Below, in pieces: positions 1 to 64,000 of a stretch of DNA of 64,000 bases. Position numbers and translations under genes: made by a program. The notes under the pieces were generated by a model. The model was not told where the DNA came from. It did no database searches and worked only from the letters and a program-made list of their open reading frames with translations. Numbering within the stretch: position 1 is the stretch's first letter; each line of letters opens with the position of its first letter. This stretch comes from Cellulomonas edaphi (GTDB lineage: Bacteria > Actinomycetota > Actinomycetes > Actinomycetales > Cellulomonadaceae): the NCBI RefSeq assembly GCF_030362815.1, contig NZ_JAUCGR010000003.1:248001-312000 (forward strand), in the 5' to 3' direction.

Positions 1-21
1 CCGCTCCGCAGGGGGGAGCGG
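1..21 (-). terminator. partial GC-rich hairpin
   Basis: Seven-base stem CCGCTCC/GGAGCGG around the loop GCAGGGG. It lies beyond the rplA terminator and has the same loop and the same closing CC/GG pairs as that hairpin. The stem may continue left of the window edge. It is probably a second transcription stop for the ribosomal operon, or part of the next gene's terminator. Confidence 0.5.
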
Positions 22-41
22 GCTCGGCGGGAGGCCGACGA

Positions 42-84
42 ACGACGAAGGCCCGATCCGCAGGGGGGATCGGGCCTTCGTCGT
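42..84 (-). terminator. intrinsic-type terminator after rplA
   Basis: Perfect 18-bp stem (42-59 with 67-84) around a 7-nt loop GCAGGGG, 14 nt past the rplA stop codon. No clear U tract follows, which is common in high-GC actinobacteria. It should end the secE-nusG-rplK-rplA transcript. Confidence 0.85.
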
Positions 85-98
85 ACGGATCAGCAGCG

Positions 99-818
99 TC
101 AGGCCGCGTCGTCCTCGGACGTGAGGTTGCGCGTCTTGTTCTGGTCCAGCGCGATGCCGGGGCCGTTGGTGGTCGAGATCGTCGCCTTGGCGATGTACCG
201 ACCCTTCGAGGCCGACGGCTTCAGACGCAGGATCTCGTCGAGCGCCGCGGCGTAGTTCTCCACCAGGGCGACGTCGGAGAACGACGTCTTGCCGATGATG
301 AAGTGGAGGTTCGCGTGACGGTCCACGCGGAACTCGATCTTGCCGCCCTTGATGTCGGCGACGGCCTTGGCGACGTCCATGGTCACGGTGCCGGTCTTCG
401 GGTTCGGCATCAGGCCGCGCGGGCCCAGGACCTTGCCCAGTCGACCGACCTTGCCCATGAGGTCGGGCGTCGCGACGGCGGAGTCGAAGTCCGTGTAGCC
501 CTTCGCCACCTTGTCGATCAGCTCGTCGCCACCGACCTCGTCGGCGCCGGCCGCGCGGGCCTGCTCGGCGCGCTCACCCGTCGCGAAGACGATGACGCGG
601 GCCGTCTTGCCCGTGCCGTGGGGCAGGTTGACCGTGCCACGGACCATCTGGTCGGCCTTGCGCGGGTCGACACCGAGGCGGAACGCGACCTCGACGGTCG
701 CGTCGTACTTGGTGGTCGACGTCGCCTGGGCGAGGCGCACGGCCTCGAGCGGCGAGTAGATCCGGTCGGAGTCGACCTTCTCGGCGGCGGCGCGGTACGC
801 CTTGCTGTGCTTGGGCAT
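99..818 (-). CDS. rplA: 50S ribosomal protein L1
   Basis: L1 forms the mobile stalk near the ribosomal E site and, in many bacteria, also binds its own mRNA to repress translation. The 239-residue product has the family's usual length and shows typical L1 blocks: [11 protein letters not shown] near the N terminus, the GTGK segment around residue 69 and the signature [15 protein letters not shown] around residues 133-147. An AAGGAG ribosome-binding site lies 9 nt before the ATG. It follows rplK on the same strand after 219 bp that can fold (see 972-1044), and strong hairpins follow it. The acidic C-terminal tail (SEDDAA) is normal for actinobacteria. Identification is certain. Confidence 0.98.
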
Positions 819-971
819 CTGCTCGTTCTCCTTGGTAGCAGTCGTGGTCTTCGTCGGGCCGCACCGGCCCTGCCACTGTTTCCTCAGGGAGCCTGGGTGG
901 CTCGCTGTTCCATGCGGGTCAGACGTTCGGCTCGTCCTTGCGGCTCGCCGTGCCCGCTGTCCCTCTTTCTC

Positions 972-1044
972 GGGCTGATCGCCGCTCCGACTCCGGCAGG
1001 GCTCGCTGCGCTCGCCCTACCTGCGTCTGCGCTCTGATCAGCCC
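972..1044 (-). promoter_or_regulatory. rplK-rplA intergenic RNA hairpin
   Basis: The transcript can pair GGGCTGATC (complement of 1036-1044) with GATCAGCCC (complement of 972-980), a 9-bp stem that includes the rplK stop codon. Inside it lies a second stem-loop, GGGC-GA-GC-GCA-GC-GA-GCCC, with two facing GA steps that could form tandem sheared G-A pairs. Position and shape would suit control of rplA translation or an mRNA processing site. L1 autoregulation is known in other bacteria; that this structure binds L1 is only a guess. Confidence 0.4.
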
Positions 1045-1469
1045 TCGACCTTGATCCCCATCGAACGCGCCGTGCCGGCGATGATCTTCTCGGCGGCGGC
1101 GAGGTCGTTCGCGTTGAGGTCCTCGAGCTTGGTCGAGGCGATCTCGCGGACCTGCTCCTGGGTCAGGGTCGCGACCTTGACCGTGTGGGGCGTCGGCGAG
1201 CCCTTGGCCACACCGGCGGCCTTCTTGATGAGCTCGGCGGCCGGCGGCGTCTTCGTGATGAAGGTGAACGAGCGGTCCTCGTACACCGTGATCTCGACGG
1301 GGATGACGTTGCCGCGCTGGGCCTCGGTCGCCGCGTTGTAGGCCTTGCAGAACTCCATGATGTTGACGCCGTGCTGACCCAGCGCCGGACCGATCGGCGG
1401 CGCGGGGGTGGCGGCGCCGGCCTTGATCTGGAGCTTGATCAGGCCGGTGACCTTCTTCTTCGGGGGCAT
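1038..1469 (-). CDS. rplK: 50S ribosomal protein L11
   Basis: L11 forms part of the GTPase-associated centre of the large subunit and is the binding context for thiopeptide antibiotics. The 143-residue protein is full length. It shows the N-terminal block [20 protein letters not shown] with the proline-rich hinge, then [15 protein letters not shown], and the C-terminal rRNA-binding domain containing [14 protein letters not shown] and the end [19 protein letters not shown] ribosome-binding site precedes the ATG. It lies 82 bp downstream of nusG and 219 bp upstream of rplA in the universal nusG-rplK-rplA order. There is no anomaly in length or motif. Confidence 0.98.
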
Positions 1470-1551
1470 GATGCCTTCCGTTTCCTCTTCGTGGACCTAC
1501 GCCGTGGGCGATGACCCGGTTGCAATGGCGCCCCGGGGCGGGGCGACCCAG

Positions 1552-2376
1552 TCAGATCTTGGCGACCTGGCTGAAGGCGAGCTCGACCGGGGTCTCCCGG
1601 CCGAAGATGGAGACGAGAACCTTGAGCTTCTGGTTCTCGGCGTTGATCTCGGAGATCGTGGCGGGCAGCGTGTCGAAGGGCCCGTCGGTGACGGTGACCG
1701 ACTCGCCGACCGTGAAGTCGACCTGGATCTTCGGGGCGGCCTTCGCGCCACCGGCCGCGGCGGCGGGCGCCTTGACCTCGAGCGTGGGCGCGAGCATCGA
1801 GAAGACCTCGTCGAGCGTGAGCGGCACGGGCTGGTGCGTGTGCCCGACGAAGCCGGTGACGCCGGGCGTGTGGCGGACGGCGCCCCACGACTCGTCGGTC
1901 AGGTCCATGCGGACCAGGACGTAGCCGGGGATCCGGACGCGGCGCACGACCTTGCGCTGCGCGTTCTTGATCTCCACGACCTCCTCCATGGGGACCTCCA
2001 CCTGGTAGATGAAGTCCTCCATGTTGAGGCTCTGCGTGCGGTTCTCGAGGTTCGCCTTCACGCGGTTCTCGTAGCCGGCGTAGGAGTGGATGACGTACCA
2101 GTCGCCGAACTGGCTCTTGAGCTGAGCCTTGAACGCGGCGACCGGGTCCTCCTCGACGTCGGGCTCGTCGGCCTGCGCGACCTCGTCCTGGGCGCCGTCG
2201 GCAGTCTCGTCGTCCGCCTGGGCGTCGTCGGCGTGCTCGTCGTCCGCCTGCTCGGTCTCGCCGTCGACGGCGGGGACGTCGACGTCGCCCTGCTGGGCCT
2301 CGACCGCCTCGACCGACGCCAGGGCGTCCTCGAGCTCGGCGGCGGCCGGCGTGGGCTCCTGCGACTCCTGCGACAC
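1552..2376 (-). CDS. nusG: transcription termination/antitermination factor NusG
   Basis: NusG binds RNA polymerase to aid elongation, Rho-dependent termination and coupling to the ribosome. I start it at the GTG at 2376 (GTG TCG CAG GAG), preceded by AGCAGG at 7 nt; an open frame continues upstream without a better start. The product is about 274 residues, longer than the E. coli form (181), because of an acidic N-terminal extension of roughly 95 residues rich in Asp, Glu and Ala (repeats such as [15 protein letters not shown]). Such acidic tails are usual in actinobacterial NusG. The NGN domain follows ([24 protein letters not shown]), then the KOW domain ([19 protein letters not shown]). 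It sits 71 bp downstream of secE in the standard operon. Confidence 0.96.
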
Positions 2377-2447
2377 GTGCGAACCTGCTTTCTCAAAACG
2401 TTGGTGCGGGGCGACCCCGCGGGCATGTCGACCGACGGTCGGGCGGA

Positions 2448-2729
2448 TCAGCCGCCGAAGATCCAGAAGGTCAGCTTGCCGATGCCGATGTCGATCACGG
2501 TCACGAACGCCATGACCACAGCCACGAACACGAGCACCACCGAGGTGTACGTGACGAGCTCGGACCGCGTCGGGCGGACGACCTTCTTGAGCTCGGAGAC
2601 GACCTGGCGGACGAACAGGGCGATGCGGGCGAAGAGTCCCTTGCGCGCTTCCTTCGACGACTTGCCCGTCGAGTGAGGCGTGCGCGGCGCGTCGGCGCCC
2701 GGCGCAGCGGAGGCTGCTGTTTCGCTCAC
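2448..2729 (-). CDS. secE: preprotein translocase subunit SecE
   Basis: Essential small subunit of the SecYEG channel that clamps SecY. The product is 93 residues with a disordered polar N terminus (residues 1-35), the amphipathic helix [19 protein letters not shown] with the conserved V..ELKKV..P signature, and one C-terminal membrane span (about residues 58-85). This single-span form is the normal Gram-positive SecE. The start is a GTG with AGGGG 6 nt upstream. It opens the secE-nusG-rplK-rplA operon and lies downstream of tRNA-Trp, as in most actinobacteria. Confidence 0.96.
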
Positions 2730-2873
2730 GTCTGGCCCCTACGTCTCGTCGTGGTCGGTCCCGGAGCGGGTGCCGACGCCGCGGACGACCGACGCGTCGC
2801 GCCGGACCGTCCGGCGGTCCTGCTCGCACATCCCCGGTGACCACCCGAGGGCGACCGAACGGGACTGCGTGCG

Positions 2874-2946
2874 CAGGGCAGACAGGACTCGAACCTGCAA
2901 CCTGCGGTTTTGGAGACCGCTGCGCTACCAATTGCGCCACTGCCCT
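2874..2946 (-). tRNA. tRNA-Trp (anticodon CCA)
   Basis: Reverse-strand cloverleaf: acceptor AGGGCAG pairs with CTGCCCT, the D arm contains GCGCAATTGGTAGCGC, the anticodon arm is GCGGT-CTCCAAA-ACCGC with anticodon CCA, and the T loop is GGTTCGAGTCC. The 3' CCA is not encoded. Trp tRNA directly before secE is a conserved actinobacterial arrangement. Confidence 0.96.
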
Positions 2947-3122
2947 ACGACGGCCCTGATCGTCACGATGGACCAGCGAGCCTTCGCAGGGCGCGGACCA
3001 TCATGGCGTTCGTCAACCGCCGACGGATCACTGTACGCGACGCGAGGCGGTGGGTCGAACCGCCCCCACCCGGAGTCGAAAGGCTGCGGTCACCGAGCGT
3101 GACCTCTGCCACTATGGGAGCC

Positions 3123-4340
3123 GTGAGCGAGTCGACCTCCCGTCCCCGTGTTTCCGCCCGTCTGGCAGCCATCGCCGAGTCGGCGACGCTCGCCGTCGAC
3201 GCCAAGGCCAAGGCGCTCAAGGCCGCCGGGCGCCCCGTGATCGGCTTCGGCGCCGGCGAGCCGGACTTCCCGACACCGTCGTACATCGTCGACGCCGCGG
3301 TGGCCGCCGCCGCCGACCCGGCCAACCACCGGTACACGCCGGCCGCGGGGCTGCCGGCGCTGCGCGAGGCGATCGCCGCCAAGACGCTGCGGGACTCGGG
3401 CTACGAGGTCTCGCCGTCGTCGGTGCTCGTCACGAACGGCGGCAAGCAGGCCGTCTACCAGGCGTTCGCCGCCGTGCTGGACCCGGGCGACGAGGTGCTG
3501 CTGCCCGCGCCGTACTGGACCACCTACCCCGAGGCGATCCGGCTGACCGGCGCCACGCCCGTCGAGGTGTTCGCGGGCGTCGACCAGGGGTACCTCGTCA
3601 CCGTCGAGCAGCTCGAGGCTGCGCGCACGCCGCGCACCAAGGCGCTGCTGTTCTGCTCGCCGTCCAACCCGACCGGTGCGGTCTACTCCCCCGAGCAGAC
3701 CGCCGAGATCGGCCGCTGGGCGCTCGAGCACGGCATCTGGGTCATCACCGACGAGATCTACGAGCACCTCACCTACGACCACGCGGTGTTCACGCCCATG
3801 CTGCGCGTGGTCCCCGCCCTGCAGGACACCACCATCGTCCTCAACGGCGTGGCCAAGACCTACGCGATGACGGGCTGGCGCGTCGGCTGGATGATCGGCC
3901 CGGCCGACGTGATCAAGGCCGCGACGAACCTGCAGAGCCACCTGACCTCCAACGTCGCGAACGTCTCGCAGCGCGCCGCCATCGCCGCGCTCACCGGTGA
4001 CCTCACGGCCGTCGAGCAGATGCGCACGGCCTTCGACCGCCGACGGCGCACCATGGTGGAGATGCTGGCCGCGATCGACGGCGTCACCGTGCCGGCGCCG
4101 CAGGGCGCGTTCTACGCCTACCCGTCGGTGGAGGGCCTGCTGGGTCGCACCATCCGCGGTGTCACCGTGACGACGTCCGCCGAGCTCGCCACGCTCATCC
4201 TCGAGGAGGCCGAGGTGGCGGTCGTGCCCGGCGAGGCGTTCGGGCCGAGCGGGTTCCTGCGGCTGTCGTACGCGCTGTCGGACGACGACCTCGTGGAGGG
4301 CGTCGGCCGGATCCAGAAGCTGCTCGGCGAGGCGGTCTAG
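3123..4340 (+). CDS. PLP-dependent class I aminotransferase (aspartate aminotransferase-like)
   Basis: Fold-type I aminotransferase that moves an amino group between an amino acid (probably aspartate) and 2-oxoglutarate. About 405 residues, normal for the family. Visible motifs are [10 protein letters not shown] near residue 42, the Asn/Asp cofactor region ([13 protein letters not shown], then DEIYEHLTY), and the Schiff-base lysine in [16 protein letters not shown]. This is the AspC-Ib type seen next to tRNA-Trp/secE in many actinobacteria. Start: GTG at 3123 has GGGAG just upstream; an in-frame ATG at 3114 would add three residues and could be leaderless. It is divergent from tRNA-Trp and convergent with the next gene across a strong hairpin. 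Exact substrate is not decidable from sequence. Confidence 0.9.
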
Positions 4341-4352
4341 GCTCGCGCCCGG

Positions 4353-4384
4353 ACGTCGGCGGCGGGTGCGCCCGCCGCCGACGT
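4353..4384. terminator. bidirectional terminator hairpin
   Basis: Perfect 14-bp stem ACGTCGGCGGCGGG/CCCGCCGCCGACGT with a 4-nt loop TGCG, 12 nt past the aminotransferase stop and 8 nt past the stop of the convergent membrane-protein gene. It is symmetric, so it can serve both transcripts. Confidence 0.85.
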
Positions 4385-4391
4385 GCCGGCG

Positions 4392-6251
4392 TCAGTCCCC
4401 GGACTCGGCCGTACCCAGGCTCGGGTCGACGATGTTGCCGTCGGCGTCGAGCAGGTTCCCGTCCTCGTCGAACGTGTAGCCGCCGCCGAGGTCCGAGTCG
4501 GGGCTCGGCCACTCGTCCGACGTGTCGCCGAGGCCGGAGTCCTCGAGCGGTCCCCCGGCGAAGCCGGCCGAGCCCATCATGAGCTCCGAGAACAGCGAGC
4601 CCTCGTCGAGCTCACCGGACGCCTTCAGCTCGGCCATCTTGTCCGCGACGATGCGCGTCATGTCCCCGAACGTCGCCAGGATCGACACGCGCCAGCCCCC
4701 GTCGTCCTTGACGGAGACGAGACCCAGCTGGTCGAGCCCGAGCTGCTGGCCGATCTTGCTGTCGGCGAGGCACAGCTTGTTGCCGGTGGGGTCGGTGGCG
4801 CACGTGCCCTCGATGGTGACCGGCTCGTCACCGCCGAAGACGACCTTGGTCGCCTTCAGGCGGGCCAGCCCGTCACCGATCGACGTGGAGGTGAACGCGG
4901 CCTCCTCGACCGTGGGGACGCCCTCGAAGTCCTCCTCGTCCAGCTCGTCGAGCCACGCCTGGCCGTACACGGCGGCGAACCGCGCCTCGGCGGTGGGCAG
5001 CACTCCCGCCAGCGGGCCCGCGTCGCCGGCGAACAGCTGGCCCAGCGCCTGCGTGAAGGCGACGCCTGCCTCCTCGGGCGACGCAGCGCCCTTGCCGTCC
5101 TGCGTCGGCACCGCTCCGCGCACCAGGTCGGCCGACCCGGAGGTGAAGACGTACTCGCCCACCGACATCAGGGGGCTGACGTACCAGGAGTCGCCCTCCT
5201 TGACGGAGACGAGGAACGGCCGGTTGGTGCCACGGTCGGTGTCCCAGGTGAGGTCGGCCGCGTCGACGGTCCACGGGAGCTGCTTGTCGAGCTCCGTGGC
5301 CGCCTCGTCCATCATCTGGTCGAGGTCCGTCGCGGACATGCCCTGCGTGCCCATCACGGGCCCGTAGACCTTGCCGAGCGCGGCCGTGATCTCCTTGGCG
5401 TCGCCGTCGACGGTCAGCGTGCCCCCGACGATCGACACCTTGGCCAGACCGGTGCCGATGGTCTCGCTCGACGTCTTGAGACCGGTCAGGTCGATGTCGA
5501 GGGTGTCGAGGAGGTCCAGCATGGCCTGCGGATCGGCCTGCTCGTCCGTCGCGTCGGCCAGCGGGGACATCATGTCGCCGAGCGACGAGACCTCGGAGGG
5601 TGCGAGCACGCCGTACATGGCGACGCCGTCCTTTTGCGCGGCGCCCTCGATCAGCTGGGTGACCGCCGCCTCCGGGGTCGCTGCCCCGCCGAGCTTGCTG
5701 AACACCATGAGGTACGCGGCGAGCGCGCCGCCGGCCACGAGCACCACGCCCGTCACGGCCAGGCCGATCCAGAGCTTCTTGCGCGAGCGCGTCTCCGGCT
5801 CGTAGGGCTCGAACTGCAGCTCCTGCACGACGGTCGTGGCCCCGGCGCCGCCCCAGGCGGGAGCGGTGGCCGCGGCGGCCGACGCCGGCTGGCCCCACGC
5901 CTGCGCTGCGGGCTGGCCCCAGCCCTGCGTCGCCGCCTGCGGTGGGACGGTCGAGCCGGCCGGGGCCGCCTCGGGTGACCAGCTCGTGCCGGCGGCGGAG
6001 AGCGGTGCCGGCGCCCAGCTGGCCGCCGCCGCGGGAGCGGGGGCCGCCGCCGCCTGCTGCGCGGCACGCGTCGCGAGGGCGGCGTCCACGGCGGGGTCGC
6101 GCAGGGAGCCGAGCCAGTCGAGCAGCGCGGGCTGGGCGGCCGGGTTGGCAGCCACCACCGCACGCAGATCCGGCCGCTGGTTGACGATGCGCGCGAGCTC
6201 CGCGGCCGGAGCCTGAGGATGCGCCGCGATCGTCGAGTCGTCGTATGTCAT
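4392..6251 (-). CDS. membrane protein with N-terminal leucine-rich-variant domain
   Basis: About 619 residues from the ATG at 6251, which has GGGAGGGC 4 nt upstream; the open frame runs further up but lacks a better start. Residues 5-65 (HPQAPAAELARIVNQRPDLR, then LLDWLGSLRDPAVDAAL) match the leucine-rich repeat variant domain found at the N terminus of many actinobacterial membrane proteins. Residues 65-145 are Ala/Pro/Gln/Trp-rich with repeated GWGQPA-like units. A basic RSRKK stop precedes one membrane helix (about 160-183). The remaining 435 residues would be outside the cell and are acidic, with a DUF4878-like feel (repeated GDGLA, GGDEPVTIEG). Topology predicts a cytoplasmic LRV domain, probably for protein contacts. 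Function unknown; monocistronic between convergent and divergent neighbours. Confidence 0.75.
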   Translation of the reverse strand: MTYDDSTIAAHPQAPAAELARIVNQRPDLRAVVAANPAAQPALLDWLGSLRDPAVDAALATRAAQQAAAAPAPAAAASWAPAPLSAAGTSWSPEAAPAGSTVPPQAATQGWGQPAAQAWGQPASAAAATAPAWGGAGATTVVQELQFEPYEPETRSRKKLWIGLAVTGVVLVAGGALAAYLMVFSKLGGAATPEAAVTQLIEGAAQKDGVAMYGVLAPSEVSSLGDMMSPLADATDEQADPQAMLDLLDTLDIDLTGLKTSSETIGTGLAKVSIVGGTLTVDGDAKEITAALGKVYGPVMGTQGMSATDLDQMMDEAATELDKQLPWTVDAADLTWDTDRGTNRPFLVSVKEGDSWYVSPLMSVGEYVFTSGSADLVRGAVPTQDGKGAASPEEAGVAFTQALGQLFAGDAGPLAGVLPTAEARFAAVYGQAWLDELDEEDFEGVPTVEEAAFTSTSIGDGLARLKATKVVFGGDEPVTIEGTCATDPTGNKLCLADSKIGQQLGLDQLGLVSVKDDGGWRVSILATFGDMTRIVADKMAELKASGELDEGSLFSELMMGSAGFAGGPLEDSGLGDTSDEWPSPDSDLGGGYTFDEDGNLLDADGNIVDPSLGTAESGD

Positions 6252-6375
6252 GGTGCCCTCCCGGTGCCCCCCGCCGGCGCACGTGCGGCACGGCCGCCCA
6301 CAGGGTATTGCCAGGTTCCGTCTCGCTACGCCAGCCGTCCGGGTGATGCTCGGCGGGCAATGGCACACTGACCGC

Positions 6376-7392
6376 GTGCGTGATCTGGACAACCTCCCCA
6401 AAGCGCACCTGCACCTGCATTTCACGGGTTCGATGCGGGTCTCCACGCTCGCCGACCTGGCCGCCCGGCACGGCGTGCGCCTGCCCGCGCAGCTGCTCGA
6501 GGACGACCCTCTGCGCGTGCCTGCCGACGAGCGCGGGTGGTTCCGGTTCCAGCGCCTGTACGACGCGGCGCGTGCGTGCGTGCGCGGCGAGGAGGACATG
6601 CGCCGGATCGTGTCCGAGGCGGCGCTCGACGACGCCGCCGAGGGGTCCGGGCGCCTCGAGATCCAGGTGGACCCGACGTCCTACGCGCCGTTCGTCGGCG
6701 GCCTCACCCCGGCCCTGGAGATCGTGCTCGACGCGGCCCGTCAGGCGGGCCAGGATGCCGGCATCGAGGTCGGGGTGATCGTCGCCGCCTCGCGCATGCG
6801 CCACCCGCTCGAGGCACGCACGCTCGCGCGGCTCGCGGCGCGGCACGCCGGTGACGGGCCCGGCGAGGTGGTCGGTTTCGGGCTGTCGAACGACGAGCGG
6901 CGCGGCGAGACGGCGGAGTTCGCCGCCGCGTTCGCGATCGCCCGACGAGCCGGCCTCGCCTCGGTCCCGCACGGCGGCGAGCTGCTGGGCCCCGCCCACG
7001 TCGAGGACGTCGTGGACAACCTCGTGCCCGACCGGCTGGGCCACGGCGTGCGCTCGGCGGAGGACCCCCGCGTGCTCGAGCGGGTGGCTGCGAGCGGCAT
7101 CGCCCTGGAGGTGTGCCCGGCCTCGAACGTGTCCCTGGGCGTGTACCGCTCGGCGGACGAGGTGCCGCTGCGCGCGCTGGTCGAGGCGGGAGCCGTGGTC
7201 GCGCTGGGCGCCGACGACCCGCTGCTGTTCCGCTCGCGGCTGGTCGCGCAGTACCAGAGCGCGCGCGACGTGCTCGGCTTCAGCGATCCCGAGCTGGCCG
7301 ACCTCGCGCGCTCGTCCATCCGCGCCAGCCGCGCGTCCGGCGCGACGAAGGCGCGGCTGCTCGCCGGCGTCGACGCCTGGCTCGCGGGCTGA
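6376..7392 (+). CDS. add: adenosine deaminase family protein
   Basis: Metal-dependent deaminase expected to convert adenosine to inosine in purine salvage. The 338-residue protein carries the family landmarks: the N-terminal metal motif KAHLHLHFTGSM, the catalytic segment SVPHGGELLGP (usual HAGE becomes HGGE), the LGHG motif, SNVSLGVY and ALGADDP (usual SDDP). These substitutions are typical of an actinobacterial subgroup, so activity on a related nucleoside or base is possible. The start is GTG at 6376 with no clear Shine-Dalgarno sequence; CACACT lies a few bases upstream, so it may be leaderless. It is divergent from the LRV membrane protein gene and convergent with murB 18 bp away. Confidence 0.85.
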   Translation: MRDLDNLPKAHLHLHFTGSMRVSTLADLAARHGVRLPAQLLEDDPLRVPADERGWFRFQRLYDAARACVRGEEDMRRIVSEAALDDAAEGSGRLEIQVDPTSYAPFVGGLTPALEIVLDAARQAGQDAGIEVGVIVAASRMRHPLEARTLARLAARHAGDGPGEVVGFGLSNDERRGETAEFAAAFAIARRAGLASVPHGGELLGPAHVEDVVDNLVPDRLGHGVRSAEDPRVLERVAASGIALEVCPASNVSLGVYRSADEVPLRALVEAGAVVALGADDPLLFRSRLVAQYQSARDVLGFSDPELADLARSSIRASRASGATKARLLAGVDAWLAG

Positions 7393-7410
7393 ACCCTCGG
7401 ACGGCTCAGG

Positions 7411-8499
7411 CTAGAGGGAGACGCCCACGAGCACCGGCTCCGCCTCCAGCGTGATGCCGAAGGTGCTGCGCACGCCGTCGCGCACCTCGCGCGCGAGGGC
7501 CACGAGCTCGGCCGCGCTCGCGCCACCCCGGTTGGTCACCGCGAGCGTGTGCTTGCTGGACAGGGCCGCGCGGGCGGGGTCGCCGTAGCCGCGGGCGAAG
7601 CCGGCGTGCTCGATCAGCCAGGCGGCACTCGTCTTGACGGCGCCATCGGCCACCGGGAACCTCGGCGCGCCGGCCGGAAGGCTCTGCGCGTCGTGCGCCG
7701 TCAGGATCGGGTTGGTGAAGAACGAACCGGCACTCGCCGTGTCGGGGTCGGCGGCGTCGAGCACCATGCCCTTGCCCGCGCGCAGCTCGAGGACGGCGGC
7801 ACGGACGTCGAGCAGCGGCGCGCGCTCCCCCACGGCGACGCCCAGCGTGCGCGCGAGCTCGGGGTAGGCGATCGCCGCCGAGAGCGTGCCCTGCCGGAGC
7901 TGGAACGTCACGTCCAGCACCACGTAGCGCGGCGTGGGGTGCCACGGGCTGCGCTCGTCGTCGGGCGTGTGCCTCATGGAGCGCTTCAGCAGCGAGGTGC
8001 GGTAGCCGAACTGGAGGTCCACGTAGGGCAGCGTGCGGACGCGGGCCTGGCCGCGGTCCCAGACGCGGACGGTGGCGATGGTCTGGGAGACGTCCTGCCC
8101 GTAGGCGCCGACGTTCTGGACGGGGGTGGCACCGGTGGAACCGGGGATGCCCGAGAGCGCCTCGATGCCGTAGAGCCGGTGGCTCGTGGCCTCGTCGACC
8201 ACCTCGTCCCACGGCGTTCCGGCCGGGACCTGATAGGTCACGCCGGCGCACGCCGAGTGGTCGGGCACGTCGATGCCACCGCGCACGTCGCGGACCACGA
8301 CGCCGTCGAAGCCCTCGTCGGCCACCAGCAGGTTCGAGCCCGCCCCGACCACGAGCAGGGGTGTGCCCTCGTCGTCCGCCGTGCGGACCGCGTCGATGAG
8401 CTCGGCCTCGGTGCTCGTCGCGACGTACTGCTTCGCGGGACCGCCCACGCGCAGCGTGGTGAGGTCGGACAGTGCGGGAGCGGTGGTCACGTCGGTCAC
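7411..8499 (-). CDS. murB: UDP-N-acetylmuramate dehydrogenase MurB
   Basis: FAD enzyme of the cytoplasmic peptidoglycan pathway that reduces UDP-GlcNAc-enolpyruvate to UDP-MurNAc with NADPH. 362 residues. FAD-binding motifs LTTLRVGGPAKQYV near the N terminus and LVVGAGSNLLVADEGFDGVV are clear; the substrate loop IPGSTGATPVQNVGAYGQ, the SLLKRS segment and the C-terminal active-site block GSFFTNPIL with catalytic Ser and the AAWLIEHAGF motif follow. Length is normal for actinobacteria. In related genomes murB lies next to the MaoC/HadB-like gene; here two MFS genes and a LacI regulator are in between. Confidence 0.95.
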   Translation of the reverse strand: MTDVTTAPALSDLTTLRVGGPAKQYVATSTEAELIDAVRTADDEGTPLLVVGAGSNLLVADEGFDGVVVRDVRGGIDVPDHSACAGVTYQVPAGTPWDEVVDEATSHRLYGIEALSGIPGSTGATPVQNVGAYGQDVSQTIATVRVWDRGQARVRTLPYVDLQFGYRTSLLKRSMRHTPDDERSPWHPTPRYVVLDVTFQLRQGTLSAAIAYPELARTLGVAVGERAPLLDVRAAVLELRAGKGMVLDAADPDTASAGSFFTNPILTAHDAQSLPAGAPRFPVADGAVKTSAAWLIEHAGFARGYGDPARAALSSKHTLAVTNRGGASAAELVALAREVRDGVRSTFGITLEAEPVLVGVSL

Positions 8500-8508
8500 C
8501 CGGCCAGG

Positions 8509-9750
8509 CTAGTCGCCGCTCGTGGAGGACGTGCGCAGAGGAGCGGCGGCGCTGGTGACGAGGAGCCCGAGCACGACGGGGATGGTGATCGCGAGCAGCG
8601 CGTGCCGGTAGCCGACGTGGTGCGCGAGCAGGCCGAGAAGTGGCGGGCCGGCCAGGAACGCGCTGTAGCCGATCGTCGAGACCACGCTCACGCGCGCGGC
8701 GGCGCGCAGCGGGTCGTCGGAGGCGGCGCTCATGCCGACCGGGAATCCCAGCGACGCCCCGGCGCCCCACAGGATCACCCCGACGACGGCGAGCCACAGA
8801 GGGCCCACCAGGCCGAACAGCACCAGGCCGACGAGGGCGAGCCCGCTGCAGGCGCGCAGCACGGCCACGCGGCCCCACCGGTCGAGCACCCACGTGCCGA
8901 ACCACCGGGCCGTCGTCATGCTGCCGACGAAGACCGCGAAACCGAGCGCACCCACGGCGTCCTGCGCGTCCCAGCCGTCCACGACCGCGAGGCTCACCCA
9001 GTCGTTGGCCGAGCCCTCGGTGAGCGCGGCGGCCATGACCACGAGGCCGATGAGCAGGGTGCGGGGCTCGCGCCAGGCGGCGAGCGCGCCACGGGCTCCG
9101 CGCGGGCTGCTCGACGCGGGCTGCGGGCCGGGCGACGGGTGGACCGCGTGCTCCTCGGCGGGCGGCAGGAAGGACCGGACCGCGACCAGCACGCACACGG
9201 AGGCGACGGCGACGGCGACCGGCAGGTGCACCCAGACCGGCACGTGCAGCCCGGCGGCGACGGCTGCGACGCCGGCCGCAGCGAAGGTGCCGAACGAGAA
9301 ACCGGCGTGGTAGCGCGGCATGATCGTGCGGCCCAGCTTCTGCTCGACCGCCGCGCCCTCCAGGTTCATCGCGGCGTCCCAGACGCCCGTGCCGATGCCG
9401 AACGTGACGAGGCCCGCGGCGGTCAGCACCACCGACCCCGTTCCGACGCCGACCGACGCGATCACCAGCCCGGCGGCGTTGATCAGCCCGAAGGCCGCCA
9501 CCGTGCGCCGGGCGCCCAGCCGCTCGACGACGATGCCCGCGAGCGGGAGGGCGAACAGCGAGCCCAGCGCGCCGACCAGCAGCAGCAGACCCATCTGCGA
9601 CTCGGAGAAGCCCAGCCCGTCGCGGACGGCGGGCAGGCGCGAGGCCCACGAGGCGAAGTTGAAGCCGGCGAAGAAGAAGACGACGTAGACCGCGCGCGAC
9701 GCGGCCCCGATGCGCTGCTCGCTCATGGTGGCTCCGGTGTGAGTCGTCAT
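8509..9750 (-). CDS. MFS transporter, YbjJ-like (paralogue 2)
   Basis: About 413 residues with the 12 hydrophobic segments of a major facilitator. The first segments read FFFAGFNFASWASRLPAVR and a glycine-rich GIVVERLGARRTV loop, similar to the E. coli YbjJ/fucose-permease-like group. I start it at the ATG at 9750 with AGGAGG 4 nt upstream; another ATG at 9726 also has a site. It is strikingly similar to the gene 17 bp upstream, for example TLLIGLVVMAAALTEGSAND here against TLLIGLVVMAAALSEGSAND there. The two form a translationally close pair controlled by the divergent LacI regulator. Substrate unknown; sugar or sugar derivative is a guess from the regulator type. Confidence 0.85.
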   Translation of the reverse strand: MTTHTGATMSEQRIGAASRAVYVVFFFAGFNFASWASRLPAVRDGLGFSESQMGLLLLVGALGSLFALPLAGIVVERLGARRTVAAFGLINAAGLVIASVGVGTGSVVLTAAGLVTFGIGTGVWDAAMNLEGAAVEQKLGRTIMPRYHAGFSFGTFAAAGVAAVAAGLHVPVWVHLPVAVAVASVCVLVAVRSFLPPAEEHAVHPSPGPQPASSSPRGARGALAAWREPRTLLIGLVVMAAALTEGSANDWVSLAVVDGWDAQDAVGALGFAVFVGSMTTARWFGTWVLDRWGRVAVLRACSGLALVGLVLFGLVGPLWLAVVGVILWGAGASLGFPVGMSAASDDPLRAAARVSVVSTIGYSAFLAGPPLLGLLAHHVGYRHALLAITIPVVLGLLVTSAAAPLRTSSTSGD

Positions 9751-9767
9751 CGATCCTCCTGCGGGTC

Positions 9768-11060
9768 TCAGTGCGCGTGCACGGGCTCGGGGCGGGGCCC
9801 GACGGCGGCGGCGGGGCCGTCCGCGGCGGGAGCGGGTGCCCGGCGCTCCGGAGCGACCTGGCGGGCGAGGAGCACGGAGACGACCATCGCCACCGCGATG
9901 AGCGTGAGCGCGTGCCGCGCGCCGATCGACTCGGCCGCCAGGCCCAGCAGCGGCGGGGCCGCGATCGACGCTACCGAGGCGAAGGACGAGACGACAGCCA
10001 CGCGGCCCGCCGACTTGAGCGGGTCGTCGGACGCGGCGGCGATACCCACGGGGACGGCGAGCGCCGCGCCGAAGCCCCACAGCGCCACGCCGACGCCGGC
10101 CAGAGGCAGGCTCGGCGCGAACCCGAACAGGAGCAGACCGACGATCGAGACCAGGCCGGACGCACGCAGCACCGCCACCCGGCCGAACCGGTCGAGCAGG
10201 CGGGTACCCAGCAGGCGCACCACGGTCATGGACGCGACGAACAGCCCCAGCACGATGCCGCCGATCGCCTCGGTGCGGTCGAAACCGTCGACGACGGCGA
10301 GCGAGAGCCAGTCGTTGGCCGACCCTTCCGACAGCGCAGCAGCCATGACGACGAGCCCGATGAGCAGCGTCCGGGGCTCGCGCCAGGAGTCGAGCGCCGA
10401 CGCGATCCGACGCCGCCCGGACGGTCGGGTCGCCGGCAGCGGAGCCCGCGCACGGGGCAGCTCGTCGGGCGCATAGGGCAGCACCACGCCGCGCAGCGAC
10501 GCGAGACGCCACACCACGGCGACGAGGGCCATGAGCGAGAACTGGGTCGCGACCGGCACGTCGAGGTGCGAGGCCGCCGCGCCGAGCGCGGAGCCCGTGA
10601 CCGCGCCGATGGAGAAGGCCGCGTGGAACTGAGGGATCACCGTGCGGCCCATCGCGCGCTCGATCCGGCCCGACTCCACGTTGATGGGCACGTTGCCGAG
10701 CGCGACGGCGACGCCGTTGAGGAAGATGCCGACGGCGAGCAGCAGCACGGAGCCGAACGTGGGGCCGAGGCCCATGAGCACGTAGCCGACCGCGAGGACG
10801 GCCGTCGAGGCCAGCAGGGCACGCCGGCTGCCGAACCGCTGCACGACCATCCCGGACGCCGTGACGGTCAGCAGCGCGCCGACGGACCCGACGAGCAGGA
10901 TCCCGCCCAGCTCGGCGGTCGACAGGTCCAGCGAGTCGCGGACGGTGGGCAGCCGCGCGAGCCAGCTCGAGAAGGTGATGCCAGTGAGCGCGAAGAGTCC
11001 CATCAGCAGCCAGCGCGCACGGGCGAGCTCGGGGCGCCCGGACCGGGCGGGGTGGTTCAC
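9768..11060 (-). CDS. MFS transporter, YbjJ-like (paralogue 1)
   Basis: About 430 residues, 12 predicted membrane spans; N-terminal ALTGITFSSWLARLPTVRDS and MVVQRFGSRRALL match the YbjJ-like MFS group. Start chosen at GTG 11060 (GTG AAC CAC CCC) with GGAG about 9 nt upstream; the open frame extends to 11135 but that would cross the putative promoter and operator. First gene of a two-gene unit with its close paralogue. It is divergent from a LacI-family gene; a palindromic operator at 11115-11128 overlaps its likely -35 (TTCGAC, complement of 11114-11119; TGTATC, complement of 11091-11096, 17-bp spacer), so repression by that regulator is likely. Confidence 0.85.
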   Translation of the reverse strand: MNHPARSGRPELARARWLLMGLFALTGITFSSWLARLPTVRDSLDLSTAELGGILLVGSVGALLTVTASGMVVQRFGSRRALLASTAVLAVGYVLMGLGPTFGSVLLLAVGIFLNGVAVALGNVPINVESGRIERAMGRTVIPQFHAAFSIGAVTGSALGAAASHLDVPVATQFSLMALVAVVWRLASLRGVVLPYAPDELPRARAPLPATRPSGRRRIASALDSWREPRTLLIGLVVMAAALSEGSANDWLSLAVVDGFDRTEAIGGIVLGLFVASMTVVRLLGTRLLDRFGRVAVLRASGLVSIVGLLLFGFAPSLPLAGVGVALWGFGAALAVPVGIAAASDDPLKSAGRVAVVSSFASVASIAAPPLLGLAAESIGARHALTLIAVAMVVSVLLARQVAPERRAPAPAADGPAAAVGPRPEPVHAH

Positions 11061-11090
11061 GGGGAGTTGCTCCGTACGGCGGGACGTGGC

Positions 11091-11119
11091 GATACATGGC
11101 GGGGCATGGCAGGGTCGAA
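11091..11119 (-). promoter_or_regulatory. candidate promoter of the MFS gene pair
   Basis: Reverse-strand TTCGAC (11114-11119), 17-bp spacer, TGTATC (11091-11096), then about 30 bases to the GTG start. The -35 element lies inside operator O1, as expected for a LacI-type repressor. The hexamers are only moderate matches. Confidence 0.4.
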
Positions 11120-11128
11120 TCGATTCGA
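11115..11128. promoter_or_regulatory. palindromic operator O1 (LacI-family type)
   Basis: Perfect 14-bp palindrome TCGAATCGATTCGA with the central CG typical of LacI/GalR operators. It overlaps the -35 of the MFS promoter. A near copy lies 34 bp away, centre to centre, in front of the regulator gene. Confidence 0.7.
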
Positions 11129-11148
11129 TCCACACGAGAACGGCCAGG

Positions 11149-11162
11149 TCGAATCGATTTGA
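11149..11162. promoter_or_regulatory. palindromic operator O2 (LacI-family type)
   Basis: TCGAATCGATTTGA differs from O1 at one base. It overlaps the TTGAGG -35 of the regulator's own promoter, which points to autoregulation. The spacing of 34 bp from O1 places the sites on roughly the same DNA face, so one tetramer or two dimers could bind cooperatively. Confidence 0.65.
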
Positions 11163-11189
11163 GGGTCACGCACATTCTGCGGGTACGCT
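11159..11189 (+). promoter_or_regulatory. candidate promoter of the LacI-family gene
   Basis: TTGAGG at 11159-11164 and TACGCT at 11184-11189 with a 19-bp spacer. Transcription would start near 11196, leaving a leader that contains the GGAGG site used for a start at 11250. Confidence 0.4.
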
Positions 11190-11249
11190 GACCGCTGCGT
11201 CAAACACCTTGCGGTCGTCGTGCTGCCGCCCTGGACCCGGAGGTACGAG

Positions 11250-12311
11250 CTGTCCACCCAACGCCCGACCCTTGCGGACGTCGCGGCCGCCGCGGGCGTC
11301 TCGGTGTCGACCGCCTCGCTCGCCTTCTCGGGCGCCGGGCCCATCGCGGCTGCCACGCGCGAGCGGGTGCACGAGGCGGCGGCCCAGCTGGGGTACGCGG
11401 GTCCGAACCCGCTGGGCCGGCAGCTGCGCCGCGGCCGCTCCGGCATCGTCGGGGTCGTCATCGGCGACGCCCTGCGCCGCGCCTTCCGCGACCCGGTCTC
11501 GACCCAGGTGCTCGACGGCCTGGTGGGCACGCTCGGTCCGCTCGACCTGGGCGTGCTGCTCATCCCCAGCCTGAGCGACCCCGACTCCCCCGGCGTCGAC
11601 CCTCTGCTCGAGTCGGCAGCGATGGACGTGGCCGTGGTCATGTGGGGCGGGGGCGACGACGATCCCCTGCTGGAGACCCTGCGCCGGCGTGGCATCCCCA
11701 CCGTGCTGGTCGAGGGCCAGCTGCTGCCCGGGATCGGCGCCGTGGGCATCGACGACCGCAGCGGCATCGAGCAGGTGACGCGGCACCTCGTCGAGCTCGG
11801 TCACACGCGCATCGCGTGCGTGACCCTGCCCCTCAACCGGGACCGCGGCGAGGGGTTCATCGGTGAGCCGGAGCTGGCGGGGCGCGTCTGGGCGATCACC
11901 CGACGGCGCCTGGACGGCATGGCGGACGCCGGGGTGACGCCGGTCGCGGTGTGGCAGACGCCCGCGTCGCTGGTCGAGCACGGTGCGACCGCCGGGCGCG
12001 CGCTGCTCTCCGGACCCGACCGCCCGACGGCCGTGGTGTGCCAGTCCGACCTGCTCGCGTCGGGCGTCGTGCTCGCCGCGCGCGAGCTGGGCCTGCGCGT
12101 CCCGCAGGACGTCTCCGTGGCCGGGTTCGACGGCATCGAGCTGCCCTGGCTGGGCACGGATGTCCTCACCACGGTCGTGCAGCCGCTGACCGAGAAGGGC
12201 GCGGCCGTCGGGCACCTCGTGAGGGACCTGCTGGCCGGCGCCGAGCCGGACCATCGCGAGCTGCCCGTGACGCTGCGCGTGGGCACGACGACGGGACCCG
12301 CCCCGTCCTGA
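11250..12311 (+). CDS. LacI-family transcriptional regulator
   Basis: N-terminal helix-turn-helix (RPTLADVAAAAGVSVSTASL with the S-V-S-T recognition helix and hinge region) followed by a periplasmic-binding-protein-like effector domain (about residues 60-340). About 353 residues. Start: an in-frame GTG at 11220 has no ribosome-binding site, whereas the CTG at 11250 has GGAGG at 6 nt and places the HTH at the N terminus as in the family; I prefer 11250, with GTG 11220 (363 residues) as the alternative. It is divergent from the two MFS genes, with two TCGAATCGATT operators between them, so it most likely represses them and itself. The ligand is not recognisable. Confidence 0.85.
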   Translation: MSTQRPTLADVAAAAGVSVSTASLAFSGAGPIAAATRERVHEAAAQLGYAGPNPLGRQLRRGRSGIVGVVIGDALRRAFRDPVSTQVLDGLVGTLGPLDLGVLLIPSLSDPDSPGVDPLLESAAMDVAVVMWGGGDDDPLLETLRRRGIPTVLVEGQLLPGIGAVGIDDRSGIEQVTRHLVELGHTRIACVTLPLNRDRGEGFIGEPELAGRVWAITRRRLDGMADAGVTPVAVWQTPASLVEHGATAGRALLSGPDRPTAVVCQSDLLASGVVLAARELGLRVPQDVSVAGFDGIELPWLGTDVLTTVVQPLTEKGAAVGHLVRDLLAGAEPDHRELPVTLRVGTTTGPAPS

Positions 12312-12338
12312 GCCTCGGGGGCCAGCCCGTCTCAGGAC
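12305..12338. terminator. convergent hairpin containing both stop codons
   Basis: Stem GTCCTGAG (12305-12312) with CTCAGGAC (12331-12338), 18-nt loop. Both the LacI gene's TGA and the dehydratase gene's TGA lie within the two arms, so the two convergent genes end in one shared structure. Confidence 0.5.
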
Positions 12339-12754
12339 AGGCGGACGACCGCCTGGGCCTTGCCGAGCACGCGAGCGCCCTCGACCGCCACGGTCAGGTC
12401 GACGCGCGCGGTCCCCGCAGCCTCGTCGAGCGCACCGACGACCGCCACGACCTCGACGGTCGTCGAGCCGGGGTCCGGCACGGGCACCGGCCGCGTGAAG
12501 CGGACCTGGTAGTCGACGATCGCGCCCGGGTCGCCGGCCCACTCGGTCACGGGCCCGGCGGCGGCGCCCATCGTCCACATGCCGTGCGCGATGACGCCCG
12601 GCAGACCGACGGCCGTGGCCACCCGGTCGTTCCAGTGGATCGGGTTGAAGTCGCCCGAGGCGCCCGCGTAGCGCACCAGCCGCGCGCGGTCCACGACGAC
12701 CTCCGCGCGTGCGACCTCCTGGCCCACCGCCAGCTCGGCGAACGTCACAGCCAT
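12332..12754 (-). CDS. MaoC-family dehydratase (HadB-like)
   Basis: Hotdog-fold (R)-hydratase/dehydratase, 140 residues, acting on 3-hydroxyacyl thioesters. The hydratase-2 catalytic motif appears as SGDFNPIHWND around residues 34-44 (Asp and His catalytic pair), followed by VIAHGMWTMG. It overlaps the start of the upstream dehydratase gene (TGATG) and equals the HadB half of mycobacterial HadAB. Mycobacterial HadB extends fatty acids in the FAS-II mycolate pathway; a non-mycolate organism would use it in ordinary fatty-acid elongation or a related pathway. Distance of only 20 bp to the convergent LacI gene. Confidence 0.88.
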   Translation of the reverse strand: MAVTFAELAVGQEVARAEVVVDRARLVRYAGASGDFNPIHWNDRVATAVGLPGVIAHGMWTMGAAAGPVTEWAGDPGAIVDYQVRFTRPVPVPDPGSTTVEVVAVVGALDEAAGTARVDLTVAVEGARVLGKAQAVVRLS

Positions 12755-13203
12755 CAGGACTCCTCGGGACGGACGGCCAGCGTCGAGACGACCGTGGCGA
12801 CGCGCTCGCCCGCCTCGGTGCCGATCTCGGCACGGGTGGTGATCATCGCCAGCCCGGCGCGCTCGACGATCGAGTCGACGTGCAGGACGGTCACCAGGCG
12901 GTCACCGGCGCGAATGGGACGGTGGTGGGTGAAGCGCTCGTCGGCGTGCACGACGCGGCTGAAGTCGATACCGGCCGCCTCGTCCTCGAGCAGCTGCGCC
13001 TCGGCGCGCTGCGCGACCACGACGGCGAACGTCGGCGGCGCGATGACGTCCGGGTGCCCCAGCGCCTGCGCGGCCTGCACGTCGGTGTGCGCGGCATGCG
13101 TGGCGCCGACGGCGGCCGCGAACTCGGCGAGCTTGACGCGGCTCACCTCGTAGACGTCGTTCGGCGGGTACTCCCGCCCCGCGTAGCTCGTGTCGACCGG
13201 CAT
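12754..13203 (-). CDS. FAS1-like MaoC dehydratase domain protein (HadA-like)
   Basis: 149 residues. Sequence features of the HadA/MaoC_dehydrat_N family: Y/F-x-V-x-R-x-K near the N terminus (YEVSRVKLAEFAAAVG), VIAPPTFAVVV in the middle and QHF/HADERFTHHRPIRAGDRL near residue 88. This subunit lacks the catalytic Asp-His motif present in its neighbour, so it probably forms the substrate-binding half of a heterodimer. Genes are translationally coupled. It lies 124 bp downstream of rpmG, as in mycobacteria, but no hadC follows. Confidence 0.85.
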   Translation of the reverse strand: MPVDTSYAGREYPPNDVYEVSRVKLAEFAAAVGATHAAHTDVQAAQALGHPDVIAPPTFAVVVAQRAEAQLLEDEAAGIDFSRVVHADERFTHHRPIRAGDRLVTVLHVDSIVERAGLAMITTRAEIGTEAGERVATVVSTLAVRPEES

Positions 13204-13261
13204 CCTTGGCTCCCTCGTCGTGCGGGTGGTCTGTCCGTCTGTACCTTGCCCGCAACGACAC

Positions 13262-13296
13262 AGGCACGCCTGCCGGCCGAGGGCCGGGGCGTGCCT
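13262..13296 (-). terminator. hairpin between rpmG and the dehydratase genes
   Basis: Nine-base stem AGGCACGCC/GGCGTGCCT enclosing a second stem CCGGCC/GGCCGG with a GAG loop; nearly continuous 15-bp helix with a 2-nt bulge. It can end or attenuate transcripts from the tRNA/rpmG unit before the dehydratase pair. Confidence 0.65.
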
Positions 13297-13308
13297 GATG
13301 TCACTGAG

Positions 13309-13323
13309 AGCCCCGATGGGGCT
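13309..13323 (-). terminator. small hairpin after rpmG
   Basis: AGCCCC/GGGGCT with a GAT loop, 4 nt beyond the rpmG stop. A weak extra stop or 3' end stabiliser. Confidence 0.4.
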
Positions 13324-13327
13324 GAGA

Positions 13328-13498
13328 TCAGCGGGTCTCGCGGTGCACCGTGTGGCGGTTGTCGCGGGGGCAGAACTTCTTCATCTCGAGCCGGTCGGGG
13401 TCGTTCCGACGGTTCTTCTTCGTGATGTAGTTCCGCTCCTTGCACTCCGTGCACGCGAGCGTGATCTTCGGACGAACGTCCGAGCTCTTGCTGGCCAT
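13328..13498 (-). CDS. rpmG: 50S ribosomal protein L33
   Basis: 56 residues, normal for L33. The sequence begins [19 protein letters not shown] and contains [20 protein letters not shown] and the end HTVHRETR. The ATG is followed in frame by a TGA at 13328. L33 lies near the ribosomal E site. The zinc-binding form has two CxxC pairs; here the first is present (CTEC) but the second reads CPRD, so only three cysteines remain and zinc binding may be altered. It lies between tRNA-Met and the HadA-like gene, the order seen in mycobacteria. Confidence 0.93.
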
Positions 13499-13580
13499 GG
13501 TCTTGCCACCTCTCGCGCCCGGAGGCGCTCGCTTCTGCCTGATCGCAGCGCGCCGGCCGACGCACCGCTTCGTTCTTGGT

Positions 13581-13657
13581 TGGTAGCGGGAGCGGGACTC
13601 GAACCCGCGACACCACGATTATGAGCCGTGTGCTCTAACCACCTGAGCTACCCCGCC
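13581..13657 (-). tRNA. tRNA-Met (anticodon CAT)
   Basis: Reverse-strand cloverleaf of 77 nt: GGCGGGG acceptor strand, D arm with GTAGCTCAGGTGGTTAGAGC, anticodon loop CTCATAA, T arm GGGTTCGAGTCCC, and an encoded 3' CCA. Two G-T wobble pairs occur at the ends of the acceptor stem. Elongator type judged from context and stem; conserved upstream of rpmG. Confidence 0.94.
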
Positions 13658-13711
13658 ATGTGCCTGCCCGGTCCCCCGCATCGCGCGACGCGGGGGCCGG
13701 ACACACCACAG

Positions 13712-13784
13712 AGCCCCGAAAGGGAATCGAACCCTTGACCTTCTCCTTACCATGGAGACGCTCTGCCGACTGAGCTATCGGGGC
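13712..13784 (-). tRNA. tRNA-Thr (anticodon GGT)
   Basis: Acceptor GCCCCGA/TCGGGGC, D arm TAGCTCAGTCGGCAGAGC, anticodon arm TCTCC-ATGGTAA-GGAGA with anticodon GGT, T arm AGGGTTCGATTCCCT. No encoded CCA. 54 bp upstream of tRNA-Met on the same strand. Confidence 0.95.
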
Positions 13785-13890
13785 AGCGCGGTCAAGAGTA
13801 CAAGACGACGCACCGACGACGAAATCGTCGCCCGCCGACCCGCCCGGCCGCGGCTCGCGGGCCGCCCGACGGCCACCATTGGCGGACGAC

Positions 13891-13924
13891 GAAGGGGCGC
13901 CCTCCTGGCGGAGAGCGCCCCTTC
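13891..13924 (-). terminator. hairpin after tRNA-Tyr
   Basis: Ten-base stem GAAGGGGCGC/GCGCCCCTTC with inner CTCC/GGAG pairs and loop TGGC. It lies 7 nt past the tRNA-Tyr 3' end and separates it from the Thr-Met tRNA pair. Confidence 0.75.
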
Positions 13925-13931
13925 GGCAACG

Positions 13932-14013
13932 TGGCGGGTGAGGGATTCGAACCCCCGTAGGCGTTGCCAGCTGATTTACAGTCAGCCCCCTTTGGCCACT
14001 CGGGTAACCCGCC
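13932..14013 (-). tRNA. tRNA-Tyr (anticodon GTA)
   Basis: 82 nt with the long variable arm of a class II tRNA: acceptor GGCGGGT/ACCCGCC, anticodon loop CTGTAAA with GTA, T arm GGGGGTTCGAATCCCTC. No encoded CCA. Upstream on this strand, TATCCT (complement of 14072-14077) is a possible -10. Confidence 0.95.
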
Positions 14014-14183
14014 GGGGATGCAGCCGCCGGTGGACCGTCGCTGGGACGGCACCGCCGTGGCGTGCCGTGGAAGGATAGCAACACCGGGGCGCCCAGAGCG
14101 AAACGGGTACGCACGGCCTCCGTCGCGCCCCCGGCGCGACGGGACCGACCAGCAGCAGCCCCAGCGGGGCGAGGGAGGAAGTC

Positions 14184-14681
14184 ATGGCGAGCGAGTCGTC
14201 GTTCGACGTCGTCAGCAAGGCCGACCGTCAGGAGGTCGACAACGCGCTGAACCAGGCCGCGAAGGAGATCGCGCAGCGGTACGACTTCAAGGGCGTGGGC
14301 GCCTCGATCGCGTGGAGCGGCGAGAAGATCGTCCTGGTCGCCAACTCCTCCGAGCGGGTGCTCGCGGTCCTGGACGTCTTCCAGTCCAAGCTGATCAAGC
14401 GCGGCATCTCGCTCAAGGCCTTCGACACCGGCGACGGCGAGCCCAAGGCGTCGGGCAAGGAGTACCGCCTCGAGGGCGTCATCAAGGAGGGCCTGTCGTC
14501 CGAGGTCGCCAAGAAGCTGGCCAAGATCGTGCGCGACGAGGGCCCCAAGGGCGTCAAGACGCAGATCCAGGGCGACGAGCTGCGCGTCACGGCCAAGAGC
14601 CGCGACGACCTGCAGGCGGTGATCGCGCTGCTCAAGGGCGCCGAGGTGGATGCCGCTCTGCAGTTCGTGAACTACCGGTAG
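14184..14681 (+). CDS. yajQ: YajQ-family nucleotide-binding protein
   Basis: 165 residues, the normal length of the UPF0234/YajQ family, with two ferredoxin-like subdomains. Signatures: [20 protein letters not shown] at the N terminus, the QRYDFKG motif near residue 31, GISLKAFD and the C-terminal ALQFVNYR. Family members bind RNA or cyclic di-GMP; the role in actinobacteria is unclear. The ATG has GAGGGAGGAAG just upstream. It is divergent from tRNA-Tyr and convergent with ohr, with a hairpin between the two stop codons. Confidence 0.93.
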
Positions 14682-14690
14682 TCGACCGCG

Positions 14691-14723
14691 GTCCGGCGGC
14701 CCCGCGTGACGAGGCCGCCGGAC
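14691..14723. terminator. bidirectional terminator, yajQ/ohr
   Basis: Eleven-base perfect stem GTCCGGCGGCC/GGCCGCCGGAC with an 11-nt loop, 10 nt past the yajQ stop and 14 nt past the ohr stop. Confidence 0.8.
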
Positions 14724-14736
14724 GCGCCGGGGACGC

Positions 14737-15156
14737 TCAGACGGTGACGTCCAGCTCGACCTCGATGTTGCCGCGCGTGGCGTGCGAGTACGGGCACACG
14801 GCGTGCGCCTGCTCGACGAGCTCGTCGGCCTGGGCGGACTCGACGCCGGGCAGCTCGACCCGCAGCACCACACCGAGGCCGAAGCCGCCGTCGTCCCGCT
14901 TGTGCAGGGACACCTCGGCCGTGACCGAGTCGTCGACGAGGGGCACACCGGCCGCCCGCGCCATGCTTCTCAGGGCCGAGTGGAAGCACGCCGCGTAGCC
15001 CGCCGCGAACAGCTGCTCCGGGTTCAGCGCCTCGCCGGCGCCGCCCAGCTCCTTCGGCATCGCGAGGTCCGCGTCGAGCGTGCCGTCCGACGTGCGGACG
15101 TGGCCGTTGCGGCCGTCACCGGTCGAGAGGGCTGAGGCGGTGTAGATCGGGTCCAC
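14737..15156 (-). CDS. ohr: organic hydroperoxide resistance protein Ohr
   Basis: 139-residue OsmC/Ohr-fold thiol peroxidase that detoxifies organic and lipid peroxides in the cytoplasm. The first catalytic cysteine is in the stretch FAAGYAACFHSAL around residue 58 and the second in VCPYSHATRGNIEV near residue 121; the conserved Arg/Glu region LNPEQLFAAGYAACF supports Ohr rather than OsmC. The start ATG at 15156 is preceded by AAGGAG. No OhrR-type regulator is adjacent. Confidence 0.93.
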   Translation of the reverse strand: MDPIYTASALSTGDGRNGHVRTSDGTLDADLAMPKELGGAGEALNPEQLFAAGYAACFHSALRSMARAAGVPLVDDSVTAEVSLHKRDDGGFGLGVVLRVELPGVESAQADELVEQAHAVCPYSHATRGNIEVELDVTV

Positions 15157-15221
15157 GGAGGCTCCTTGCGTGATCGGTCAGGTGCCCAGCGCAACCGGTC
15201 ACGGCATGGAAGTGTTCCCCG

Positions 15222-17396
15222 CTAGGAGCCCGTCTTGCGACGGCGGGAGATCAAGAGCGCGAGACCGCCCGCGGCAACCAGGGCGCCGGCCCACGCGAGC
15301 TGGGGCCCCGCGTCGCTGCCGGTGGTCGCCAGGCCGTCGTCGCCGGGCGTCTGCGTGGGCGTCGGGGTGGGCGTCGGCGAGGGCGGCGTCGGGGTCGGCG
15401 TCGGCGGGACGACCGCCGCGAGGACGGTGGTGGTCACGGTCGCCGCGTCGTCGGAGGTGCTCGCGTCGGTGCAGGCAGCGCACGCGGTGAGGGTTGCCGT
15501 GTTCGTCAGCTGCCCGACCGGCGTGGCGGTGCCGTCGACGACGATCGTCGCCGAGCCGCCGGCGGGGATCGTCGCGGTCACGCCGTCGACGTCCCCGCTG
15601 CCTGAGGCCGGCGCGCACGGCGAGCCGTCGGAGACCCGGCACGTCCACGTGGCGTCGTCGAAGCCGGCGGGCAGCGCGTCGTCGACGCGGGTGTCGGGCG
15701 CGGGGACCTGGCCACGGTTGGCGACGACCACCGAGTAGGTGAGGTCGTCGCCGGTCGTCACCTCGGCCGCCGAGGCGGACTTGGTGATCGCCAGGTCCAC
15801 CGGGACCGTGCAGGGCACGTCCACCGCGTCGACGTCGTTGCTCGGGTCGGCGTCGGTGGCCGACGTGGAGGTCGTGGCCGTGAACCTCGAGTCGCCGTCG
15901 GTGCAGTCGTCGAGGTCGCCCGACGCGGTACCCGAGAAGGTCAGCGTCCTGCCGTCGAGGGCGTCGATCGGGCCGAGGCTGCACAGGAAGCCCGCGGGGG
16001 ACGGCGTGCAGGCGGCCGGAGCGGTGATGCTCGACCGGTCGACGAGCGGCGGGACCGTCACGGAGACCGCGGCGTCGGGCGCCTCACCGTCGTCGTCGGC
16101 CAGGTTGTCGACGTCGACCGTCCAGGTGACCGCTCCACCGAACCGCAGCGGGTTCTGGTCGACCGTCACCGTGGGCGCGAGGTCCGGCAGCGCCTGGACA
16201 CGGGTGGTCCACGACGCCTCGTTGTCGGCGGGCGCGAGCTCGGTGCGGCTCGCCGCTGTGATCGTCGCCGTGTTGGTGATCGACGACTGGGCGAGCGCGT
16301 CCGTCGCCGTCCCCGTGACGGTCACGGTGACGCTCTCGTCCCGCAGCAGGTCGAGCGGGACGCTGATGGTTCCGCCGGAGGCGGCGCCGGTGGGCGGCGT
16401 CGGGCACGCGGTCGCGCTCCCGGTGCACTCCCACGTCACGTCCTCGACGCCCGCCGGGACCGAGTCGGTCAGCACGGCGTCGCCCACGGGGTTGGTGTCG
16501 TCGTTCGTCGCCTGGAGCTCCCAGGTGACGCGCGTGCCGGGGACCACCGACGCCGGGCCCGACTTGGCCACGGCCAGGTCGACGTCAGCGCTCGCGACGA
16601 GGTTCGACACCTCGTAGTTGTTGGTGGCACCGCCCGTGGCGGCAGAGAAACCGAGGTTGAACTGGGCGGGCCGGGCCGGCGTGCCGCGACCGAGCGTGCG
16701 CACGTCCACGCGGTCGTACACCGTGGTCAGGGGACCTCCGGCCACTGCGTTGACCCGGACGGTGACGAATATCGAGTCCGTCCCGCTGGGCTCCACGACC
16801 ACCTGGACGTGGCGGGGAGAGCCGGCCACCGTCTGCACTGAACCGCCGGGGACGGCTGTCCGGGAGAGCACCGGCCACGGATCGGGGGTCGCGGTGGACG
16901 GGCCACGGAGCACCACCGTGTTGGGCGCGTTGGTGAACTGGTTGTCGGCGGCGAAGTTGCCGGCGTTGTCGAGACCGACGGCCAGGTAGGCGCCCTGCAT
17001 GCCGTAGTACCCGGCGGACCCGCCGCTCCCGCCGAGGGTCGGGTCCTGGGCGGCGTCCATGAGGAAGAAGGTCATCGCGTCGCCGGGGTTGCCGCCGCCG
17101 TAGGCCGCGTAGTCGAAGTCGACCGTGAAGGCGACGTCGGACCGGAATGCGTCGTCGAGGGTTGCGTTGCCTGCCTGGAAGCCCGGGGACGCCGACGTCA
17201 AGCGGAGCGCGTCACCCGTCAGCGTCGTGGAGTTCGCGGAGCCACCTGGCAGGACCCAGGCGGGGTCCGCGAACGTCGCGCCGTTGAACGGCTCGTCGAC
17301 GGGCAGCGGGTCTGCGACACCAGGGCTGGCAAGGACGGCGAGCAACGCGACCGCTCCCCCAGCGGCGGCGAGGCGGCGGAACGGAGTGGCCTTCAT
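15222..17396 (-). CDS. secreted lectin-like/DUF11 repeat surface protein with LATTG sorting signal
   Basis: About 724 residues from the ATG at 17396 (a GTG-rich upstream extension to 17417 is possible). Residues 1-28 form a signal peptide. An L-type lectin-like domain follows (about 35-245; DDAFRSDVAFTVDFDYAAYG and the GGNPGDAMTFFLMD stretch). Then come four DUF11-like Ig-fold repeats (DLAVAKSGPASVVPGT, DLAPTVTVDQNPL, DLAITKSASAAEVTTGDDL). A Pro/Thr spacer precedes the cell-wall signal GLATTGSD, a C-terminal hydrophobic stretch and RRRKTGS. LAxTG is the substrate form of actinobacterial class E sortases. The protein should be anchored to peptidoglycan and may bind glycans. No sortase gene lies in the window. 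Monocistronic. Confidence 0.82.
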   Translation of the reverse strand: MKATPFRRLAAAGGAVALLAVLASPGVADPLPVDEPFNGATFADPAWVLPGGSANSTTLTGDALRLTSASPGFQAGNATLDDAFRSDVAFTVDFDYAAYGGGNPGDAMTFFLMDAAQDPTLGGSGGSAGYYGMQGAYLAVGLDNAGNFAADNQFTNAPNTVVLRGPSTATPDPWPVLSRTAVPGGSVQTVAGSPRHVQVVVEPSGTDSIFVTVRVNAVAGGPLTTVYDRVDVRTLGRGTPARPAQFNLGFSAATGGATNNYEVSNLVASADVDLAVAKSGPASVVPGTRVTWELQATNDDTNPVGDAVLTDSVPAGVEDVTWECTGSATACPTPPTGAASGGTISVPLDLLRDESVTVTVTGTATDALAQSSITNTATITAASRTELAPADNEASWTTRVQALPDLAPTVTVDQNPLRFGGAVTWTVDVDNLADDDGEAPDAAVSVTVPPLVDRSSITAPAACTPSPAGFLCSLGPIDALDGRTLTFSGTASGDLDDCTDGDSRFTATTSTSATDADPSNDVDAVDVPCTVPVDLAITKSASAAEVTTGDDLTYSVVVANRGQVPAPDTRVDDALPAGFDDATWTCRVSDGSPCAPASGSGDVDGVTATIPAGGSATIVVDGTATPVGQLTNTATLTACAACTDASTSDDAATVTTTVLAAVVPPTPTPTPPSPTPTPTPTQTPGDDGLATTGSDAGPQLAWAGALVAAGGLALLISRRRKTGS

Positions 17397-17411
17397 CACG
17401 CCATCATCACC

Positions 17412-17456
17412 TGTCACGCCGCCGTGACACGAATCCGCGGGGTGTGTTCACCCGCG
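17412..17456 (-). terminator. two hairpins after htpX
   Basis: TGTCACG/CGTGACA with loop CCGC (17412-17429) and an imperfect CGCGGGTG/CACCCCGCG hairpin (17436-17456), between the htpX stop and the DUF11 gene start. They may terminate htpX or, for the first, act as an operator upstream of the surface-protein gene. Confidence 0.4.
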
Positions 17457-17468
17457 AAAAGGGCGGGG

Positions 17469-18344
17469 TCAGTACCGGGTGATCCCACCAATGGTGCCGG
17501 CCTGCGCCTCGAGGCGGGCGATGCGCTCGGCCATCGGAGGGTGCGTCGAGAACATCTTGGCCATGCCCTCGGCCTTGAACGGGTTGGCGATCATGAGGTG
17601 CGAGACGTCGACGAGCTCCCGCTCCTGGGGCAGCGGCCGGGCCTTGGTCCCCGACTCGAGCTTGCGCAGCGCGGAGGCCAGCGCCAGCGGGTCGCCCGTC
17701 AGGCTGGCGCCGTCCTCGTCGGCGTCGAACTCGCGGGTCCGGCTGATGGCGAGCTGGATGACGGTCGCAGCCAGCGGGGCGAGCAGCACCAGGAGAAGCC
17801 CGCCCAGCGGGTTGCTGCGCTCGCGGTCGCCGCCGAACCAGAAGGCGACCTGCGCGAGCGACGTGATCACGCCGGCGATCGCCGCGGCCACCGACGAGGT
17901 GAGGATGTCGCGGTTGTAGACGTGCATGAGCTCGTGCCCGAGCACTCCGCGCAGCTCGCGCTCGTCGAGGATGCCCAGGATGCCCTCGGTGCAGCACACG
18001 GCGGCCTTGGCCGGGCTGCGGCCCGTCGCGAACGCGTTCGGCGCGGCGGTCGGCGAGACGTACAGGCGTGGCATCGGCTGCCGCGCGGCCGTGGAGAGCT
18101 CGCGCACGATGCGGTACATCGCGGGCTGCTCGGCCTCGCTCACCGGCCGGGCGCGCATCGCCTTGATCGCGATCGTGTCGGACTTCCAGTAGCTGACCGC
18201 GGTCATCACGAGTCCCAGGCCCGCGAACAGCAGCACGTACTGCGCGGTCCCGCCGCCCAGCAGCCAGCCGATGGCGAGCAGCGCGGCCCACATGAGGCCG
18301 AACAGTGCCGCCGTCTTGACGCCGTTGTAGTGCCGGTGACCCAT
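17469..18344 (-). CDS. htpX: membrane zinc metalloprotease HtpX
   Basis: M48 protease that degrades misfolded membrane proteins. 291 residues from the ATG at 18344 (GGAAGGTAGG upstream). Two N-terminal membrane helices (about 10-50), a cytoplasmic stretch, then the zinc motif HELMH at 137-141 within LRGVLGHELMHVYNRDI, further hydrophobic helices (about 148-195) and the third-ligand motif REFDADEDGA. The C-terminal THPPMAERIARLE is typical of HtpX. Length matches the family. No heat-shock operator (for example a CIRCE or HAIR element) was seen upstream. Confidence 0.94.
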   Translation of the reverse strand: MGHRHYNGVKTAALFGLMWAALLAIGWLLGGGTAQYVLLFAGLGLVMTAVSYWKSDTIAIKAMRARPVSEAEQPAMYRIVRELSTAARQPMPRLYVSPTAAPNAFATGRSPAKAAVCCTEGILGILDERELRGVLGHELMHVYNRDILTSSVAAAIAGVITSLAQVAFWFGGDRERSNPLGGLLLVLLAPLAATVIQLAISRTREFDADEDGASLTGDPLALASALRKLESGTKARPLPQERELVDVSHLMIANPFKAEGMAKMFSTHPPMAERIARLEAQAGTIGGITRY

Positions 18345-18412
18345 GGACCTACCTTCCGTGAGGATGCCGCACCCGTGCAACGACCTCGACGGTGCGTCGG
18401 TTCCCCGACGCG

Positions 18413-19792
18413 TCAGGCCAGGGGCCGGCCCAGCGCGACCGCGACCATCTCGTCGCGCGGCACCACCTTGATGCGCTCCCGGCCGTGCGGCTCGCCCAGG
18501 CCACGCTCGTACGCGTCGAGCAGCTCCCAGCCGGTCCACTCGACGACGTCCACCCCGCGCGCGGCGAGGAACTCCGTGACGGCGGACGGCTCACGCTCGG
18601 TGGCCGTGTAGAACGACTCGCCCGCGGCCGCGACGTCCTCGCCCAGGTGGCGGATGGTCTCGGACGCGTCCGACTTGGTGTGCCCGATCAGGCCCACCGG
18701 GCCGCGCTTGATCCAGCCCGTCGCGTACACGCCGGGCAGGTGCTCGCCGTCGACGTCGACCACGCGGCCCTCACGGTTGGGGATCACGCCCGCGACGTCG
18801 TCGAACGGGATGTCGACGAGCGGCGAGCCGAAGTAGCCGATCGCGCGGTAGACGGCCTGGACGTCCCAGTCCTGCGTCTGGCCGGTGCCCGTGACGTTGC
18901 CGTCCCCGTTGAGCGCGGTGCGCTCGGTGCGCAGGCCCACCACCTTGCCGTCCTCGCCCAGGATCTCGACGGGCTTGTGCAGGAAGTGCAGGTGCAGGCG
19001 GCGACTCGCGGAGTTCTCCTCCGGGTCCTTCAGGGTCCAGTCCGTGAGGGTCTTGACGACCTGCTTGGTCTGGTTCGAGGAGTGGATCGCGGCCATCGAG
19101 CCCTCGTCGAACTCGAAGTCCTCGGGGTAGACGATGACGTCGACGTCCGGCACGTGCCCCAGCTCGCGCAGCTCGAGCGGCGAGAACTTCACCTGGGCCG
19201 GTCCGCGGCGGGCGAACACGTGCACGTCCGTGACCGGCGACGCCTTGAGGATGTCGTAGACGTTGGCGGGCACGTCCGTGGGGAGGAGGTCGTCCGCGTG
19301 CTTGGCGAGGATCCGCGCGACGTCGAGCGCGACGTTGCCGGCGCCGAGCACGGCGACCTGCCGCGCCTCGAGCGGCCACGACCGCGACACGTCGGGGTGG
19401 CCGTCGTACCAGGAGACGAAGTCGGCCGCGCCGAACGATCCCTCGAGGTCGACACCGGGCACCGGCAGGGCGGCGTCGCGGATCGAGCCGGTCGAGAAGA
19501 TCACCGCGTCGTAGAACTGCCGCAGGTCGTCGAGCTTGAGGTCGGTGCCGTAGTCGACGTTGGCGAGCAGGCGGATGTCACCGCGCTCGAGCACCTTGTG
19601 CAGCGCGACGATGATCTGCTTGATGCGCGGGTGGTCCGGAGCGACGCCGTAGCGCACCAGGCCGAAGGGGGCGGGCAGGCGCTCGAACAGGTCGATGCTG
19701 ACGTCGAGTCCGCTCTTGGACAGGATGTCCGAGGCGTAGATGCCGGCGGGACCGGCGCCGACGACGGCGACGCGCAGGGTCGGGGTGCTCAC
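18413..19792 (-). CDS. ferredoxin-NADP+ reductase, FprA/adrenodoxin reductase type
   Basis: FAD flavoprotein that passes electrons between NADPH and ferredoxins or cytochrome P450 partners. 459 residues from the GTG at 19792. FAD motif VAVVGAGPAGIYASDIL, the segment FERLPAPFGLVRYGVAPDHP, the NADPH motif VAVLGAGNVALDVARIL and the ATGWIKRGPVGLIGHTK block near the C terminus are diagnostic of the adrenodoxin reductase family (Mycobacterium FprA). GGAAGG lies 12 nt before the start. TAGACT (complement of 19862-19867) is a possible -10. No ferredoxin or P450 gene is nearby. Confidence 0.9.
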   Translation of the reverse strand: MSTPTLRVAVVGAGPAGIYASDILSKSGLDVSIDLFERLPAPFGLVRYGVAPDHPRIKQIIVALHKVLERGDIRLLANVDYGTDLKLDDLRQFYDAVIFSTGSIRDAALPVPGVDLEGSFGAADFVSWYDGHPDVSRSWPLEARQVAVLGAGNVALDVARILAKHADDLLPTDVPANVYDILKASPVTDVHVFARRGPAQVKFSPLELRELGHVPDVDVIVYPEDFEFDEGSMAAIHSSNQTKQVVKTLTDWTLKDPEENSASRRLHLHFLHKPVEILGEDGKVVGLRTERTALNGDGNVTGTGQTQDWDVQAVYRAIGYFGSPLVDIPFDDVAGVIPNREGRVVDVDGEHLPGVYATGWIKRGPVGLIGHTKSDASETIRHLGEDVAAAGESFYTATEREPSAVTEFLAARGVDVVEWTGWELLDAYERGLGEPHGRERIKVVPRDEMVAVALGRPLA

Positions 19793-19937
19793 GAGTACCG
19801 GATGCCTTCCAGTCGGGGAGCCCCGCCGGGACACGTCACGGAGCAGGGCTGTGCTGGTGCCAGTCTAGGACCGGGGCACAGGGTCACCTCACCCGGGAGC
19901 CAGGATGCGGACAGAACGGGACGCCGGGACCGGGGCA

Positions 19938-19975
19938 GGGGTGGCGCCCACACCTCCACGCGCCGGCGCCACCCC
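19938..19975. terminator. hairpin in the fpr-amylase gap
   Basis: Eleven-base stem GGGGTGGCGCC/GGCGCCACCCC with a 16-nt loop. It lies downstream of the amylase gene (beyond a shorter hairpin) and upstream of the reductase gene, so it probably backs up the amylase terminator. Confidence 0.6.
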
Positions 19976-19984
19976 GTCCGATGA

Positions 19985-20006
19985 CCGGGACCCGTCAGGG
20001 TCCCGG
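19985..20006 (-). terminator. terminator after the alpha-amylase gene
   Basis: Nine-base perfect stem CCGGGACCC/GGGTCCCGG with loop GTCA, 5 nt past the amylase stop codon. Confidence 0.75.
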
Positions 20007-20011
20007 CCGGC

Positions 20012-22141
20012 TCAGCTGCGCCAGGAGTCGGTCACCGTGAGCGTCCCGCTCGCCGGCACCGTCACGGTGCGGTTCGCGCCGGACTCCCAGGTCACGGCGC
20101 CGTTCGCCTCCTTGCGCACGTACTTGTACTGCACGGTCGACCCGGGCGGCAGGGCCACGGCCGCGCGCCAGACCGGGTAGGTCGCCGACGAGAGCGCGAC
20201 GGCCCGGGCCGGATCCCAGCCGCCCAGCTCCGCGGAGGAGCCGACGACGAAGATGTTCTGACCGACCACGGTCGTCGCCTGCACGCCGAAGGACGCCTGC
20301 GCGGCCGTGCCCGTCGGGCTGGGCGTCGGCGTCGGGGTCGGCGTCGGGTTGCCGGTCCCGCACGGGTTCGTCCCGTTCACCACGCCGTCCTTCACCGAGA
20401 CCACCGCGCCGGTCAACGTGTAGTTGCTCGACCCGTTGTTGTCCCACTGCCCGTTGCCGTCGGTGAACGCCGCGGTCACGACCGACCCGCTCGACGCCAC
20501 CTGGCGCGACACCCAGCCGGTGCACGCGGCCGCCATCGCCTCGCCCGGCACGGCCGTCCACGACCCGGTGCCGACGCGGTAGTGGATCCGGTAGGCCGAC
20601 CAGCCCTTGGTCGTGGCGTAGTAGACGGTCGTCCCGGTCCCCGTGCTCGGGTCGGTCGTCGGGCTCGTCGTGCTGCCCACCCGCGCGCCGACGTGCAGGG
20701 CCACCGAGCCGTTCGCGGGCACCGTGAAGGTGGCCGTGCCCGACGACGAGACGTCGACCGCCGTGCCCGAGCATCCGGAACCGCTCACGCCACCGCTGAT
20801 CACGTCGCAGTACCGGCCGGCCGGCAGCGACGTCGTGAACGTGCGGGTGAGCACCGACCCGGCGCGGTTGAGCGCCACGTACCCGCGATCGCCCCGGCCG
20901 AACGCGATCTGGTTGCCGCCGTTGTCCCACCACTGCGTCAGCGACGTCCCCGCCACGGCGTTGCGGAACCCGGCCATGTGCGCGGTCTCGTTCCACCGGT
21001 GCGCGCACGTCCAGGTGCCCTGCCCGCACACCGCGTCGTCGACCTTGCCGCTGCCCTGCTGCGGAGCGCCCGCGTCGTTGTTCGAGAACGCGTAGCCCGA
21101 GTACACCGTGGGCGCGCCGTACGGGTACGCGAGCATGAAGACGTTCGCGAGCCGGTAGCTCGAGCCGTCCTTGTAGCTGAGCGTCTCGCCGTTGCGCTCG
21201 GTGTCGTGGTTGTCGACGAAGACTCCCGCACGATCCGAGGGCAGCAGCCAGGACGCGCTCGCGATGCCCTGCAGCGATGCGAGGCTGCCCCCGTTGAAGA
21301 CCGACTTGAGGTTGCGCGCGTAGGTGAACTCGTGGACGTCGCCGATCCCGGTGTACTCGCTGGGCTGCACGGGCTCGCCCGAGGCGCCGATGACCTCCTG
21401 CACGATGTAGACGCTCTGGTCGGAGATCTTGGCCTTGATCGCCGCGAGGTCGGTCGCGGCGATGTGCTTGGCCGCGTCCACGCGGAAGCCGCGCACGCCG
21501 AGCGAGATCAGGTCGTTGAGGTAGTCGGCGATCTCCTGGCGCACGTACGCGCTGCCCGTGTCGAGGTCCTGCAGCCCCACGAGCCGGCAGTTCTGCACCT
21601 GGTAGCGGTCGCCGTAGCTGGCGATGTTGGTGCGGCAGCTGTGGAAGTCCTGCGGCCCGTAGCCGCCCGCCGGGCCGGGGTAGCTCTCCTCGCTGAACGG
21701 CGTGCCCGCCCAGCCGGTGCCGCTGCCCGTCTGCCCGCTCATGTGGTTGATCACCACGTCCGTGCTCACCGAGACACCCGCCGCCCGGCAGGTGTCGATC
21801 ATGGCCTTGTACTCGGCGCGCGTGCCGAGCTTCGACTCGATCTTGTAGCTCACGGGCTGGTAGGAGGTCCACCACTGCCCGGCGAGGCGCACGTGCTCGT
21901 TGGGCGGCGAGGTCTGCACCCAGCCGTAGCCGGCTGGCCCGAGAACGTCCGTGCACTCGCGGGCGATCGAGTTCCACGTCCACTGGAACAGGTTCACCGC
22001 AGTGGTGCGCGGGCCGCTCGGTGCGGCGGCGGCCGGGTTCGCGGCTCCGAGCGCGGTCAGCCCGGCGAGCGCGAGCAGCGCGGCCAGCAGGGCACCGAGC
22101 GCGCTGCGGCGTGCGCCGGTGGATCGGGGGGTCGTGTGCAC
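20012..22141 (-). CDS. secreted modular alpha-amylase (GH13 with two starch-binding modules)
   Basis: About 709 residues from the GTG at 22141 (GAGGAG 8 nt upstream). Signal peptide: residues 1-40 with arginines and an Ala-rich stop. GH13 catalytic domain about 45-420: region I DVVINHM (128-134), nucleophile Asp222 in GFRVDAAKH, acid/base Glu249 in VQEV, and Asp313 in FVDNHDTER. A C-terminal beta domain follows (about 420-500), then a CBM25/26-like module (TTVYYATTKGWSAYRIHYR), a Pro-Thr linker of PTPT repeats and a C-terminal CBM20 (VVGSSAELGGWDPARA to VTDSWRS). It hydrolyses starch outside the cell. Closest in architecture to Streptomyces and Cellulomonas amylases. It stands alone, with LacI-type motifs in its upstream region. 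Confidence 0.92.
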   Translation of the reverse strand: MHTTPRSTGARRSALGALLAALLALAGLTALGAANPAAAAPSGPRTTAVNLFQWTWNSIARECTDVLGPAGYGWVQTSPPNEHVRLAGQWWTSYQPVSYKIESKLGTRAEYKAMIDTCRAAGVSVSTDVVINHMSGQTGSGTGWAGTPFSEESYPGPAGGYGPQDFHSCRTNIASYGDRYQVQNCRLVGLQDLDTGSAYVRQEIADYLNDLISLGVRGFRVDAAKHIAATDLAAIKAKISDQSVYIVQEVIGASGEPVQPSEYTGIGDVHEFTYARNLKSVFNGGSLASLQGIASASWLLPSDRAGVFVDNHDTERNGETLSYKDGSSYRLANVFMLAYPYGAPTVYSGYAFSNNDAGAPQQGSGKVDDAVCGQGTWTCAHRWNETAHMAGFRNAVAGTSLTQWWDNGGNQIAFGRGDRGYVALNRAGSVLTRTFTTSLPAGRYCDVISGGVSGSGCSGTAVDVSSSGTATFTVPANGSVALHVGARVGSTTSPTTDPSTGTGTTVYYATTKGWSAYRIHYRVGTGSWTAVPGEAMAAACTGWVSRQVASSGSVVTAAFTDGNGQWDNNGSSNYTLTGAVVSVKDGVVNGTNPCGTGNPTPTPTPTPSPTGTAAQASFGVQATTVVGQNIFVVGSSAELGGWDPARAVALSSATYPVWRAAVALPPGSTVQYKYVRKEANGAVTWESGANRTVTVPASGTLTVTDSWRS

Positions 22142-22309
22142 GACGGCATCTCCTCGAGGTCGGGCCCGACGACGGCGTCGGGCCTGTCCCGGCCGTCGCC
22201 TCGTCGCGACGGCCGTTGCTGCGACGCATGCTTCGCGCACGCGCTGGGACCGGCGGACCGGACCCGGGAGGAGGTGTGCCGCGCGACGACCGGGGCCGGC
22301 GACGCGGGA

Positions 22310-22349
22310 CTGCAAGCCCACGGCAAGAACCGTAGAAACTTGCTGCAAA
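22310..22349 (-). promoter_or_regulatory. candidate amylase control region with TTGCAG motifs
   Basis: On the coding strand this region contains TTTGCAG (22343-22349), the small palindrome TTGCnGCAA (22340-22348), and CTTGCAG (22310-22316), with CTTGCCG between. TACGGT (22329-22334) is a possible -10. As I recall, CTTGCAG repeats occur in Streptomyces amylase and maltose promoters controlled by the LacI-family MalR; similarity here is by eye only. Confidence 0.4.
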
Positions 22350-22398
22350 CGGACACTAGGGCGGGGCCCGGCTCCCGTCAACCGCCTAGAGTCGGCGC

Positions 22399-23343
22399 GT
22401 GCCCTCGACCACCACCCGATCCGGCCTCGTGGCCGGGATCGGCGCGTACGCCCTGTGGGGCGTGCTGCCCCTCTACTTCCCGTTGCTGCAGCCTGCCGGG
22501 GCCGTCGAGATCGTCGCCCATCGCGTGGTCTGGTCGCTGCTGTTCTGCCTGCTCCTGCTGCGGGTCACCCGCACCTGGCAGCCGTTCGTCGAGACGCTGC
22601 GCCACCGCCGCACCCTCACATTGCTCGCGCTCGCGGCGGTGCTGCTCGCGGTGAACTGGATCGTCTTCGTCGTCGGCATCCTGTCCGACCGGGTGGTCGA
22701 CGCCGCGCTCGGGTACTTCATCAACCCGCTGGTCACCGTGGGCCTCGCCGTCGTCGTGCTCCGCGAGCGGGTCCGGCCGGTGCAGTGGGTCGCGCTGGCC
22801 TTCGGCGCCGCCGCGGTCGTCGTCATCACCGTCGGCTACGGCCGGCTGCCGTGGATCGCCCTGACGCTCGCGTTCAGCTTCGGGTTCTACGGGCTGATCA
22901 AGAACCGGGTAGGACGATCGGTCGGCGCGGTCCCGGGCCTCGCCACCGAGACGCTCGTGCTGACGCCGCTGGCGCTCGGCTACCTGCTGGTGCTGCAGGC
23001 CCAGGGCACCGCGTCGTTCGCTGCGCACGGCGGCTGGCACGCCGTCGCGCTCGTCTCCGCCGGGGTGGTCACCGCCGTCCCGCTGCTGCTGTTCGGGAGC
23101 GCCGCGCGACGGCTGCCCCTCAGCGTCGTCGGCATGCTGCAGTACATCGCGCCCGTGCTGCAGTTCCTCATCGGCGTCGTCGTGCTGGACGAGGAGATGG
23201 AGCCCGCCCGGTGGTGGGGGTTCGCGCTCGTGTGGGTCGCGCTCGCCATCCTGTCCGTGGACGGGCTGCGGCACTCGCGCGCCGAGGCGCTGGTGCGCCG
23301 CTCGGCCGGTCAGTTGCCGACGTCGGAGTCCGCGTCGGCGTAG
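22399..23343 (+). CDS. rarD: EamA-family transporter RarD
   Basis: Ten-helix membrane protein of the drug/metabolite transporter superfamily, 314 residues. The opening GLVAGIGAYALWGVLPLYFPLL and the stretch NWIVFVVGILSDRVVDAALGYFINPL are characteristic of RarD (linked to chloramphenicol sensitivity in Pseudomonas by early reports). The second EamA half runs from about residue 150 to 290. Start GTG at 22399; TAGAGT at 22387-22392 sits 6 nt before it, so the mRNA may be leaderless. Divergent from the amylase gene across 257 bp; convergent with the PP2C gene. Confidence 0.9.
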   Translation: MPSTTTRSGLVAGIGAYALWGVLPLYFPLLQPAGAVEIVAHRVVWSLLFCLLLLRVTRTWQPFVETLRHRRTLTLLALAAVLLAVNWIVFVVGILSDRVVDAALGYFINPLVTVGLAVVVLRERVRPVQWVALAFGAAAVVVITVGYGRLPWIALTLAFSFGFYGLIKNRVGRSVGAVPGLATETLVLTPLALGYLLVLQAQGTASFAAHGGWHAVALVSAGVVTAVPLLLFGSAARRLPLSVVGMLQYIAPVLQFLIGVVVLDEEMEPARWWGFALVWVALAILSVDGLRHSRAEALVRRSAGQLPTSESASA

Positions 23344-23374
23344 GCGGCCACCGGGGAGGCGGCGGGCGGGCTCG

Positions 23375-24139
23375 TCACGCGCGCTGCTGGAGCGTCGCGT
23401 CGACCACCAGCACCGTCACGTTGTCCGACCCCCCGGCCGCGAGCGCGGCTCCGACCAGCCGGTCGGCGGCGGCCTGCGGGTCGGCCTCGGCCTTGAGCTC
23501 CGCCTCGATCCGGCTGTCCGGGAGCTCGTCGGTCAGGCCGTCCGAGCACACGAGCATCCGGTCCCCCGGGCTCACGGGGAGCCAGAACACGTCGGGATCC
23601 ACCGTCTCCGAGCCGCCGCCCAACGCCCGCGTCACCACGTTGCGCCGGGGGTAGCGCGCCGCATCCTGGGGCGGCACGACGCCGCTCGCCACCAGCTCGG
23701 CGATCTCCGAGTGGTCTTGCGTCACCTGCTCGAGCACGCCGCCCGCCATGCGGTAGGTGCGCGAGTCGCCGACGTTGAGGACCAACCAGCACGGGGTGCC
23801 GTCGTGCTCGCTGAGCACCACGCCGCTGGCGGTGGTCCCCGGCCTGCGCAGCTCGTCGCTCGCGGGCAGGGCCCGCAGGCGCGCGTGCGCCGCGCGCAGG
23901 ACGGCCCGGGCGCGGGCGACGTCCGGGACGCCCCGGGACAGGGCCTGCAGCGTCTCCACGGCGGTCCGGCTGGCGACGTCGCCCGACTCGTGGCCACCCA
24001 TGCCGTCGGCGACGACGTACACCCCGTCGGCGGCGAGCACCGCGTCCTCGTTGTGGGCACGCTGCGCGCGGTCCGTGGCCACGCCCACGTCGATGTGCAC
24101 CGATGCCGCCCTCACCGAGGGCGTGGTCCGCTGGGTCAT
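23375..24139 (-). CDS. PP2C-family serine/threonine phosphatase
   Basis: 254-residue cytosolic PPM phosphatase. Metal-binding motifs: DRAQRAHNEDAVL (about 23-35), VADGMGGHESGD (43-54), NVGDSRTYR, MLVCSDGLTDEL and GGSDNVTVLVV, all with their acidic residues present. It lacks membrane or sensor domains. It follows an RDD-FHA gene by 56 bp; FHA domains bind phospho-Thr, so the pair probably acts on Ser/Thr phosphorylation, similar to PstP/FhaB sets, but no kinase gene lies in this window. Start ATG at 24139 has GAAGGA upstream. Confidence 0.9.
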   Translation of the reverse strand: MTQRTTPSVRAASVHIDVGVATDRAQRAHNEDAVLAADGVYVVADGMGGHESGDVASRTAVETLQALSRGVPDVARARAVLRAAHARLRALPASDELRRPGTTASGVVLSEHDGTPCWLVLNVGDSRTYRMAGGVLEQVTQDHSEIAELVASGVVPPQDAARYPRRNVVTRALGGGSETVDPDVFWLPVSPGDRMLVCSDGLTDELPDSRIEAELKAEADPQAAADRLVGAALAAGGSDNVTVLVVDATLQQRA

Positions 24140-24195
24140 CGGGGTCCTTCGCTGGCCGGATGCACTCCTGGCTCCTCGGGCGTCCGCCGGCATGG

Positions 24196-25626
24196 TCAGC
24201 GGCGTTCGACCTTGGCGCTGCGCTGACCGAACCGGATGGTCCAGCCTGCACCGACCAGCGCGCGCGTGCCCGCCGGGAGCGTCGCGGCCACGCCGTCCGG
24301 GTCGACGAGCACCGTCCCGTTGACCGAGGCACGGTCGACCACCCAGAGCTCGTCGCCCGCGGGGGTCAGGCCGAACGCGAGGTGGACCTTGGAGACCGAA
24401 CGCTGCGGGTCGTCGATCACGACCACGTGGACGATGCCCATCTCGCCCTCCGGGCTGCGGCCCACGAGGCCGTCGCCGGTGACGTCGATGCGCTGACCCG
24501 TGTCGAACGTCAGCCGCAGCACGCCCGCGCGGTCCGTCGGTACGCTCTCGCGCATCCGCGTGTACTCGAGCTCGCCCAGGTCCTGCGTGCGCGGGACGGG
24601 CGGGACAGCCGTGGAGGGCTGCCCGGGGTAACCGGTGATCAGCGGGGCGGGCGCGGGCGGTTGGTCTTGCGCGCGGGCGGGCGGCTCCTGCGCGCGCGCG
24701 GCTGCGGCGCGGGTCTCGTCCAGCACCGGCGAGTCGTCGGTGTGTGCCTCCGCCGCGGCGAGTCGCTCGAGGTACGCCGACGCGACGGGACCGCCGCGGG
24801 GACGGGCAGGGGCGGTCGCCTGCTGCTTGGGCTGGTCGGGCTGCTCGCGCTCGGCCACGCTTGCCGGTCGGACCGCCTGCGACGGTTCCCCGGCCGGCGG
24901 GAGCGCGGTGGCCGCGGGCTGGGGCGATCCGCCCGCGTGAGCCGGCGAGCCGACATCCTCGGCCGCAGGCTCGGCTTCCGCATCCGCATTCGCGAGCGCG
25001 AACCGCGCGACGGGCGGGGCGGTCGCGGGCGCGAGCGGGGGCATGGGCGGCACCACGGGGAGCGGGCGGGACGCGGCGGGGCTCGGCTGTGCGGGCGGTG
25101 ACCCCACGGCCCGCTCGACGGCCTGGTTCCACGCTCCCGTGCCACCGGGCCGGCGCGGCTTGAGCGCGGAGGCACGCAGCACCAGCGTGCGGGCCGCCTT
25201 GTCGTGCCACCCGCGCTGGGCGGGCCCGTCGTCCCAGGCGCCCGACGCGACGACGACGAGCTGGCCGACCCCGCACGCCAGGGAGCCGGCCGCGACCACG
25301 AGCTGGCGCACCAGGATCGCGAGCAGCCCCGCGGGGCGGCCGTCGTCCACGGCGACCGTGCGGTACCCGAGCACGGCACCGCCCACGGTGGCACCCGTGA
25401 ACGACTCGGCGACCCACTGCCCGATCCCGACCAGCACGGCGAGCAGCGCGGGGATCAGGACGGCGTACCCGGGGTGACCGAGCGCGGCGACGATGCCCAG
25501 GCCGAGCCCGTAGGCGGCGCCCACGACGAACCCGTCGACCAGGAACGCGAGCACGCGCCCGCCGATGGGCGCGACGGTGCCCGGCGTCACGGCGACGCCG
25601 ATCCCGCCGAACGTGGAGCTGCTCAC
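24196..25626 (-). CDS. RDD-FHA membrane protein
   Basis: About 476 residues from the GTG at 25626 (GGGGG 5 nt upstream). Residues about 20-160 form an RDD domain: PIGGRVLAFLVDGFVVGAAYGL, membrane helices and the W-H-D-K motif (QRGWHDKAARTLVL). A Pro/Ala-rich disordered linker covers about 165-350. The C terminus is an FHA domain (about 375-475) with VGRSPEGE, the phospho-Thr pocket SVSKVHLAF and ASVNGTVL. FHA domains recognise phospho-threonine, so the protein may link a membrane process to Ser/Thr kinase signalling. Co-directional between a prenyl synthase and PP2C gene at the end of the nuo cluster. Confidence 0.85.
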   Translation of the reverse strand: MSSSTFGGIGVAVTPGTVAPIGGRVLAFLVDGFVVGAAYGLGLGIVAALGHPGYAVLIPALLAVLVGIGQWVAESFTGATVGGAVLGYRTVAVDDGRPAGLLAILVRQLVVAAGSLACGVGQLVVVASGAWDDGPAQRGWHDKAARTLVLRASALKPRRPGGTGAWNQAVERAVGSPPAQPSPAASRPLPVVPPMPPLAPATAPPVARFALANADAEAEPAAEDVGSPAHAGGSPQPAATALPPAGEPSQAVRPASVAEREQPDQPKQQATAPARPRGGPVASAYLERLAAAEAHTDDSPVLDETRAAAARAQEPPARAQDQPPAPAPLITGYPGQPSTAVPPVPRTQDLGELEYTRMRESVPTDRAGVLRLTFDTGQRIDVTGDGLVGRSPEGEMGIVHVVVIDDPQRSVSKVHLAFGLTPAGDELWVVDRASVNGTVLVDPDGVAATLPAGTRALVGAGWTIRFGQRSAKVERR

Positions 25627-25689
25627 CTGACCCCCAGCCTCGGTCCGCGACCGCAACGGCCGCGCGGCACATCGTGCCAGATCCCGGCG

Positions 25690-26697
25690 TCAGGATGCGC
25701 GGTGCACCAGCAGGTCGGCGAACGACACCAGGGCTTCCTTGACCGGCCCCTCGGGCAGCGGCGCGAGCTCGTCGACGGCGGCCCGGGTCTGCTCGACCGA
25801 CAGCGCGCGGGTCTTCTCGACCACGGGGTGCACCGCGAGCGCGGCGACCGCCCGCTCGAGGGCCGCGTCGCCGGAGAGGTCGGCGTCCAGCATGGCCACC
25901 AGTGCCCGGTCGTCGTCCGTGCCGTCGGGCCCGGCCGCCCGGGCACGGAGCAGGAGCGCGGGCATGGTGGGCACGCCCTCGCGCAGGTCGGTGCCCGGCG
26001 TCTTGCCGGTCACGGAACCGTCCGACGTGAGGTCGATGACGTCGTCGGCCAGCTGGAACGCGGTGCCGATCCGCTCGCCGAACGCGGTGACGGTCGCGAC
26101 CACCTGCGGCGGGCAGCCGGCGAACATCGCCCCCAGCCGCGCGGACGTCGCGATGAGCGAGCCCGTCTTGTCCGCGAGCACCTGCAGGTAGTGCTCGACC
26201 GGGTCCTCGTCGGGCCGCGGGCCGACCGTTTCGTGCAGCTGCCCGAGGCACAGCCGCTCGAACGTGGCCGACTGGATGCGCACGGCCTCGGGGCCGAGGC
26301 CGGCCACCGTGGACGAGGCGCGGGCGAACAGCAGGTCGCCGGTGAGGATCGCGACGGAGTTGCCCCAGACCTCGTGGGCGGAGGGCGCCCCGCGGCGCAC
26401 CGGCGCGGAGTCCATGACGTCGTCGTGGTAGAGCGTGGCCAGGTGCGTCAGCTCGACGACGACCGCCGCGTCGAGCACCTCGCGGCGCGCGCCGTCGCCG
26501 AGCTCGGCCGTGAGCAGCGTGAGCAGCGGCCGCAGCCGCTTGCCCCCGGCGTTCACCAGGTGCCGCGAGGCGGTGTCGGCCAGGGCGTCGGCGTGCGCGA
26601 CGGCGTCACGCAGCCGCTCCTCCACCAGGGCCAGGCGGGCGGTGAGCCGATCCGCGAGTTCCGGGTCGGCCAGCGGGATGCCCGTCGTCGAAGTCAC
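25690..26697 (-). CDS. polyprenyl diphosphate synthase (menaquinone side chain)
   Basis: 335-residue trans-isoprenyl diphosphate synthase. First Asp-rich motif HDDVMD at 91-96 and second FQLADDVID at 214-222 are complete; GGKRLRP (51-57) binds diphosphate. Chain length cannot be read reliably; residues before DDVMD (LATLY) suggest a medium or long product such as hepta- to nonaprenyl. It is related to mycobacterial GrcC1, whose genes also neighbour menaquinone genes. It lies 38 bp downstream of nuoN on the same strand, which fits supply of the quinone tail for the complex I electron acceptor. Start ATG at 26697. Confidence 0.92.
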   Translation of the reverse strand: MTSTTGIPLADPELADRLTARLALVEERLRDAVAHADALADTASRHLVNAGGKRLRPLLTLLTAELGDGARREVLDAAVVVELTHLATLYHDDVMDSAPVRRGAPSAHEVWGNSVAILTGDLLFARASSTVAGLGPEAVRIQSATFERLCLGQLHETVGPRPDEDPVEHYLQVLADKTGSLIATSARLGAMFAGCPPQVVATVTAFGERIGTAFQLADDVIDLTSDGSVTGKTPGTDLREGVPTMPALLLRARAAGPDGTDDDRALVAMLDADLSGDAALERAVAALAVHPVVEKTRALSVEQTRAAVDELAPLPEGPVKEALVSFADLLVHRAS

Positions 26698-26735
26698 GGG
26701 ACGAACCTATCTTGAGCCGGGGTGCTCGTCCGACC

Positions 26736-28409
26736 TCACGGCAGGAAGGTCGACATGTGCGCGATGGCGTCGAGCACCGGGGTGGGGAACACACCGAGCA
26801 GCACGGTCACGAGCACGCAGAAGCCGATCGACACCGTGGCCCACCCCTCGGTGCCCACCACGGTGGTGGTCAGCGCCGGGGCCCTCTCGGCGACGAGGGT
26901 CGCCACGGCGGGCGTGGCACCACCCTCGAGCACCACGTCGGCCTGCGTCGACGGCTCGAGCGGCTCCCCCGCCGCAGGCTCCGTGGGAGCGTCCGAGAAG
27001 AACATCAGCACGACGATGCGCACGTAGAAGAACGCGGCACCTGCCGAGGCCAGCACACCGAGCAGCGCGAGCGGCCACGCTCCGCCGTCGACCGCCGCGG
27101 AGAACACCCCGAACTTCCCGACGAATCCTGCCGTCAGCGGGATCCCGGCGAACGAGAGCAGGAACAGCGCGAACGATCCGGCGAGCCACGGGTGCCGCCG
27201 GCCGAGGCCGGCCCACTGCGACAGGTGCGTGGCCTCGCCGACGACGACGCCGTCCGCGTCACGCTCCCGCACCAGCCAGACGACGCCGAAGGCACCGATC
27301 GTCGCCGCGCCGTAGACCAGCAGGTAGAACAGCACGGCCGAGACGCCGCCGGGGGTCAGCGCGACCACGCCTGTGAGGATGAATCCCGCGTGCGCCACGG
27401 AGGAGTAGGCCAGCAGGCGCTTCATGTCCGTCTGCACCATGGCGATGACCGTGCCGACCACCATCGTGAGGATGGTGACGGTCCACATCACCACGTCGAG
27501 GTCCCACTTCAGGCCCGGGATGACCGTGTAGACGACGCGCAGCAGCGCGCCGAACGCGGCGACCTTGGTGCACGCGGCCATGAACCCGGTGATGGGCGTC
27601 GGGGCGCCCTGGTACACGTCCGGGGTCCACGCGTGGAAGGGCACCGCGCCGATCTTGAACAGCAGCCCGACCAGGAGCATCACGGCGCCGACGAGCAGGA
27701 GGGAGTCGGTGCCCGTCGGGTTGGCCGTCGTCGACGCGATCGTGGCGTAGCTCAGGGAGCCCGAGTAGCCGTACACGAGCGCGATGCCGAAGAGCATGAG
27801 CGCCGAGGCGAACGCGCCGAGCAGGAAGTACTTCATCGCCGCCTCCTGCGACAGCAGGCGACGGCGGCGTGCCATGCCCGTGAGCAGGTACAGCGGGAGC
27901 GAGAGCACCTCGAGCGCGACGAACAGCGTGAGCAGGTCCGCCGTGGCGGGGAAGATCAGCATGCCGCCCGTCGCGAACAGCAGCAGCGGGTAGACCTCGG
28001 TCTGCTGCAGACCGAGGCGGCGCGCGGCCTCCTCGTAGTCCGAGCCCGGCACCGAGGCGGCCGAAGGGGCGAACGCGTCCTCGCCGGTGCTCGTGCGGTC
28101 GGCGACGACGAGCAGCGCGACGATCGCGAGCAGCGCGATCGTGCCCTGCAGCACCAGGGTGGGCCCGTCGACCACCAGCGCGGTGCCGAGCACGTGCACG
28201 CCGCCCGAGGACTTGACCCCGCTCCACAGCGCGGCGACCGCGATCAGCGCGCCCGCGAGCGCGGCGAGGGAGAAGCTGAGCTGCACGGTGCGCCGCAGCC
28301 GCGCCGGGACGAACGCCTCGAGCAGCACACCGATGGCGGCCGCACCCAGGACGATGAGCACCGGGCTCAGGTGGGCCCAGTCGACGTGCGGGGCCGTGAA
28401 CGTGCTCAC
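26736..28409 (-). CDS. nuoN: NADH-quinone oxidoreductase subunit N
   Basis: Antiporter-like proton-pumping subunit of complex I, 557 residues, about 14 membrane helices (ALEVLSLPLYLLTGMAR, KYFLLGAFASALMLFGIALVYG, SVAHAGFILTGVVAL, PLTAGFVGKFGVF). The conserved glutamate in FVALEVLSLP and lysines in the half-channels are present. An insertion of about 60 polar residues near the C terminus (EPAAGEPLEPSTQADVVLEG) lies in a loop, common in actinobacterial NuoN. Last nuo gene; its start overlaps the nuoM stop by 4 nt. Confidence 0.95.
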   Translation of the reverse strand: MSTFTAPHVDWAHLSPVLIVLGAAAIGVLLEAFVPARLRRTVQLSFSLAALAGALIAVAALWSGVKSSGGVHVLGTALVVDGPTLVLQGTIALLAIVALLVVADRTSTGEDAFAPSAASVPGSDYEEAARRLGLQQTEVYPLLLFATGGMLIFPATADLLTLFVALEVLSLPLYLLTGMARRRRLLSQEAAMKYFLLGAFASALMLFGIALVYGYSGSLSYATIASTTANPTGTDSLLLVGAVMLLVGLLFKIGAVPFHAWTPDVYQGAPTPITGFMAACTKVAAFGALLRVVYTVIPGLKWDLDVVMWTVTILTMVVGTVIAMVQTDMKRLLAYSSVAHAGFILTGVVALTPGGVSAVLFYLLVYGAATIGAFGVVWLVRERDADGVVVGEATHLSQWAGLGRRHPWLAGSFALFLLSFAGIPLTAGFVGKFGVFSAAVDGGAWPLALLGVLASAGAAFFYVRIVVLMFFSDAPTEPAAGEPLEPSTQADVVLEGGATPAVATLVAERAPALTTTVVGTEGWATVSIGFCVLVTVLLGVFPTPVLDAIAHMSTFLP

Positions 28410-29944
28410 GGGGTGCTCCCTTCAGCGGCGCTGGCGGGCACGTCGGTGACGCCCACCTGCTCGAGGGTGACGGAGGCGGGCGGCCGGACCAGGTCCAGCG
28501 CGGGGCCGGGCACGAAGCCGAGCACGAGCATCGCCGCGATCAGCGGGCCGACGGCCCACCGCTCGCGCGTGCGCAGGTCCGGCATCGTCTCGAGACCGTC
28601 CCGCACCGGGCCGGTGAAGATCCGCTGGTAGGTCCACAGCACGTAGACGGCCGCGAGCACCACACCCAGTGAGGCCACGATCGCCGCCGCCGGGTGCCGC
28701 GCGAACGTGCCGACCAGCACCAGGAACTCCGAGACGAACGTCGACAGGCCCGGCAGCGACAGAGCGGACAGGCCCGCCACCAGGAACGTGCCCGCCATGA
28801 CGGGGACCACCCTCTGCAGCCCGCCGAAGTCCGCGATGTCCTGCGAGCCGCGCCGCGCCACCAGGAAGCCCGCGATGAGGAACAGGGCGCCGGTGGAGAG
28901 GCCGTGGTTGACCATGTAGAAGGACGAGCCCGCCACCGAGGTCGACGTGAAGGCGAAGATGCCCAGCACGATGAAGCCGAAGTGCGACACCGAGGTGTAC
29001 GCGATCAGCCGCATGAGGTCCTTCTGGCCGATCGCCAGGAGCGCGCCGTAGATGATCGAGACGATCGCCAGCACGATCACGAACGGTGCCGCCCAGCGCG
29101 AGGCGGCTGGGAACAGCGGGAGGCACAGCGTGAGCATCCCGAAGGTGCCGACCTTGTCCAGCACGCCCACCAGGAGCACCGACGTGCCGGGGGTCGCGTT
29201 CTGCGCCGCGTCGGGCAGCCAGGTGTGCACCGGGAACATGGGCGCCTTGATCGCAAACGCCAGGAAGAAGCCCGCGAACAGCCACTTCTCGAGCGTCGGG
29301 TCGATCGTCAGCGCCGTGAGGTTGTCGGTGAGGAAGCCCTGCTTGCCGCCCGGGCCCTGCAGGTAGAGCGCGATGACGGCCACCAGCATGATGAGGCCGC
29401 CGGTCAGCGAGTAGATGAGGAACTTGATCGCCGCGTACCGCCGCTGCGCACCGCCGAAGGCGCCGATCATGAAGTAGACCGGGATGAGCATGGCCTCGAA
29501 CAGGACGTAGAAGAAGAACACGTCCCGCGCGGAGAAGACCGCGACGATGAAGGCCTCGAGCACCAGGGCGAGCGCGAGGAAGTGCCGCAGCCGGTCGCTC
29601 GGCGCGCCCGTCGAGCCCTGCTCGCGCCAGGCGGCGAGCACCACCAGCGGGACCAGGACGACGGACATGAGCAGGAGCGCAAGGCCCACGCCGTCCACGC
29701 CCACCGCGTAGGACACCCCGAGCGACGGGATCCACTGGTGGGTCTCGGCGAGCTGCTGCGCACCGGCGTCCCCGGTGTCGAACGCGAGCAGCGCGCCCGC
29801 GCCGAGGGCGACCTCGGCGAGCGTGAAGGCCAGCGCGACGGTGCGCGTGTGGCGTCGGGCTCCGGCGGGCAGCAGCCACAGCACCGCAGCGCCCACCAGG
29901 GGCAGCACGATGAGGGCAGTCAGCCAGGGGAAGTCGGAGGACAT
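28406..29944 (-). CDS. nuoM: NADH-quinone oxidoreductase subunit M
   Basis: 512 residues, 14 predicted helices, antiporter-like proton pump. Typical blocks: VLFEAMLIPVYFMIGAFGG (conserved Glu), PMFPVHTWLPDAAQNATPGTS, LIAYTSVSHFGFIVLGIFAF and GLSALSLPGLSTFVSEFLVL. Key lysine in the loop before PMFPVHTWLPDA is present (IKAPMFP). Length is normal. Start overlaps nothing upstream but is only 15 bp from nuoL; its end overlaps nuoN. Confidence 0.96.
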   Translation of the reverse strand: MSSDFPWLTALIVLPLVGAAVLWLLPAGARRHTRTVALAFTLAEVALGAGALLAFDTGDAGAQQLAETHQWIPSLGVSYAVGVDGVGLALLLMSVVLVPLVVLAAWREQGSTGAPSDRLRHFLALALVLEAFIVAVFSARDVFFFYVLFEAMLIPVYFMIGAFGGAQRRYAAIKFLIYSLTGGLIMLVAVIALYLQGPGGKQGFLTDNLTALTIDPTLEKWLFAGFFLAFAIKAPMFPVHTWLPDAAQNATPGTSVLLVGVLDKVGTFGMLTLCLPLFPAASRWAAPFVIVLAIVSIIYGALLAIGQKDLMRLIAYTSVSHFGFIVLGIFAFTSTSVAGSSFYMVNHGLSTGALFLIAGFLVARRGSQDIADFGGLQRVVPVMAGTFLVAGLSALSLPGLSTFVSEFLVLVGTFARHPAAAIVASLGVVLAAVYVLWTYQRIFTGPVRDGLETMPDLRTRERWAVGPLIAAMLVLGFVPGPALDLVRPPASVTLEQVGVTDVPASAAEGSTP

Positions 29945-29959
29945 CGTGTTGTGCGCTCC

Positions 29960-31948
29960 TCAGCTCTGGATGACCAGGACGGTGGCGACGAGGACGACCA
30001 GACCGAGGAGCATGGTCGCGGCGTAGGAACGCACGTAACCGGTCTGGGTCTTGCGGAGCAGCTGGCCGAGGCCGACCGTCGTCTGGCCGACGCCCACGGT
30101 GGCGCCGTCCACGACGGTCTTGTCGACGTAGACCAGCGAGCGGGTCAGGTGCTGACCGGGCTCGACGAGCAGCGCGTCGTTGACCGCGTCCTGGTAGAGG
30201 TCGACGCGGGCCGCACGGGTGAGCGCGGTGCCGACGGGCGGGATCACCGGGACCGTCGAGATGGCGTACCGGCGCCACGCGAGGACCGCCCCCACGACCA
30301 CCAGCACGAGCGTCAGCGCCACGAGCACGCCCGGGGCCAGCACGGGCTCCCCGTGCTCGTGCTCCCCCGTGACCGGCGCGAGCCAGTCGACGAACCGGTT
30401 GCCGAGACCGAGTACCAGCCCCAGGCCGGCCGAGCCGATCGCCAGGATGATCATCGGCCAGGTCATGAGCGCCGGGGCCTCGTGCGGGTGCTGCTGGCTG
30501 CCGTCGGTCCTGGTCGACCAGCGGCGCTCGCCCTCGAACGTCATGAAGAACAGGCGCGACATGTAGAACGCGGTGATGCCGGCGCCCAGCAGCGCGACGC
30601 TGCCGAACAGCCAGGCCCGCCACGTGTGGCCGTCCGTGGGGATGAACGCGGCCTCGATGATCTTGTCCTTCGACCAGAACCCGGAGAACGGCGGGACGCC
30701 GAGGATCGCCAGCCAGCCGAGGCCGAAGGTGACGTACGTGATCTTCATGTACCGGGCCAGGCCGCCGAAGCGGCGCATGTCCACCTGGTCGTCCATCCCG
30801 TGCATCACCGAGCCGGCACCCAGGAACATCCCGGCCTTGAAGAAGCCGTGGGTCACCAGGTGGAAGATCGCGAACGCGTAGCCCACGGGCCCCAGCCCGG
30901 CGGCGAGGACCATGTAGCCGATCTGGGACATCGTCGAGGCGGCGAGCGCCTTCTTGATGTCGTCCTTCGCGCAGCCGACGATCGCACCGAACAGCAGCGT
31001 GATGGCTCCGACGACGACCACGACGAGCTGCGCGGTCGGCGCCGCGTCGAACACCGGGGCCGACCGGACGATGAGGTAGACGCCGGCGGTCACCATGGTC
31101 GCGGCGTGGATCAGCGCGGACACCGGGGTCGGGCCCGCCATCGCGTCACCGAGCCAGGACTGCAGCGGGAACTGCGCCGACTTGCCGCACGCGGCCAGCA
31201 GCAGCATGAGCCCGATGCCCGTGAGCGTCGCCTCGCTCACGCCGGACATGTTCGCGCCGAGCACCGTGGTGAAGTCGACGCCGCCGAAGGTCGCGAACAT
31301 GAGCCCGAGCGCCACGATGAGCCCGATGTCGCCGATGCGGTTCGCGACGAAAGCCTTCTTGGCCGCGACCGCGTACGGCGTGCGATGGTTCCAGAAGCCG
31401 ATGAGCAGGTACGACGCCAGGCCGACACCCTCCCAGCCGACGAACATCAGCAGGTAGCTGTCGGCCAGCACGAGAACGAGCATCGCGGCCACGAACAGGT
31501 TCAGGTAGGCGAAGAACCGGCGGCGGTCGCGGTCGTGGTCCATGTAGGCGACCGAGTAGACGTGGATGAGCGTGCCGACGAACGTCACGAGCAGCACGAA
31601 CGTCATCGACAGCGGGTCCAGCCGCATGCCTGCGCTCAGGTGGAAGGCGCCGGCATCGATCCAGTCGCCGACGCGCACGTCCAGCACGCGGTTGCTCGCG
31701 TCCCGGTCGAGCATCGCCAGGAAGGTCAGCAGCCCGACGACGAACGCGGCCGCCGAGGCGAGCACGCCGAGCCAGTGCCCCCACCTGTCGGAGCGGCGGC
31801 CCAGGAGCAGCAGCAGCGCGGCCGAGCCGAGGGGGAGCCCGACGAGCAGCGGCGCGACGGCGTAGATCCCGGCGCTCACGGGCTCGGCGGCCGCCGGGCC
31901 GATGTCGGCGAAGGGCGCGCTCGTCGCCCAGGACGTCAGGGTGTTCAC
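29960..31948 (-). CDS. nuoL: NADH-quinone oxidoreductase subunit L
   Basis: 662 residues, the largest membrane subunit, with antiporter core helices and the C-terminal lateral helix that couples the pumping modules. Conserved segments: [55 protein letters not shown] region (Lys and His of the half-channels), [16 protein letters not shown], and [20 protein letters not shown]. It starts 10 bp after nuoK, and nuoM follows 15 bp later. No unusual features. Confidence 0.96.
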
Positions 31949-31958
31949 GGTCCGCCCC

Positions 31959-32258
31959 TCAGCTCTTCAGCAGGTTCACGTCGTCGACCGAGGCCGAGCG
32001 TCGGGTTCGGTAGATGGACACGATGATCGCGAGGCCCACGACGACCTCGGCCGCGGCGACGACCATGACGAAGAACGCCAGCACCTGGCCGTCCAGCTGG
32101 CCGTGCAGGCGCGAGAACGTCACGAGCAGCAGGTTGGTCGCGTTGAGCATGAGCTCGACGCCCATGAACACGATGATCGCGTTGCGTCGCAGCAGCACGG
32201 TCGCCGCGCCGATCGAGAAGAGAATCGCTGCGAGCACGAGGTAGTTGTCGAGGCTCAC
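31959..32258 (-). CDS. nuoK: NADH-quinone oxidoreductase subunit K
   Basis: 99 residues with three helices, the MrpC-like subunit. Starts at GTG 32258 ([20 protein letters not shown]); two conserved glutamates in the membrane are present ([18 protein letters not shown] and [13 protein letters not shown]). The GTGA overlap with nuoJ implies coupled translation. The usual C-terminal tail ends DDVNLLKS. Confidence 0.95.
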
Positions 32259-33166
32259 TTGGTCTCCCCCTCGAGGTCGACGCCCGCGACGGCGTCGGCG
32301 ATGTCGGGCGCGTTGACGGCCTGTCCGGCGGGGTCGGCCGCGGGCGGCGGGTTCTCGTCGGGCTTCGCGGCCCGGCCCGCCAGCACACGGTCGATGCGCG
32401 CCGCGTACTCGGCGGCATCCGCCTCCTGCCCCCGCACGCGCAGCACGCGCGGCACGGACGACTCGAGCGGGTTGCCGTACGGGTCGAGCGCGGGCACGTC
32501 CATCGCGTTGTGCCGCGCGTACACGCCGGGGGCGGGCAGCGGCGCGAGGTGGTGACCACCCTCGACGCGCAGGTCGGCGAGCTCGCGCTGGCCGCGCTTG
32601 GGGCCCAGGCGCCGGCGGTGCGTGAGCACCAGGGCACCGAGGGCGGCCGTGACCAGCAGCGCGCCCACCACCTCCATGGCAAAGACGTGGTCGGCGAAGA
32701 TGACCTCCGCGACGCCCTCGGGGTTCGAGCGCGCGTTCGCCTCCTCCAGGCCCACCGACTCCGGGTACAGCGCGGTGCCCAGGACGCCGGCCAGCACCGC
32801 GACCAGCCCGAGCGCCGCGATCCAGCCCGCCCAGCGCTGCCCGCGGATGGTCTCGACCAGCGAGTCGGACGAGCCGACGCCCACCAGCATGAGCACGAAC
32901 AGGAACAGCATCATGATCGCGCCGGTGTAGACGACCACCTGGACCACGCCCAGGAACACGGCTCCCTGCGCCACGTACATGAACGCGAGCGAGATCATCA
33001 CGACGATCAGCGAGAGCGCCGCGTGCACCGCCTTGCGGGCGAAGAGCAGCCCGAGCGCAGCCAGCACCATCACGGGCGCCAGCACCCAAAACAGCGCCTC
33101 CTCGGCGCCGGACGTCTGCCCGCCCTCCGCGAGCACGGCCGGCACGGCCGCCACGAGCGCGCTCAT
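32255..33166 (-). CDS. nuoJ: NADH-quinone oxidoreductase subunit J
   Basis: 303 residues from the ATG at 33166; five helices in the first 190 residues ([41 protein letters not shown] with the conserved Tyr-Thr-Gly-Ala bulge). A polar cytoplasmic tail of about 100 residues ([15 protein letters not shown] to the end), rich in Ala/Pro/Asp, is absent in E. coli NuoJ (184 aa) but common in actinobacteria. Both ends overlap neighbours by 4 nt. Confidence 0.93.
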
Positions 33167-34023
33167 CGGGTGCCCTGCTTGTTGGCGGCCGCGACCAGGC
33201 GGGCCATCTCGGCTGCGGTCGCGCCCGCCTCGGCCAGCCGCTCGTTCGCGGCGTCGATGCCGTCGCCCTCGGGCAGCGTCGGGTCGTCGGGACGGTGCTC
33301 GCGCACCCAGGCGCGCTGGGCGTCGGTGGCTCCGGTGACCTCGCCGCGGTAGTACTCCGTGTCCGTCGTCCCCTCGACCATCGGGTGCGGGGCGGCGAGC
33401 ATGCCCGAGCGCAGCGGCGCCAGCAGGTCCTGCTTCTCCCAGATCATCCCGGCGCGCGTGGGGCCCGCGAGCTCGTACTCGTTGGTCATGGTCAGCGCGC
33501 GGGTGGGGCACGCCTCGATGCAGAGCCCGCAGAAGATGCAGCGCAGGTAGTTGATCTGGTAGACCGCGCCGAACCGCTCGCCGGGCGAGCGCTGGTTGTC
33601 GGGAGTGTTGTCCGCACCCTCGACGTAGATCGCGTCCGCCGGGCAGGCCCACGCGCACAGCTCGCACCCGATGCACTTCTCCAGGCCGTCGGCGTACCGG
33701 TTGAGCTGGTGGCGGCCGTGGTAGCGCGGCTTGGCAGGCACCTTCTCCGAGGGGTACTCCTCGGTGACGGTCGGCCGGAACATGTTGGACAGCGTCACGC
33801 CGAACCCGCCGACGGGAGCGAGCAGGCCGCGCAGGCCGCCCGCCGGCTTCATGAGCGGCTCGTAGCTGGCGGGTGCGCCGACGTCGGCCGCGGCCGAGCG
33901 CGGCTGGACGGCCGCGGACGACTGCGCTGGTGCCGGCTTCCCTGCCGGGCGGGCGACCTGCCGGCCCGTCGGGCGGGCCACCTGCCCGCCGGCGGGGGCG
34001 GGCTTCTTGCGCGGCTCAGCCAC
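33163..34023 (-). CDS. nuoI: NADH-quinone oxidoreductase subunit I (two [4Fe-4S])
   Basis: 286 residues from the GTG at 34023; carries clusters N6a and N6b: Cys 117/120/123/127 ([12 protein letters not shown]) and 162/165/168/172 ([12 protein letters not shown]), all intact. A 60-residue Pro/Ala/Lys-rich N-terminal extension (repeats of QVARP) and a C-terminal tail of about 100 residues make it longer than E. coli NuoI (180). The start overlaps nuoH by 8 nt, so the extension begins inside nuoH's last codons. It transfers electrons to NuoB. Confidence 0.93.
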
Positions 34024-35368
34024 CGTGCACCTCCGGGTCGGTCTCGGGAGTTCCAGCGGTCGGGACGGGCTCGGACGACGAGCCGACGAGTGCCGCGGCC
34101 GCACGGCGCTGGGCGCGCGGCGAGGGCGGCAGCACCTGGCCCGGCAGCGGCGGCACGGGGTACCCGCCGGCGTACGGGTCGAAGACCTGGGGCCCGGTCG
34201 GCGCCGCGGCGACAGGCTTCTTCTTCTCCGGGATCAGCAGGCTGATCACCACCAGGACGCCGAGTACGGCGGCGGCGGCGAACAGCGCCGAGCGGTCGAG
34301 GTGCCAGAACGTGCGCAGCCCCTGCACCACCGCGACGAGCACCACCCAGACCAGCGCGGCGGGGATGAGCCGCTTCCAGCCGATGTTCATGAACTGGTCG
34401 TACCGGAACCGCAGCACCGAGCCGCGCACCCAGACGAAGAAGAACATCACGGCCCAGAGCTTGACGAGGAACCACAGCACGGGCCACCAGCCCTCGTTGA
34501 ACATCCCGTCGTTGATCTGCGAGATGCCGAACGGAGCGTGCCAGCCGCCCAGGAACAGCGTGGTGGCGACGGCCGAGACGTTGAGCATGTTGATGTACTC
34601 GGCCAGGAAGAACCAGGCGAACTTCATGGACGAGTACTCGGTCATGTACCCGGACACCAGCTCGCCCTCGGCCTCGGGGAGGTCGAACGGGAGCCGGTTG
34701 GTCTCGCCCACCATCGACACGACGTAGATCACGAAGGCCGGGAGGAGCGGCAGCACCCACCAGATGGTGTTCTGCGACTCCACGATCTGCGAGGTCGACA
34801 TCGACCCCGCCAGGAGGAACACGCTGACGAGCGACAGGCCCATGGCGAGCTCGTAGGAGATGACCTGGGCCGTCGACCGCACGGAGCCGAGCAGGGGGTA
34901 CGTGGAGTTGGACGCCCAGCCACCCAGCACGATCCCGTACACGCCCACCGAGGCGCAGGCCAGGATGTACAGGACGGCCACCGGGAAGTCCGTGAGCTGC
35001 AGCGGCGTCTCGTGCCCGAACATGCTCACCGACGGGCCGAGCGGGATGACCGCGAACGTCAGGAGCGAGCAGAACACCGCGATCATCGGCGCGACGACGT
35101 AGACGACCTTGTCCGCCGCCGTGACGGTCATGTCCTCCTTGAACAGCAGCTTCATGGCGTCCGCGAGGGACTGCAGCAGGCCGAACGGGCCGTGCACGTT
35201 CGGGCCCGGCCGCACCTGCATGCGGGCCACGACCTTGCGCTCGAACCAGATGGCGAACAGCACGCTGGTCAGCAGGAACGCGATGATGGCGACCGCCTTG
35301 ATGACCCACAGCCACCAGGTGTCGTTGCTGAAGTCGGCCGTGACGGGTGCGATGGCAGCCGTGAGCAT
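34016..35368 (-). CDS. nuoH: NADH-quinone oxidoreductase subunit H
   Basis: 450 residues from the ATG at 35368 (GGAGG 7 nt upstream; GTG at 35371 is the alternative). Eight or nine helices; quinone-site motifs [20 protein letters not shown] and [19 protein letters not shown] are intact. A Pro-rich cytoplasmic tail of about 75 residues after the last helix ([19 protein letters not shown] onward) is an actinobacterial feature. TGATG overlap with nuoG. Confidence 0.95.
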
Positions 35369-37929
35369 CACACCACCTCCCTGTTCCCCGCGGCGATGCG
35401 GACGACGTCGCCCGAGTCGGCGTGCAGCGTGTCGCGGACGGCGCTGCCCGCGGCATTGGTGGGCAGCCAGACCACGTGCTCCGGCATGTCCGTGACGGCC
35501 ACCGGGAGCGTGATCGTGCCCGCGTCGGTGCTCACGGCCAGCGATCCCCCGTCCGCCACGCCCACGGCGGCCGCGGTGGCGGCCGAGATCCGCGCGGTGG
35601 CGACCTTCGCGGTACCCGCGAGGTGCGGCTCGCCCGACTGCAGGCGACCGGCGTCGAGCAGCTGGTGCCAGGTGGCCAGCACCGCGGTGCCCGGGGCCAC
35701 CGCGGCGGGCTCGGCGCCCGCCACCCGCGGCGCCTCGGCACGCGCACCGTCCCAGCCGCCGATCTGGTCGAGCTCGGCGTGCACCTCCGCGAGGCTGCCC
35801 AGCCCGAGGACGACACCCAGCTCGTCCGCGAGGCGGTCGAGCACGCGGTGGTCGGGCAGCGCGTGGGAGACGAGCGCCTGCGGGAACGGTCGGGGACGGC
35901 CCTCCCACGTGACGAACGTGCCGCCGCGCTCCACGGGCGGCGCGACCGGCAGGACGACGTCCGCCCGGTCGGTGACCTCGGACGCACGCACCTCGAGCGA
36001 GACGAGGAAGCCCACGCGGTCCAGCGCGTCGCGCGCGAGCGCCGGGTCGGGCAGGTCCGCGGGCTCCAGGCCGCCGACGAGCAGCCCGCCCAGGCTCCCG
36101 TCGCGCGCGCCGGCGATGATCGCGGACGCGTTGCGACCGGGCGCCGCGGGGAGCGAGTCCACGTCCCAGGCCGCGGCGAGGTCGACGCGCGCCGCGCCGT
36201 CCGCGACGGTGCGACCGCCCGGCAGCAGCGAGGGCAGCAGGCCGGCCTCGACGGCACCCCGCTCCCCGGCGCGGCGCGGCACCCACGCCAGCCGTGCTCC
36301 GGTGCGCTCCGCGAGCGCGAGCACGGCGGTGAAGCCGCCGGGGACGGCGGCCAGGCGCTCGCCCACCAGGATCACCGCACCGTCCGCGGCGAGCAGGTCT
36401 GCCGCCTCGCCCAGCTGGTCCTGGGCGCCGCCGACGATGCCGTCGAGCACCTCGGCCTCGGTGCCGGGCGCGGCCGCGACCAGCGTGCCGGAGAGCCGCT
36501 CGAGCCCGCGCGTCGCCAGCGCCGCCACCGACACCACGCGGGTGCGGTGGTGCACCACGGCCTGGCGGAGCCGCAGGAACAGGATCCCGGCCTCCTCCTC
36601 GGGCTCCAGCCCGACGAGCAGCACGGCGGGGGCCCGGTCCAGGTCCGCGAACGTCACCTGGAGGGTGCGGCCCGCGACGTGGTGCGCCAGGAAGGCCTCC
36701 TCCTCGTCGGAGTGCGGGCGCGCCCGGCCGTCGACGTCGTTGGTGCCCAGCGCCACGCGCGCGAACTTGCCGTACGCGTACGCGTCCTCGAGCGTGAGCC
36801 GTCCGCCGGGCAGCACGCCCACGGCACCGGCCGCACGCAGCCCGGCCGCTGCGGCACCCAGCGCCTCGACCCAGCTGGCGGGGACCAGCTCGCCGCGCGA
36901 ACCGTCGTCGTTCCGAGAGCGGACCAGCGGGGTGGTGATGCGGTCGGGCGCGGACTGCCACGTGAACGCGAAGCGGTCCTTGTCGCTGATCCACTCCTGG
37001 TTGACCGCCGGGTCGTCGCCCGCGAGGCGGCGCAGCACCACGCCGCGGCGGTGGTCGATGCGGATCGCGGAGCCGTTGGAGTCGTGCTCCGCGACCGAGG
37101 GCGTGGACACCAGGTCGAAGGGCCGCGAGCGGAACCGGTAGGCCGCGCTGGTGAGCGCCCCCACCGGGCAGATCTGCACGGTGTTGCCCGAGAAGTACGA
37201 GGCGAACGGCTTGCCGCTGGTGTCCAGGGTCGCCGCGCCCGCGGGCACGTCGCCCACGAACCCCAGCACGTCCGTGTCGAACCGGCCGATCTGCTGCTGC
37301 GCGCCGCGCTTCTGCAGGTCGATGAACACGTCTCCCGCGATCTCCTCGGAGAACCGGGTGCACCGCTGGCACAGCACGCACCGCTCGCGGTCCAGAAGGA
37401 TCTGCGTCGAGACGGCGATCGGCTTGGGGAACGTGCGCTTGACGTCGACGAACCGCGTGGTGGCTCGGCCGTTGCTCATCGCCTGGTTCTGCAGGGGGCA
37501 CTCGCCGCCCTTGTCGCAGACCGGGCAGTCGAGCGGGTGGTTGATGAGCAGCAGCTCCATGACGCCGTGCTGCGCCTTGTCGGCCTCGGGCGAGGTGTGC
37601 TGCGTCTTGACCTGCATCCCGGGGGTAGCCTCGAGCGTGCAGGAGGCCTGCGGCTTGGGCATCTTGGCGAGCTTGCCGTCGCGCCCGGGCGCCCACACCT
37701 CGACGAGGCACTGGCGGCAGGCGCCGGCGGGCGCGAGCAGCGGGTGGTCGCAGAAGCGCGGGATCTGGATGCCCAGCTCCTCGGCGGCACGGATCACGAG
37801 CGTGCCCTTGGGCGCCGACGTCTCGATGCCGTCGATGGAGAAGCTCACCAGCTCGGCGTCGCTCGCCGCGACCGGTGCGGGCGCGGCGGGGACCAGCGGC
37901 GTGGTCGGTCCGGCGGACGTGATCGTCAT
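35368..37929 (-). CDS. nuoG: NADH-quinone oxidoreductase subunit G, lacking cluster N7 ligands
   Basis: 853 residues from the ATG at 37929. Ligands of N1b (Cys60, 71, 74, 97), N5 (His131, Cys135, 138, 144) and N4 (Cys184, 187, 190, 254) are all present, followed by a molybdopterin-oxidoreductase-like domain. The N7 site usually reads VCEHCASGC and later EWNC in actinobacteria; here it reads VAEHDSNGS (279-287) and EWIS (311-314), so all four cysteines are replaced. N7 is off the main electron path in other bacteria, so complex I should still work. The C-terminal half is rather diverged and Ala-rich. Start overlaps nuoF by 4 nt. Confidence 0.94.
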
Positions 37930-39263
37930 GCGTGCACCCCCACGAGGGCCGCGGACCTGCGCGGCGTGTAGTCGAACAGTGCGCTGGCCTGCGGCGGGAA
38001 CAGCGCGTCGGCGGGGGTGTGGCAGCCCGCCTCGAACTCCTCCCGGAAGTACTGCACGGCGCTCGTGATGGGGCTCGTGGCGCCGTCGCCCAGGGCGCAG
38101 AAGGCGCGGCCGAGGATGTTGTCGCACAGGTCGAGCAGCAGGTCGATGTCGGCCGGCGTGCCCTGACCGCGCTCGAGGCGCTGCAGCACCTGCGCGAGCC
38201 AGAACGTCCCCTCGCGGCACGGCGTGCACTTGCCGCACGACTCGTGCTTGTAGAACTCGGTCCACCGCGTCACGGCGCGCACCACCGACGTCGTCTCGTC
38301 GAAGATCTGCAGCGCACGGGTGCCCAGCATCGAGCCCGCGGCTCCCACGGACTCGTAGTCGAGCGGGACGTCGAGGTGCTCGGCGGTGAAGATGGGGGTC
38401 GACGAACCGCCCGGCGTCCAGAACTTCAGTGCGCGGCCGCCGCGCATGCCGCCCGCCATCTCGAGCAGCTCGCGCAGCGTGATGCCGAGCGGCGCCTCGT
38501 ACTGGCCGGGGTTGGTCACGTGGCCTGAGAGGCTGAACAGGCCGTGGCCAGTGGACCGCTCGGTGCCCATCTGCTTGAACCAGTCGGCGCCGCCGACCAC
38601 GATCCCGGGCACGGACGCGATGGACTCGACGTTGTTCACCACGGTCGGGCGCGCGTACAGGCCGGCGACGGCAGGGAACGGCGGCTTGAGCCGCGGCTGG
38701 CCGCGGAGGCCCTCGAGCGAGTCGAGCAGCGCGGTCTCCTCCCCGCAGATGTAGGCGCCCGCCCCGGCGTGCACGGTGATCTCGAGGTCGTAGCCGGAAC
38801 CCAGGATGTCCGAGCCGACGTAGCCGGCCGCACGGGCCTCCTCGACCGCGCGCAGCAGGCGACGGTAGACGTGCAGCACCTCGCCGCGCACGTAGATGAA
38901 GGCGTGATGGCAGCCGATGGCGTAGGACGTGATGATGACGCCCTCGATGAGGTGCTGCGGGCTGGCCATCATGAGCGGGATGTCCTTGCACGTGCCCGGC
39001 TCGGACTCGTCCGCGTTGACCACGAGGTAGCGCGGCCCGCCGTCGGGCGCGGGCAGGAAGCCCCACTTCATGCCCGTCGGGAACCCCGCCCCACCGCGGC
39101 CGCGCAGCCCGGAGTCCTTGACCATGGTGACGACGTCCGCCGCCTGCATGCTCAACGCGCGCCGCAGCCCGCGGTAGCCGCCGTTGGCCTCGTACGTCTC
39201 CAGGGCCCACGAGCGGTCCGCGTCCCAGTGGGCGCTCAGCACGGGTGCCAGCGTGGTGGCCAT
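37926..39263 (-). CDS. nuoF: NADH-quinone oxidoreductase subunit F (FMN, N3)
   Basis: 445 residues. NADH and FMN site: [16 protein letters not shown] at 54-69, [14 protein letters not shown], and the glycine-rich [16 protein letters not shown]. Cluster N3 ligands: [12 protein letters not shown] and the later Cys in [14 protein letters not shown]. This is where electrons enter from NADH. TGATG overlap with nuoE at the start and ATGA overlap with nuoG at the end. Nothing unusual. Confidence 0.97.
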
Positions 39264-40126
39264 CAGGACTCCTTCGCCTCGTCGGAAGCCTGCTTCTTCT
39301 GCTGCGCGGCGGGCGAGCTGTCGGCCGCCGTCGTCGCGGGGCGTTCGGCGCTCGACTGCTCCGCACCCACCTTCGGCTGGTGCGAGCCGCCCACCGGGGC
39401 GCTTTCCGCGGAGCTGTCGCCGTCGACCGGGAACGCGGGGGCCTGCCAGCCCTTGTCGCGAGCGAGCACCGTGCCGGCCACCGTCGGGCCGCCCGCGCCC
39501 ACGCCCTCGTCGGCGCGGCCGTCGTCGAAGCCCGCCAGCACGCGGGACATCTGCTTGAACGAGCACACCGAGGCGGCGCCGCGGGTGGGCGCGACCTGCT
39601 CCCCCGCGCGCAGCGCGTCGGTCAGCGCGGCGGCGGACTCCGGCGTCTGGTTGTCGAAGAACTCCCAGTTCACCATCACCACGGGCGCGTAGTCGCAGGC
39701 GGCGTTGCACTCGACGCGCTCGAGCGTGATCGCTCCGTCGTCGGTCGTCTCGTCGTGCCCGACGCCGAGATGGTCGGACAGGTGCTCCCAGATGGCGTCG
39801 CCGCCCATCACGGCGCAGAGCGTGTTGATGCACACGCCCACGGTGTACTCGCCGTTGGGGTGGCGCTTGTACTGCGTGTAGAACGTCGCCACCGCCGACA
39901 CCTCGGCCGTGGTCAGGCCCAGAGTCGACGCGCAGAACGCGATGCCGCGCGGGCTGACGTAGCCGTCCTCGGACTGCACCAGGTGGAGCATCGGCAGCAG
40001 TGCCGAGCGCTCCTGGGGGTAACGGGCGATGATCGTGGCCGCGTCCGCCCCGAGACGCGCGTGCGTCGCCTCGTCGTACGCGGTGCGGTGGGTCTGGCCG
40101 GGCGTGCGGCCTGCCTCGACGGACAT
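39263..40126 (-). CDS. nuoE: NADH-quinone oxidoreductase subunit E (N1a)
   Basis: 287 residues, [2Fe-2S] N1a with Cys99, Cys104, Cys140 and Cys144 (VCINTLC and [11 protein letters not shown]). The folded thioredoxin-like domain ends near residue 200; the last 80 residues are low complexity, rich in Ala, Ser, Gln and Glu, which makes it much longer than E. coli NuoE (166). Such tails are found in actinobacteria but are unusually extended here. Starts with TGATG overlap to nuoD. Confidence 0.94.
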
Positions 40127-41460
40127 CAGCGGTCCACCCCTCCCAGCACCGGGTCGAGCGAGGCGACGGCGACGACGACGTCGGCCACCTGCCCGCCCTC
40201 GCACATGATCGACGTGGCCTGCAGGTTGTTGAACGACGGGTCCCGGAAGTGGGCGCGGTAGGGGCGCGTGCCGCCGTCGGACACCAGGTGCACGCCCAGC
40301 TCGCCGCGCGGGTGCTCGACGGTCTGGAACACCTGGCCCGCGGGCACCCGGAAGCCCTCGGTCACCAGCTTGAAGTGGTGGATGAGCGACTCCATCGAGG
40401 TGCCCATGATCTCGCGGATGTGGTCGAGCGAGTTGCCCATGCCGTCGGTGCCGATGGCCAGCTGCGCGGGCCACGCGATCTTCTTATCCTCGACCATCAC
40501 GGGGCCGGCGTGCTTCTCCAGACGGTCCAGCGCCTGCTCGACGATGCGGATGGACTGGTGGATCTCCTCCATGCGCAGCACCACGCGCGCCCACGAGTCG
40601 GCGTCCGTGGCGGTCGGGACGTCGAAGTCGTACGTCTCGTAGCCGCAGTACGGCTCGGCCTTGCGCACGTCGTAGGGCAGGCCCGCGCTGCGCAGCACGG
40701 GCCCCGTCACGCCGAGCCCCATGCAGCCCGCGAGGCCGAGGTAGCCGACTCCCTTGAGGCGCAGGTGCAGGATCGGGTTGGCCAGCATGAGCTCCTCGAG
40801 CTGGGCCAGGTAGTGCTTGACGTTGACCAGCGCGTCCCGGGTGGCCTCGACGGCACCCGGGGGAACGTCCTGTGCAACGCCGCCCGGGCGGATGTACGCG
40901 TGGTTCATGCGCAGCCCGGAGATGAGCTCGAAGATCCGCAGGATCTCCTCGCGCGCCGTGAAGCCGACGGTCATGATCGTCGTCGCGCCCAGCTCGTTGC
41001 CGCCCGTGGCGAGGCAGACCAGGTGGGACGTGATGCGGTTGAGCTCCATCATCAGGACGCGGATGACGGACGCCCGCTCGGGGATGTCGTCCGTGATGCC
41101 CAGCAGCTTCTCCACCGCGAGGCAGTACGCGGCCTCCTGGAACAGCGGCGCCACGTAGTCCATGCGGGTGCAGAACGTGACGCCCTGCGTCCAGGTGCGG
41201 AACTCCATGTTCTTCTCGATGCCGGTGTGCAGGTAGCCGATGCCCGCCCGGGCCTCGGTCACCGTCTCGCCGTCGATCTCGAGCATGAGGCGCAGCACGC
41301 CGTGCGTGGAGGGGTGCTGCGGGCCCATGTTGACGACGATGCGCTCCTCGCCGAGCCTGGCGGCCTCCTCGGCGATCTGCGACCAGTCGCCGCCGGACGC
41401 CTCGAACATCGGCAGGTCGGCGTCGTCGACGATCCGGGCCGTCGAGTGCGTGGTGCTCAT
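40126..41460 (-). CDS. nuoD: NADH-quinone oxidoreductase subunit D
   Basis: 444 residues; 49-kDa subunit, descended from the hydrogenase large subunit, forms the quinone cavity with NuoB and NuoH. Motifs: [22 protein letters not shown] at 41-62 (quinone-site His), [31 protein letters not shown] and the C-terminal [20 protein letters not shown]. Separate from nuoC, not fused. Overlap of 4 nt with nuoC. Confidence 0.97.
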
Positions 41461-42236
41461 GAGTAGGACCTCCGCTGGTCCGCGGGCGGGATGGTGGCGC
41501 CCTTGTACTCGACGGGGATGCCGCCGAGGGGGTAGTCCTTGCGCTGCGGGTGGCCGGGCCAGTCGTCGGGCATCTCGATGCGCGCCAGGCCGGGGTGCCC
41601 GTCGAAGATCAGGCCGAAGAAGTCGAAGACCTCGCGCTCGTGCCAGTCGTTGGCCGGATACACGCTCGTGGTCGACGGGATGTGCGGGTCGTCGTCCGGG
41701 GCCGCGACCTCGAGCCGCAGCCGCCGGCCGTGCGTGACCGAGACCAGCTGATAGACGGCGTGCAGCTCGCGCCCGTGCTCGTGCGGGTAGTGCACGCCGC
41801 TGACGCCCAGGCTGAGCTCGAAGCGCAGGTCCTGGTCGTCACGCAGGGCCTGCGCCACCTCCACCAGGTGGGCGCGCGAGACGTGCAGCGTGAGCTCGTT
41901 CCGGTCGACCACCACGTACTCGACCGCGCGTGCGTAGCCGGTGCCCGACTCGTCGAGCACCTCCGTCAGGATGTCGACCACCTCGTCGAACCAGCCGCCG
42001 TACGGGCGCTCGGACGGGCCGGGCAGCGCGATCGTGGTGACCAGGCCGCCGTAGCCCGAGGTGTCGCCCGTGTCGTGCACGCCGAACAGTCCGCGCCGCA
42101 CGTCGACCACCTCGAACGCGGTGCGGCCCGTGTGCTGCGAGCCGGCCTCGAGGGCCGCCTTGCTCGTGTCCTGCGCGTCCGTGGTCGCGTCGCCCGGCTT
42201 CACGGCGGACGCGGCGTCGACCTTCTCCTCGCTCAT
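41457..42236 (-). CDS. nuoC: NADH-quinone oxidoreductase subunit C
   Basis: 259 residues, 30-kDa subunit. Signature [20 protein letters not shown] followed by the [21 protein letters not shown] block. N-terminal 40 residues are polar and Ala-rich. Connects the peripheral arm subunits. ATG at 42236 overlaps the nuoB stop by 4 nt. Confidence 0.95.
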
Positions 42237-42784
42237 CGCAGCAGCCCCGTCATGTGCGACGTCGGCGTCGCGGCGAGCGCGGCCGCCTCGGCCGCGGCCG
42301 CCGCCTCCTGGCGGTTGACGCCGAGCGGCTCGTTCTGGATCTGCTCGTGCAGCGTCAGGATCGCGTTGATGAGCATCTCGGGCCGCGGCGGGCACCCGGG
42401 CAGGTAGATGTCCACGGGGACGATGTGGTCGACGCCCTGGACGATCGCGTAGTTGTTGAACATGCCGCCGCTGCTCGCGCAGACGCCCATGGAGAGCACC
42501 CACTTGGGCTCGCTCATCTGGTCGTACACCTGCCGGACCACCGGCGCCATCTTCTGGCTCACGCGGCCGGCCACGATCATGAGGTCCGCCTGGCGGGGCG
42601 AGGCACGGAACACCTCCATGCCGAACCGGGACAGGTCGTAGCGCGGCGCGCCCGCGGCCATCATCTCGATGGCACAGCAGGCCAGGCCGAACGTCACGGG
42701 CCACAGCGAGCCCTTGCGGAAGTAGCCGACCAGGTCCTCGATCGTCGTCAGCAGGAAGCCCGACGGTGCCTCTTCGATGCCCAT
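42233..42784 (-). CDS. nuoB: NADH-quinone oxidoreductase subunit B (N2)
   Basis: 183 residues. Ligands of terminal cluster N2: Cys36, Cys37, Cys102 and Cys131 ([24 protein letters not shown]). N2 passes electrons to menaquinone. Ala-rich tail after residue 155. Starts 34 bp after nuoA. Confidence 0.97.
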
Positions 42785-42818
42785 CCTCAGGCCACCTCTC
42801 CGGTCGTTGCGCCGCGCG

Positions 42819-43181
42819 TCAGTCCCACTCCAGCCCCCCGCGCTTCCACTCGTAGACGAAGGGGATGGTGATGAGCACCAGGAACATCAGCATCGCGACG
42901 AGGCCGAACGCGGCCAGCGTGGCGAAGCTGACCGCCCACGGGTAGAGGAACACCACCTCGATGTCGAAGACGATGAACGTCATGGCCACGAGGTAGTACT
43001 TGATCGGGAAGCGACCGCCGCCGATCGCGTGCGGCGTGGGCTCGATGCCGCACTCGTACGCCTCGAGCTTGGCGCGGTTGTACCGCTTGGGGCCGATGAG
43101 CGCGCTCGAGCCGACGCCGCCGAGGGTCAGCACCGCCGCGATGCCCATGAGGATGAGCAGCGGGACGTACGGATTGGTCAT
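42819..43181 (-). CDS. nuoA: NADH-quinone oxidoreductase subunit A
   Basis: 120 residues, three helices; the loop [12 protein letters not shown] with its cysteine and the membrane motif [16 protein letters not shown] are diagnostic of NuoA. First structural complex I gene, 40 bp downstream of the menJ-like reductase gene on the same strand, so the transcript probably begins there. Confidence 0.96.
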
Positions 43182-43221
43182 CGCGCGTCACTCCACTTCG
43201 TCGTGGTGGTGCTGTCGGGGG

Positions 43222-44529
43222 TCATGCTGCCGGTGCGATCCTGGCCAGGGCCGCGATGGTCCGGTCCACCACGTCCCCACCTCGAGGCTCGTAGCAGTCG
43301 GACAGGAGCTTGAGCACGAAGCGCATGAGCAGCGGCCGCGGCAGCCCGTACCGCGTGCAGAGCCTCATGATCTGCGGGTGCTCGATGATCCGGACGAACA
43401 GCCGGCCGAGCGTGTAGTACCCGCCCAGGTCGTCCTTCATCCGGCGCTCGTAGGTGGCGAAGGCGCGCTCGCGTCCCGCGGCGGTCCCGCGGGCCAGGCC
43501 CTGCGCGATCGCATCGGCTGCCACGCGGCCCGCCTGCAGGCCGTACGCGATGCCCTCGCCGTTGAAGGGGCTGACCATGCCGGCAGCGTCGCCGGCGAGC
43601 ATCAGCCCGTTGCCGTAGAGCGGACCGCGGTTGAAGCCCATCGGCAGGGCGGCGCCGCGCACGGGACCGATCTGGTTCTCCGGCGTGAACTCCCACTCGG
43701 CCGGAGCGTTGCGCATCCACGCTGCGAACAGGGCCTTGTAGTCGACCTTGGTGGCCGCCGCGGTCGAGCTCACGGAGCCGAGCCCCACGTTGGCGGTGCC
43801 GTCCCCGAGCGAGAAGATCCAGCCGTAGCCGGGCATGAGGTTGGACCTGCCGGGGGCGCCGTCCCAGAGCTCCAGGTGCGACTCCATCCAGGGGTCGTCG
43901 TGGCGCGGCGTGCGGAAGTAGGTGCGCACGGCCACACCCATCGGGCGGTCGTCGCGCTTGGTCAGGCCCATGCCCGTGGCGAGCCGGGCGCTCACGCCGT
44001 CGGCCGCGATCACCACCGGAGCGCGGTAGACGACGTCGTCGCCGGCCCGCTTGCCGTTCTCGTCGACCGGGCGCGCCGTCACGCCCAGGATGCGGCCCGT
44101 GCGCTCGTCGCGCACCGGGCTGGTGACGCTGGTGCGCTCGTGCACCTTCGCGCCCGCGGCGCGTGCGTGCTCGACGAGCGTGTGGTCGAACGACATGCGG
44201 GCCTTGGCCAGCCCGTACGACGGGTAGCTGGAGATCTCGGGCCAGTCGAGCTCGAGGCGGTGGCCGCCGCCGATGACGCGCAGGCCGCGGTTGCGGATCC
44301 AGCCGTCCTGCTCGCGGATGGGCAGACCCATGCGCACCAGCTCGGCGACCGCGCGCGGCGTCAGGCCGTCGCCGCAGATCTTGTCCCGCGGGAACGAGGC
44401 CTTGTCCAGGAGCAGGACGTCGAGGCCCGCAGAGGCACAGTGGAAGGCGGCGCCGGCCCCCGCGGGACCCGCGCCGACGACGATGACGTCCGCGTCATCT
44501 GTCGCTGCATCCACCACGAGTGACCCCAC
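43222..44529 (-). CDS. geranylgeranyl-reductase-family FAD enzyme (menaquinone reductase MenJ-like)
   Basis: 435 residues. FAD-binding VIVVGAGPAGAGAAFHCASAG at the N terminus, LLLDKASFPRDKICGDGLTPRAV, and GLMLAGDAAGMVSPFNGEGI (second FAD motif) mark the geranylgeranyl reductase family. Context with menG and nuo argues for MenJ, which saturates one isoprene unit of menaquinone, as in mycobacteria. Start taken as GTG at 44529; a second GTG lies 12 nt downstream. Its leader carries a Rex-like motif. Head of the 14-gene nuo operon and separated from menG by a promoter region. Confidence 0.88.
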   Translation of the reverse strand: MGSLVVDAATDDADVIVVGAGPAGAGAAFHCASAGLDVLLLDKASFPRDKICGDGLTPRAVAELVRMGLPIREQDGWIRNRGLRVIGGGHRLELDWPEISSYPSYGLAKARMSFDHTLVEHARAAGAKVHERTSVTSPVRDERTGRILGVTARPVDENGKRAGDDVVYRAPVVIAADGVSARLATGMGLTKRDDRPMGVAVRTYFRTPRHDDPWMESHLELWDGAPGRSNLMPGYGWIFSLGDGTANVGLGSVSSTAAATKVDYKALFAAWMRNAPAEWEFTPENQIGPVRGAALPMGFNRGPLYGNGLMLAGDAAGMVSPFNGEGIAYGLQAGRVAADAIAQGLARGTAAGRERAFATYERRMKDDLGGYYTLGRLFVRIIEHPQIMRLCTRYGLPRPLLMRFVLKLLSDCYEPRGGDVVDRTIAALARIAPAA

Positions 44530-44547
44530 TTGTGACGTTGTTCACGA
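44530..44547. promoter_or_regulatory. Rex-like operator in the menJ-nuo leader
   Basis: TTGTGACGTTGTTCACGA: half-sites TGTGA and TTCAC with a 6-nt gap. Against the Streptomyces Rex operator (TGTGAAC-N2-GTTCACA) I count 11 of 16 matches with both outer half-sites strong. It lies at about +6 to +23 of the predicted transcript, directly before the menJ start, where a bound repressor would block transcription. Rex senses NADH/NAD+ and controls respiratory genes in actinobacteria, including cyd; nuo has also been reported. Confidence 0.5.
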
Positions 44548-44559
44548 TCGGCTCCGGCG

Positions 44560-44588
44560 AGCATAACCACGAGTTCGGGGACTGTCTT
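44560..44588 (-). promoter_or_regulatory. candidate promoter of the menJ-nuo operon
   Basis: AAGACA (44583-44588) and TATGCT (44560-44565) on the reverse strand with a 17-bp spacer; four of six -35 and four of six -10 bases match the sigma-70 consensus. Start expected near 44553, leaving about a 24-nt leader. Confidence 0.55.
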
Positions 44589-44609
44589 CGAAGGTAGGGC
44601 TAACTTCGA
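44588..44609. promoter_or_regulatory. 22-bp inverted repeat upstream of the menJ-nuo promoter
   Basis: Arms TCGAAGGTAG and CTAACTTCGA around GG; nine of ten arm positions pair. It abuts the -35. The 19-bp DtxR/IdeR iron box matches at about 12 of 19 positions in one alignment, so it is only a weak iron-box candidate. It may equally bind another regulator. Confidence 0.45.
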
Positions 44610-44743
44610 GCGCGCGGGTGAACAACGGCCCGTGATCTGGGGCTCCGCGCGTGGGGCGCGCTCGGGCACGCTTCGGGCAGGGACCCGCGAGAAGACGCGG
44701 CCCGGCTCCGTTTCTACTCCTCGCGCGTGTGCCGCGCACCCCT

Positions 44744-45439
44744 TCAGGAGGCCTTGGTGCCCCGGTGCAGCGCGACGATGCCGCCCGACAGGTTGCGGAA
44801 CGCGACGTGCTCCCAGCCTGCGCGCTTGATCTGCACGCCCAGCTCGTGCTGGTCCGGCCACGCCCGGATGGACTCGGCGAGGTAGACGTAGGCGTCCGGC
44901 TCCTTGGACACCGCACGGGCCACGGGCGGGAGCGCCCGCATGAGGTACTCCGTGTAGACGGCCCGGAACGGCTTGAAGGTGGGCCGGGAGAACTCGCACA
45001 CCACGAGCCGCCCGCCGGGCTTCGTCACGCGCAGCAGCTCGGTGAGCGCACCCGGTGCGTCCGGGACGTTGCGCAGGCCGAACGAGATCGTCACCGCGTC
45101 GAACGACTCGTCGGCGAACGGCAGCCGCATCGCGTCACCCGCCACGAACGGCAGGTCGGGGCGGCGGCGCTTGCCGACGCCGAGCATGCCCTCCGACAGG
45201 TCGCACGGGAGCACCCGCACGCCCTTGTCCGCGAGCGGCTCCGACGAGGTGCCGGTCCCCGCCGCGAGGTCGAGCACGGTCTCCCCGGGCTGCGCCGCGA
45301 GCGCGGCCAGGGTCGCCTTGCGCCACTGCCGGTCCTGGCCCAACGAGATCACGTCGTTGGTGCGGTCGTAGTTGCGCGCGACGGCGTCGAACATCGCGGC
45401 GACCTCGTTCGGGTCCTTGTCCAAGCTGGCGCGAGACAT
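44744..45439 (-). CDS. menG: demethylmenaquinone methyltransferase
   Basis: 231 residues from the ATG at 45439. SAM-dependent methyltransferase of the UbiE/MenG family that adds the last methyl group to demethylmenaquinone. Motifs: [36 protein letters not shown] (SAM site), [14 protein letters not shown] and [12 protein letters not shown]. The frame extends upstream to 45478 but the ATG at 45439 matches family length. Divergent from menF by 137 bp and upstream of the menJ-nuo promoter. Confidence 0.94.
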
Positions 45440-45562
45440 GCCCACATCGTCGCAGGTCGTCGGGACCGCACCGAACACCGCGGCGGGCCCTGCCTGAGGA
45501 CGCGCTGAGGAGGGGTGGTGCGCGTCACGGGTCCGCGGCCGTGCAGCATCGCGTCGCAGGCA

Positions 45563-45576
45563 TACGCTGGGCGACG
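45563..45576 (+). promoter_or_regulatory. possible leaderless promoter of menF
   Basis: TACGCT at 45563-45568 ends 8 nt before the menF ATG. Without a Shine-Dalgarno sequence between them, the transcript may start at the ATG. No convincing -35 was found. Confidence 0.35.
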
Positions 45577-46893
45577 ATGAGCACGCTGACCTCCGCGGAC
45601 GACGTGCCGCAGCCGCTCGTCGTCCGGACCGTCGCGCTCGACGGCCTCGGGGACGGCAGCGACCCGACCGACCCCACCGACCTGCTGGGTCTCCTGCCCG
45701 CCGACGCCCCGCTCGCGTGGGTGCGGCGCGGGGACGGGCTCGTCGGGTGGGGCGAGGCCCTGCGCGTCGAGGTGACGGGGGCGACGCGGTTCGCCGATGC
45801 CGAGCGGGCCTGGCAGGCCGTCCTGGCCCGCGCGATCGTGCGCGACGAGGTCCGCCTTCCGGGCACCGGGCCGGTGGCGTTCGGCTCCTTCGCGTTCGAC
45901 GAGCACTCCCCCGTCGGCGGTGTCGTCGTGGTCCCGCGCGTCGTCGTCGGCCGCCGGGGCGGGCGCGCGTGGCTCACCACGATCACCACGGGTGCCCAGC
46001 TGGGCTCCGCGCCCGCGCTGGTCGACGTCGTCGGCCCCCGCGTCCCGCCGCGCGCGCCGGGCACCGTGACGTACGACGACGCGTCCGCCGCCGACTGGCC
46101 CGACGTCGTGGCCCAGGGCATCGCGGCGATCCGCGCGGGCGAGGTGGACAAGGTGGTGCTGGCCCGCGACGTGCACGCGCGCACCGAGCACCCGCTCGAC
46201 TCCCGCTGGGTGCTGGACAGGCTCGCCGCGCAGTACCCGTCGTGCTGGACCTTCAGCGTCGACGGCATGCTCGGCGCCACGCCCGAGCTGCTGGTGCGCT
46301 CCGAGAAGGGACTCGTCACCTCCCGCGTGCTGGCCGGCACCATCCGCCGCACGGGTGACGACGCGGCCGACGTCGCCCGCGCCGCGATCCTGGCCCACTC
46401 GTCGAAGGATCTCGAGGAGCACGAGTACGCGGTGCAGTCCGTGGCGCACGCGCTCGAGCCGTTCTGCTCGTCGACCAACGTGCCCGACGTGCCCTTCGTG
46501 CTGCACCTGCCCAACGTGCTGCACCTCGCCTCCGACGTGACCGGCGTGCTGGCCGGCGGCGCGGGATCGCACCCGTCGTCGCTCGCGCTCGCGGCGGCGC
46601 TGCACCCGACCGCCGCCGTGTGCGGCACGCCCACCGAGGCGGCGCGCAAGCTCATCGCGCGCGTCGAGGGCATGGACCGAGGGCGCTACGCCGGGCCCGT
46701 GGGCTGGTTCGGCGCCGACGGTGACGGCGAGTGGGGCATCGCCCTGCGCTCGGCCCAGGTCGATCCCGAGGACGGGCGGCGCGTGCGGCTGTTCGCCGGC
46801 TGCGGGATCGTCGCCGCCTCGGACCCCACGGCCGAGCTGGCCGAGTCCGAGGCCAAGCTGGTCCCCATGCGCTTCGCCCTCGCCACCGACTGA
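45577..46893 (+). CDS. menF: isochorismate synthase
   Basis: 438 residues; converts chorismate to isochorismate, the first committed menaquinone step. C-terminal chorismate-binding domain shows [41 protein letters not shown] and the metal-binding [14 protein letters not shown] with later [14 protein letters not shown]. Start ATG at 45577 with no ribosome-binding site (see the leaderless promoter entry). Convergent with the HtrA-like gene across the repeat cluster at 46976-47563. Related salicylate/DHB synthases share the fold, but menD nearby supports MenF. Confidence 0.92.
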
Positions 46894-46900
46894 CCCGCCA

Positions 46901-46959
46901 CCCCCCCCCGCCGGGCCCGACGCGCGCCGCCCGAGCCGCCCGCGCCGCCCGAGCCGCCC
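46901..46959. repeat. C9 run and 9-bp tandem repeat after menF
   Basis: A run of nine C bases (46901-46909) lies just past the menF stop, and four 9-mers alternating GCGCCGCCC and GAGCCGCCC follow at 46924-46959 (18-bp period, two copies). Likely slippage-prone; also a spot where assemblies can err. Confidence 0.7.
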
Positions 46960-46975
46960 GAACTGCACGTTCCCC

Positions 46976-47064
46976 TGCGCCGACCGCGGGTCATCCGGCA
47001 CAAGCGCTAGCCGCGCGCCACGCGCGGTCGGTCCGCGCGACCCGCGGTCGGCGAGGTGTGTGCG
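46976..47064. repeat. 89-bp interspersed repeat, copy 1 (most diverged)
   Basis: Contains the core CGCGCGGTCGGTCCGCGCGA and CCCGCGGTCGG; its left third is diverged. Shares extra downstream sequence with copy 4 (AGGGGA about 10 nt past the end, then GGGTAGACGGG). Confidence 0.75.
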
Positions 47065-47165
47065 ACGCCAAGGGGAACCGTGTCCCCGCGAGGGCGGATG
47101 GGTAGACGGGTACACGAGAAAGCGGGCATGACCGGCGAGCTGCTGTCGCCGCCGGCCCTCGTATT

Positions 47166-47254
47166 CACGCCGAGCGCGGGTCGGGCGGCGCGAGCGCTGG
47201 TCGCGCGCCACGCGCGGTCGGGCCGCGCGACCCGCGGTCGGCGCGGTGTGTGCG
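47166..47254. repeat. 89-bp interspersed repeat, copy 2
   Basis: Reference copy: CACGCCGAGCGCGGGTCGGG at the left, core CGCGCGCCACGCGCGGTCGG, then CCGCGCGACCCGCGGTCGG. CGCGCG-CCA-CGCGCG and CGACC-CGC-GGTCG can form hairpins. Confidence 0.8.
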
Positions 47255-47310
47255 CTTGCGCGGCGGCCCGTGCCGCCAGGCTGGCCGTGCCGCCTACCCG
47301 ACGGGAGCCC

Positions 47311-47399
47311 TACGCCGAGTGCGGGTCGGGCGGCGCGAGCGCTAGTCGCGCGCCACGCGCGGTCGGCCCGCACGACCCGCGGTCGGTGCTGGGTTGCGC
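47311..47399. repeat. 89-bp interspersed repeat, copy 3
   Basis: Same length as copy 2 and aligned without gaps; differs by scattered substitutions and at the right end (TGCTGGGTTGCGC). Confidence 0.8.
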
Positions 47400-47474
47400 T
47401 GACCCCGCGCGCCGGCCCGGCCACGTGCCGCCCAGGCCGCGCGCTGACCGTGCGGCCGACCCGACGCCAGCGCT

Positions 47475-47563
47475 CACGCCGAGCGCGGGTGTTGCGGCGC
47501 GAGTGCTGGTCGCGTGCCGCGCGCGGTCGGGCCGTGCGACCCGCGGTCGGCGAGGGGTTTGCG
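47475..47563. repeat. 89-bp interspersed repeat, copy 4
   Basis: Ungapped alignment to copies 2 and 3; has CGCGTGCCGCGCGCGGTCGG in the core. Downstream flank resembles that of copy 1. Confidence 0.8.
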
Positions 47564-47681
47564 TGGCGCCCAGGGGACCGAACCGAGAGGGCGGGACCGG
47601 GCCCGGGGCGGGTAGACGGGGATGGCCGGCGACGGCGCGCCAGGGGGTGCGCGCCGGTCGCCGGCCGGTGTGGGGAGGGCG

Positions 47682-49316
47682 TCAGCCCTGGTTGCCCTGG
47701 GAGCTGCCGTCGCCGCCGCCCTGCTGCTCCTGGAACCACTTGTACAGCTGCTCCGGGGTGAGCTGGTCGAGGTTGGGGCCCTGGCCCGAGCCGTTGTCGG
47801 GCGCGGACTGGTCCGGCGTCGACTGGTCCGGCGAGGACTGGTCGGGCGTGGACTGCTGCGGCGCCTGCTGCGTCGCGTCCTCACGCGTCGCCAGCGTCAC
47901 GTCGACGTCGAGCGCCTTGCCGTCGCGGACGATGGTCAGCGTGGCCTTGTCGCCCGAGGTGAGCGAGCGGACGTAGGCGGTCAGCGACTCGGCGCCCCCG
48001 ACGGGCTTGTCGTTGATCGCGACCACCACGTCGCCGACCTTGAGGTCGGCAGCGGCAGCGGGCGAGCCGTCGCTGACGGACTCGATCTTGGCGCCCGCGC
48101 GGGTCACGCCGTCGGCGGTCGCGGTGCCGTCGTTCAGCCCGACACCGAGGAAGGCGTGCTTGGCCGTGCCGCTCTCGATGAGCTGCGCGGCGACGTTCTT
48201 CACCAGGTTGGACGGGATCGCGAAGCCGAGGCCGATCGAGCCCGACTGGCTGGAGAGCGTCGCGATGGACGAGTTGATGCCGATGACGCGGCCCTGCGCG
48301 TCGAACAGCGGGCCGCCGGAGTTGCCGGGGTTGACCGCGGCGTCGATCTGGATCGCGTTCGTGACCGTGCCGGCCCCACCGTTCTCGCCCTGCGTGGAGA
48401 CGGGGCGGTCCACCGCGGAGACGATGCCGGTGGTGACGGTGTTGGCCAGGCCGAGGGGGTTGCCGACGGCCATGACCGGCTCGCCCACGACGACGCCGGC
48501 TGAGTCGCCGATGGCGGCGGGGACAAGGCCGCTGGGCGCCTTGTCGAGCTTGATGACGGCGAGGTCGGTGGTCGGGTCGGTGCCCACCACCGTGGCGTCG
48601 AAGATGCGGCCGTCGGTCAGCGTGACGGAGACCTTGCCCTCGGCGCCGGCGACCACGTGGTTGTTGGTGACGATGTGTCCGGCGTCGTCGATGATGACGC
48701 CCGAGCCCTGCGCACCGCCCTGCGAGGTCGTGACGGCGATGGCCACCACCGACGGCTGCACGGCCTTGGAGACAGCCTGCCAGTCGGGGTCGTCCGAGGT
48801 GGAGCCGGACACGGGCACCGCGTCGTTCGAGGTCTGGCCGATGGTGGCCAGGGACGCCGGCGAGGCGCCGTCGGGGCCGTCGTCGTGCGTGATGCCGAAC
48901 ACCGCGATGCCCGCGACGAGCGCGCCGACCGCCGCGGCGGAGGTCACGGGGAGCCACGCACCACGCTTCTTGGCGGGGGCCTGCGTGGCGACCGCCGGCT
49001 GGTCGGGGAACCAGGGGTTCACGGGCTGGGCCTGAGCGCCGGGGGCTGCCGGCGCGGCGCCGACGTACGGCATCGGCGCGGTGTGCGCCGGCACGGCAGC
49101 ACCGGCGGCGCCGGCAGCGGCGGCAGCACCAGCGCCGGCAGCGGCACGGTCGGCCGCCTCGCGCTGTGCCGCCTCGCGCTGCGCGGCCTCGTACAGCGCG
49201 CGCTGGTCGGCGGGCGCGGCCGGGTGCGGCGGCGTGAACGGGTTGGTGGGGTGCGGGACGGGCGGGATGGGCTGCGTCGTCTCCGACTGCGGGTGCTCGT
49301 TCTCTGGCGTGGTCAT
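47682..49316 (-). CDS. HtrA/DegP-like membrane-anchored serine protease with PDZ domain
   Basis: 544 residues from the ATG at 49316 (GAGGAGG 8 nt upstream). A cytoplasmic Pro/Ala-rich N terminus (1-117) with repeated AAQREA units, one membrane helix (about 123-141), a trypsin-like protease domain with His220 (TNNHVVAG), Asp251 (DPTTDLAVIKLD) and Ser333 (GNSGGPL), then a PDZ domain (about 375-465). The C-terminal tail has SPDQSTPDQ repeats. It degrades or refolds damaged proteins outside the membrane. Homologous to mycobacterial PepD/HtrA proteins. Convergent with menF; 119 bp past menD. Confidence 0.92.
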   Translation of the reverse strand: MTTPENEHPQSETTQPIPPVPHPTNPFTPPHPAAPADQRALYEAAQREAAQREAADRAAAGAGAAAAAGAAGAAVPAHTAPMPYVGAAPAAPGAQAQPVNPWFPDQPAVATQAPAKKRGAWLPVTSAAAVGALVAGIAVFGITHDDGPDGASPASLATIGQTSNDAVPVSGSTSDDPDWQAVSKAVQPSVVAIAVTTSQGGAQGSGVIIDDAGHIVTNNHVVAGAEGKVSVTLTDGRIFDATVVGTDPTTDLAVIKLDKAPSGLVPAAIGDSAGVVVGEPVMAVGNPLGLANTVTTGIVSAVDRPVSTQGENGGAGTVTNAIQIDAAVNPGNSGGPLFDAQGRVIGINSSIATLSSQSGSIGLGFAIPSNLVKNVAAQLIESGTAKHAFLGVGLNDGTATADGVTRAGAKIESVSDGSPAAAADLKVGDVVVAINDKPVGGAESLTAYVRSLTSGDKATLTIVRDGKALDVDVTLATREDATQQAPQQSTPDQSSPDQSTPDQSAPDNGSGQGPNLDQLTPEQLYKWFQEQQGGGDGSSQGNQG

Positions 49317-49435
49317 CGGTGTGGCCTCCTCGGTATGGCCCCTATGCAACCGGGTCTCGCTGGAGGCAGGCTTCAGGGAACCTGGGAGTTCGCTGCGAGT
49401 TTCTCAGGCGACGAACCCTCAGGTGGCAGCGGGGT

Positions 49436-51232
49436 CTACAGGTCGGTCGCGACGAGCGCCGCGGCCACGTCCGCGGCCAGCCGCGCGCCCAGCTCGCGGC
49501 GCCCCGAGCGGTCCACGCGGACCTCGACGACCGACAGCCCCCGGCCCGGCGCGGCGAGCGCGGGAAGCAGCCCGTCGACGTCGCCCACGCGCGTGTGCCG
49601 CACGCCGTACCCTGCGCACAGCGCCGCCACGTCGGCCCCGTGAGGCGTGCCGAAGACGCGCTCGAACACGTCGGCCCGCTCGGGCTCCCCCGGCTCGAGG
49701 GTCGAGAAGATCGCCCCGCCCTCGTCGTTCGCGACCACCACTTGCAGATCGACGGCCGGCTCGAGCGGGCCACGCAGCAGGCCGCCCACGTCGTGCAGGA
49801 ACGTGAGGTCGCCCATCACGGCGCGGACGCGGCGCCGCGGCAGCCCGAGCGCGACGCCGATCGCCGTCGAGACGGTGCCGTCGATGCCCGCGAGCCCACG
49901 GTTGGCGAGCACGGCCGGGGCCTCCTCCCAGCGGGCCACGAGGTCGAGGTCCCGCACCGGGCTCGACGAGCCGACGACGAGCACGTCGTCGGGGCTCGAG
50001 GCCGCGGCGACCGCGCGCGCGAGCGCCAGGCCGGTGACGCGCGCACCGGCGCGCTTGCGATGGCCCCGCTCGGCCGGGTCCAGCGCCGCGTCGAGGACTC
50101 TCGTCGCGCGCTCGTCGGCCGCCTTCCACGCCTCCAGCCAGCCCGCCGGCGAACCCAGCCGACCGGTCCGCATCCGGCTGGGCGCCTCCAGCAGCACCTG
50201 GTCCGCGGCACGTGCCGCGTCCGGCCACGCCGCTCCCGTGGGCGCGATGACCACGACCTCCACGTCGGCGCGGGCCAGGAGCCGCTGCACACCGCGCGTG
50301 AGCGTCGGGCGGCCCAGCACCACGGCGCGGCGCACCCGGCCGCCCAGCCGCTCGTCGGCCAGCAGCAGCTGGTACGCGGCGATCGCGTGGGTGCCGCTGC
50401 GAGCACCGGACGATGGCTCGGCCAGCAGCGGCCAGCCGTTCGCCTCCGCGAGCCGACGCGCGCCGATGCCGGCCCCGTCGCCGGCGACGACGACCGTGGG
50501 GGTTCCGGCCAGGCGGCCGCCGCGGACAGGAGCCCGCGCCGGGTCGGGCACGGGGACCGGCGTGCTCGGCGGGCGCAGCTCGACGTGCGCGAGGCCGCTC
50601 GTCCCGGGCTCGGGCCACGGGTCGTCCCCGGGGACCAGCGGCTCTCGGAAGCACAGGTTGAGGTGCACCGGGCCGGGGTCGCCGGTCCGGGCGCCCTGCG
50701 CCGCTGCGACCGCGCGGACGGCCAGCGCGCGCATGTCGCGATCCTCGTCGGGGCGTCCGACCGGCGCAGGGACGTCGAGCGCGAGGCGCACGGCCCCGGC
50801 GAAGATCCCGACCTGCTCGGTGGTCTGGTTCGCTCCCGTCCCGCGCAGCTCGTGCGGCCGGTCGGCGGTGAGTAGCAGCAGCGGGACGCCCGCGTGGTGC
50901 GCCTCCAGCACCGCGGGGTGCAGGTTGGCGACGGCCGTGCCGGACGTGGTCACGACGGCGACCGGCCGCGGCTGCTCGTCGAGGGCGTGCGCGCGCGCCA
51001 GGCCCAGGGCCAGGAAGCCGGCGGACCGCTCGTCGATGCGCACGTGCAGGTGGAGGGCCGGCGCACCCGCGGGGCGCTCGGCCTCCGGGCGGGCGGCGTC
51101 GGCGAGTGCGTACGCGAGCGGCGCGCTGCGGGAGCCGGGCGCGAGCACCACGTCCTGCACGCCCAGCGCCGCGAGCGCCTGGATCAGCACCCGCGCCGCG
51201 CTGGTCGACGGGTGCGTGGTCACGCCCGACAT
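49436..51232 (-). CDS. menD: SEPHCHC synthase MenD
   Basis: 598 residues from ATG 51232 (a second ATG at 51235 overlaps the menC stop). Thiamine-diphosphate enzyme that joins 2-oxoglutarate to isochorismate. N-terminal LAPGSRSAPLAYALAD binds the substrate; HLHVRIDERSAGFLALG and TSGTAVANLHPAVLEA follow; the C-terminal ThDP motif reads MGDLTFLHDVGGL, with VVANDEGGAIFSTLEP. Translationally coupled to menC. Confidence 0.93.
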   Translation of the reverse strand: MSGVTTHPSTSAARVLIQALAALGVQDVVLAPGSRSAPLAYALADAARPEAERPAGAPALHLHVRIDERSAGFLALGLARAHALDEQPRPVAVVTTSGTAVANLHPAVLEAHHAGVPLLLLTADRPHELRGTGANQTTEQVGIFAGAVRLALDVPAPVGRPDEDRDMRALAVRAVAAAQGARTGDPGPVHLNLCFREPLVPGDDPWPEPGTSGLAHVELRPPSTPVPVPDPARAPVRGGRLAGTPTVVVAGDGAGIGARRLAEANGWPLLAEPSSGARSGTHAIAAYQLLLADERLGGRVRRAVVLGRPTLTRGVQRLLARADVEVVVIAPTGAAWPDAARAADQVLLEAPSRMRTGRLGSPAGWLEAWKAADERATRVLDAALDPAERGHRKRAGARVTGLALARAVAAASSPDDVLVVGSSSPVRDLDLVARWEEAPAVLANRGLAGIDGTVSTAIGVALGLPRRRVRAVMGDLTFLHDVGGLLRGPLEPAVDLQVVVANDEGGAIFSTLEPGEPERADVFERVFGTPHGADVAALCAGYGVRHTRVGDVDGLLPALAAPGRGLSVVEVRVDRSGRRELGARLAADVAAALVATDL

Positions 51233-52182
51233 CATGCCTGGTCGGCGGCGTGCGGTTCGACCTCGCGCAGGCGCTGCTCCCACCGCGCGACGAGGCCGTC
51301 GTCGCCGGCCGCCGCGGCGAGCAGCGCCGGGTCGGGCTCCGGGCGCCGCACGGGCAGGGCGCCGTCGACGGGCAGCAGCGGCTCCGCGACCACGTCGGCG
51401 CTCAGCAGCTGCGCGGTCGCCAGCCCGCACGCGTACGGCAGCTCGGGGAGGGCCGCCGCCAGCGCGACGCCGGCCGCCAGCCCCACCGAGGTCTCGAGCG
51501 CGGAGGAGACCACCACCGGCAGACCGACCCGTTCGGCGAGCTCGAGGCAGGCGCGCACTCCCCCGAGCGGCTGGACCTTGAGGACCACGATGTCCGCCGC
51601 GTGCGCCCGGACGACGGCGAACGGGTCCGACGCGCGACGGATCGACTCGTCCGCGGCGATCGGCACGTGCGTCCCGCGGCGCACCCGGGCGAGGTCCTCG
51701 ACGTCTGGCACGGGCTGCTCGGCGTACTCGAGCCCGCCCGCCGCGCGGTCGAGCGCCGCGAGCCGCGCGACGGCGGTGTCGACGTCCCACGCGGCGTTGG
51801 CATCCACCCGGATCGCCCCGTCGGGGCCGATCGCGTCGCGGACCGCCTCGAGCCGTGCGATCTCGTCGGCGAGCGACTGGCCCGGCTCGGCGACCTTCAC
51901 CTTGGCGGTGCGACAGCCGCCGGAGGCGCTGACGATGCGGTGGGCGTGCTCGGGCCCCACGGCGGGGACGGTCACGTTGACCGGGATGCGGTCGCGCAGC
52001 GGCGCGGGCCAGCCCTCGTCGGCCGCCTCACGCGCCGCGCGCCACCACGAGGCGGACTCCTGCGGTCCGTAGTCCCAGAACGGGCTGAACTCGGCCCAGC
52101 CGGCGTCGCCGCGCAGCAGGACGCCGTCCCGACGGAGCAGGCCGCGGAACCGGGTCCGCAGCGGGACGTCGTACACGAGCAC
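51232..52182 (-). CDS. menC: o-succinylbenzoate synthase
   Basis: 316 residues from the GTG at 52182 (GGTGGG 3 nt upstream); the long frame to 52434 lies over the TetR gene and is not used. Enolase-superfamily dehydratase that makes o-succinylbenzoate from SHCHC. Catalytic lysine motif TAKVKVAEPG, metal ligands in VDANAAWDV, EYAEQP, PIAADESI and the second lysine in IVVLKVQPLGG. 13 bp after the TetR gene stop and overlapping menD, so it belongs to the SugE-TetR-menC-menD unit. Confidence 0.92.
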   Translation of the reverse strand: MLVYDVPLRTRFRGLLRRDGVLLRGDAGWAEFSPFWDYGPQESASWWRAAREAADEGWPAPLRDRIPVNVTVPAVGPEHAHRIVSASGGCRTAKVKVAEPGQSLADEIARLEAVRDAIGPDGAIRVDANAAWDVDTAVARLAALDRAAGGLEYAEQPVPDVEDLARVRRGTHVPIAADESIRRASDPFAVVRAHAADIVVLKVQPLGGVRACLELAERVGLPVVVSSALETSVGLAAGVALAAALPELPYACGLATAQLLSADVVAEPLLPVDGALPVRRPEPDPALLAAAAGDDGLVARWEQRLREVEPHAADQA

Positions 52183-52195
52183 GGGCCCACCGTAG

Positions 52196-52723
52196 TCACA
52201 CGACGCGCGCGACCACCTCTCGCGCGTGGGCACGCACGTCCCGCCCCTCGCTGAGCGCTGCCAGCGCAGCACCGTCCACCAGGGCGACGAGCACCTCGGT
52301 CGGCCACGGCAGGCCCAGACCGGCGATCGCCGCGTCGAGCGCCGCGCGGCCCCGGGCGTAGGCCCCGGCCAGTGCGGGCAGGCGCCCTGCTCCGGCCAGG
52401 TGCTCGTAGTGCCCCCGCAGCACCCGGTCGTCACCCGGCGGCAGCACGGCGTCGACCAGCGCCTGCGCGGCGGACGAGCGCTCGCGGGCCGCGACGGCGC
52501 GGGCGTGCGCCGCCCACTGCTCGGCCAGCTCGGCGCCGGCCGCGGCGAGTAGCTCGTCGAGGTCCGCGAAGTAGTAGGTGGTGGCCGAGAGCGACGCGCC
52601 CGCGCGCGCCGCGACGGCGCGGTGGCTCACCGCCGCCGGGCCGCCCTCGCGGACCAGCGCGACCGCGGCGCCGACGAGCGCGGCGCGGCGCTGCTCACCG
52701 CGCGCGCGGCGACCGTCCGTCAT
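52196..52723 (-). CDS. TetR-family regulator
   Basis: 175 residues from the ATG at 52723. HTH: ALVREGGPAAVSHRAVAARAGASLSATTYYFADLDELL, with the YYFADLDELL helix of TetR proteins. The C-terminal ligand domain is not assignable. Directly overlaps the SugE gene (ATGA) and precedes menC by 13 bp, so it probably represses the exporter and possibly the men genes behind it. A candidate operator lies at 53104-53119. Confidence 0.88.
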   Translation of the reverse strand: MTDGRRARGEQRRAALVGAAVALVREGGPAAVSHRAVAARAGASLSATTYYFADLDELLAAAGAELAEQWAAHARAVAARERSSAAQALVDAVLPPGDDRVLRGHYEHLAGAGRLPALAGAYARGRAALDAAIAGLGLPWPTEVLVALVDGAALAALSEGRDVRAHAREVVARVV

Positions 52724-53046
52724 GCGTGACCACCGCCCGACAGGTTCAGGCCCGCCACGCCCGCGACGATGAGCAGGATCGAGACGATCTTGACGATCGT
52801 CGCGGGCTCGTCGAGGAGCACCATGGCGAGGACGGCGGTCGTGACAGCTCCGATGCCGACCCACACCGCGTACGCACTCCCCACCGGCAGGCTCCGTAGC
52901 GCGAAGGCCAGCCCCGCCATGCTCGCCGCCAGCATCACGACGAAGCCGACGCTCGGCCACAGCCGGGTGAACCCGTGCGACTCCTTGAGCGACAACGCCC
53001 ACCCCGCCTCGAGCAGACCCGAGAGCACCAGCACGACCCACGCCAT
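52720..53046 (-). CDS. sugE: SMR-family efflux protein, SugE/Gdx type
   Basis: 108 residues, four helices. MAWVVLVLSGLLEAGWALSL has the membrane glutamate (residue 13); KESHGFTRLWPSVGF and the GSAYAVWVGIGAV motif identify the SugE/Gdx branch, known for guanidinium (and quaternary ammonium) export with proton antiport. Start ATG at 53046 with GAGGTGG upstream; a GTG at 53055 would add three residues. It heads the four-gene unit SugE-TetR-menC-menD. No guanidine riboswitch is visible; the 5' leader is short, so control is probably by TetR. Confidence 0.9.
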   Translation of the reverse strand: MAWVVLVLSGLLEAGWALSLKESHGFTRLWPSVGFVVMLAASMAGLAFALRSLPVGSAYAVWVGIGAVTTAVLAMVLLDEPATIVKIVSILLIVAGVAGLNLSGGGHA

Positions 53047-53103
53047 GACGACCACCTCACAACAGGCGCACCGGGTGGCATGTCCCGCCGTCGTACGCCG
53101 TTC

Positions 53104-53119
53104 TAGTACGACCGTACCA
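53104..53119. promoter_or_regulatory. TetR-type operator between sugE and menB
   Basis: TAGTACGACCGTACCA: perfect arms GTACG/CGTAC around AC, a form seen in TetR operators near SMR efflux genes. Lies in the sugE-menB divergent gap (53047-53147) and upstream of menB, so both transcripts could be repressed. Confidence 0.55.
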
Positions 53120-53147
53120 TAAAGCTGCCGCTACTAGGGTGGGCGAC

Positions 53148-54092
53148 GTGAACGCCGAGCTCCCCGACCGCGTGTCCGAGACCTTCGACCCCACCCGATG
53201 GCGCACGGTCGAGGGGTTCCAGGACCTCACCGACCTCACCTACCACCGGGGGGTGGACCGCTCCGGCGAGCCGCGGGACCTGCCGGTGGTCCGCGTGGCC
53301 TTCGACCGGCCGGAGGTGCGCAACGCGTTCCGCCCGCACACGGTCGACGAGCTGTACCGCGTGCTCGACCACGCGCGCATGACCTCGAGCGTCGGCACCG
53401 TGCTGCTCACGGGCAACGGTCCGAGCCCGCGTGACGGCGGGTGGGCGTTCTGCAGCGGCGGGGACCAGCGCATCCGCGGCCGCGACGGCTACCGGTACGC
53501 GGACGGCGACACGGCCGCGGCCGTCGATCCGGCGCGCGCAGGACGGTTGCACATCCTCGAGGTGCAGCGCCTGATCCGCACCATGCCCAAGGTGGTCGTC
53601 GCGCTCGTCGGCGGCTGGGCCGCGGGTGGCGGCCACTCGCTGCACGTGGTCGCGGACCTGACCATCGCCTCGCGCGAGCACGCGCGCTTCATGCAGACCG
53701 ATGCCAACGTGGGCTCGTTCGACGGCGGGTACGGCTCGGCGCTGCTGGCGCGGCAGGTGGGCCAGAAGCGCGCGCGGGAGATCTTCTTCCTCGCGCGGGA
53801 GTACTCGGCCGAGCAGGCGCTGGCGTGGGGTGCGGTCAACGACGTCGTGCCGCATGCCGAGCTCGAGGAGGCGGGGCTCGAGTACGCGCGGATCATCGCG
53901 AGCAAGTCGCCGCAGGCCGTGCGGATGCTCAAGTTCGCGTTCAACCTCGCGGACGACGGGCTGGCCGGGCAGCAGGTGTTCGCGGGCGAGGCGACGCGCC
54001 TTGCCTACATGACCGACGAGGCGGTCGAGGGCCGTGACGCCTTCCTGGAGCGCCGCGAGCCGGACTGGTCCGGCTTCCCCTACGCCTACTAG
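53148..54092 (+). CDS. menB: 1,4-dihydroxy-2-naphthoyl-CoA synthase
   Basis: 314 residues from the GTG at 53148 with AGGGTGGG upstream; an in-frame GTG at 53139 is the alternative. Crotonase-fold enzyme closing the second naphthoquinone ring. Motifs: RNAFRPHTVDELYRVLDHAR, CSGGDQRIRG, oxyanion-hole ALVGGWAAGGGHSLHVVAD and the MenB-specific QTDANVGSFDGGYG. Typical length for actinobacteria. Divergent from SugE, so it may share TetR control. Confidence 0.95.
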   Translation: MNAELPDRVSETFDPTRWRTVEGFQDLTDLTYHRGVDRSGEPRDLPVVRVAFDRPEVRNAFRPHTVDELYRVLDHARMTSSVGTVLLTGNGPSPRDGGWAFCSGGDQRIRGRDGYRYADGDTAAAVDPARAGRLHILEVQRLIRTMPKVVVALVGGWAAGGGHSLHVVADLTIASREHARFMQTDANVGSFDGGYGSALLARQVGQKRAREIFFLAREYSAEQALAWGAVNDVVPHAELEEAGLEYARIIASKSPQAVRMLKFAFNLADDGLAGQQVFAGEATRLAYMTDEAVEGRDAFLERREPDWSGFPYAY

Positions 54093-54238
54093 CGGCTGAC
54101 CATCGCCCAGGCGGCGAGATCCACCACCTGCGCCACCAGCACGGCGGCGCCCACCAGCAGGCCGGTGAGGATGAGGCCGGCGGCGACCACCGCGCCGAGG
54201 GAGGCCGTGTCGTGCTCGTGGATGTGCGGGTGCGTCAT
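54089..54238 (-). CDS. putative 49-residue membrane protein
   Basis: ATG at 54238 to TAG at 54089, overlapping the last bases of menB on the opposite strand. The product starts MTHPHIHEHDTASLG (four His) and then has one long hydrophobic helix (AVVAAGLILTGLLVGAAVLV). Third codon positions are strongly G/C as in real genes of this organism. Ribosome-binding site is weak. Could be a real small membrane protein or chance; no family recognised. Confidence 0.4.
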   Translation of the reverse strand: MTHPHIHEHDTASLGAVVAAGLILTGLLVGAAVLVAQVVDLAAWAMVSR

Positions 54239-54335
54239 GCCTCAAGGCTCGCCGCGCAGCCCCGGACGCCACATCGCCCCCCGGTCGCGTCGTCGCACAC
54301 GCGGACTCAGCCCGGCGGCGCGACGCCGTCCACCC

Positions 54336-55403
54336 TCAGGAGGAGATCGACAGCCTGCCGTCCTCCTTCGGGACCAGCTCCACCCAGGTGTTGCCGGGAG
54401 CGAGCAACGCCGGCTTCCCGTTGGCGGTGAACAGGCGCAGCGGCTCGTCCGTGGCGGCCTTCTTCCAGGTGACCGCGATCGTCTTGCCGCCCGTGGCGAC
54501 CGTGCCCTTGCCGGAGCCGACCAGCTTGTAGACGGGCACGGGTGCACCGCCCTGCGCGTTGAAGCCCGAGTCGACGTGCCGCGCGACGATCGAGACGACG
54601 TTCACGGCGACGAGGCGCTTGCCGTCCCGCCCGGTGGCCGGCGTGGATCCCTCGCTGCGGTTCCACTTCTTGGCCTTGCCGTCCCAGGTCCAGGACGGGT
54701 TCGACGCGGCCGAGAGGTGGAAGTCGAGCTTCGAGGCCGCGCGCCCGTACGCGACGGCCGCCGACTCGGCGGCCGTCCGGGCGAAGAGGAACTGCTGGGC
54801 GGGAGAGTCCTGGTGCCGCGCGTTGGCGGACTTCCAGAACGTCTTGGGGTCGCCGTACACGTTGTGCGGCGCCGCACGGTCGTGCGTGCGGTACATGCCG
54901 GGCGTCCCCGCGTCGTTGCTCAGCGGCTGCAGCCCGGCCTTCGCGACGAGCGGCAGGATGCCGCGCTGGCCGCCCGAGAACGCGAGCAGCCCCTTCGTGG
55001 GCGCGAGCACGATGGGGTCCGACGGCCGCACCGACCGGATGGGGCCCACCTCGGCGGGCACGTGCGAGTGGTACACCGCGATGTAGCGCGAGACCTGGAA
55101 CTCGACGATCGTCTCCCAGACCACGTCCGCCTCGTTGAGGCCCGTCTGCGGCCTGGCCTGGCTCGTGTTCTCGATCTTCACCGCGAGCGCGGCCCGGTTC
55201 GCGGGCTTGCCGGCGACGCCGGTGAGCGGCCAGACCGGCTCGGCGGACGGCGTGGGCGCGGGCGCCTTGCTCGGCTCGATCGTCGGCCCCACGACGACGG
55301 GCGACGGGGTGGGTGCCGGGTCAGCGTCCCCGCTGCACGCGGTCAGCGCCAGCGCGATGCTGCCCACCGCGGCCGTCGCCACCCACACGGACCTTGCCGA
55401 CAT
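54336..55403 (-). CDS. DUF3048 (YerB-like) lipoprotein
   Basis: 355 residues from the ATG at 55403 (GGGGAG 5 nt upstream). N-terminal signal with lipobox LTACSGD (Cys about 23), Pro-rich spacer, then a DUF3048 domain: WPLTGVAGKPANRAALAVKI, SQARPQTGLNEADVVWETIV, EVGPIRSVRPSDP and a C-terminal DUF3048_C block. Known as YerB in Bacillus; function unclear, associated with the cell envelope. Divergent from menE. Confidence 0.85.
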   Translation of the reverse strand: MSARSVWVATAAVGSIALALTACSGDADPAPTPSPVVVGPTIEPSKAPAPTPSAEPVWPLTGVAGKPANRAALAVKIENTSQARPQTGLNEADVVWETIVEFQVSRYIAVYHSHVPAEVGPIRSVRPSDPIVLAPTKGLLAFSGGQRGILPLVAKAGLQPLSNDAGTPGMYRTHDRAAPHNVYGDPKTFWKSANARHQDSPAQQFLFARTAAESAAVAYGRAASKLDFHLSAASNPSWTWDGKAKKWNRSEGSTPATGRDGKRLVAVNVVSIVARHVDSGFNAQGGAPVPVYKLVGSGKGTVATGGKTIAVTWKKAATDEPLRLFTANGKPALLAPGNTWVELVPKEDGRLSISS

Positions 55404-55541
55404 CTGCACTCCCCGAGGACTCCGCACGGGAACAAGGCTGACACACGCGTGCGCCTGCTCGTGGCCGCCGCCCCGGCGCGCCTCGGGGTGAGGACCGGCC
55501 GCCGGCCCGTGGCGTGCCGCGGGTCCGCCTACTCTGGGGAC

Positions 55542-56678
55542 GTGACCCGGCCGCTGCGTGACGTCTCCGCGCGGCCGGACCTCCTGCTCGGCGCCCTCGC
55601 CGCGGCCCTGGACGGCTCGGGCCCCGCCGTCCTCCCGCGTGAGGACGTGCGACCGGACCGCCCCGAGTCCGACGAGGTGCCGGCCGACGTGGCCCTCGTG
55701 GTGCACACCTCCGGCTCCACGGGCGAGCCGCGCGGCGTCATGCTCGGCGCGGCCGCCCTCCGCGCGTCGGCGTCGGCGACCGCCGCCCGGCTCTCCGGTC
55801 CCGGTCAGTGGCTCCTCGCGCTGCCTGCCACGCACGTGGCGGGGGTCCAGGTGCTCGTGCGGTCGGTCCTGGCGGGCACCACGCCCGTCGTGCTCGAGCC
55901 CGGCCCGTTCCGGCCGGCCGCGTTCGTGGCGGGCGCCGCGCGGATGGCTCCCGGCACGCGCTACACCTCCCTGGTCCCCACCCAGCTCGTCCGGCTCCTC
56001 GAGGACCCCGCGGCGACCGCGGCACTGACCGGCTTCGACGCCGTGCTGCTGGGCGGGGCGGCCACGCCCGGTGCGCTGCTGGCCGCGGCGCGCGCAGCGG
56101 GCGTGCGCGTGGTCACCACGTACGGCATGTCCGAGACGTGCGGCGGCTGCGTGTACGACGGCGTGCCGCTCGACGGCGTCTGCCTCGCCCTGGAGGACGG
56201 CCGCGTCACCATCGCCGGGCCGGTGCTCGCGACCGGCTACCTCGGACGACCCGACCTGGACGCCGAGACGTTCGTGGTGCGGGACGGCGTCCGGCGCCTG
56301 CGGACCGCCGACCTGGGCCGGATCGACCGCGGCGTGCTCACGGTCCTCGGCCGCGCCGACGACGTCATCGTGACCGGCGGTGTCAACGTCGCGCCCGCCG
56401 CCGTCGAGGACGTCGTGGCGGCGCTTCCGGGCGTCGCGGAGGTGTGCGTCGTCGGCCTGCCGGACGACGAGTGGGGGCAGGCGGTCGTCGCCGCGGTGGT
56501 CCCCGCCGGGACGCCCCCTACGCTCGAGGCGGTGCGGGCGGCGGTCTCCGCCGCGCTGGGCTCCCCCAGCGCGCCGCGGCGCCTCGTCGTCCTCGACCAG
56601 CTCCCTCACCGAGGGCCCGGCAAGCACGACCGCCGAACCCTCGCCCTCGCCCTCACCGACCGGAGGACCACCACGTGA
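55542..56678 (+). CDS. menE: o-succinylbenzoate-CoA ligase
   Basis: 378 residues from the GTG at 55542. ANL-superfamily adenylating enzyme. P-loop VHTSGSTGEPRG at 54-65, TYGMSETCGGCVYD and the hinge LGRADDVIVTGGVNV; C-terminal catalytic lysine in HRGPGKHDRR. About 100 residues shorter than B. subtilis MenE, normal for actinobacteria. TACTCT lies 6 nt before the start, so the mRNA may be leaderless. GTGA overlap with menA. Confidence 0.93.
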   Translation: MTRPLRDVSARPDLLLGALAAALDGSGPAVLPREDVRPDRPESDEVPADVALVVHTSGSTGEPRGVMLGAAALRASASATAARLSGPGQWLLALPATHVAGVQVLVRSVLAGTTPVVLEPGPFRPAAFVAGAARMAPGTRYTSLVPTQLVRLLEDPAATAALTGFDAVLLGGAATPGALLAAARAAGVRVVTTYGMSETCGGCVYDGVPLDGVCLALEDGRVTIAGPVLATGYLGRPDLDAETFVVRDGVRRLRTADLGRIDRGVLTVLGRADDVIVTGGVNVAPAAVEDVVAALPGVAEVCVVGLPDDEWGQAVVAAVVPAGTPPTLEAVRAAVSAALGSPSAPRRLVVLDQLPHRGPGKHDRRTLALALTDRRTTT

Positions 56679-57544
56679 CGTCACCCCAGGAGTGGCTGGC
56701 CGGAGCCCGCCTGCGCACGCTGCCCGCGGCCGCCGCGCCCGTGCTCGTCGGCACCGGCGCGGCCGCCGAGATGGGCTCCTCGCACCTGGGCATGGCTGCC
56801 CTGGCCCTCGGCGTCGCGCTCGCGCTGCAGGTGGGCGTCAACTACGCCAACGACTACAGCGACGGCATCCGCGGCACGGACCTCGACCGCGTGGGCCCCC
56901 TGCGCCTCACGGCGTCGGGCACCGCCACTCCCCAGGCCGTGCGCACGGCCGCGTTCGCGTCCTTCGGCGTCGCGGCGCTGCTGGGGCTGTGGCTCGTGGC
57001 GCTCAGCGGCCAGTGGTGGCTGCTCGCCGTGGGCGCGCTCGCGGTCGTCGCGGCGTGGACCTACACGGGCGGCAGCAACCCGTACGGCTACCGCGGGCTC
57101 GGCGAGGTGGGTGTGTTCGTCTTCTTCGGCCTGGTCGCCGTCGCGGGCACCACCTACACGCAGGCCGGCGGCGTCTCGTGGGCCGCCTGGGTGGGTGCCG
57201 TCGCGGTCGGGCTGCTCGCGTGCGCCCTGCTCATGGTCAACAACCTGCGCGACGTGCCCACCGACGCGCTCGTGGGCAAGCGGACCGTGGCGGTCCGGCT
57301 CGGCGACCACCGCGCGCGGCGCGTCTACGCGGCGCTCGTCGTCGTGCCGGTGCTGCTGGGCGGCGTGTGCGCCTTCGCGAACCCGTGGGCGGTCATCGTC
57401 CTGGTGCTGCTGGTGCCCGCCTCGATCCTCGCGGGCGTGGTGCTCCTCGGCGCCCGCGGTCGCGCTCTCGTGCCCGTCCTCGCCGGGACGGGCATGCTCG
57501 AGCTCGGGTTCGGCGTGCTGCTGGGGATGGGCCTGGCGCTGTAG
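56675..57544 (+). CDS. menA: 1,4-dihydroxy-2-naphthoate polyprenyltransferase
   Basis: 289 residues, eight or nine membrane helices. UbiA superfamily Asp motifs NYANDYSDG (56-64 region) and NNLRDVPTD. Attaches the polyprenyl chain to DHNA to form demethylmenaquinone. GGAGG lies 8 nt upstream of the GTG, whose last bases overlap the menE stop. Convergent with the DUF4229 gene 3 nt away. Confidence 0.94.
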   Translation: MTSPQEWLAGARLRTLPAAAAPVLVGTGAAAEMGSSHLGMAALALGVALALQVGVNYANDYSDGIRGTDLDRVGPLRLTASGTATPQAVRTAAFASFGVAALLGLWLVALSGQWWLLAVGALAVVAAWTYTGGSNPYGYRGLGEVGVFVFFGLVAVAGTTYTQAGGVSWAAWVGAVAVGLLACALLMVNNLRDVPTDALVGKRTVAVRLGDHRARRVYAALVVVPVLLGGVCAFANPWAVIVLVLLVPASILAGVVLLGARGRALVPVLAGTGMLELGFGVLLGMGLAL

Positions 57545-57547
57545 CGC

Positions 57548-57883
57548 TCAGGCCTGGTCGTCGCCCCGCGCGGGCTGGCCGCCCCGCCGTGCGTCGTCTC
57601 CCCGCGCGGGCTCACCGCGGCGCGCCGCCTCGTCGAGCTCGTCCTCGAGCTCGGCGTCCTTCTCCGTGGCGGTCCGCGCCCGTCCGGGGCGCCCCTCCGA
57701 TCGCGCCTGCACGAACGCCGCGGCACGCGTGCGCTGCTTGTCCAGCAGCAGGTAGCCGAGCAGCCAGCCGATGACCAGGCCCGCGAGCGGAGCGAGCCAG
57801 GAGTGCATCCCCGCCCACCAGGCCCCCGCGGTCGCCGCGGCGAACAAGGCGAGGCGCAGCAGGGTGTAGGTCACGACGGGCAC
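57548..57883 (-). CDS. DUF4229 small membrane protein
   Basis: 111 residues from GTG 57883 (GTG at 57874 also possible). Two helices: VTYTLLRLALFAAATAGAWWAG and APLAGLVIGWLLGYLLLDKQR, matching the DUF4229 family, followed by a highly charged acidic tail (EKDAELEDELDEAARRGEPAR). Function unknown; commonly next to menA and PLDc_N genes in actinobacteria. Confidence 0.8.
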   Translation of the reverse strand: MPVVTYTLLRLALFAAATAGAWWAGMHSWLAPLAGLVIGWLLGYLLLDKQRTRAAAFVQARSEGRPGRARTATEKDAELEDELDEAARRGEPARGDDARRGGQPARGDDQA

Positions 57884-57937
57884 CGTCCCAGGGTAGGTCA
57901 GGCGGGCACTCGCTCCGAACCGCACTAGCCTGGCCCG

Positions 57938-58240
57938 ATGAAGAACCTCGGCGCCCTGCTGCTCATCGGGCTCGTCGTCTACTCGGTGATCGGGATCGTG
58001 CGCAGCGAACCGGGCGAGCGGCTCGGCGTGCCGCGCGCCCTGTGGGTGCTGCTCGTGGTGCTCATCCCGCTCGTGGGGTCCATCGTGTGGATCGTCGTCA
58101 GCACCACCCACCGCGCGGCACAGCCCCGCACCACGCTGTCCCGGGGGCCGTCCGCGCCCGACGACGACGACGAGTTCCTGTGGCGGCTCGACGAGGAGCG
58201 CCGCCGCACCAACCCACCGACGGACGAGCCCAAGCAGTAG
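57938..58240 (+). CDS. PLDc_N (cardiolipase_D N-terminal) domain small membrane protein
   Basis: 100 residues with two helices (LGALLLIGLVVYSVIGIVR and ALWVLLVVLIPLVGSIVWIVV) typical of the PLDc_N domain, then an acidic and basic tail. It lacks a phospholipase catalytic domain. Divergent from the DUF4229 gene by 54 bp and convergent with ccsB. Role unknown. Confidence 0.82.
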   Translation: MKNLGALLLIGLVVYSVIGIVRSEPGERLGVPRALWVLLVVLIPLVGSIVWIVVSTTHRAAQPRTTLSRGPSAPDDDDEFLWRLDEERRRTNPPTDEPKQ

Positions 58241-58248
58241 CCGCCCGG

Positions 58249-58298
58249 CTCGGGCCGGTCAGAGAAACGATCAGGCGCGGGTCGGTCAGAGGCCCGAG
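58249..58298. terminator. hairpin at the convergent PLDc_N/ccsB ends
   Basis: CTCGGGCC (58249-58256) and GGCCCGAG (58291-58298) with a 34-nt loop; the right arm lies in the last ccsB codons. Confidence 0.35.
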
Positions 58299-59311
58299 TA
58301 CGAGTGCTTGCCCGTGACGACGAGGTTGACCACCGTGAAGTTGGCCAGCACCACCGCGTAGCCGACGAACACGAAGTAGGCCGCCCGCCGCCCGCTCCAG
58401 CCGCGCGTGGTGCGCGCGTGCAGGTACGCCGCGTAGACCACCCACGCCACGAACGTGCCGATCTCCTTGGGGTCCCAGCCCCAGTAGCGGCCCCACGCGT
58501 GCTCGGCCCAGATGGCGCCGCCGATGAGGGTGAACGTCCACAGCACGAAGCCGACCGCGTTGAGCCGGAACGCCATGGCCTCCAGGCGGCGGGCGTCGGG
58601 GACCTGCTCGAGCCACGCGAACCGCGGCCCGGTCACGGCCCACCCGGCGAAGGTCTGGCGCAGCCCGTCGGCGCGGGACCACGGCGTCACCAGGTGCGAG
58701 TGCGCGTTCTCCCGGCCGTCGCGCAGCACCTGCAGCACGGACGCCGCGAACGCCACGGTGAAGACGCCGGTCGCGGTGATCGCGACGCCCACGTGGATGA
58801 TGAGCCAGTAGCTCTGCAGGGCCGGCTGGACCGCCTCGGCCTCGACGTAGAACTTGAGCAGCGCGAGCGCGAGCGACAGCACCGACAGGCCCATCACCAG
58901 CACGCTGATGAACGGGATGATGCGCCGCCGCTGCACGATCGCGAGCACAAGGGTCGCGACGAAGACGCCGACGAGCGTGAACTCGTACATGTTCGCCGTG
59001 GGCCAGCGCCCGGCCGCGAGCCCGCGCGTCACGATGCCGCCGAGCAGCAGCGCGACGCCCAGGTAGTGCGTGGAGCGGGCGATGCCCTCCGCGCGCCGCG
59101 AACGGCTCGGCGCAGCCTCGTCGGCCGAACCGGCGACCGCGCTCACCGGACCGCCCGCACCGGCACCGACGCGCGCCGGCACGGCGGCCGGCACGCGGCG
59201 CTGGGCCTGCTCCGCGATGCGCGCCATGTCGACCGTGTAGGCGATGAGCGAGACGGTGAAGGTCGTCGCCGCGGCCCAGACGAGCAGGGTGCTCAGGTCA
59301 CCGAGGTTCAT
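58286..59311 (-). CDS. ccsB: cytochrome c biogenesis protein CcsB/ResC
   Basis: 341 residues, about eight helices. Tryptophan-rich heme-handling motif WGRYWGWDPKEIGTFV near residue 275 and conserved histidines (IIHVGVAITATG, SLIAYTVDMARI). With ResB it forms the System II heme lyase that attaches heme to apocytochrome c outside the membrane. Residues 40-75 are a charged low-complexity loop. Start overlaps the resB stop by 4 nt. Confidence 0.94.
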   Translation of the reverse strand: MNLGDLSTLLVWAAATTFTVSLIAYTVDMARIAEQAQRRVPAAVPARVGAGAGGPVSAVAGSADEAAPSRSRRAEGIARSTHYLGVALLLGGIVTRGLAAGRWPTANMYEFTLVGVFVATLVLAIVQRRRIIPFISVLVMGLSVLSLALALLKFYVEAEAVQPALQSYWLIIHVGVAITATGVFTVAFAASVLQVLRDGRENAHSHLVTPWSRADGLRQTFAGWAVTGPRFAWLEQVPDARRLEAMAFRLNAVGFVLWTFTLIGGAIWAEHAWGRYWGWDPKEIGTFVAWVVYAAYLHARTTRGWSGRRAAYFVFVGYAVVLANFTVVNLVVTGKHSYSGL

Positions 59312-60984
59312 GGCGTCTCCTGCGTCGTGGTGAGCTGGTCGGGCCGCCGTCCGGCCGGCCGGTCGGGTGTCTCGGGCAGCGTCGCTGCGAGGATCCTGTC
59401 GAGCTCGGGCTGGAGCCCGACGTCGTCGCCTCGCGCCAGTCCGGCGGCGGTGACCACTGTACGACCGCCCTCGGGGGCGGCGCGTACCCAGATGCGCCGG
59501 CGCGGGGCGAACAGCGAGGTGGCCAGGCCCAGGAAGGCCAGCACGGCGAACACGAGCACGTACGTCAGCGTCGGGTCGTAGCGCAGGTCGAGGGCGACGA
59601 AGCGCGGCAGCGCGGAGAAGGTCAGCGAGCCCAGCCCGTCGGGCAGCTCGACCGTCTCCCCCAGCTTCACGTACAGCGTCACCGGGTCGCCGTTCGCGTC
59701 GACCGACTGCGTCATGCGCGACTCGTCGAGCTCGTAGACGTTCTGCGGCACGCCGGTGTCCAGGCCCAGGTTGCCGTGCCACACCGTCAGCACCAGCAGC
59801 GGGTTGCCCGGCTGCGGGTAGATCGACTGCCACGTCGTGGCGTCCACCTGCTTGGCCGTGGGCAGCAGGTAGCCGACGATCCCGATCTGGTCCTGGTCGC
59901 CCGAGACGCTCGGCACCTTGATGACACCGCGCGAGGTGTACTGCTGGTTCTGCGGGAGGAACGGGACCTTGCCGCCGCCCGCGATCTTGCCGGACGCGTC
60001 GCGGACCTCGATCTGGGGCGCGTAGCCGTTGCCCTGCAGGTAGACCTTGGCGCCGTCCACGTCGAGCGGGTGGTTGACCTTGATGGTCCGCTTCTCCGGG
60101 TCCTGGCCGGGCTCGGTGAGCGTCACGTGCGCCGTGAAGTCGCGCGGGTTGAGCGTCACCGGGTCGAACCGGGACTCGAACTCGTCGAGCTGCATGGTGA
60201 ACGGCTCGAGGGAAGCCGGGTCGAACGCGGTGCCCTGCTCGAACGAGTCGTAGCGGACCACCGAGTTGGCGAAGCCGTTGCCCTGCACCACGATCGCCTG
60301 TCCGCGGTAGTGCAGCATCTGGCCCGTCGCGACCGAGATGAGCAGGCCGACGAGCGCGAGGTGGAACACCAGGTTGCCCGTCTCGCGCAGGTAGCCGCGC
60401 TCGGCGGACACGGACCAGGCGCCCGCACCCTCGTCGCGCACGTCGACGCGGTACCGCGGCCACAGCGGCAGCCACGGCCGGCGCAGCACGGCAGCGGCGG
60501 CTCGGACCACGGCCTCCGGGTCGTCCTCCGAGGACCCCTCGCCCTGCGCGGGGAAGCGCGCGAACCGGCGGGGCGTGCGCGGCGGCCGTCCGCGCAGCGC
60601 GCTGAGGTGCACCTTGGTGCGCGGCAGGATGCACCCGACGAGCGAGACGAACAGCAGGATGTAGATCGCCGAGAACCACACCGACGCGTACACGTCGAAG
60701 AAGCCGAGCCGGTCCAGCCAGGGGCCCGACGTGGTGTGGTCCGCGAGGTAGCGCGTGACCTTGGTGGCGTCCTGCGCACGCTGCGGGAACATGGTGCCGG
60801 GCACCGCGGCGACCGCGAGCAGCATGAGCAGCAGCAGCGCCACCCGCATGCTCGTCAGCTGCCGCCAGGTCCAGCGCAGCCAGCCCACGACGCCGATCGC
60901 CGGCACGGCGACGGGAGCAGCCGCGGGCGCGTCGGCCTCCGCCGCGAACGAGTCCTCGAGCCCCTCGGGGCGGTAGCGCACCAC
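59308..60984 (-). CDS. resB: cytochrome c biogenesis protein ResB
   Basis: 558 residues from GTG 60984. Helices: WTWRQLTSMRVALLLLMLLAV, a VWFSAIYILLFVSLVGCILPR stretch, and a late helix LTYVLVFAVLAFLGLATSLF; a large extracytoplasmic domain between contains the conserved LVFHLALVGLLISVATGQ region. Works with CcsB. One nucleotide lies between the ccdA stop and this start. Confidence 0.94.
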   Translation of the reverse strand: MVRYRPEGLEDSFAAEADAPAAAPVAVPAIGVVGWLRWTWRQLTSMRVALLLLMLLAVAAVPGTMFPQRAQDATKVTRYLADHTTSGPWLDRLGFFDVYASVWFSAIYILLFVSLVGCILPRTKVHLSALRGRPPRTPRRFARFPAQGEGSSEDDPEAVVRAAAAVLRRPWLPLWPRYRVDVRDEGAGAWSVSAERGYLRETGNLVFHLALVGLLISVATGQMLHYRGQAIVVQGNGFANSVVRYDSFEQGTAFDPASLEPFTMQLDEFESRFDPVTLNPRDFTAHVTLTEPGQDPEKRTIKVNHPLDVDGAKVYLQGNGYAPQIEVRDASGKIAGGGKVPFLPQNQQYTSRGVIKVPSVSGDQDQIGIVGYLLPTAKQVDATTWQSIYPQPGNPLLVLTVWHGNLGLDTGVPQNVYELDESRMTQSVDANGDPVTLYVKLGETVELPDGLGSLTFSALPRFVALDLRYDPTLTYVLVFAVLAFLGLATSLFAPRRRIWVRAAPEGGRTVVTAAGLARGDDVGLQPELDRILAATLPETPDRPAGRRPDQLTTTQETP

Positions 60985-60985
60985 G

Positions 60986-61789
60986 TCACACCACCGTGGT
61001 GAAGCCGTCGGAACCGGTGACCAGGCCCTGCAGCCACGACGCCCACTGCGACCACACGCCGGTGACCAGGGCGATGCCGATGACCACGAGCATCCCCCCG
61101 CCGATCCGCATGATGGCCAGCCGGTGCCGGCGCAGGAACCCCAGCGCGCGCGTGGAGGACTCGAAGCCCAGCGCGACGAGCACGAACGGCAGGCCGAGCC
61201 CGACGCAGAACATCACCGACAGCAGGGCACCGCGCCAGGGCGTGCCGCCGTCGAGCGAGAGCGCGAAGATCGCCGTCAGGGTGGGGCCGATGCAGGGCAC
61301 CCAGCCGAGGCCGAACGTCAGGCCGAGCAGCGGCGCGCCCCACAGGCCGGCGCGCGGCGCGAGGTGGACGCGCCGCTCGTTCTGCAGGAACGGGATGAAG
61401 CCCATGAAGGCCAGGCCCATGACGATGACGACCGCGCCCATGATGCGGGCGATGGTGTCCTGGTAGGTGTTCAGCCAGCCGCCGAGCGAGCCGGCGAGCA
61501 CGCCGAACGCCACGAACACCGCCGTGAACCCGGCGACGAACAGCGAGACCCCGAGCAGCACGCGTGACCGCGCCGGGGCCACCCGGGCCGTCGCGGTGGT
61601 CCCCCGCCGGCTGAGGTTCTCGGCCGAGCCGGACATGCCGCCCAGGTAGCCGAGGTAGCCGGGCACGAGCGGGAGCACGCAGGGAGACGCGAACGAGACG
61701 AGCCCCGCGACGAGGGCCACCGGCACGGCGAGCAGCAGCGTCCCGGAGGCCGCCGTCTGCCCGAACCACTCGCCGGCGCCGGCGATCAC
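60986..61789 (-). CDS. ccdA: cytochrome c biogenesis thiol transporter CcdA
   Basis: 267 residues from GTG 61789. Six helices; transfers reducing power across the membrane through two cysteines: Cys37 in VSFASPCVLPLVPGYLGY and the second in LGWVPCIGPTLTA. Supplies electrons to ResA. GTGA overlap with resA. Confidence 0.95.
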   Translation of the reverse strand: MIAGAGEWFGQTAASGTLLLAVPVALVAGLVSFASPCVLPLVPGYLGYLGGMSGSAENLSRRGTTATARVAPARSRVLLGVSLFVAGFTAVFVAFGVLAGSLGGWLNTYQDTIARIMGAVVIVMGLAFMGFIPFLQNERRVHLAPRAGLWGAPLLGLTFGLGWVPCIGPTLTAIFALSLDGGTPWRGALLSVMFCVGLGLPFVLVALGFESSTRALGFLRRHRLAIMRIGGGMLVVIGIALVTGVWSQWASWLQGLVTGSDGFTTVV

Positions 61790-62373
61790 GCGCTCTCCGC
61801 GAGGAGGTCGTCGATGACGCCGCGCAGGGTGGAGGCGTCGGCGATCCCGAGGATGCGGGCGCCCACCTTCCCCTCGCGGTCGAGCACGACCGTGGTCGGC
61901 ACGGCGTTGATGGGGACGACGCCCTGCAGCGCGGCGACGGCCGCACCGGTGTTGTCCTTGATGCTCGGGTACGGGACGTCGTACTTGCGCGCGAACGCGT
62001 CCGCGTCGGCGGCCTCGTCGGTGCCGTTCAGGCCGATCACGTGCACGCCCTGGTTCGCGTAGTCGTTGGCGACGCCCACCAGGTCGCTCGCCTCGGCGCG
62101 GCACGGCGGGCAGTTGGCGTACCAGGTGTTGACGACGACGACGTCGCCGAGCCAGTCGGCGACGTCCTGCTGCTTGCCGGCGAAGTCCGTGCCCTGGAGC
62201 GCGACCGGTCCCTTGCGGTCACCCGCGGGCCACGTCTTGACGGCGCCGTCGCTCGAGACGAAGCCCTGGTTGCTGACGTCGTTCGAGCCCTGCCCGTCGT
62301 CGCTGCAGCCCGCCAGCACGCCGGCCGCCAGGCCCGCCGTGAGCACGGCTGCGGCGAGGATCCGTGCGCGCAT
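61786..62373 (-). CDS. resA: TlpA/ResA-family thiol-disulfide lipoprotein
   Basis: 195 residues from the ATG at 62373 (GGGGG 7 nt upstream; a GTG at 62379 overlaps the previous stop). Lipobox LAGC at 20-23, then a thioredoxin fold with active site NTWYANCPPCRAEASD (Cys88-Pro-Pro-Cys91; CEPC is usual in ResA) and the cis-Pro region INAVPTTVVLD. Reduces the heme-binding cysteines of apocytochrome c. First of the resA-ccdA-resB-ccsB set, which follows the phosphatase gene. Confidence 0.93.
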   Translation of the reverse strand: MRARILAAAVLTAGLAAGVLAGCSDDGQGSNDVSNQGFVSSDGAVKTWPAGDRKGPVALQGTDFAGKQQDVADWLGDVVVVNTWYANCPPCRAEASDLVGVANDYANQGVHVIGLNGTDEAADADAFARKYDVPYPSIKDNTGAAVAALQGVVPINAVPTTVVLDREGKVGARILGIADASTLRGVIDDLLAESA

Positions 62374-62375
62374 GC

Positions 62376-63026
62376 TCACGCCCCCGCCACGGTCGAGGCG
62401 CCGGGCAGCAGGTGGGCGGCCGGCTCGGCGTAGCCGATGCCCACCAGGCGGTCGTCGTCGAACGTGAGGCTGGTGAGGCTGGCGAGCGAGCACTGCCGCT
62501 TGCGCGGGTCGTGCCACAGGCGACGCTGCTCGGCGGACAGGCGCGTGACCCACACGGGCAGCTGGTGGCTCACCAGGACGACCTCGTGCCCGCGGCCCAC
62601 CTCACGCGCTGAGGCGACGGCCGCCATCATCCGGGCGGCCTGGTCCTTGTAGGCCTCGCCCCAGGACGGCCGGAACGGGTTGCGCAGGTACGGCCAGTGC
62701 TGCGGGTGGCGCAGCGAGCCGTCGCCCACGCCGAACGTCATGCCCTCGAAGTGGTTGCCCGCCTCGATGAGGCGCGGGTCGGTGCCGACCTCGAGGCCGA
62801 ACGCGGCCGCGATGGGCGCGGCGGTCTCCTGCGCGCGCTGCAGCGGCGAGGCGATCACGGCGACCACGTCGTGCGGGCGGGCGGGGTCGGCGAAGTGCTC
62901 GGCGACGGCCCGCGCCATCTCCTGGCCGCGCTCGGAGAGTCGGTAGCCCGGCAGCCGGCCGTACAGGACGCCCTCGGGGTTGTGGACCTCGCCGTGGCGC
63001 ATGAGGTGGACGGTCGTGGCAACCAT
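62376..63026 (-). CDS. histidine phosphatase family protein (phosphoglycerate mutase-like)
   Basis: 216 residues. RHG motif in TVHLMRHGEVHNPEG, second catalytic region VIASPLQRAQETAAPIA and HEVVLVSHQLPVWV (second His). Broad-specificity phosphatases of this fold act on sugar phosphates and related substrates. Overlaps resA by 3-4 nt and is conserved upstream of res genes in actinobacteria. Substrate not decidable. Confidence 0.88.
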   Translation of the reverse strand: MVATTVHLMRHGEVHNPEGVLYGRLPGYRLSERGQEMARAVAEHFADPARPHDVVAVIASPLQRAQETAAPIAAAFGLEVGTDPRLIEAGNHFEGMTFGVGDGSLRHPQHWPYLRNPFRPSWGEAYKDQAARMMAAVASAREVGRGHEVVLVSHQLPVWVTRLSAEQRRLWHDPRKRQCSLASLTSLTFDDDRLVGIGYAEPAAHLLPGASTVAGA

Positions 63027-63066
63027 GCGGGTCAGTCTCCCCTACGCCGCTGTGTGCCGGATGCGC

Positions 63067-63639
63067 TCAGTCCAGATTTGCGGCGTGACACGGGCCACTG
63101 ACCAGGTGGTCGCGCACCGTCTGCATCGCGTCGCCGAGCGCCCGGAACTGCTCGGGCGTGAGGACGTCGACCAGGTGGTCCCGCACCGACTGGACGTGCG
63201 GCGGCGCGGCCGCCACCAACGTGGTCCAGCCGAGCTCGGTCATGGTGCACTCGACGCCGCGCGCGTCCGCGGAGCACGCCGAGCGCACCACGAGCCCGCG
63301 CTCCTCCATGCGCCGCACGGTGTGCGTCAGGCGGCTGCGCGAGTGCGCGAGGTCGTCGGCCAGCCCGGACATCCGCTGCGTGCGGTCGGGCGCCTCCGAG
63401 AGGCGCACGAGCACCTCGTACTCATGCGCGGAGAGCCCGGAGCTCGCGTCGAGCTCGTGGGCGATGACGTCGAACAGGCGGATGGTGGCGTCGCGGTAGG
63501 CGCGCCAGTCCTTCTGCTCCTGCTCGGTGAGCCACTGGACGGGCTGGGGGCCGGGCTCCGGGGTCGCCTCGGTCGCGCCCGCAGCGGGCGTGCTCTCGGT
63601 CACAGGGTCGAGCGCGCCGAGCGTGGGGGTGGTGCCCAT
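63067..63639 (-). CDS. MarR-family regulator
   Basis: 190 residues from the ATG at 63639 (GGAGG 9 nt upstream); residues 1-35 are a polar tail. wHTH: GLSAHEYEVLVRLSEAPDRT, RMSGLADDLAHSRSRLTHTV and RMEERGLVVRSACSADARG are typical MarR recognition and wing segments. Divergent from a YceI-family gene across an AT-rich, repeat-bearing gap, so it likely controls both. Ligand unknown. Confidence 0.9.
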   Translation of the reverse strand: MGTTPTLGALDPVTESTPAAGATEATPEPGPQPVQWLTEQEQKDWRAYRDATIRLFDVIAHELDASSGLSAHEYEVLVRLSEAPDRTQRMSGLADDLAHSRSRLTHTVRRMEERGLVVRSACSADARGVECTMTELGWTTLVAAAPPHVQSVRDHLVDVLTPEQFRALGDAMQTVRDHLVSGPCHAANLD

Positions 63640-63679
63640 GGTCGAGGACCTCCGTCCGTCAGGTGTTGCGCATCCGGTG

Positions 63680-63750
63680 CGAGTGTAGTACAAAGTTGAA
63701 CTAACAGTTTTGGTTGATGTTTCAACAAGCCTGACTCGACACGCCTGGAG
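63680..63750. promoter_or_regulatory. AT-rich divergent marR-yceI control region
   Basis: Much lower GC than its surroundings. Inverted arms GTTGAA (63695-63700) and TTCAAC (63721-63726) are 20 bp apart, enclosing further partial repeats (AACTAAC, GTTTTGGTTGATG). A plausible place for MarR binding and two divergent promoters; exact hexamers are uncertain. Confidence 0.4.
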
Positions 63751-63757
63751 GCACCTC

Positions 63758-64000
63758 ATGACCACCACCACGAACGCCGCACTCCCCGCCGAGCTGACCG
63801 CCGGCACCTGGACGCTCGACACGTCGCACACCGAGGCGAGCTTCACGGTGCGCCACGCGGGCATCTCCAAGGTCCGCGGCACGGTCGCCGTCACCGGCGG
63901 CGAGCTGGTCGTGGGCGACGAGCTGCACACCTCCTCGGTCTCCGTGACGCTCGACCCGGCCACGGTCACCACGGGCGACGCGAACCGCGACGGTCACCTC
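63758..64000 (+). CDS. YceI-family protein (cut by window end)
   Basis: First 81 codons only. ATG at 63758 with GGAGG 6 nt upstream. The visible part matches the lipocalin-like YceI fold: AGTWTLDTSHTEASFTVRHAG with the conserved D-x-x-H motif and GTVAVTGGELVV. Family members bind isoprenoid-like molecules; actinobacterial ones lack a signal peptide, as here. Divergent from the MarR gene. Confidence 0.88.
   Translation, partial: MTTTTNAALPAELTAGTWTLDTSHTEASFTVRHAGISKVRGTVAVTGGELVVGDELHTSSVSVTLDPATVTTGDANRDGHL

Follow-up and report, generated by a model that had tools for sequence, protein, structure and literature searches.

Four-box palindromic repeats dispersed in Cellulomonas and Frigoribacterium and a putative AbiEi-Vsr-like protein that may read them

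Between the convergent 3' ends of a menF-like gene and an HtrA-like gene, the window analysed here (a stretch of 64,000 nucleotides from Cellulomonas edaphi) holds four diverged copies of a repeat, and the question raised by this locus is what kind of element the repeat represents and what might act on it. A sequence-only reading had taken the copies for members of an interspersed palindromic family of unrecognised type, and searches of the same genome and of related ones support such a family, mostly intergenic in location. The family itself was thus recognised from the start; a plan of four short boxes within each element, and a gene bracketed by elements at another locus, were not visible to that reading. 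We consider it probable, if well short of certain, that these lineage-specific box arrays are the cognate sites of the bracketed protein, which has an AbiEi-Vsr-like make-up.

The four copies lie where they had been placed, with starts 190, 145 and 164 bp apart and hence spacers of 101, 56 and 75 bp for 89-bp units (Table 1). The copies are ungapped as described; the conserved unit is shorter than 89 bp, at about 76 nt, consisting of a 70-nt dyad and its edges. The downstream sequence common to copies 1 and 4 was confirmed, as was the 788-bp gap between the menF-like and HtrA-like reading frames, the former of which has relatives in 58 of 60 genomes of the genus. In copy 2 the 38-nt arms are 82% complementary. 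Taken alone and with up to three mismatches, the 16-mer CGCGACCCGCGGTCGG occurs in the GC-rich window no more often than by chance (17 times, against an expected 20.9). The complete unit greatly exceeds chance: a search of the genome with copy 2 returned the other three window copies at E values of 2e-28 to 3e-26 and the best copy outside the window at 7e-24.

Table 1. Coordinates of the repeat cluster and its neighbours within the window; the boxes correspond to columns 4-14, 24-34, 43-53 and 63-73 of the element alignment.
Feature	Position	Strand	Details
Left neighbour, menF-like gene	45577..46893	+	Gene coordinates; named by the sequence-only reading and by eye
Intergenic region with the cluster	46894..47681		788 bp, convergent genes either side
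Element copy 1	46978..47053		Boxes 46981-46991 (+), 47001-47011 (+), 47020-47030 (-), 47040-47050 (-)
Element copy 2	47168..47243		Boxes 47171-47181 (+), 47191-47201 (+), 47210-47220 (-), 47230-47240 (-)
Element copy 3	47313..47388		Boxes 47316-47326 (+), 47336-47346 (+), 47355-47365 (-), 47375-47385 (-)
Element copy 4	47477..47552		Boxes 47480-47490 (+), 47500-47510 (+), 47519-47529 (-), 47539-47549 (-)
Right neighbour, HtrA-like serine protease gene	47682..49316	-	Gene coordinates; named by the sequence-only reading and by eye

The search with copy 2 gave 90 matches in the genome at E values up to 10, many of them weak and many representing both strands of a single dyad. Counted by profile over the window and 19 further fetched stretches, partial copies included, the genome holds 34 matches in 11 clusters of one to seven copies each; the weak matches in L032, L033 and L048 carried no profile match when scanned. 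In several clusters the flanks are also common to the copies, as with ccagccctgcgc ahead of those in L039, and between clusters the core alone is shared; the common flanks within clusters argue that arrays grew by local tandem duplication. Three contig ends of the assembly (the start of C1, and ends of C2 and C4) fall in elements, so that arrays probably broke the assembly, and the end of C3 is a weak half match (E 8.9e-4 in the genome search, 0.0039 in a later scan). Since the genes at the C2 end (guaB3-like) and the C4 end (exonuclease-like) adjoin in the related genome G045, both ends probably belong to one divergent cluster. One element copy (L045:6403-6483), which follows an ilvC-like gene, is broken by a stretch of N in the assembly. 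A seven-copy cluster on the same contig as the window surrounds a nuclease-like gene at tuf-rpsJ.

The anatomy of the element was derived from 30 aligned copies of this genome and from 52 non-redundant copies among 59 in five Cellulomonas genomes. The core consists of four 11-bp boxes, CGASCGCGSGT twice and then its reverse complement twice (a >> << plan), which start at intervals of 20, 19 and 20 bp, and CGGC lies in the gap between the first two. Among the 52 copies, conservation reaches 95% or more at 26 of 76 positions, where uniform change would leave 0.18 such positions; those conserved are symmetric about the dyad, and the degenerate ones mirror one another (S at 7/70, R/Y at 18/59). 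Sought in any sequence at 24 of 27 matches, the four-box plan occurs once in 1,150,374 bases from 27 other Cellulomonas genomes.

Within the genus the element is patchy: a covariance-model scan, whose filters discard weak matches, detected copies in 5 of the 80 genomes sampled. After merging, the fetched loci hold 34 matches in the genome of the window (G000), 21 in G071, 10 in G023, 6 in G002 and 1 in G045. Two of the G023 matches come from a single copy, doubled by an inverted duplication several kb long (L082, contig C14), which has identical proteins on both arms and is perhaps an assembly artefact. When ten element sites of the G000 genome were compared, an element was held at none in G045, three in G071 and one in G002; the window site itself is empty in G045, and an element follows menF in G071 and G023. 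Orthologous position does not make copies more similar (0.725, versus 0.751 for other copies, G000-G071), and similarity thus gives no support to site-by-site inheritance in Cellulomonas. Insertion boundaries did not emerge in this genus, since intergenic flanks mostly do not align between species.

A pattern scan of genome contigs identified the element-bearing relatives as Cellulomonas rhizosphaerae and Cellulomonas sp. JH27-2, HZM and PhB150, and also returned Frigoribacterium faeni AS3.2 and Frigoribacterium sp. ACAM 257, which belong to a different bacterial family, the Microbacteriaceae. The same scan gave five single matches in unrelated records, of which the profile listed a betaproteobacterial one alone (E 0.007). 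An order-wide scan of 396 genomes found three Cellulomonas genomes and five single matches, the latter at the level of the control (six matches with the reversed pattern).

The Frigoribacterium box, CGAGGGCGGGT, is unlike the Cellulomonas box, and the geometry of 20/19/20 is identical. In this genus a half-element pattern gave 31+30 and 38+41 matches, its reversed control 0+0 and 1+0. Of 78 box groups, counted over overlapping loci, 36 have starts at intervals of 20, 19 and 20 bp, the remainder being singles, partial or extended arrays. Two ACAM 257 elements (L263:4338 and L262:4395) are lengthened by extra boxes at exact 20-bp steps, which suggests array growth by single 20-bp units. Elements are unevenly spread along the F. 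faeni chromosome: no half-element match is listed in G461 C1:1-890000, and the remaining 0.53 Mb of this 1.42-Mb contig has about ten places.

Comparison of the two Frigoribacterium species indicates what is being preserved. Right halves predicted from left halves alone, with both strands read, were found at the predicted place with at most two mismatches in 22 in 41 of 41 cases in F. faeni and in 52 of 55 in ACAM 257. Nine ACAM 257 loci are orthologous to F. faeni element sites (one of ten query pieces had no clear ortholog), and at five of these nine both species carry elements. In eight in-register comparisons the boxes are identical at 42-44 of 44 positions, and the linkers and centre at 10-20 of 26; a ninth, off-register row reaches 37 of 44 in the boxes. 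That boxes stay identical while linkers are lost points to selection acting on the DNA itself. In F. faeni there is no covariation between left and right linkers (pairing 0.778, versus 0.799 when shuffled); in ACAM 257 the linker halves associate (0.637 versus 0.537, reached in 1 of 1000 shuffles), for which two linker types could be the cause. One element (L280:12182-12251 and L282:1830-1899) lies inside coding sequence in both species, at a site between PIG-L-like and methyltransferase-like domains as named by eye.

These data bear on whether the elements act as RNA hairpins, that is, as bidirectional terminators or transcript stabilisers at gene ends, an explanation we regard as rather improbable. 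Fold prediction, which had been called for, shows that the window copies do fold stably as single strands (z -0.66 to -3.44 over both strands). A selected hairpin should also show coordinated change at its paired positions, and in the 30 copies of the G000 genome these change independently of each other: pairing occurs in 15 of 30 copies at columns 7/70 (17.0 expected), in 13 of 30 at 27/50 (13.8 expected) and in 3 of 30 at 32/45 (6.6 expected), the largest excess in Cellulomonas falling outside the boxes (columns 3/74; 20 of 29, against 17.5). Compensatory stem changes that would mark membership of a structured RNA are absent in Cellulomonas and F. faeni alike, though the ACAM 257 linkers associate, and the element had no match in Rfam at E 1. 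The hairpin as a conserved feature, part of the original description, therefore finds no support; strong box conservation without stem covariation instead suggests a multi-site protein target.

The surroundings of the elements bear on the same question. By our own gene calls, copies occupy intergenic DNA of every gene orientation, and convergent gaps are mildly over-represented (4 of 8 clusters placed in the G000 genome, 3 of 13 in G071 and 10 of 26 Frigoribacterium elements, over backgrounds of 29/199 and 22/116 that include the element gaps). The excess is what a role at transcript ends would predict; several elements, however, stand between divergent genes, and 1 of the 26 placed Frigoribacterium elements lies inside a gene, an orthologous pair being found there. 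The suggestion that the family acts mainly at convergent 3' ends is thus not supported, the excess over background being mild.

If the boxes are a protein target, the gene at tuf-rpsJ provides a candidate reader. Six element-rich genomes encode a protein of about 300 amino acids between elements, upstream of rpsJ in G000, G071, G002 and G023 and at another locus in F. faeni and ACAM 257. Identity to the G000 copy is 67% in G071, 65% in G002 and 63% in G023; the Frigoribacterium pair is 73% identical, and Cellulomonas and Frigoribacterium proteins about 35%. The downstream element starts 3 (G000), 3 (G071), 12 (G002), 23 (G023), 9 (F. faeni) and 11 bp (ACAM 257) after the recorded gene end, at which G002 and ACAM 257 have no stop codon. 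With elements at both ends, the unit measures 1272 bp in G000, 1178 in G071, 1255 in G023, 1181 in F. faeni and 1184 in ACAM 257; the G002 gene is interrupted by one in-frame stop, and its upstream element matches only weakly (E 0.0044). At the same locus G045, whose genome gave a single element match, has the neighbouring gene and the rpsJ leader and lacks the unit. The two bracketing elements are not specially alike (equally similar pairs number 79 of 231 in F. faeni, 202 of 406 in ACAM 257 and 107 of 190 in G071), and pair similarity offers no support for their being matched ends. Elements also bracket at least two other genes in F. faeni (L273 6860-7744 and L275 4424-4825).

Because these six genes were first met in element-centred loci, the link was then tested from the other side, with six further homologs found by protein or by locus. 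Synteny from menF gave 26 further Cellulomonas loci, 18 of which had both tuf and rpsJ in range; the nuclease-like gene was present at tuf-rpsJ in two of the 18 (G024 and G054) and absent from 16. G024 had no match in the element scans, yet its gene is bracketed by a pair of 73-nt repeats, 71% alike and 1196 bp apart, the upstream one of which has the >> << plan at 19-bp steps and is the sole four-box match mentioned above. In G054 a 74-nt dyad lies downstream of the gene, and 16 nt of this dyad recur upstream; the tandem array of a 34-bp repeat that immediately follows the gene (L347:11129-11332) is unrelated to the dyad. A plasmid collection provided the other four homologs (L368-L371). The Tsukamurella gene L369 has a 78-nt pair, 88% alike, with the box CGCTGCCG at 19 bp; L370 a pair of 45 nt and 20 nt that share one register, with a downstream copy that overlaps the end of the gene; L371 direct repeats of 131 nt that are not palindromic; and the Collinsella gene L368 four repeat copies upstream and two downstream. 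Of the six homologs, drawn from Cellulomonas, Tsukamurella and Collinsella, five are thus flanked by private repeats on either side and the sixth mainly on one.

For comparison, 235 control genes from Cellulomonas were scored by the best ungapped match of their upstream flank to their downstream one, and the highest score was 19.0. The scores of the element-bracketed genes were 40 (G000), 35 (G071), 12 (G002), 26.5 (G023), 62 (F. faeni) and 41.5 (ACAM 257), and those of the further homologs 20.5 (G024), 19.0 (G054), 55.5 (L369), 27 (L370), 72 (L371) and 38 (L368). Ten of the 12 genes therefore exceed all controls, G024 narrowly; G054 ties the maximum and G002 is ordinary. The controls, all from Cellulomonas, are unmatched for Tsukamurella or Collinsella, and the target genes were given 70 more downstream bases than the controls to accommodate the overlapping copy of L370. 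In their own records the L369 and Collinsella repeats occur at 3 and 7 places, two and six of which flank the gene, which leaves room for little dispersal at most; only in Cellulomonas and Frigoribacterium is dispersal away from the gene evident.

These homologs also weigh on a different account, that the elements are sites of a lineage-specific host DNA-binding protein with a role in chromosome organisation or regulation, the nuclease-like gene being one neighbour among many. The strict retention of boxes at orthologous sites where linkers are lost suits a host function, as do the occurrence of elements at convergent, divergent and co-directional gaps alike and the two other F. faeni genes between elements. 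It would leave unexplained, however, why homologs found without reference to the elements carry different private repeats, and the presence of the family in so few genomes of the genus also speaks against it; we judge this account unlikely.

A structure model of the bracketed protein built from five homologs (pLDDT 83.5) resembles, by Foldseek, AbiEi (6y8q, E 2.6e-4) and Rv2827c (1zel, probability 0.97, E 0.0039) as well as Vsr endonuclease (1cw0 and 1vsr, probability 0.93-0.94, E 0.14-0.16). PADLOC assigned AbiEi to three proteins (1.8e-13, 4e-8 and 4.6e-10) over stretches within residues 5-194. From lengths, secondary structure and these stretches, the AbiEi/Rv2827c matches would be N-terminal and the Vsr match C-terminal. 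Residues E189, D221, E232, D234 and K238 are invariant in five homologs and fit a PD-(D/E)XK nuclease site. The fold match, at these E values, and the invariant acidic residues would be compatible with a Vsr-like endonuclease; unlike Vsr, the predicted nuclease part is joined to an AbiEi-like one. Pfam, NCBIfam and PHROGs returned nothing over cut-off for the protein, a DUF559 match in one of five proteins scanned (E 0.0053) lying below it. Other DUF559 genes (L307-L309) have neither elements nor full-length homology to the nuclease-like protein. Searches for viral and phage relatives of the protein found none, and among the annotated neighbours in L368-L371 no toxin partner is named, AbiEii nucleotidyltransferase included, as judged by annotation names.

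Bracketing at both ends of a 1178-1272-bp unit recalls a mobile element, and the repeats might be MITE-like derivatives of a DDE or other unrecognised transposon. Like MITEs they are short, non-coding, inverted-repeat and dispersed through intergenic DNA; their patchy distribution, and the 1.18-kb unit of G071 missing from G045, would also fit. Against this, the bracketed gene encodes an AbiEi and Vsr-like fold with no transposase family match, no parent transposase is known, the window element was not found on the plasmids, phages and viral contigs searched, and the 51 Frigoribacterium elements examined show no clear target-site duplication (0-2 matches for lengths 4-9 at offsets 0-1, the two 5-bp ones at offset 1 comparing with 0.1 expected). 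A MITE origin is accordingly very improbable in our estimation, and with ends that are not specially alike, classical transposition is doubtful.

The best-known precedent for repeats with an enzyme of their own is the REP/REPIN-RAYT system, kinship with which had been suggested for the window copies. As characterised in PMC3733652 and PMC3116915, REP sequences are mostly extragenic short palindromes in local clusters, with the enzyme gene flanked by repeats; a constant GTAG (or CGTC) tag at one end is the criterion (PMC3733652), and REPINs are inverted doublets with a variable spacer, near 70 bp (PMC3116915). The present elements resemble them in being interspersed, mostly extragenic, numerous and of similar size and doublet form, and in bracketing an enzyme gene, a likeness of form only because the enzymes are unrelated. 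They consist of four 11-bp boxes at 20/19/20 bp in place of two REPs, and the enzyme candidate is AbiEi and Vsr-like where REPtrons have a Y1 tyrosine transposase. Kinship is not borne out: the Y1 transposase family PF01797 was found in none of the seven genomes searched and in 5 of 14 control genomes, which refutes a RAYT link by that criterion in these assemblies. Neither tetranucleotide is a constant tag: of the 58 Cellulomonas copies, 3 have GTAG and 20 have CGTC within 12 nt of an end on either strand, and of the 44 Frigoribacterium copies none has GTAG and 25 have CGTC. A REP unit is 20-40 nt long, and the element here 70-76 nt. Classical REPs or REPINs moved by a RAYT are thus scarcely credible here.

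The closest published behaviour is that of AbiEi and Rv2827c, which, according to PMC7319586, bind two and four 23-bp inverted repeats, respectively, beside their own genes. The system described here has in common with these operators a winged-helix AbiEi-type protein and repeats in inverted pairs beside its gene; it differs in an additional C-terminal nuclease-like domain, in repeats that flank the gene on either side and, for Cellulomonas and Frigoribacterium, in their genome-wide dispersal. On this precedent, we envisage that the four boxes, which, at about two helical turns from one to the next, would all face the same side of the helix, make up a recognition site of two-fold symmetry. The likely reader is the tuf-rpsJ protein, whose winged helix would bind the boxes and may through them control its own gene, and whose nuclease part might allow single copies to reach new intergenic sites through cutting or nicking followed by repair; tandem duplication would then expand them into local arrays. 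Both nuclease-driven repair copying and a binding role useful to the host are plausible.

To our knowledge, interspersed palindromes with a dedicated enzyme are known only from Y1-transposase (RAYT) systems, and open-access literature searches found no description of the pairing reported here, which looks like an undescribed repeat-plus-enzyme system in actinobacteria. More tentatively, and with the balance slightly against it, it may be a new self-propagating or genome-marking system of the Actinomycetota, in which an AbiEi-Vsr-like nuclease is coupled to a private, fast-changing box array that brackets its own gene and is scattered over the chromosome in Cellulomonas and Frigoribacterium. 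If so, it would do with an unrelated enzyme what REPIN-RAYT does, the repeats around the Tsukamurella and Collinsella homologs being further dialects, and it would suggest a possible function for AbiEi-DUF559-type proteins, which as far as we know are common and unexplained in actinobacteria. It provides testable pairs of site and enzyme from soil and air bacteria, and a second, unrelated repeat-enzyme pairing would, if true, offer a new model for how bacterial genomes gain and keep short repeats.
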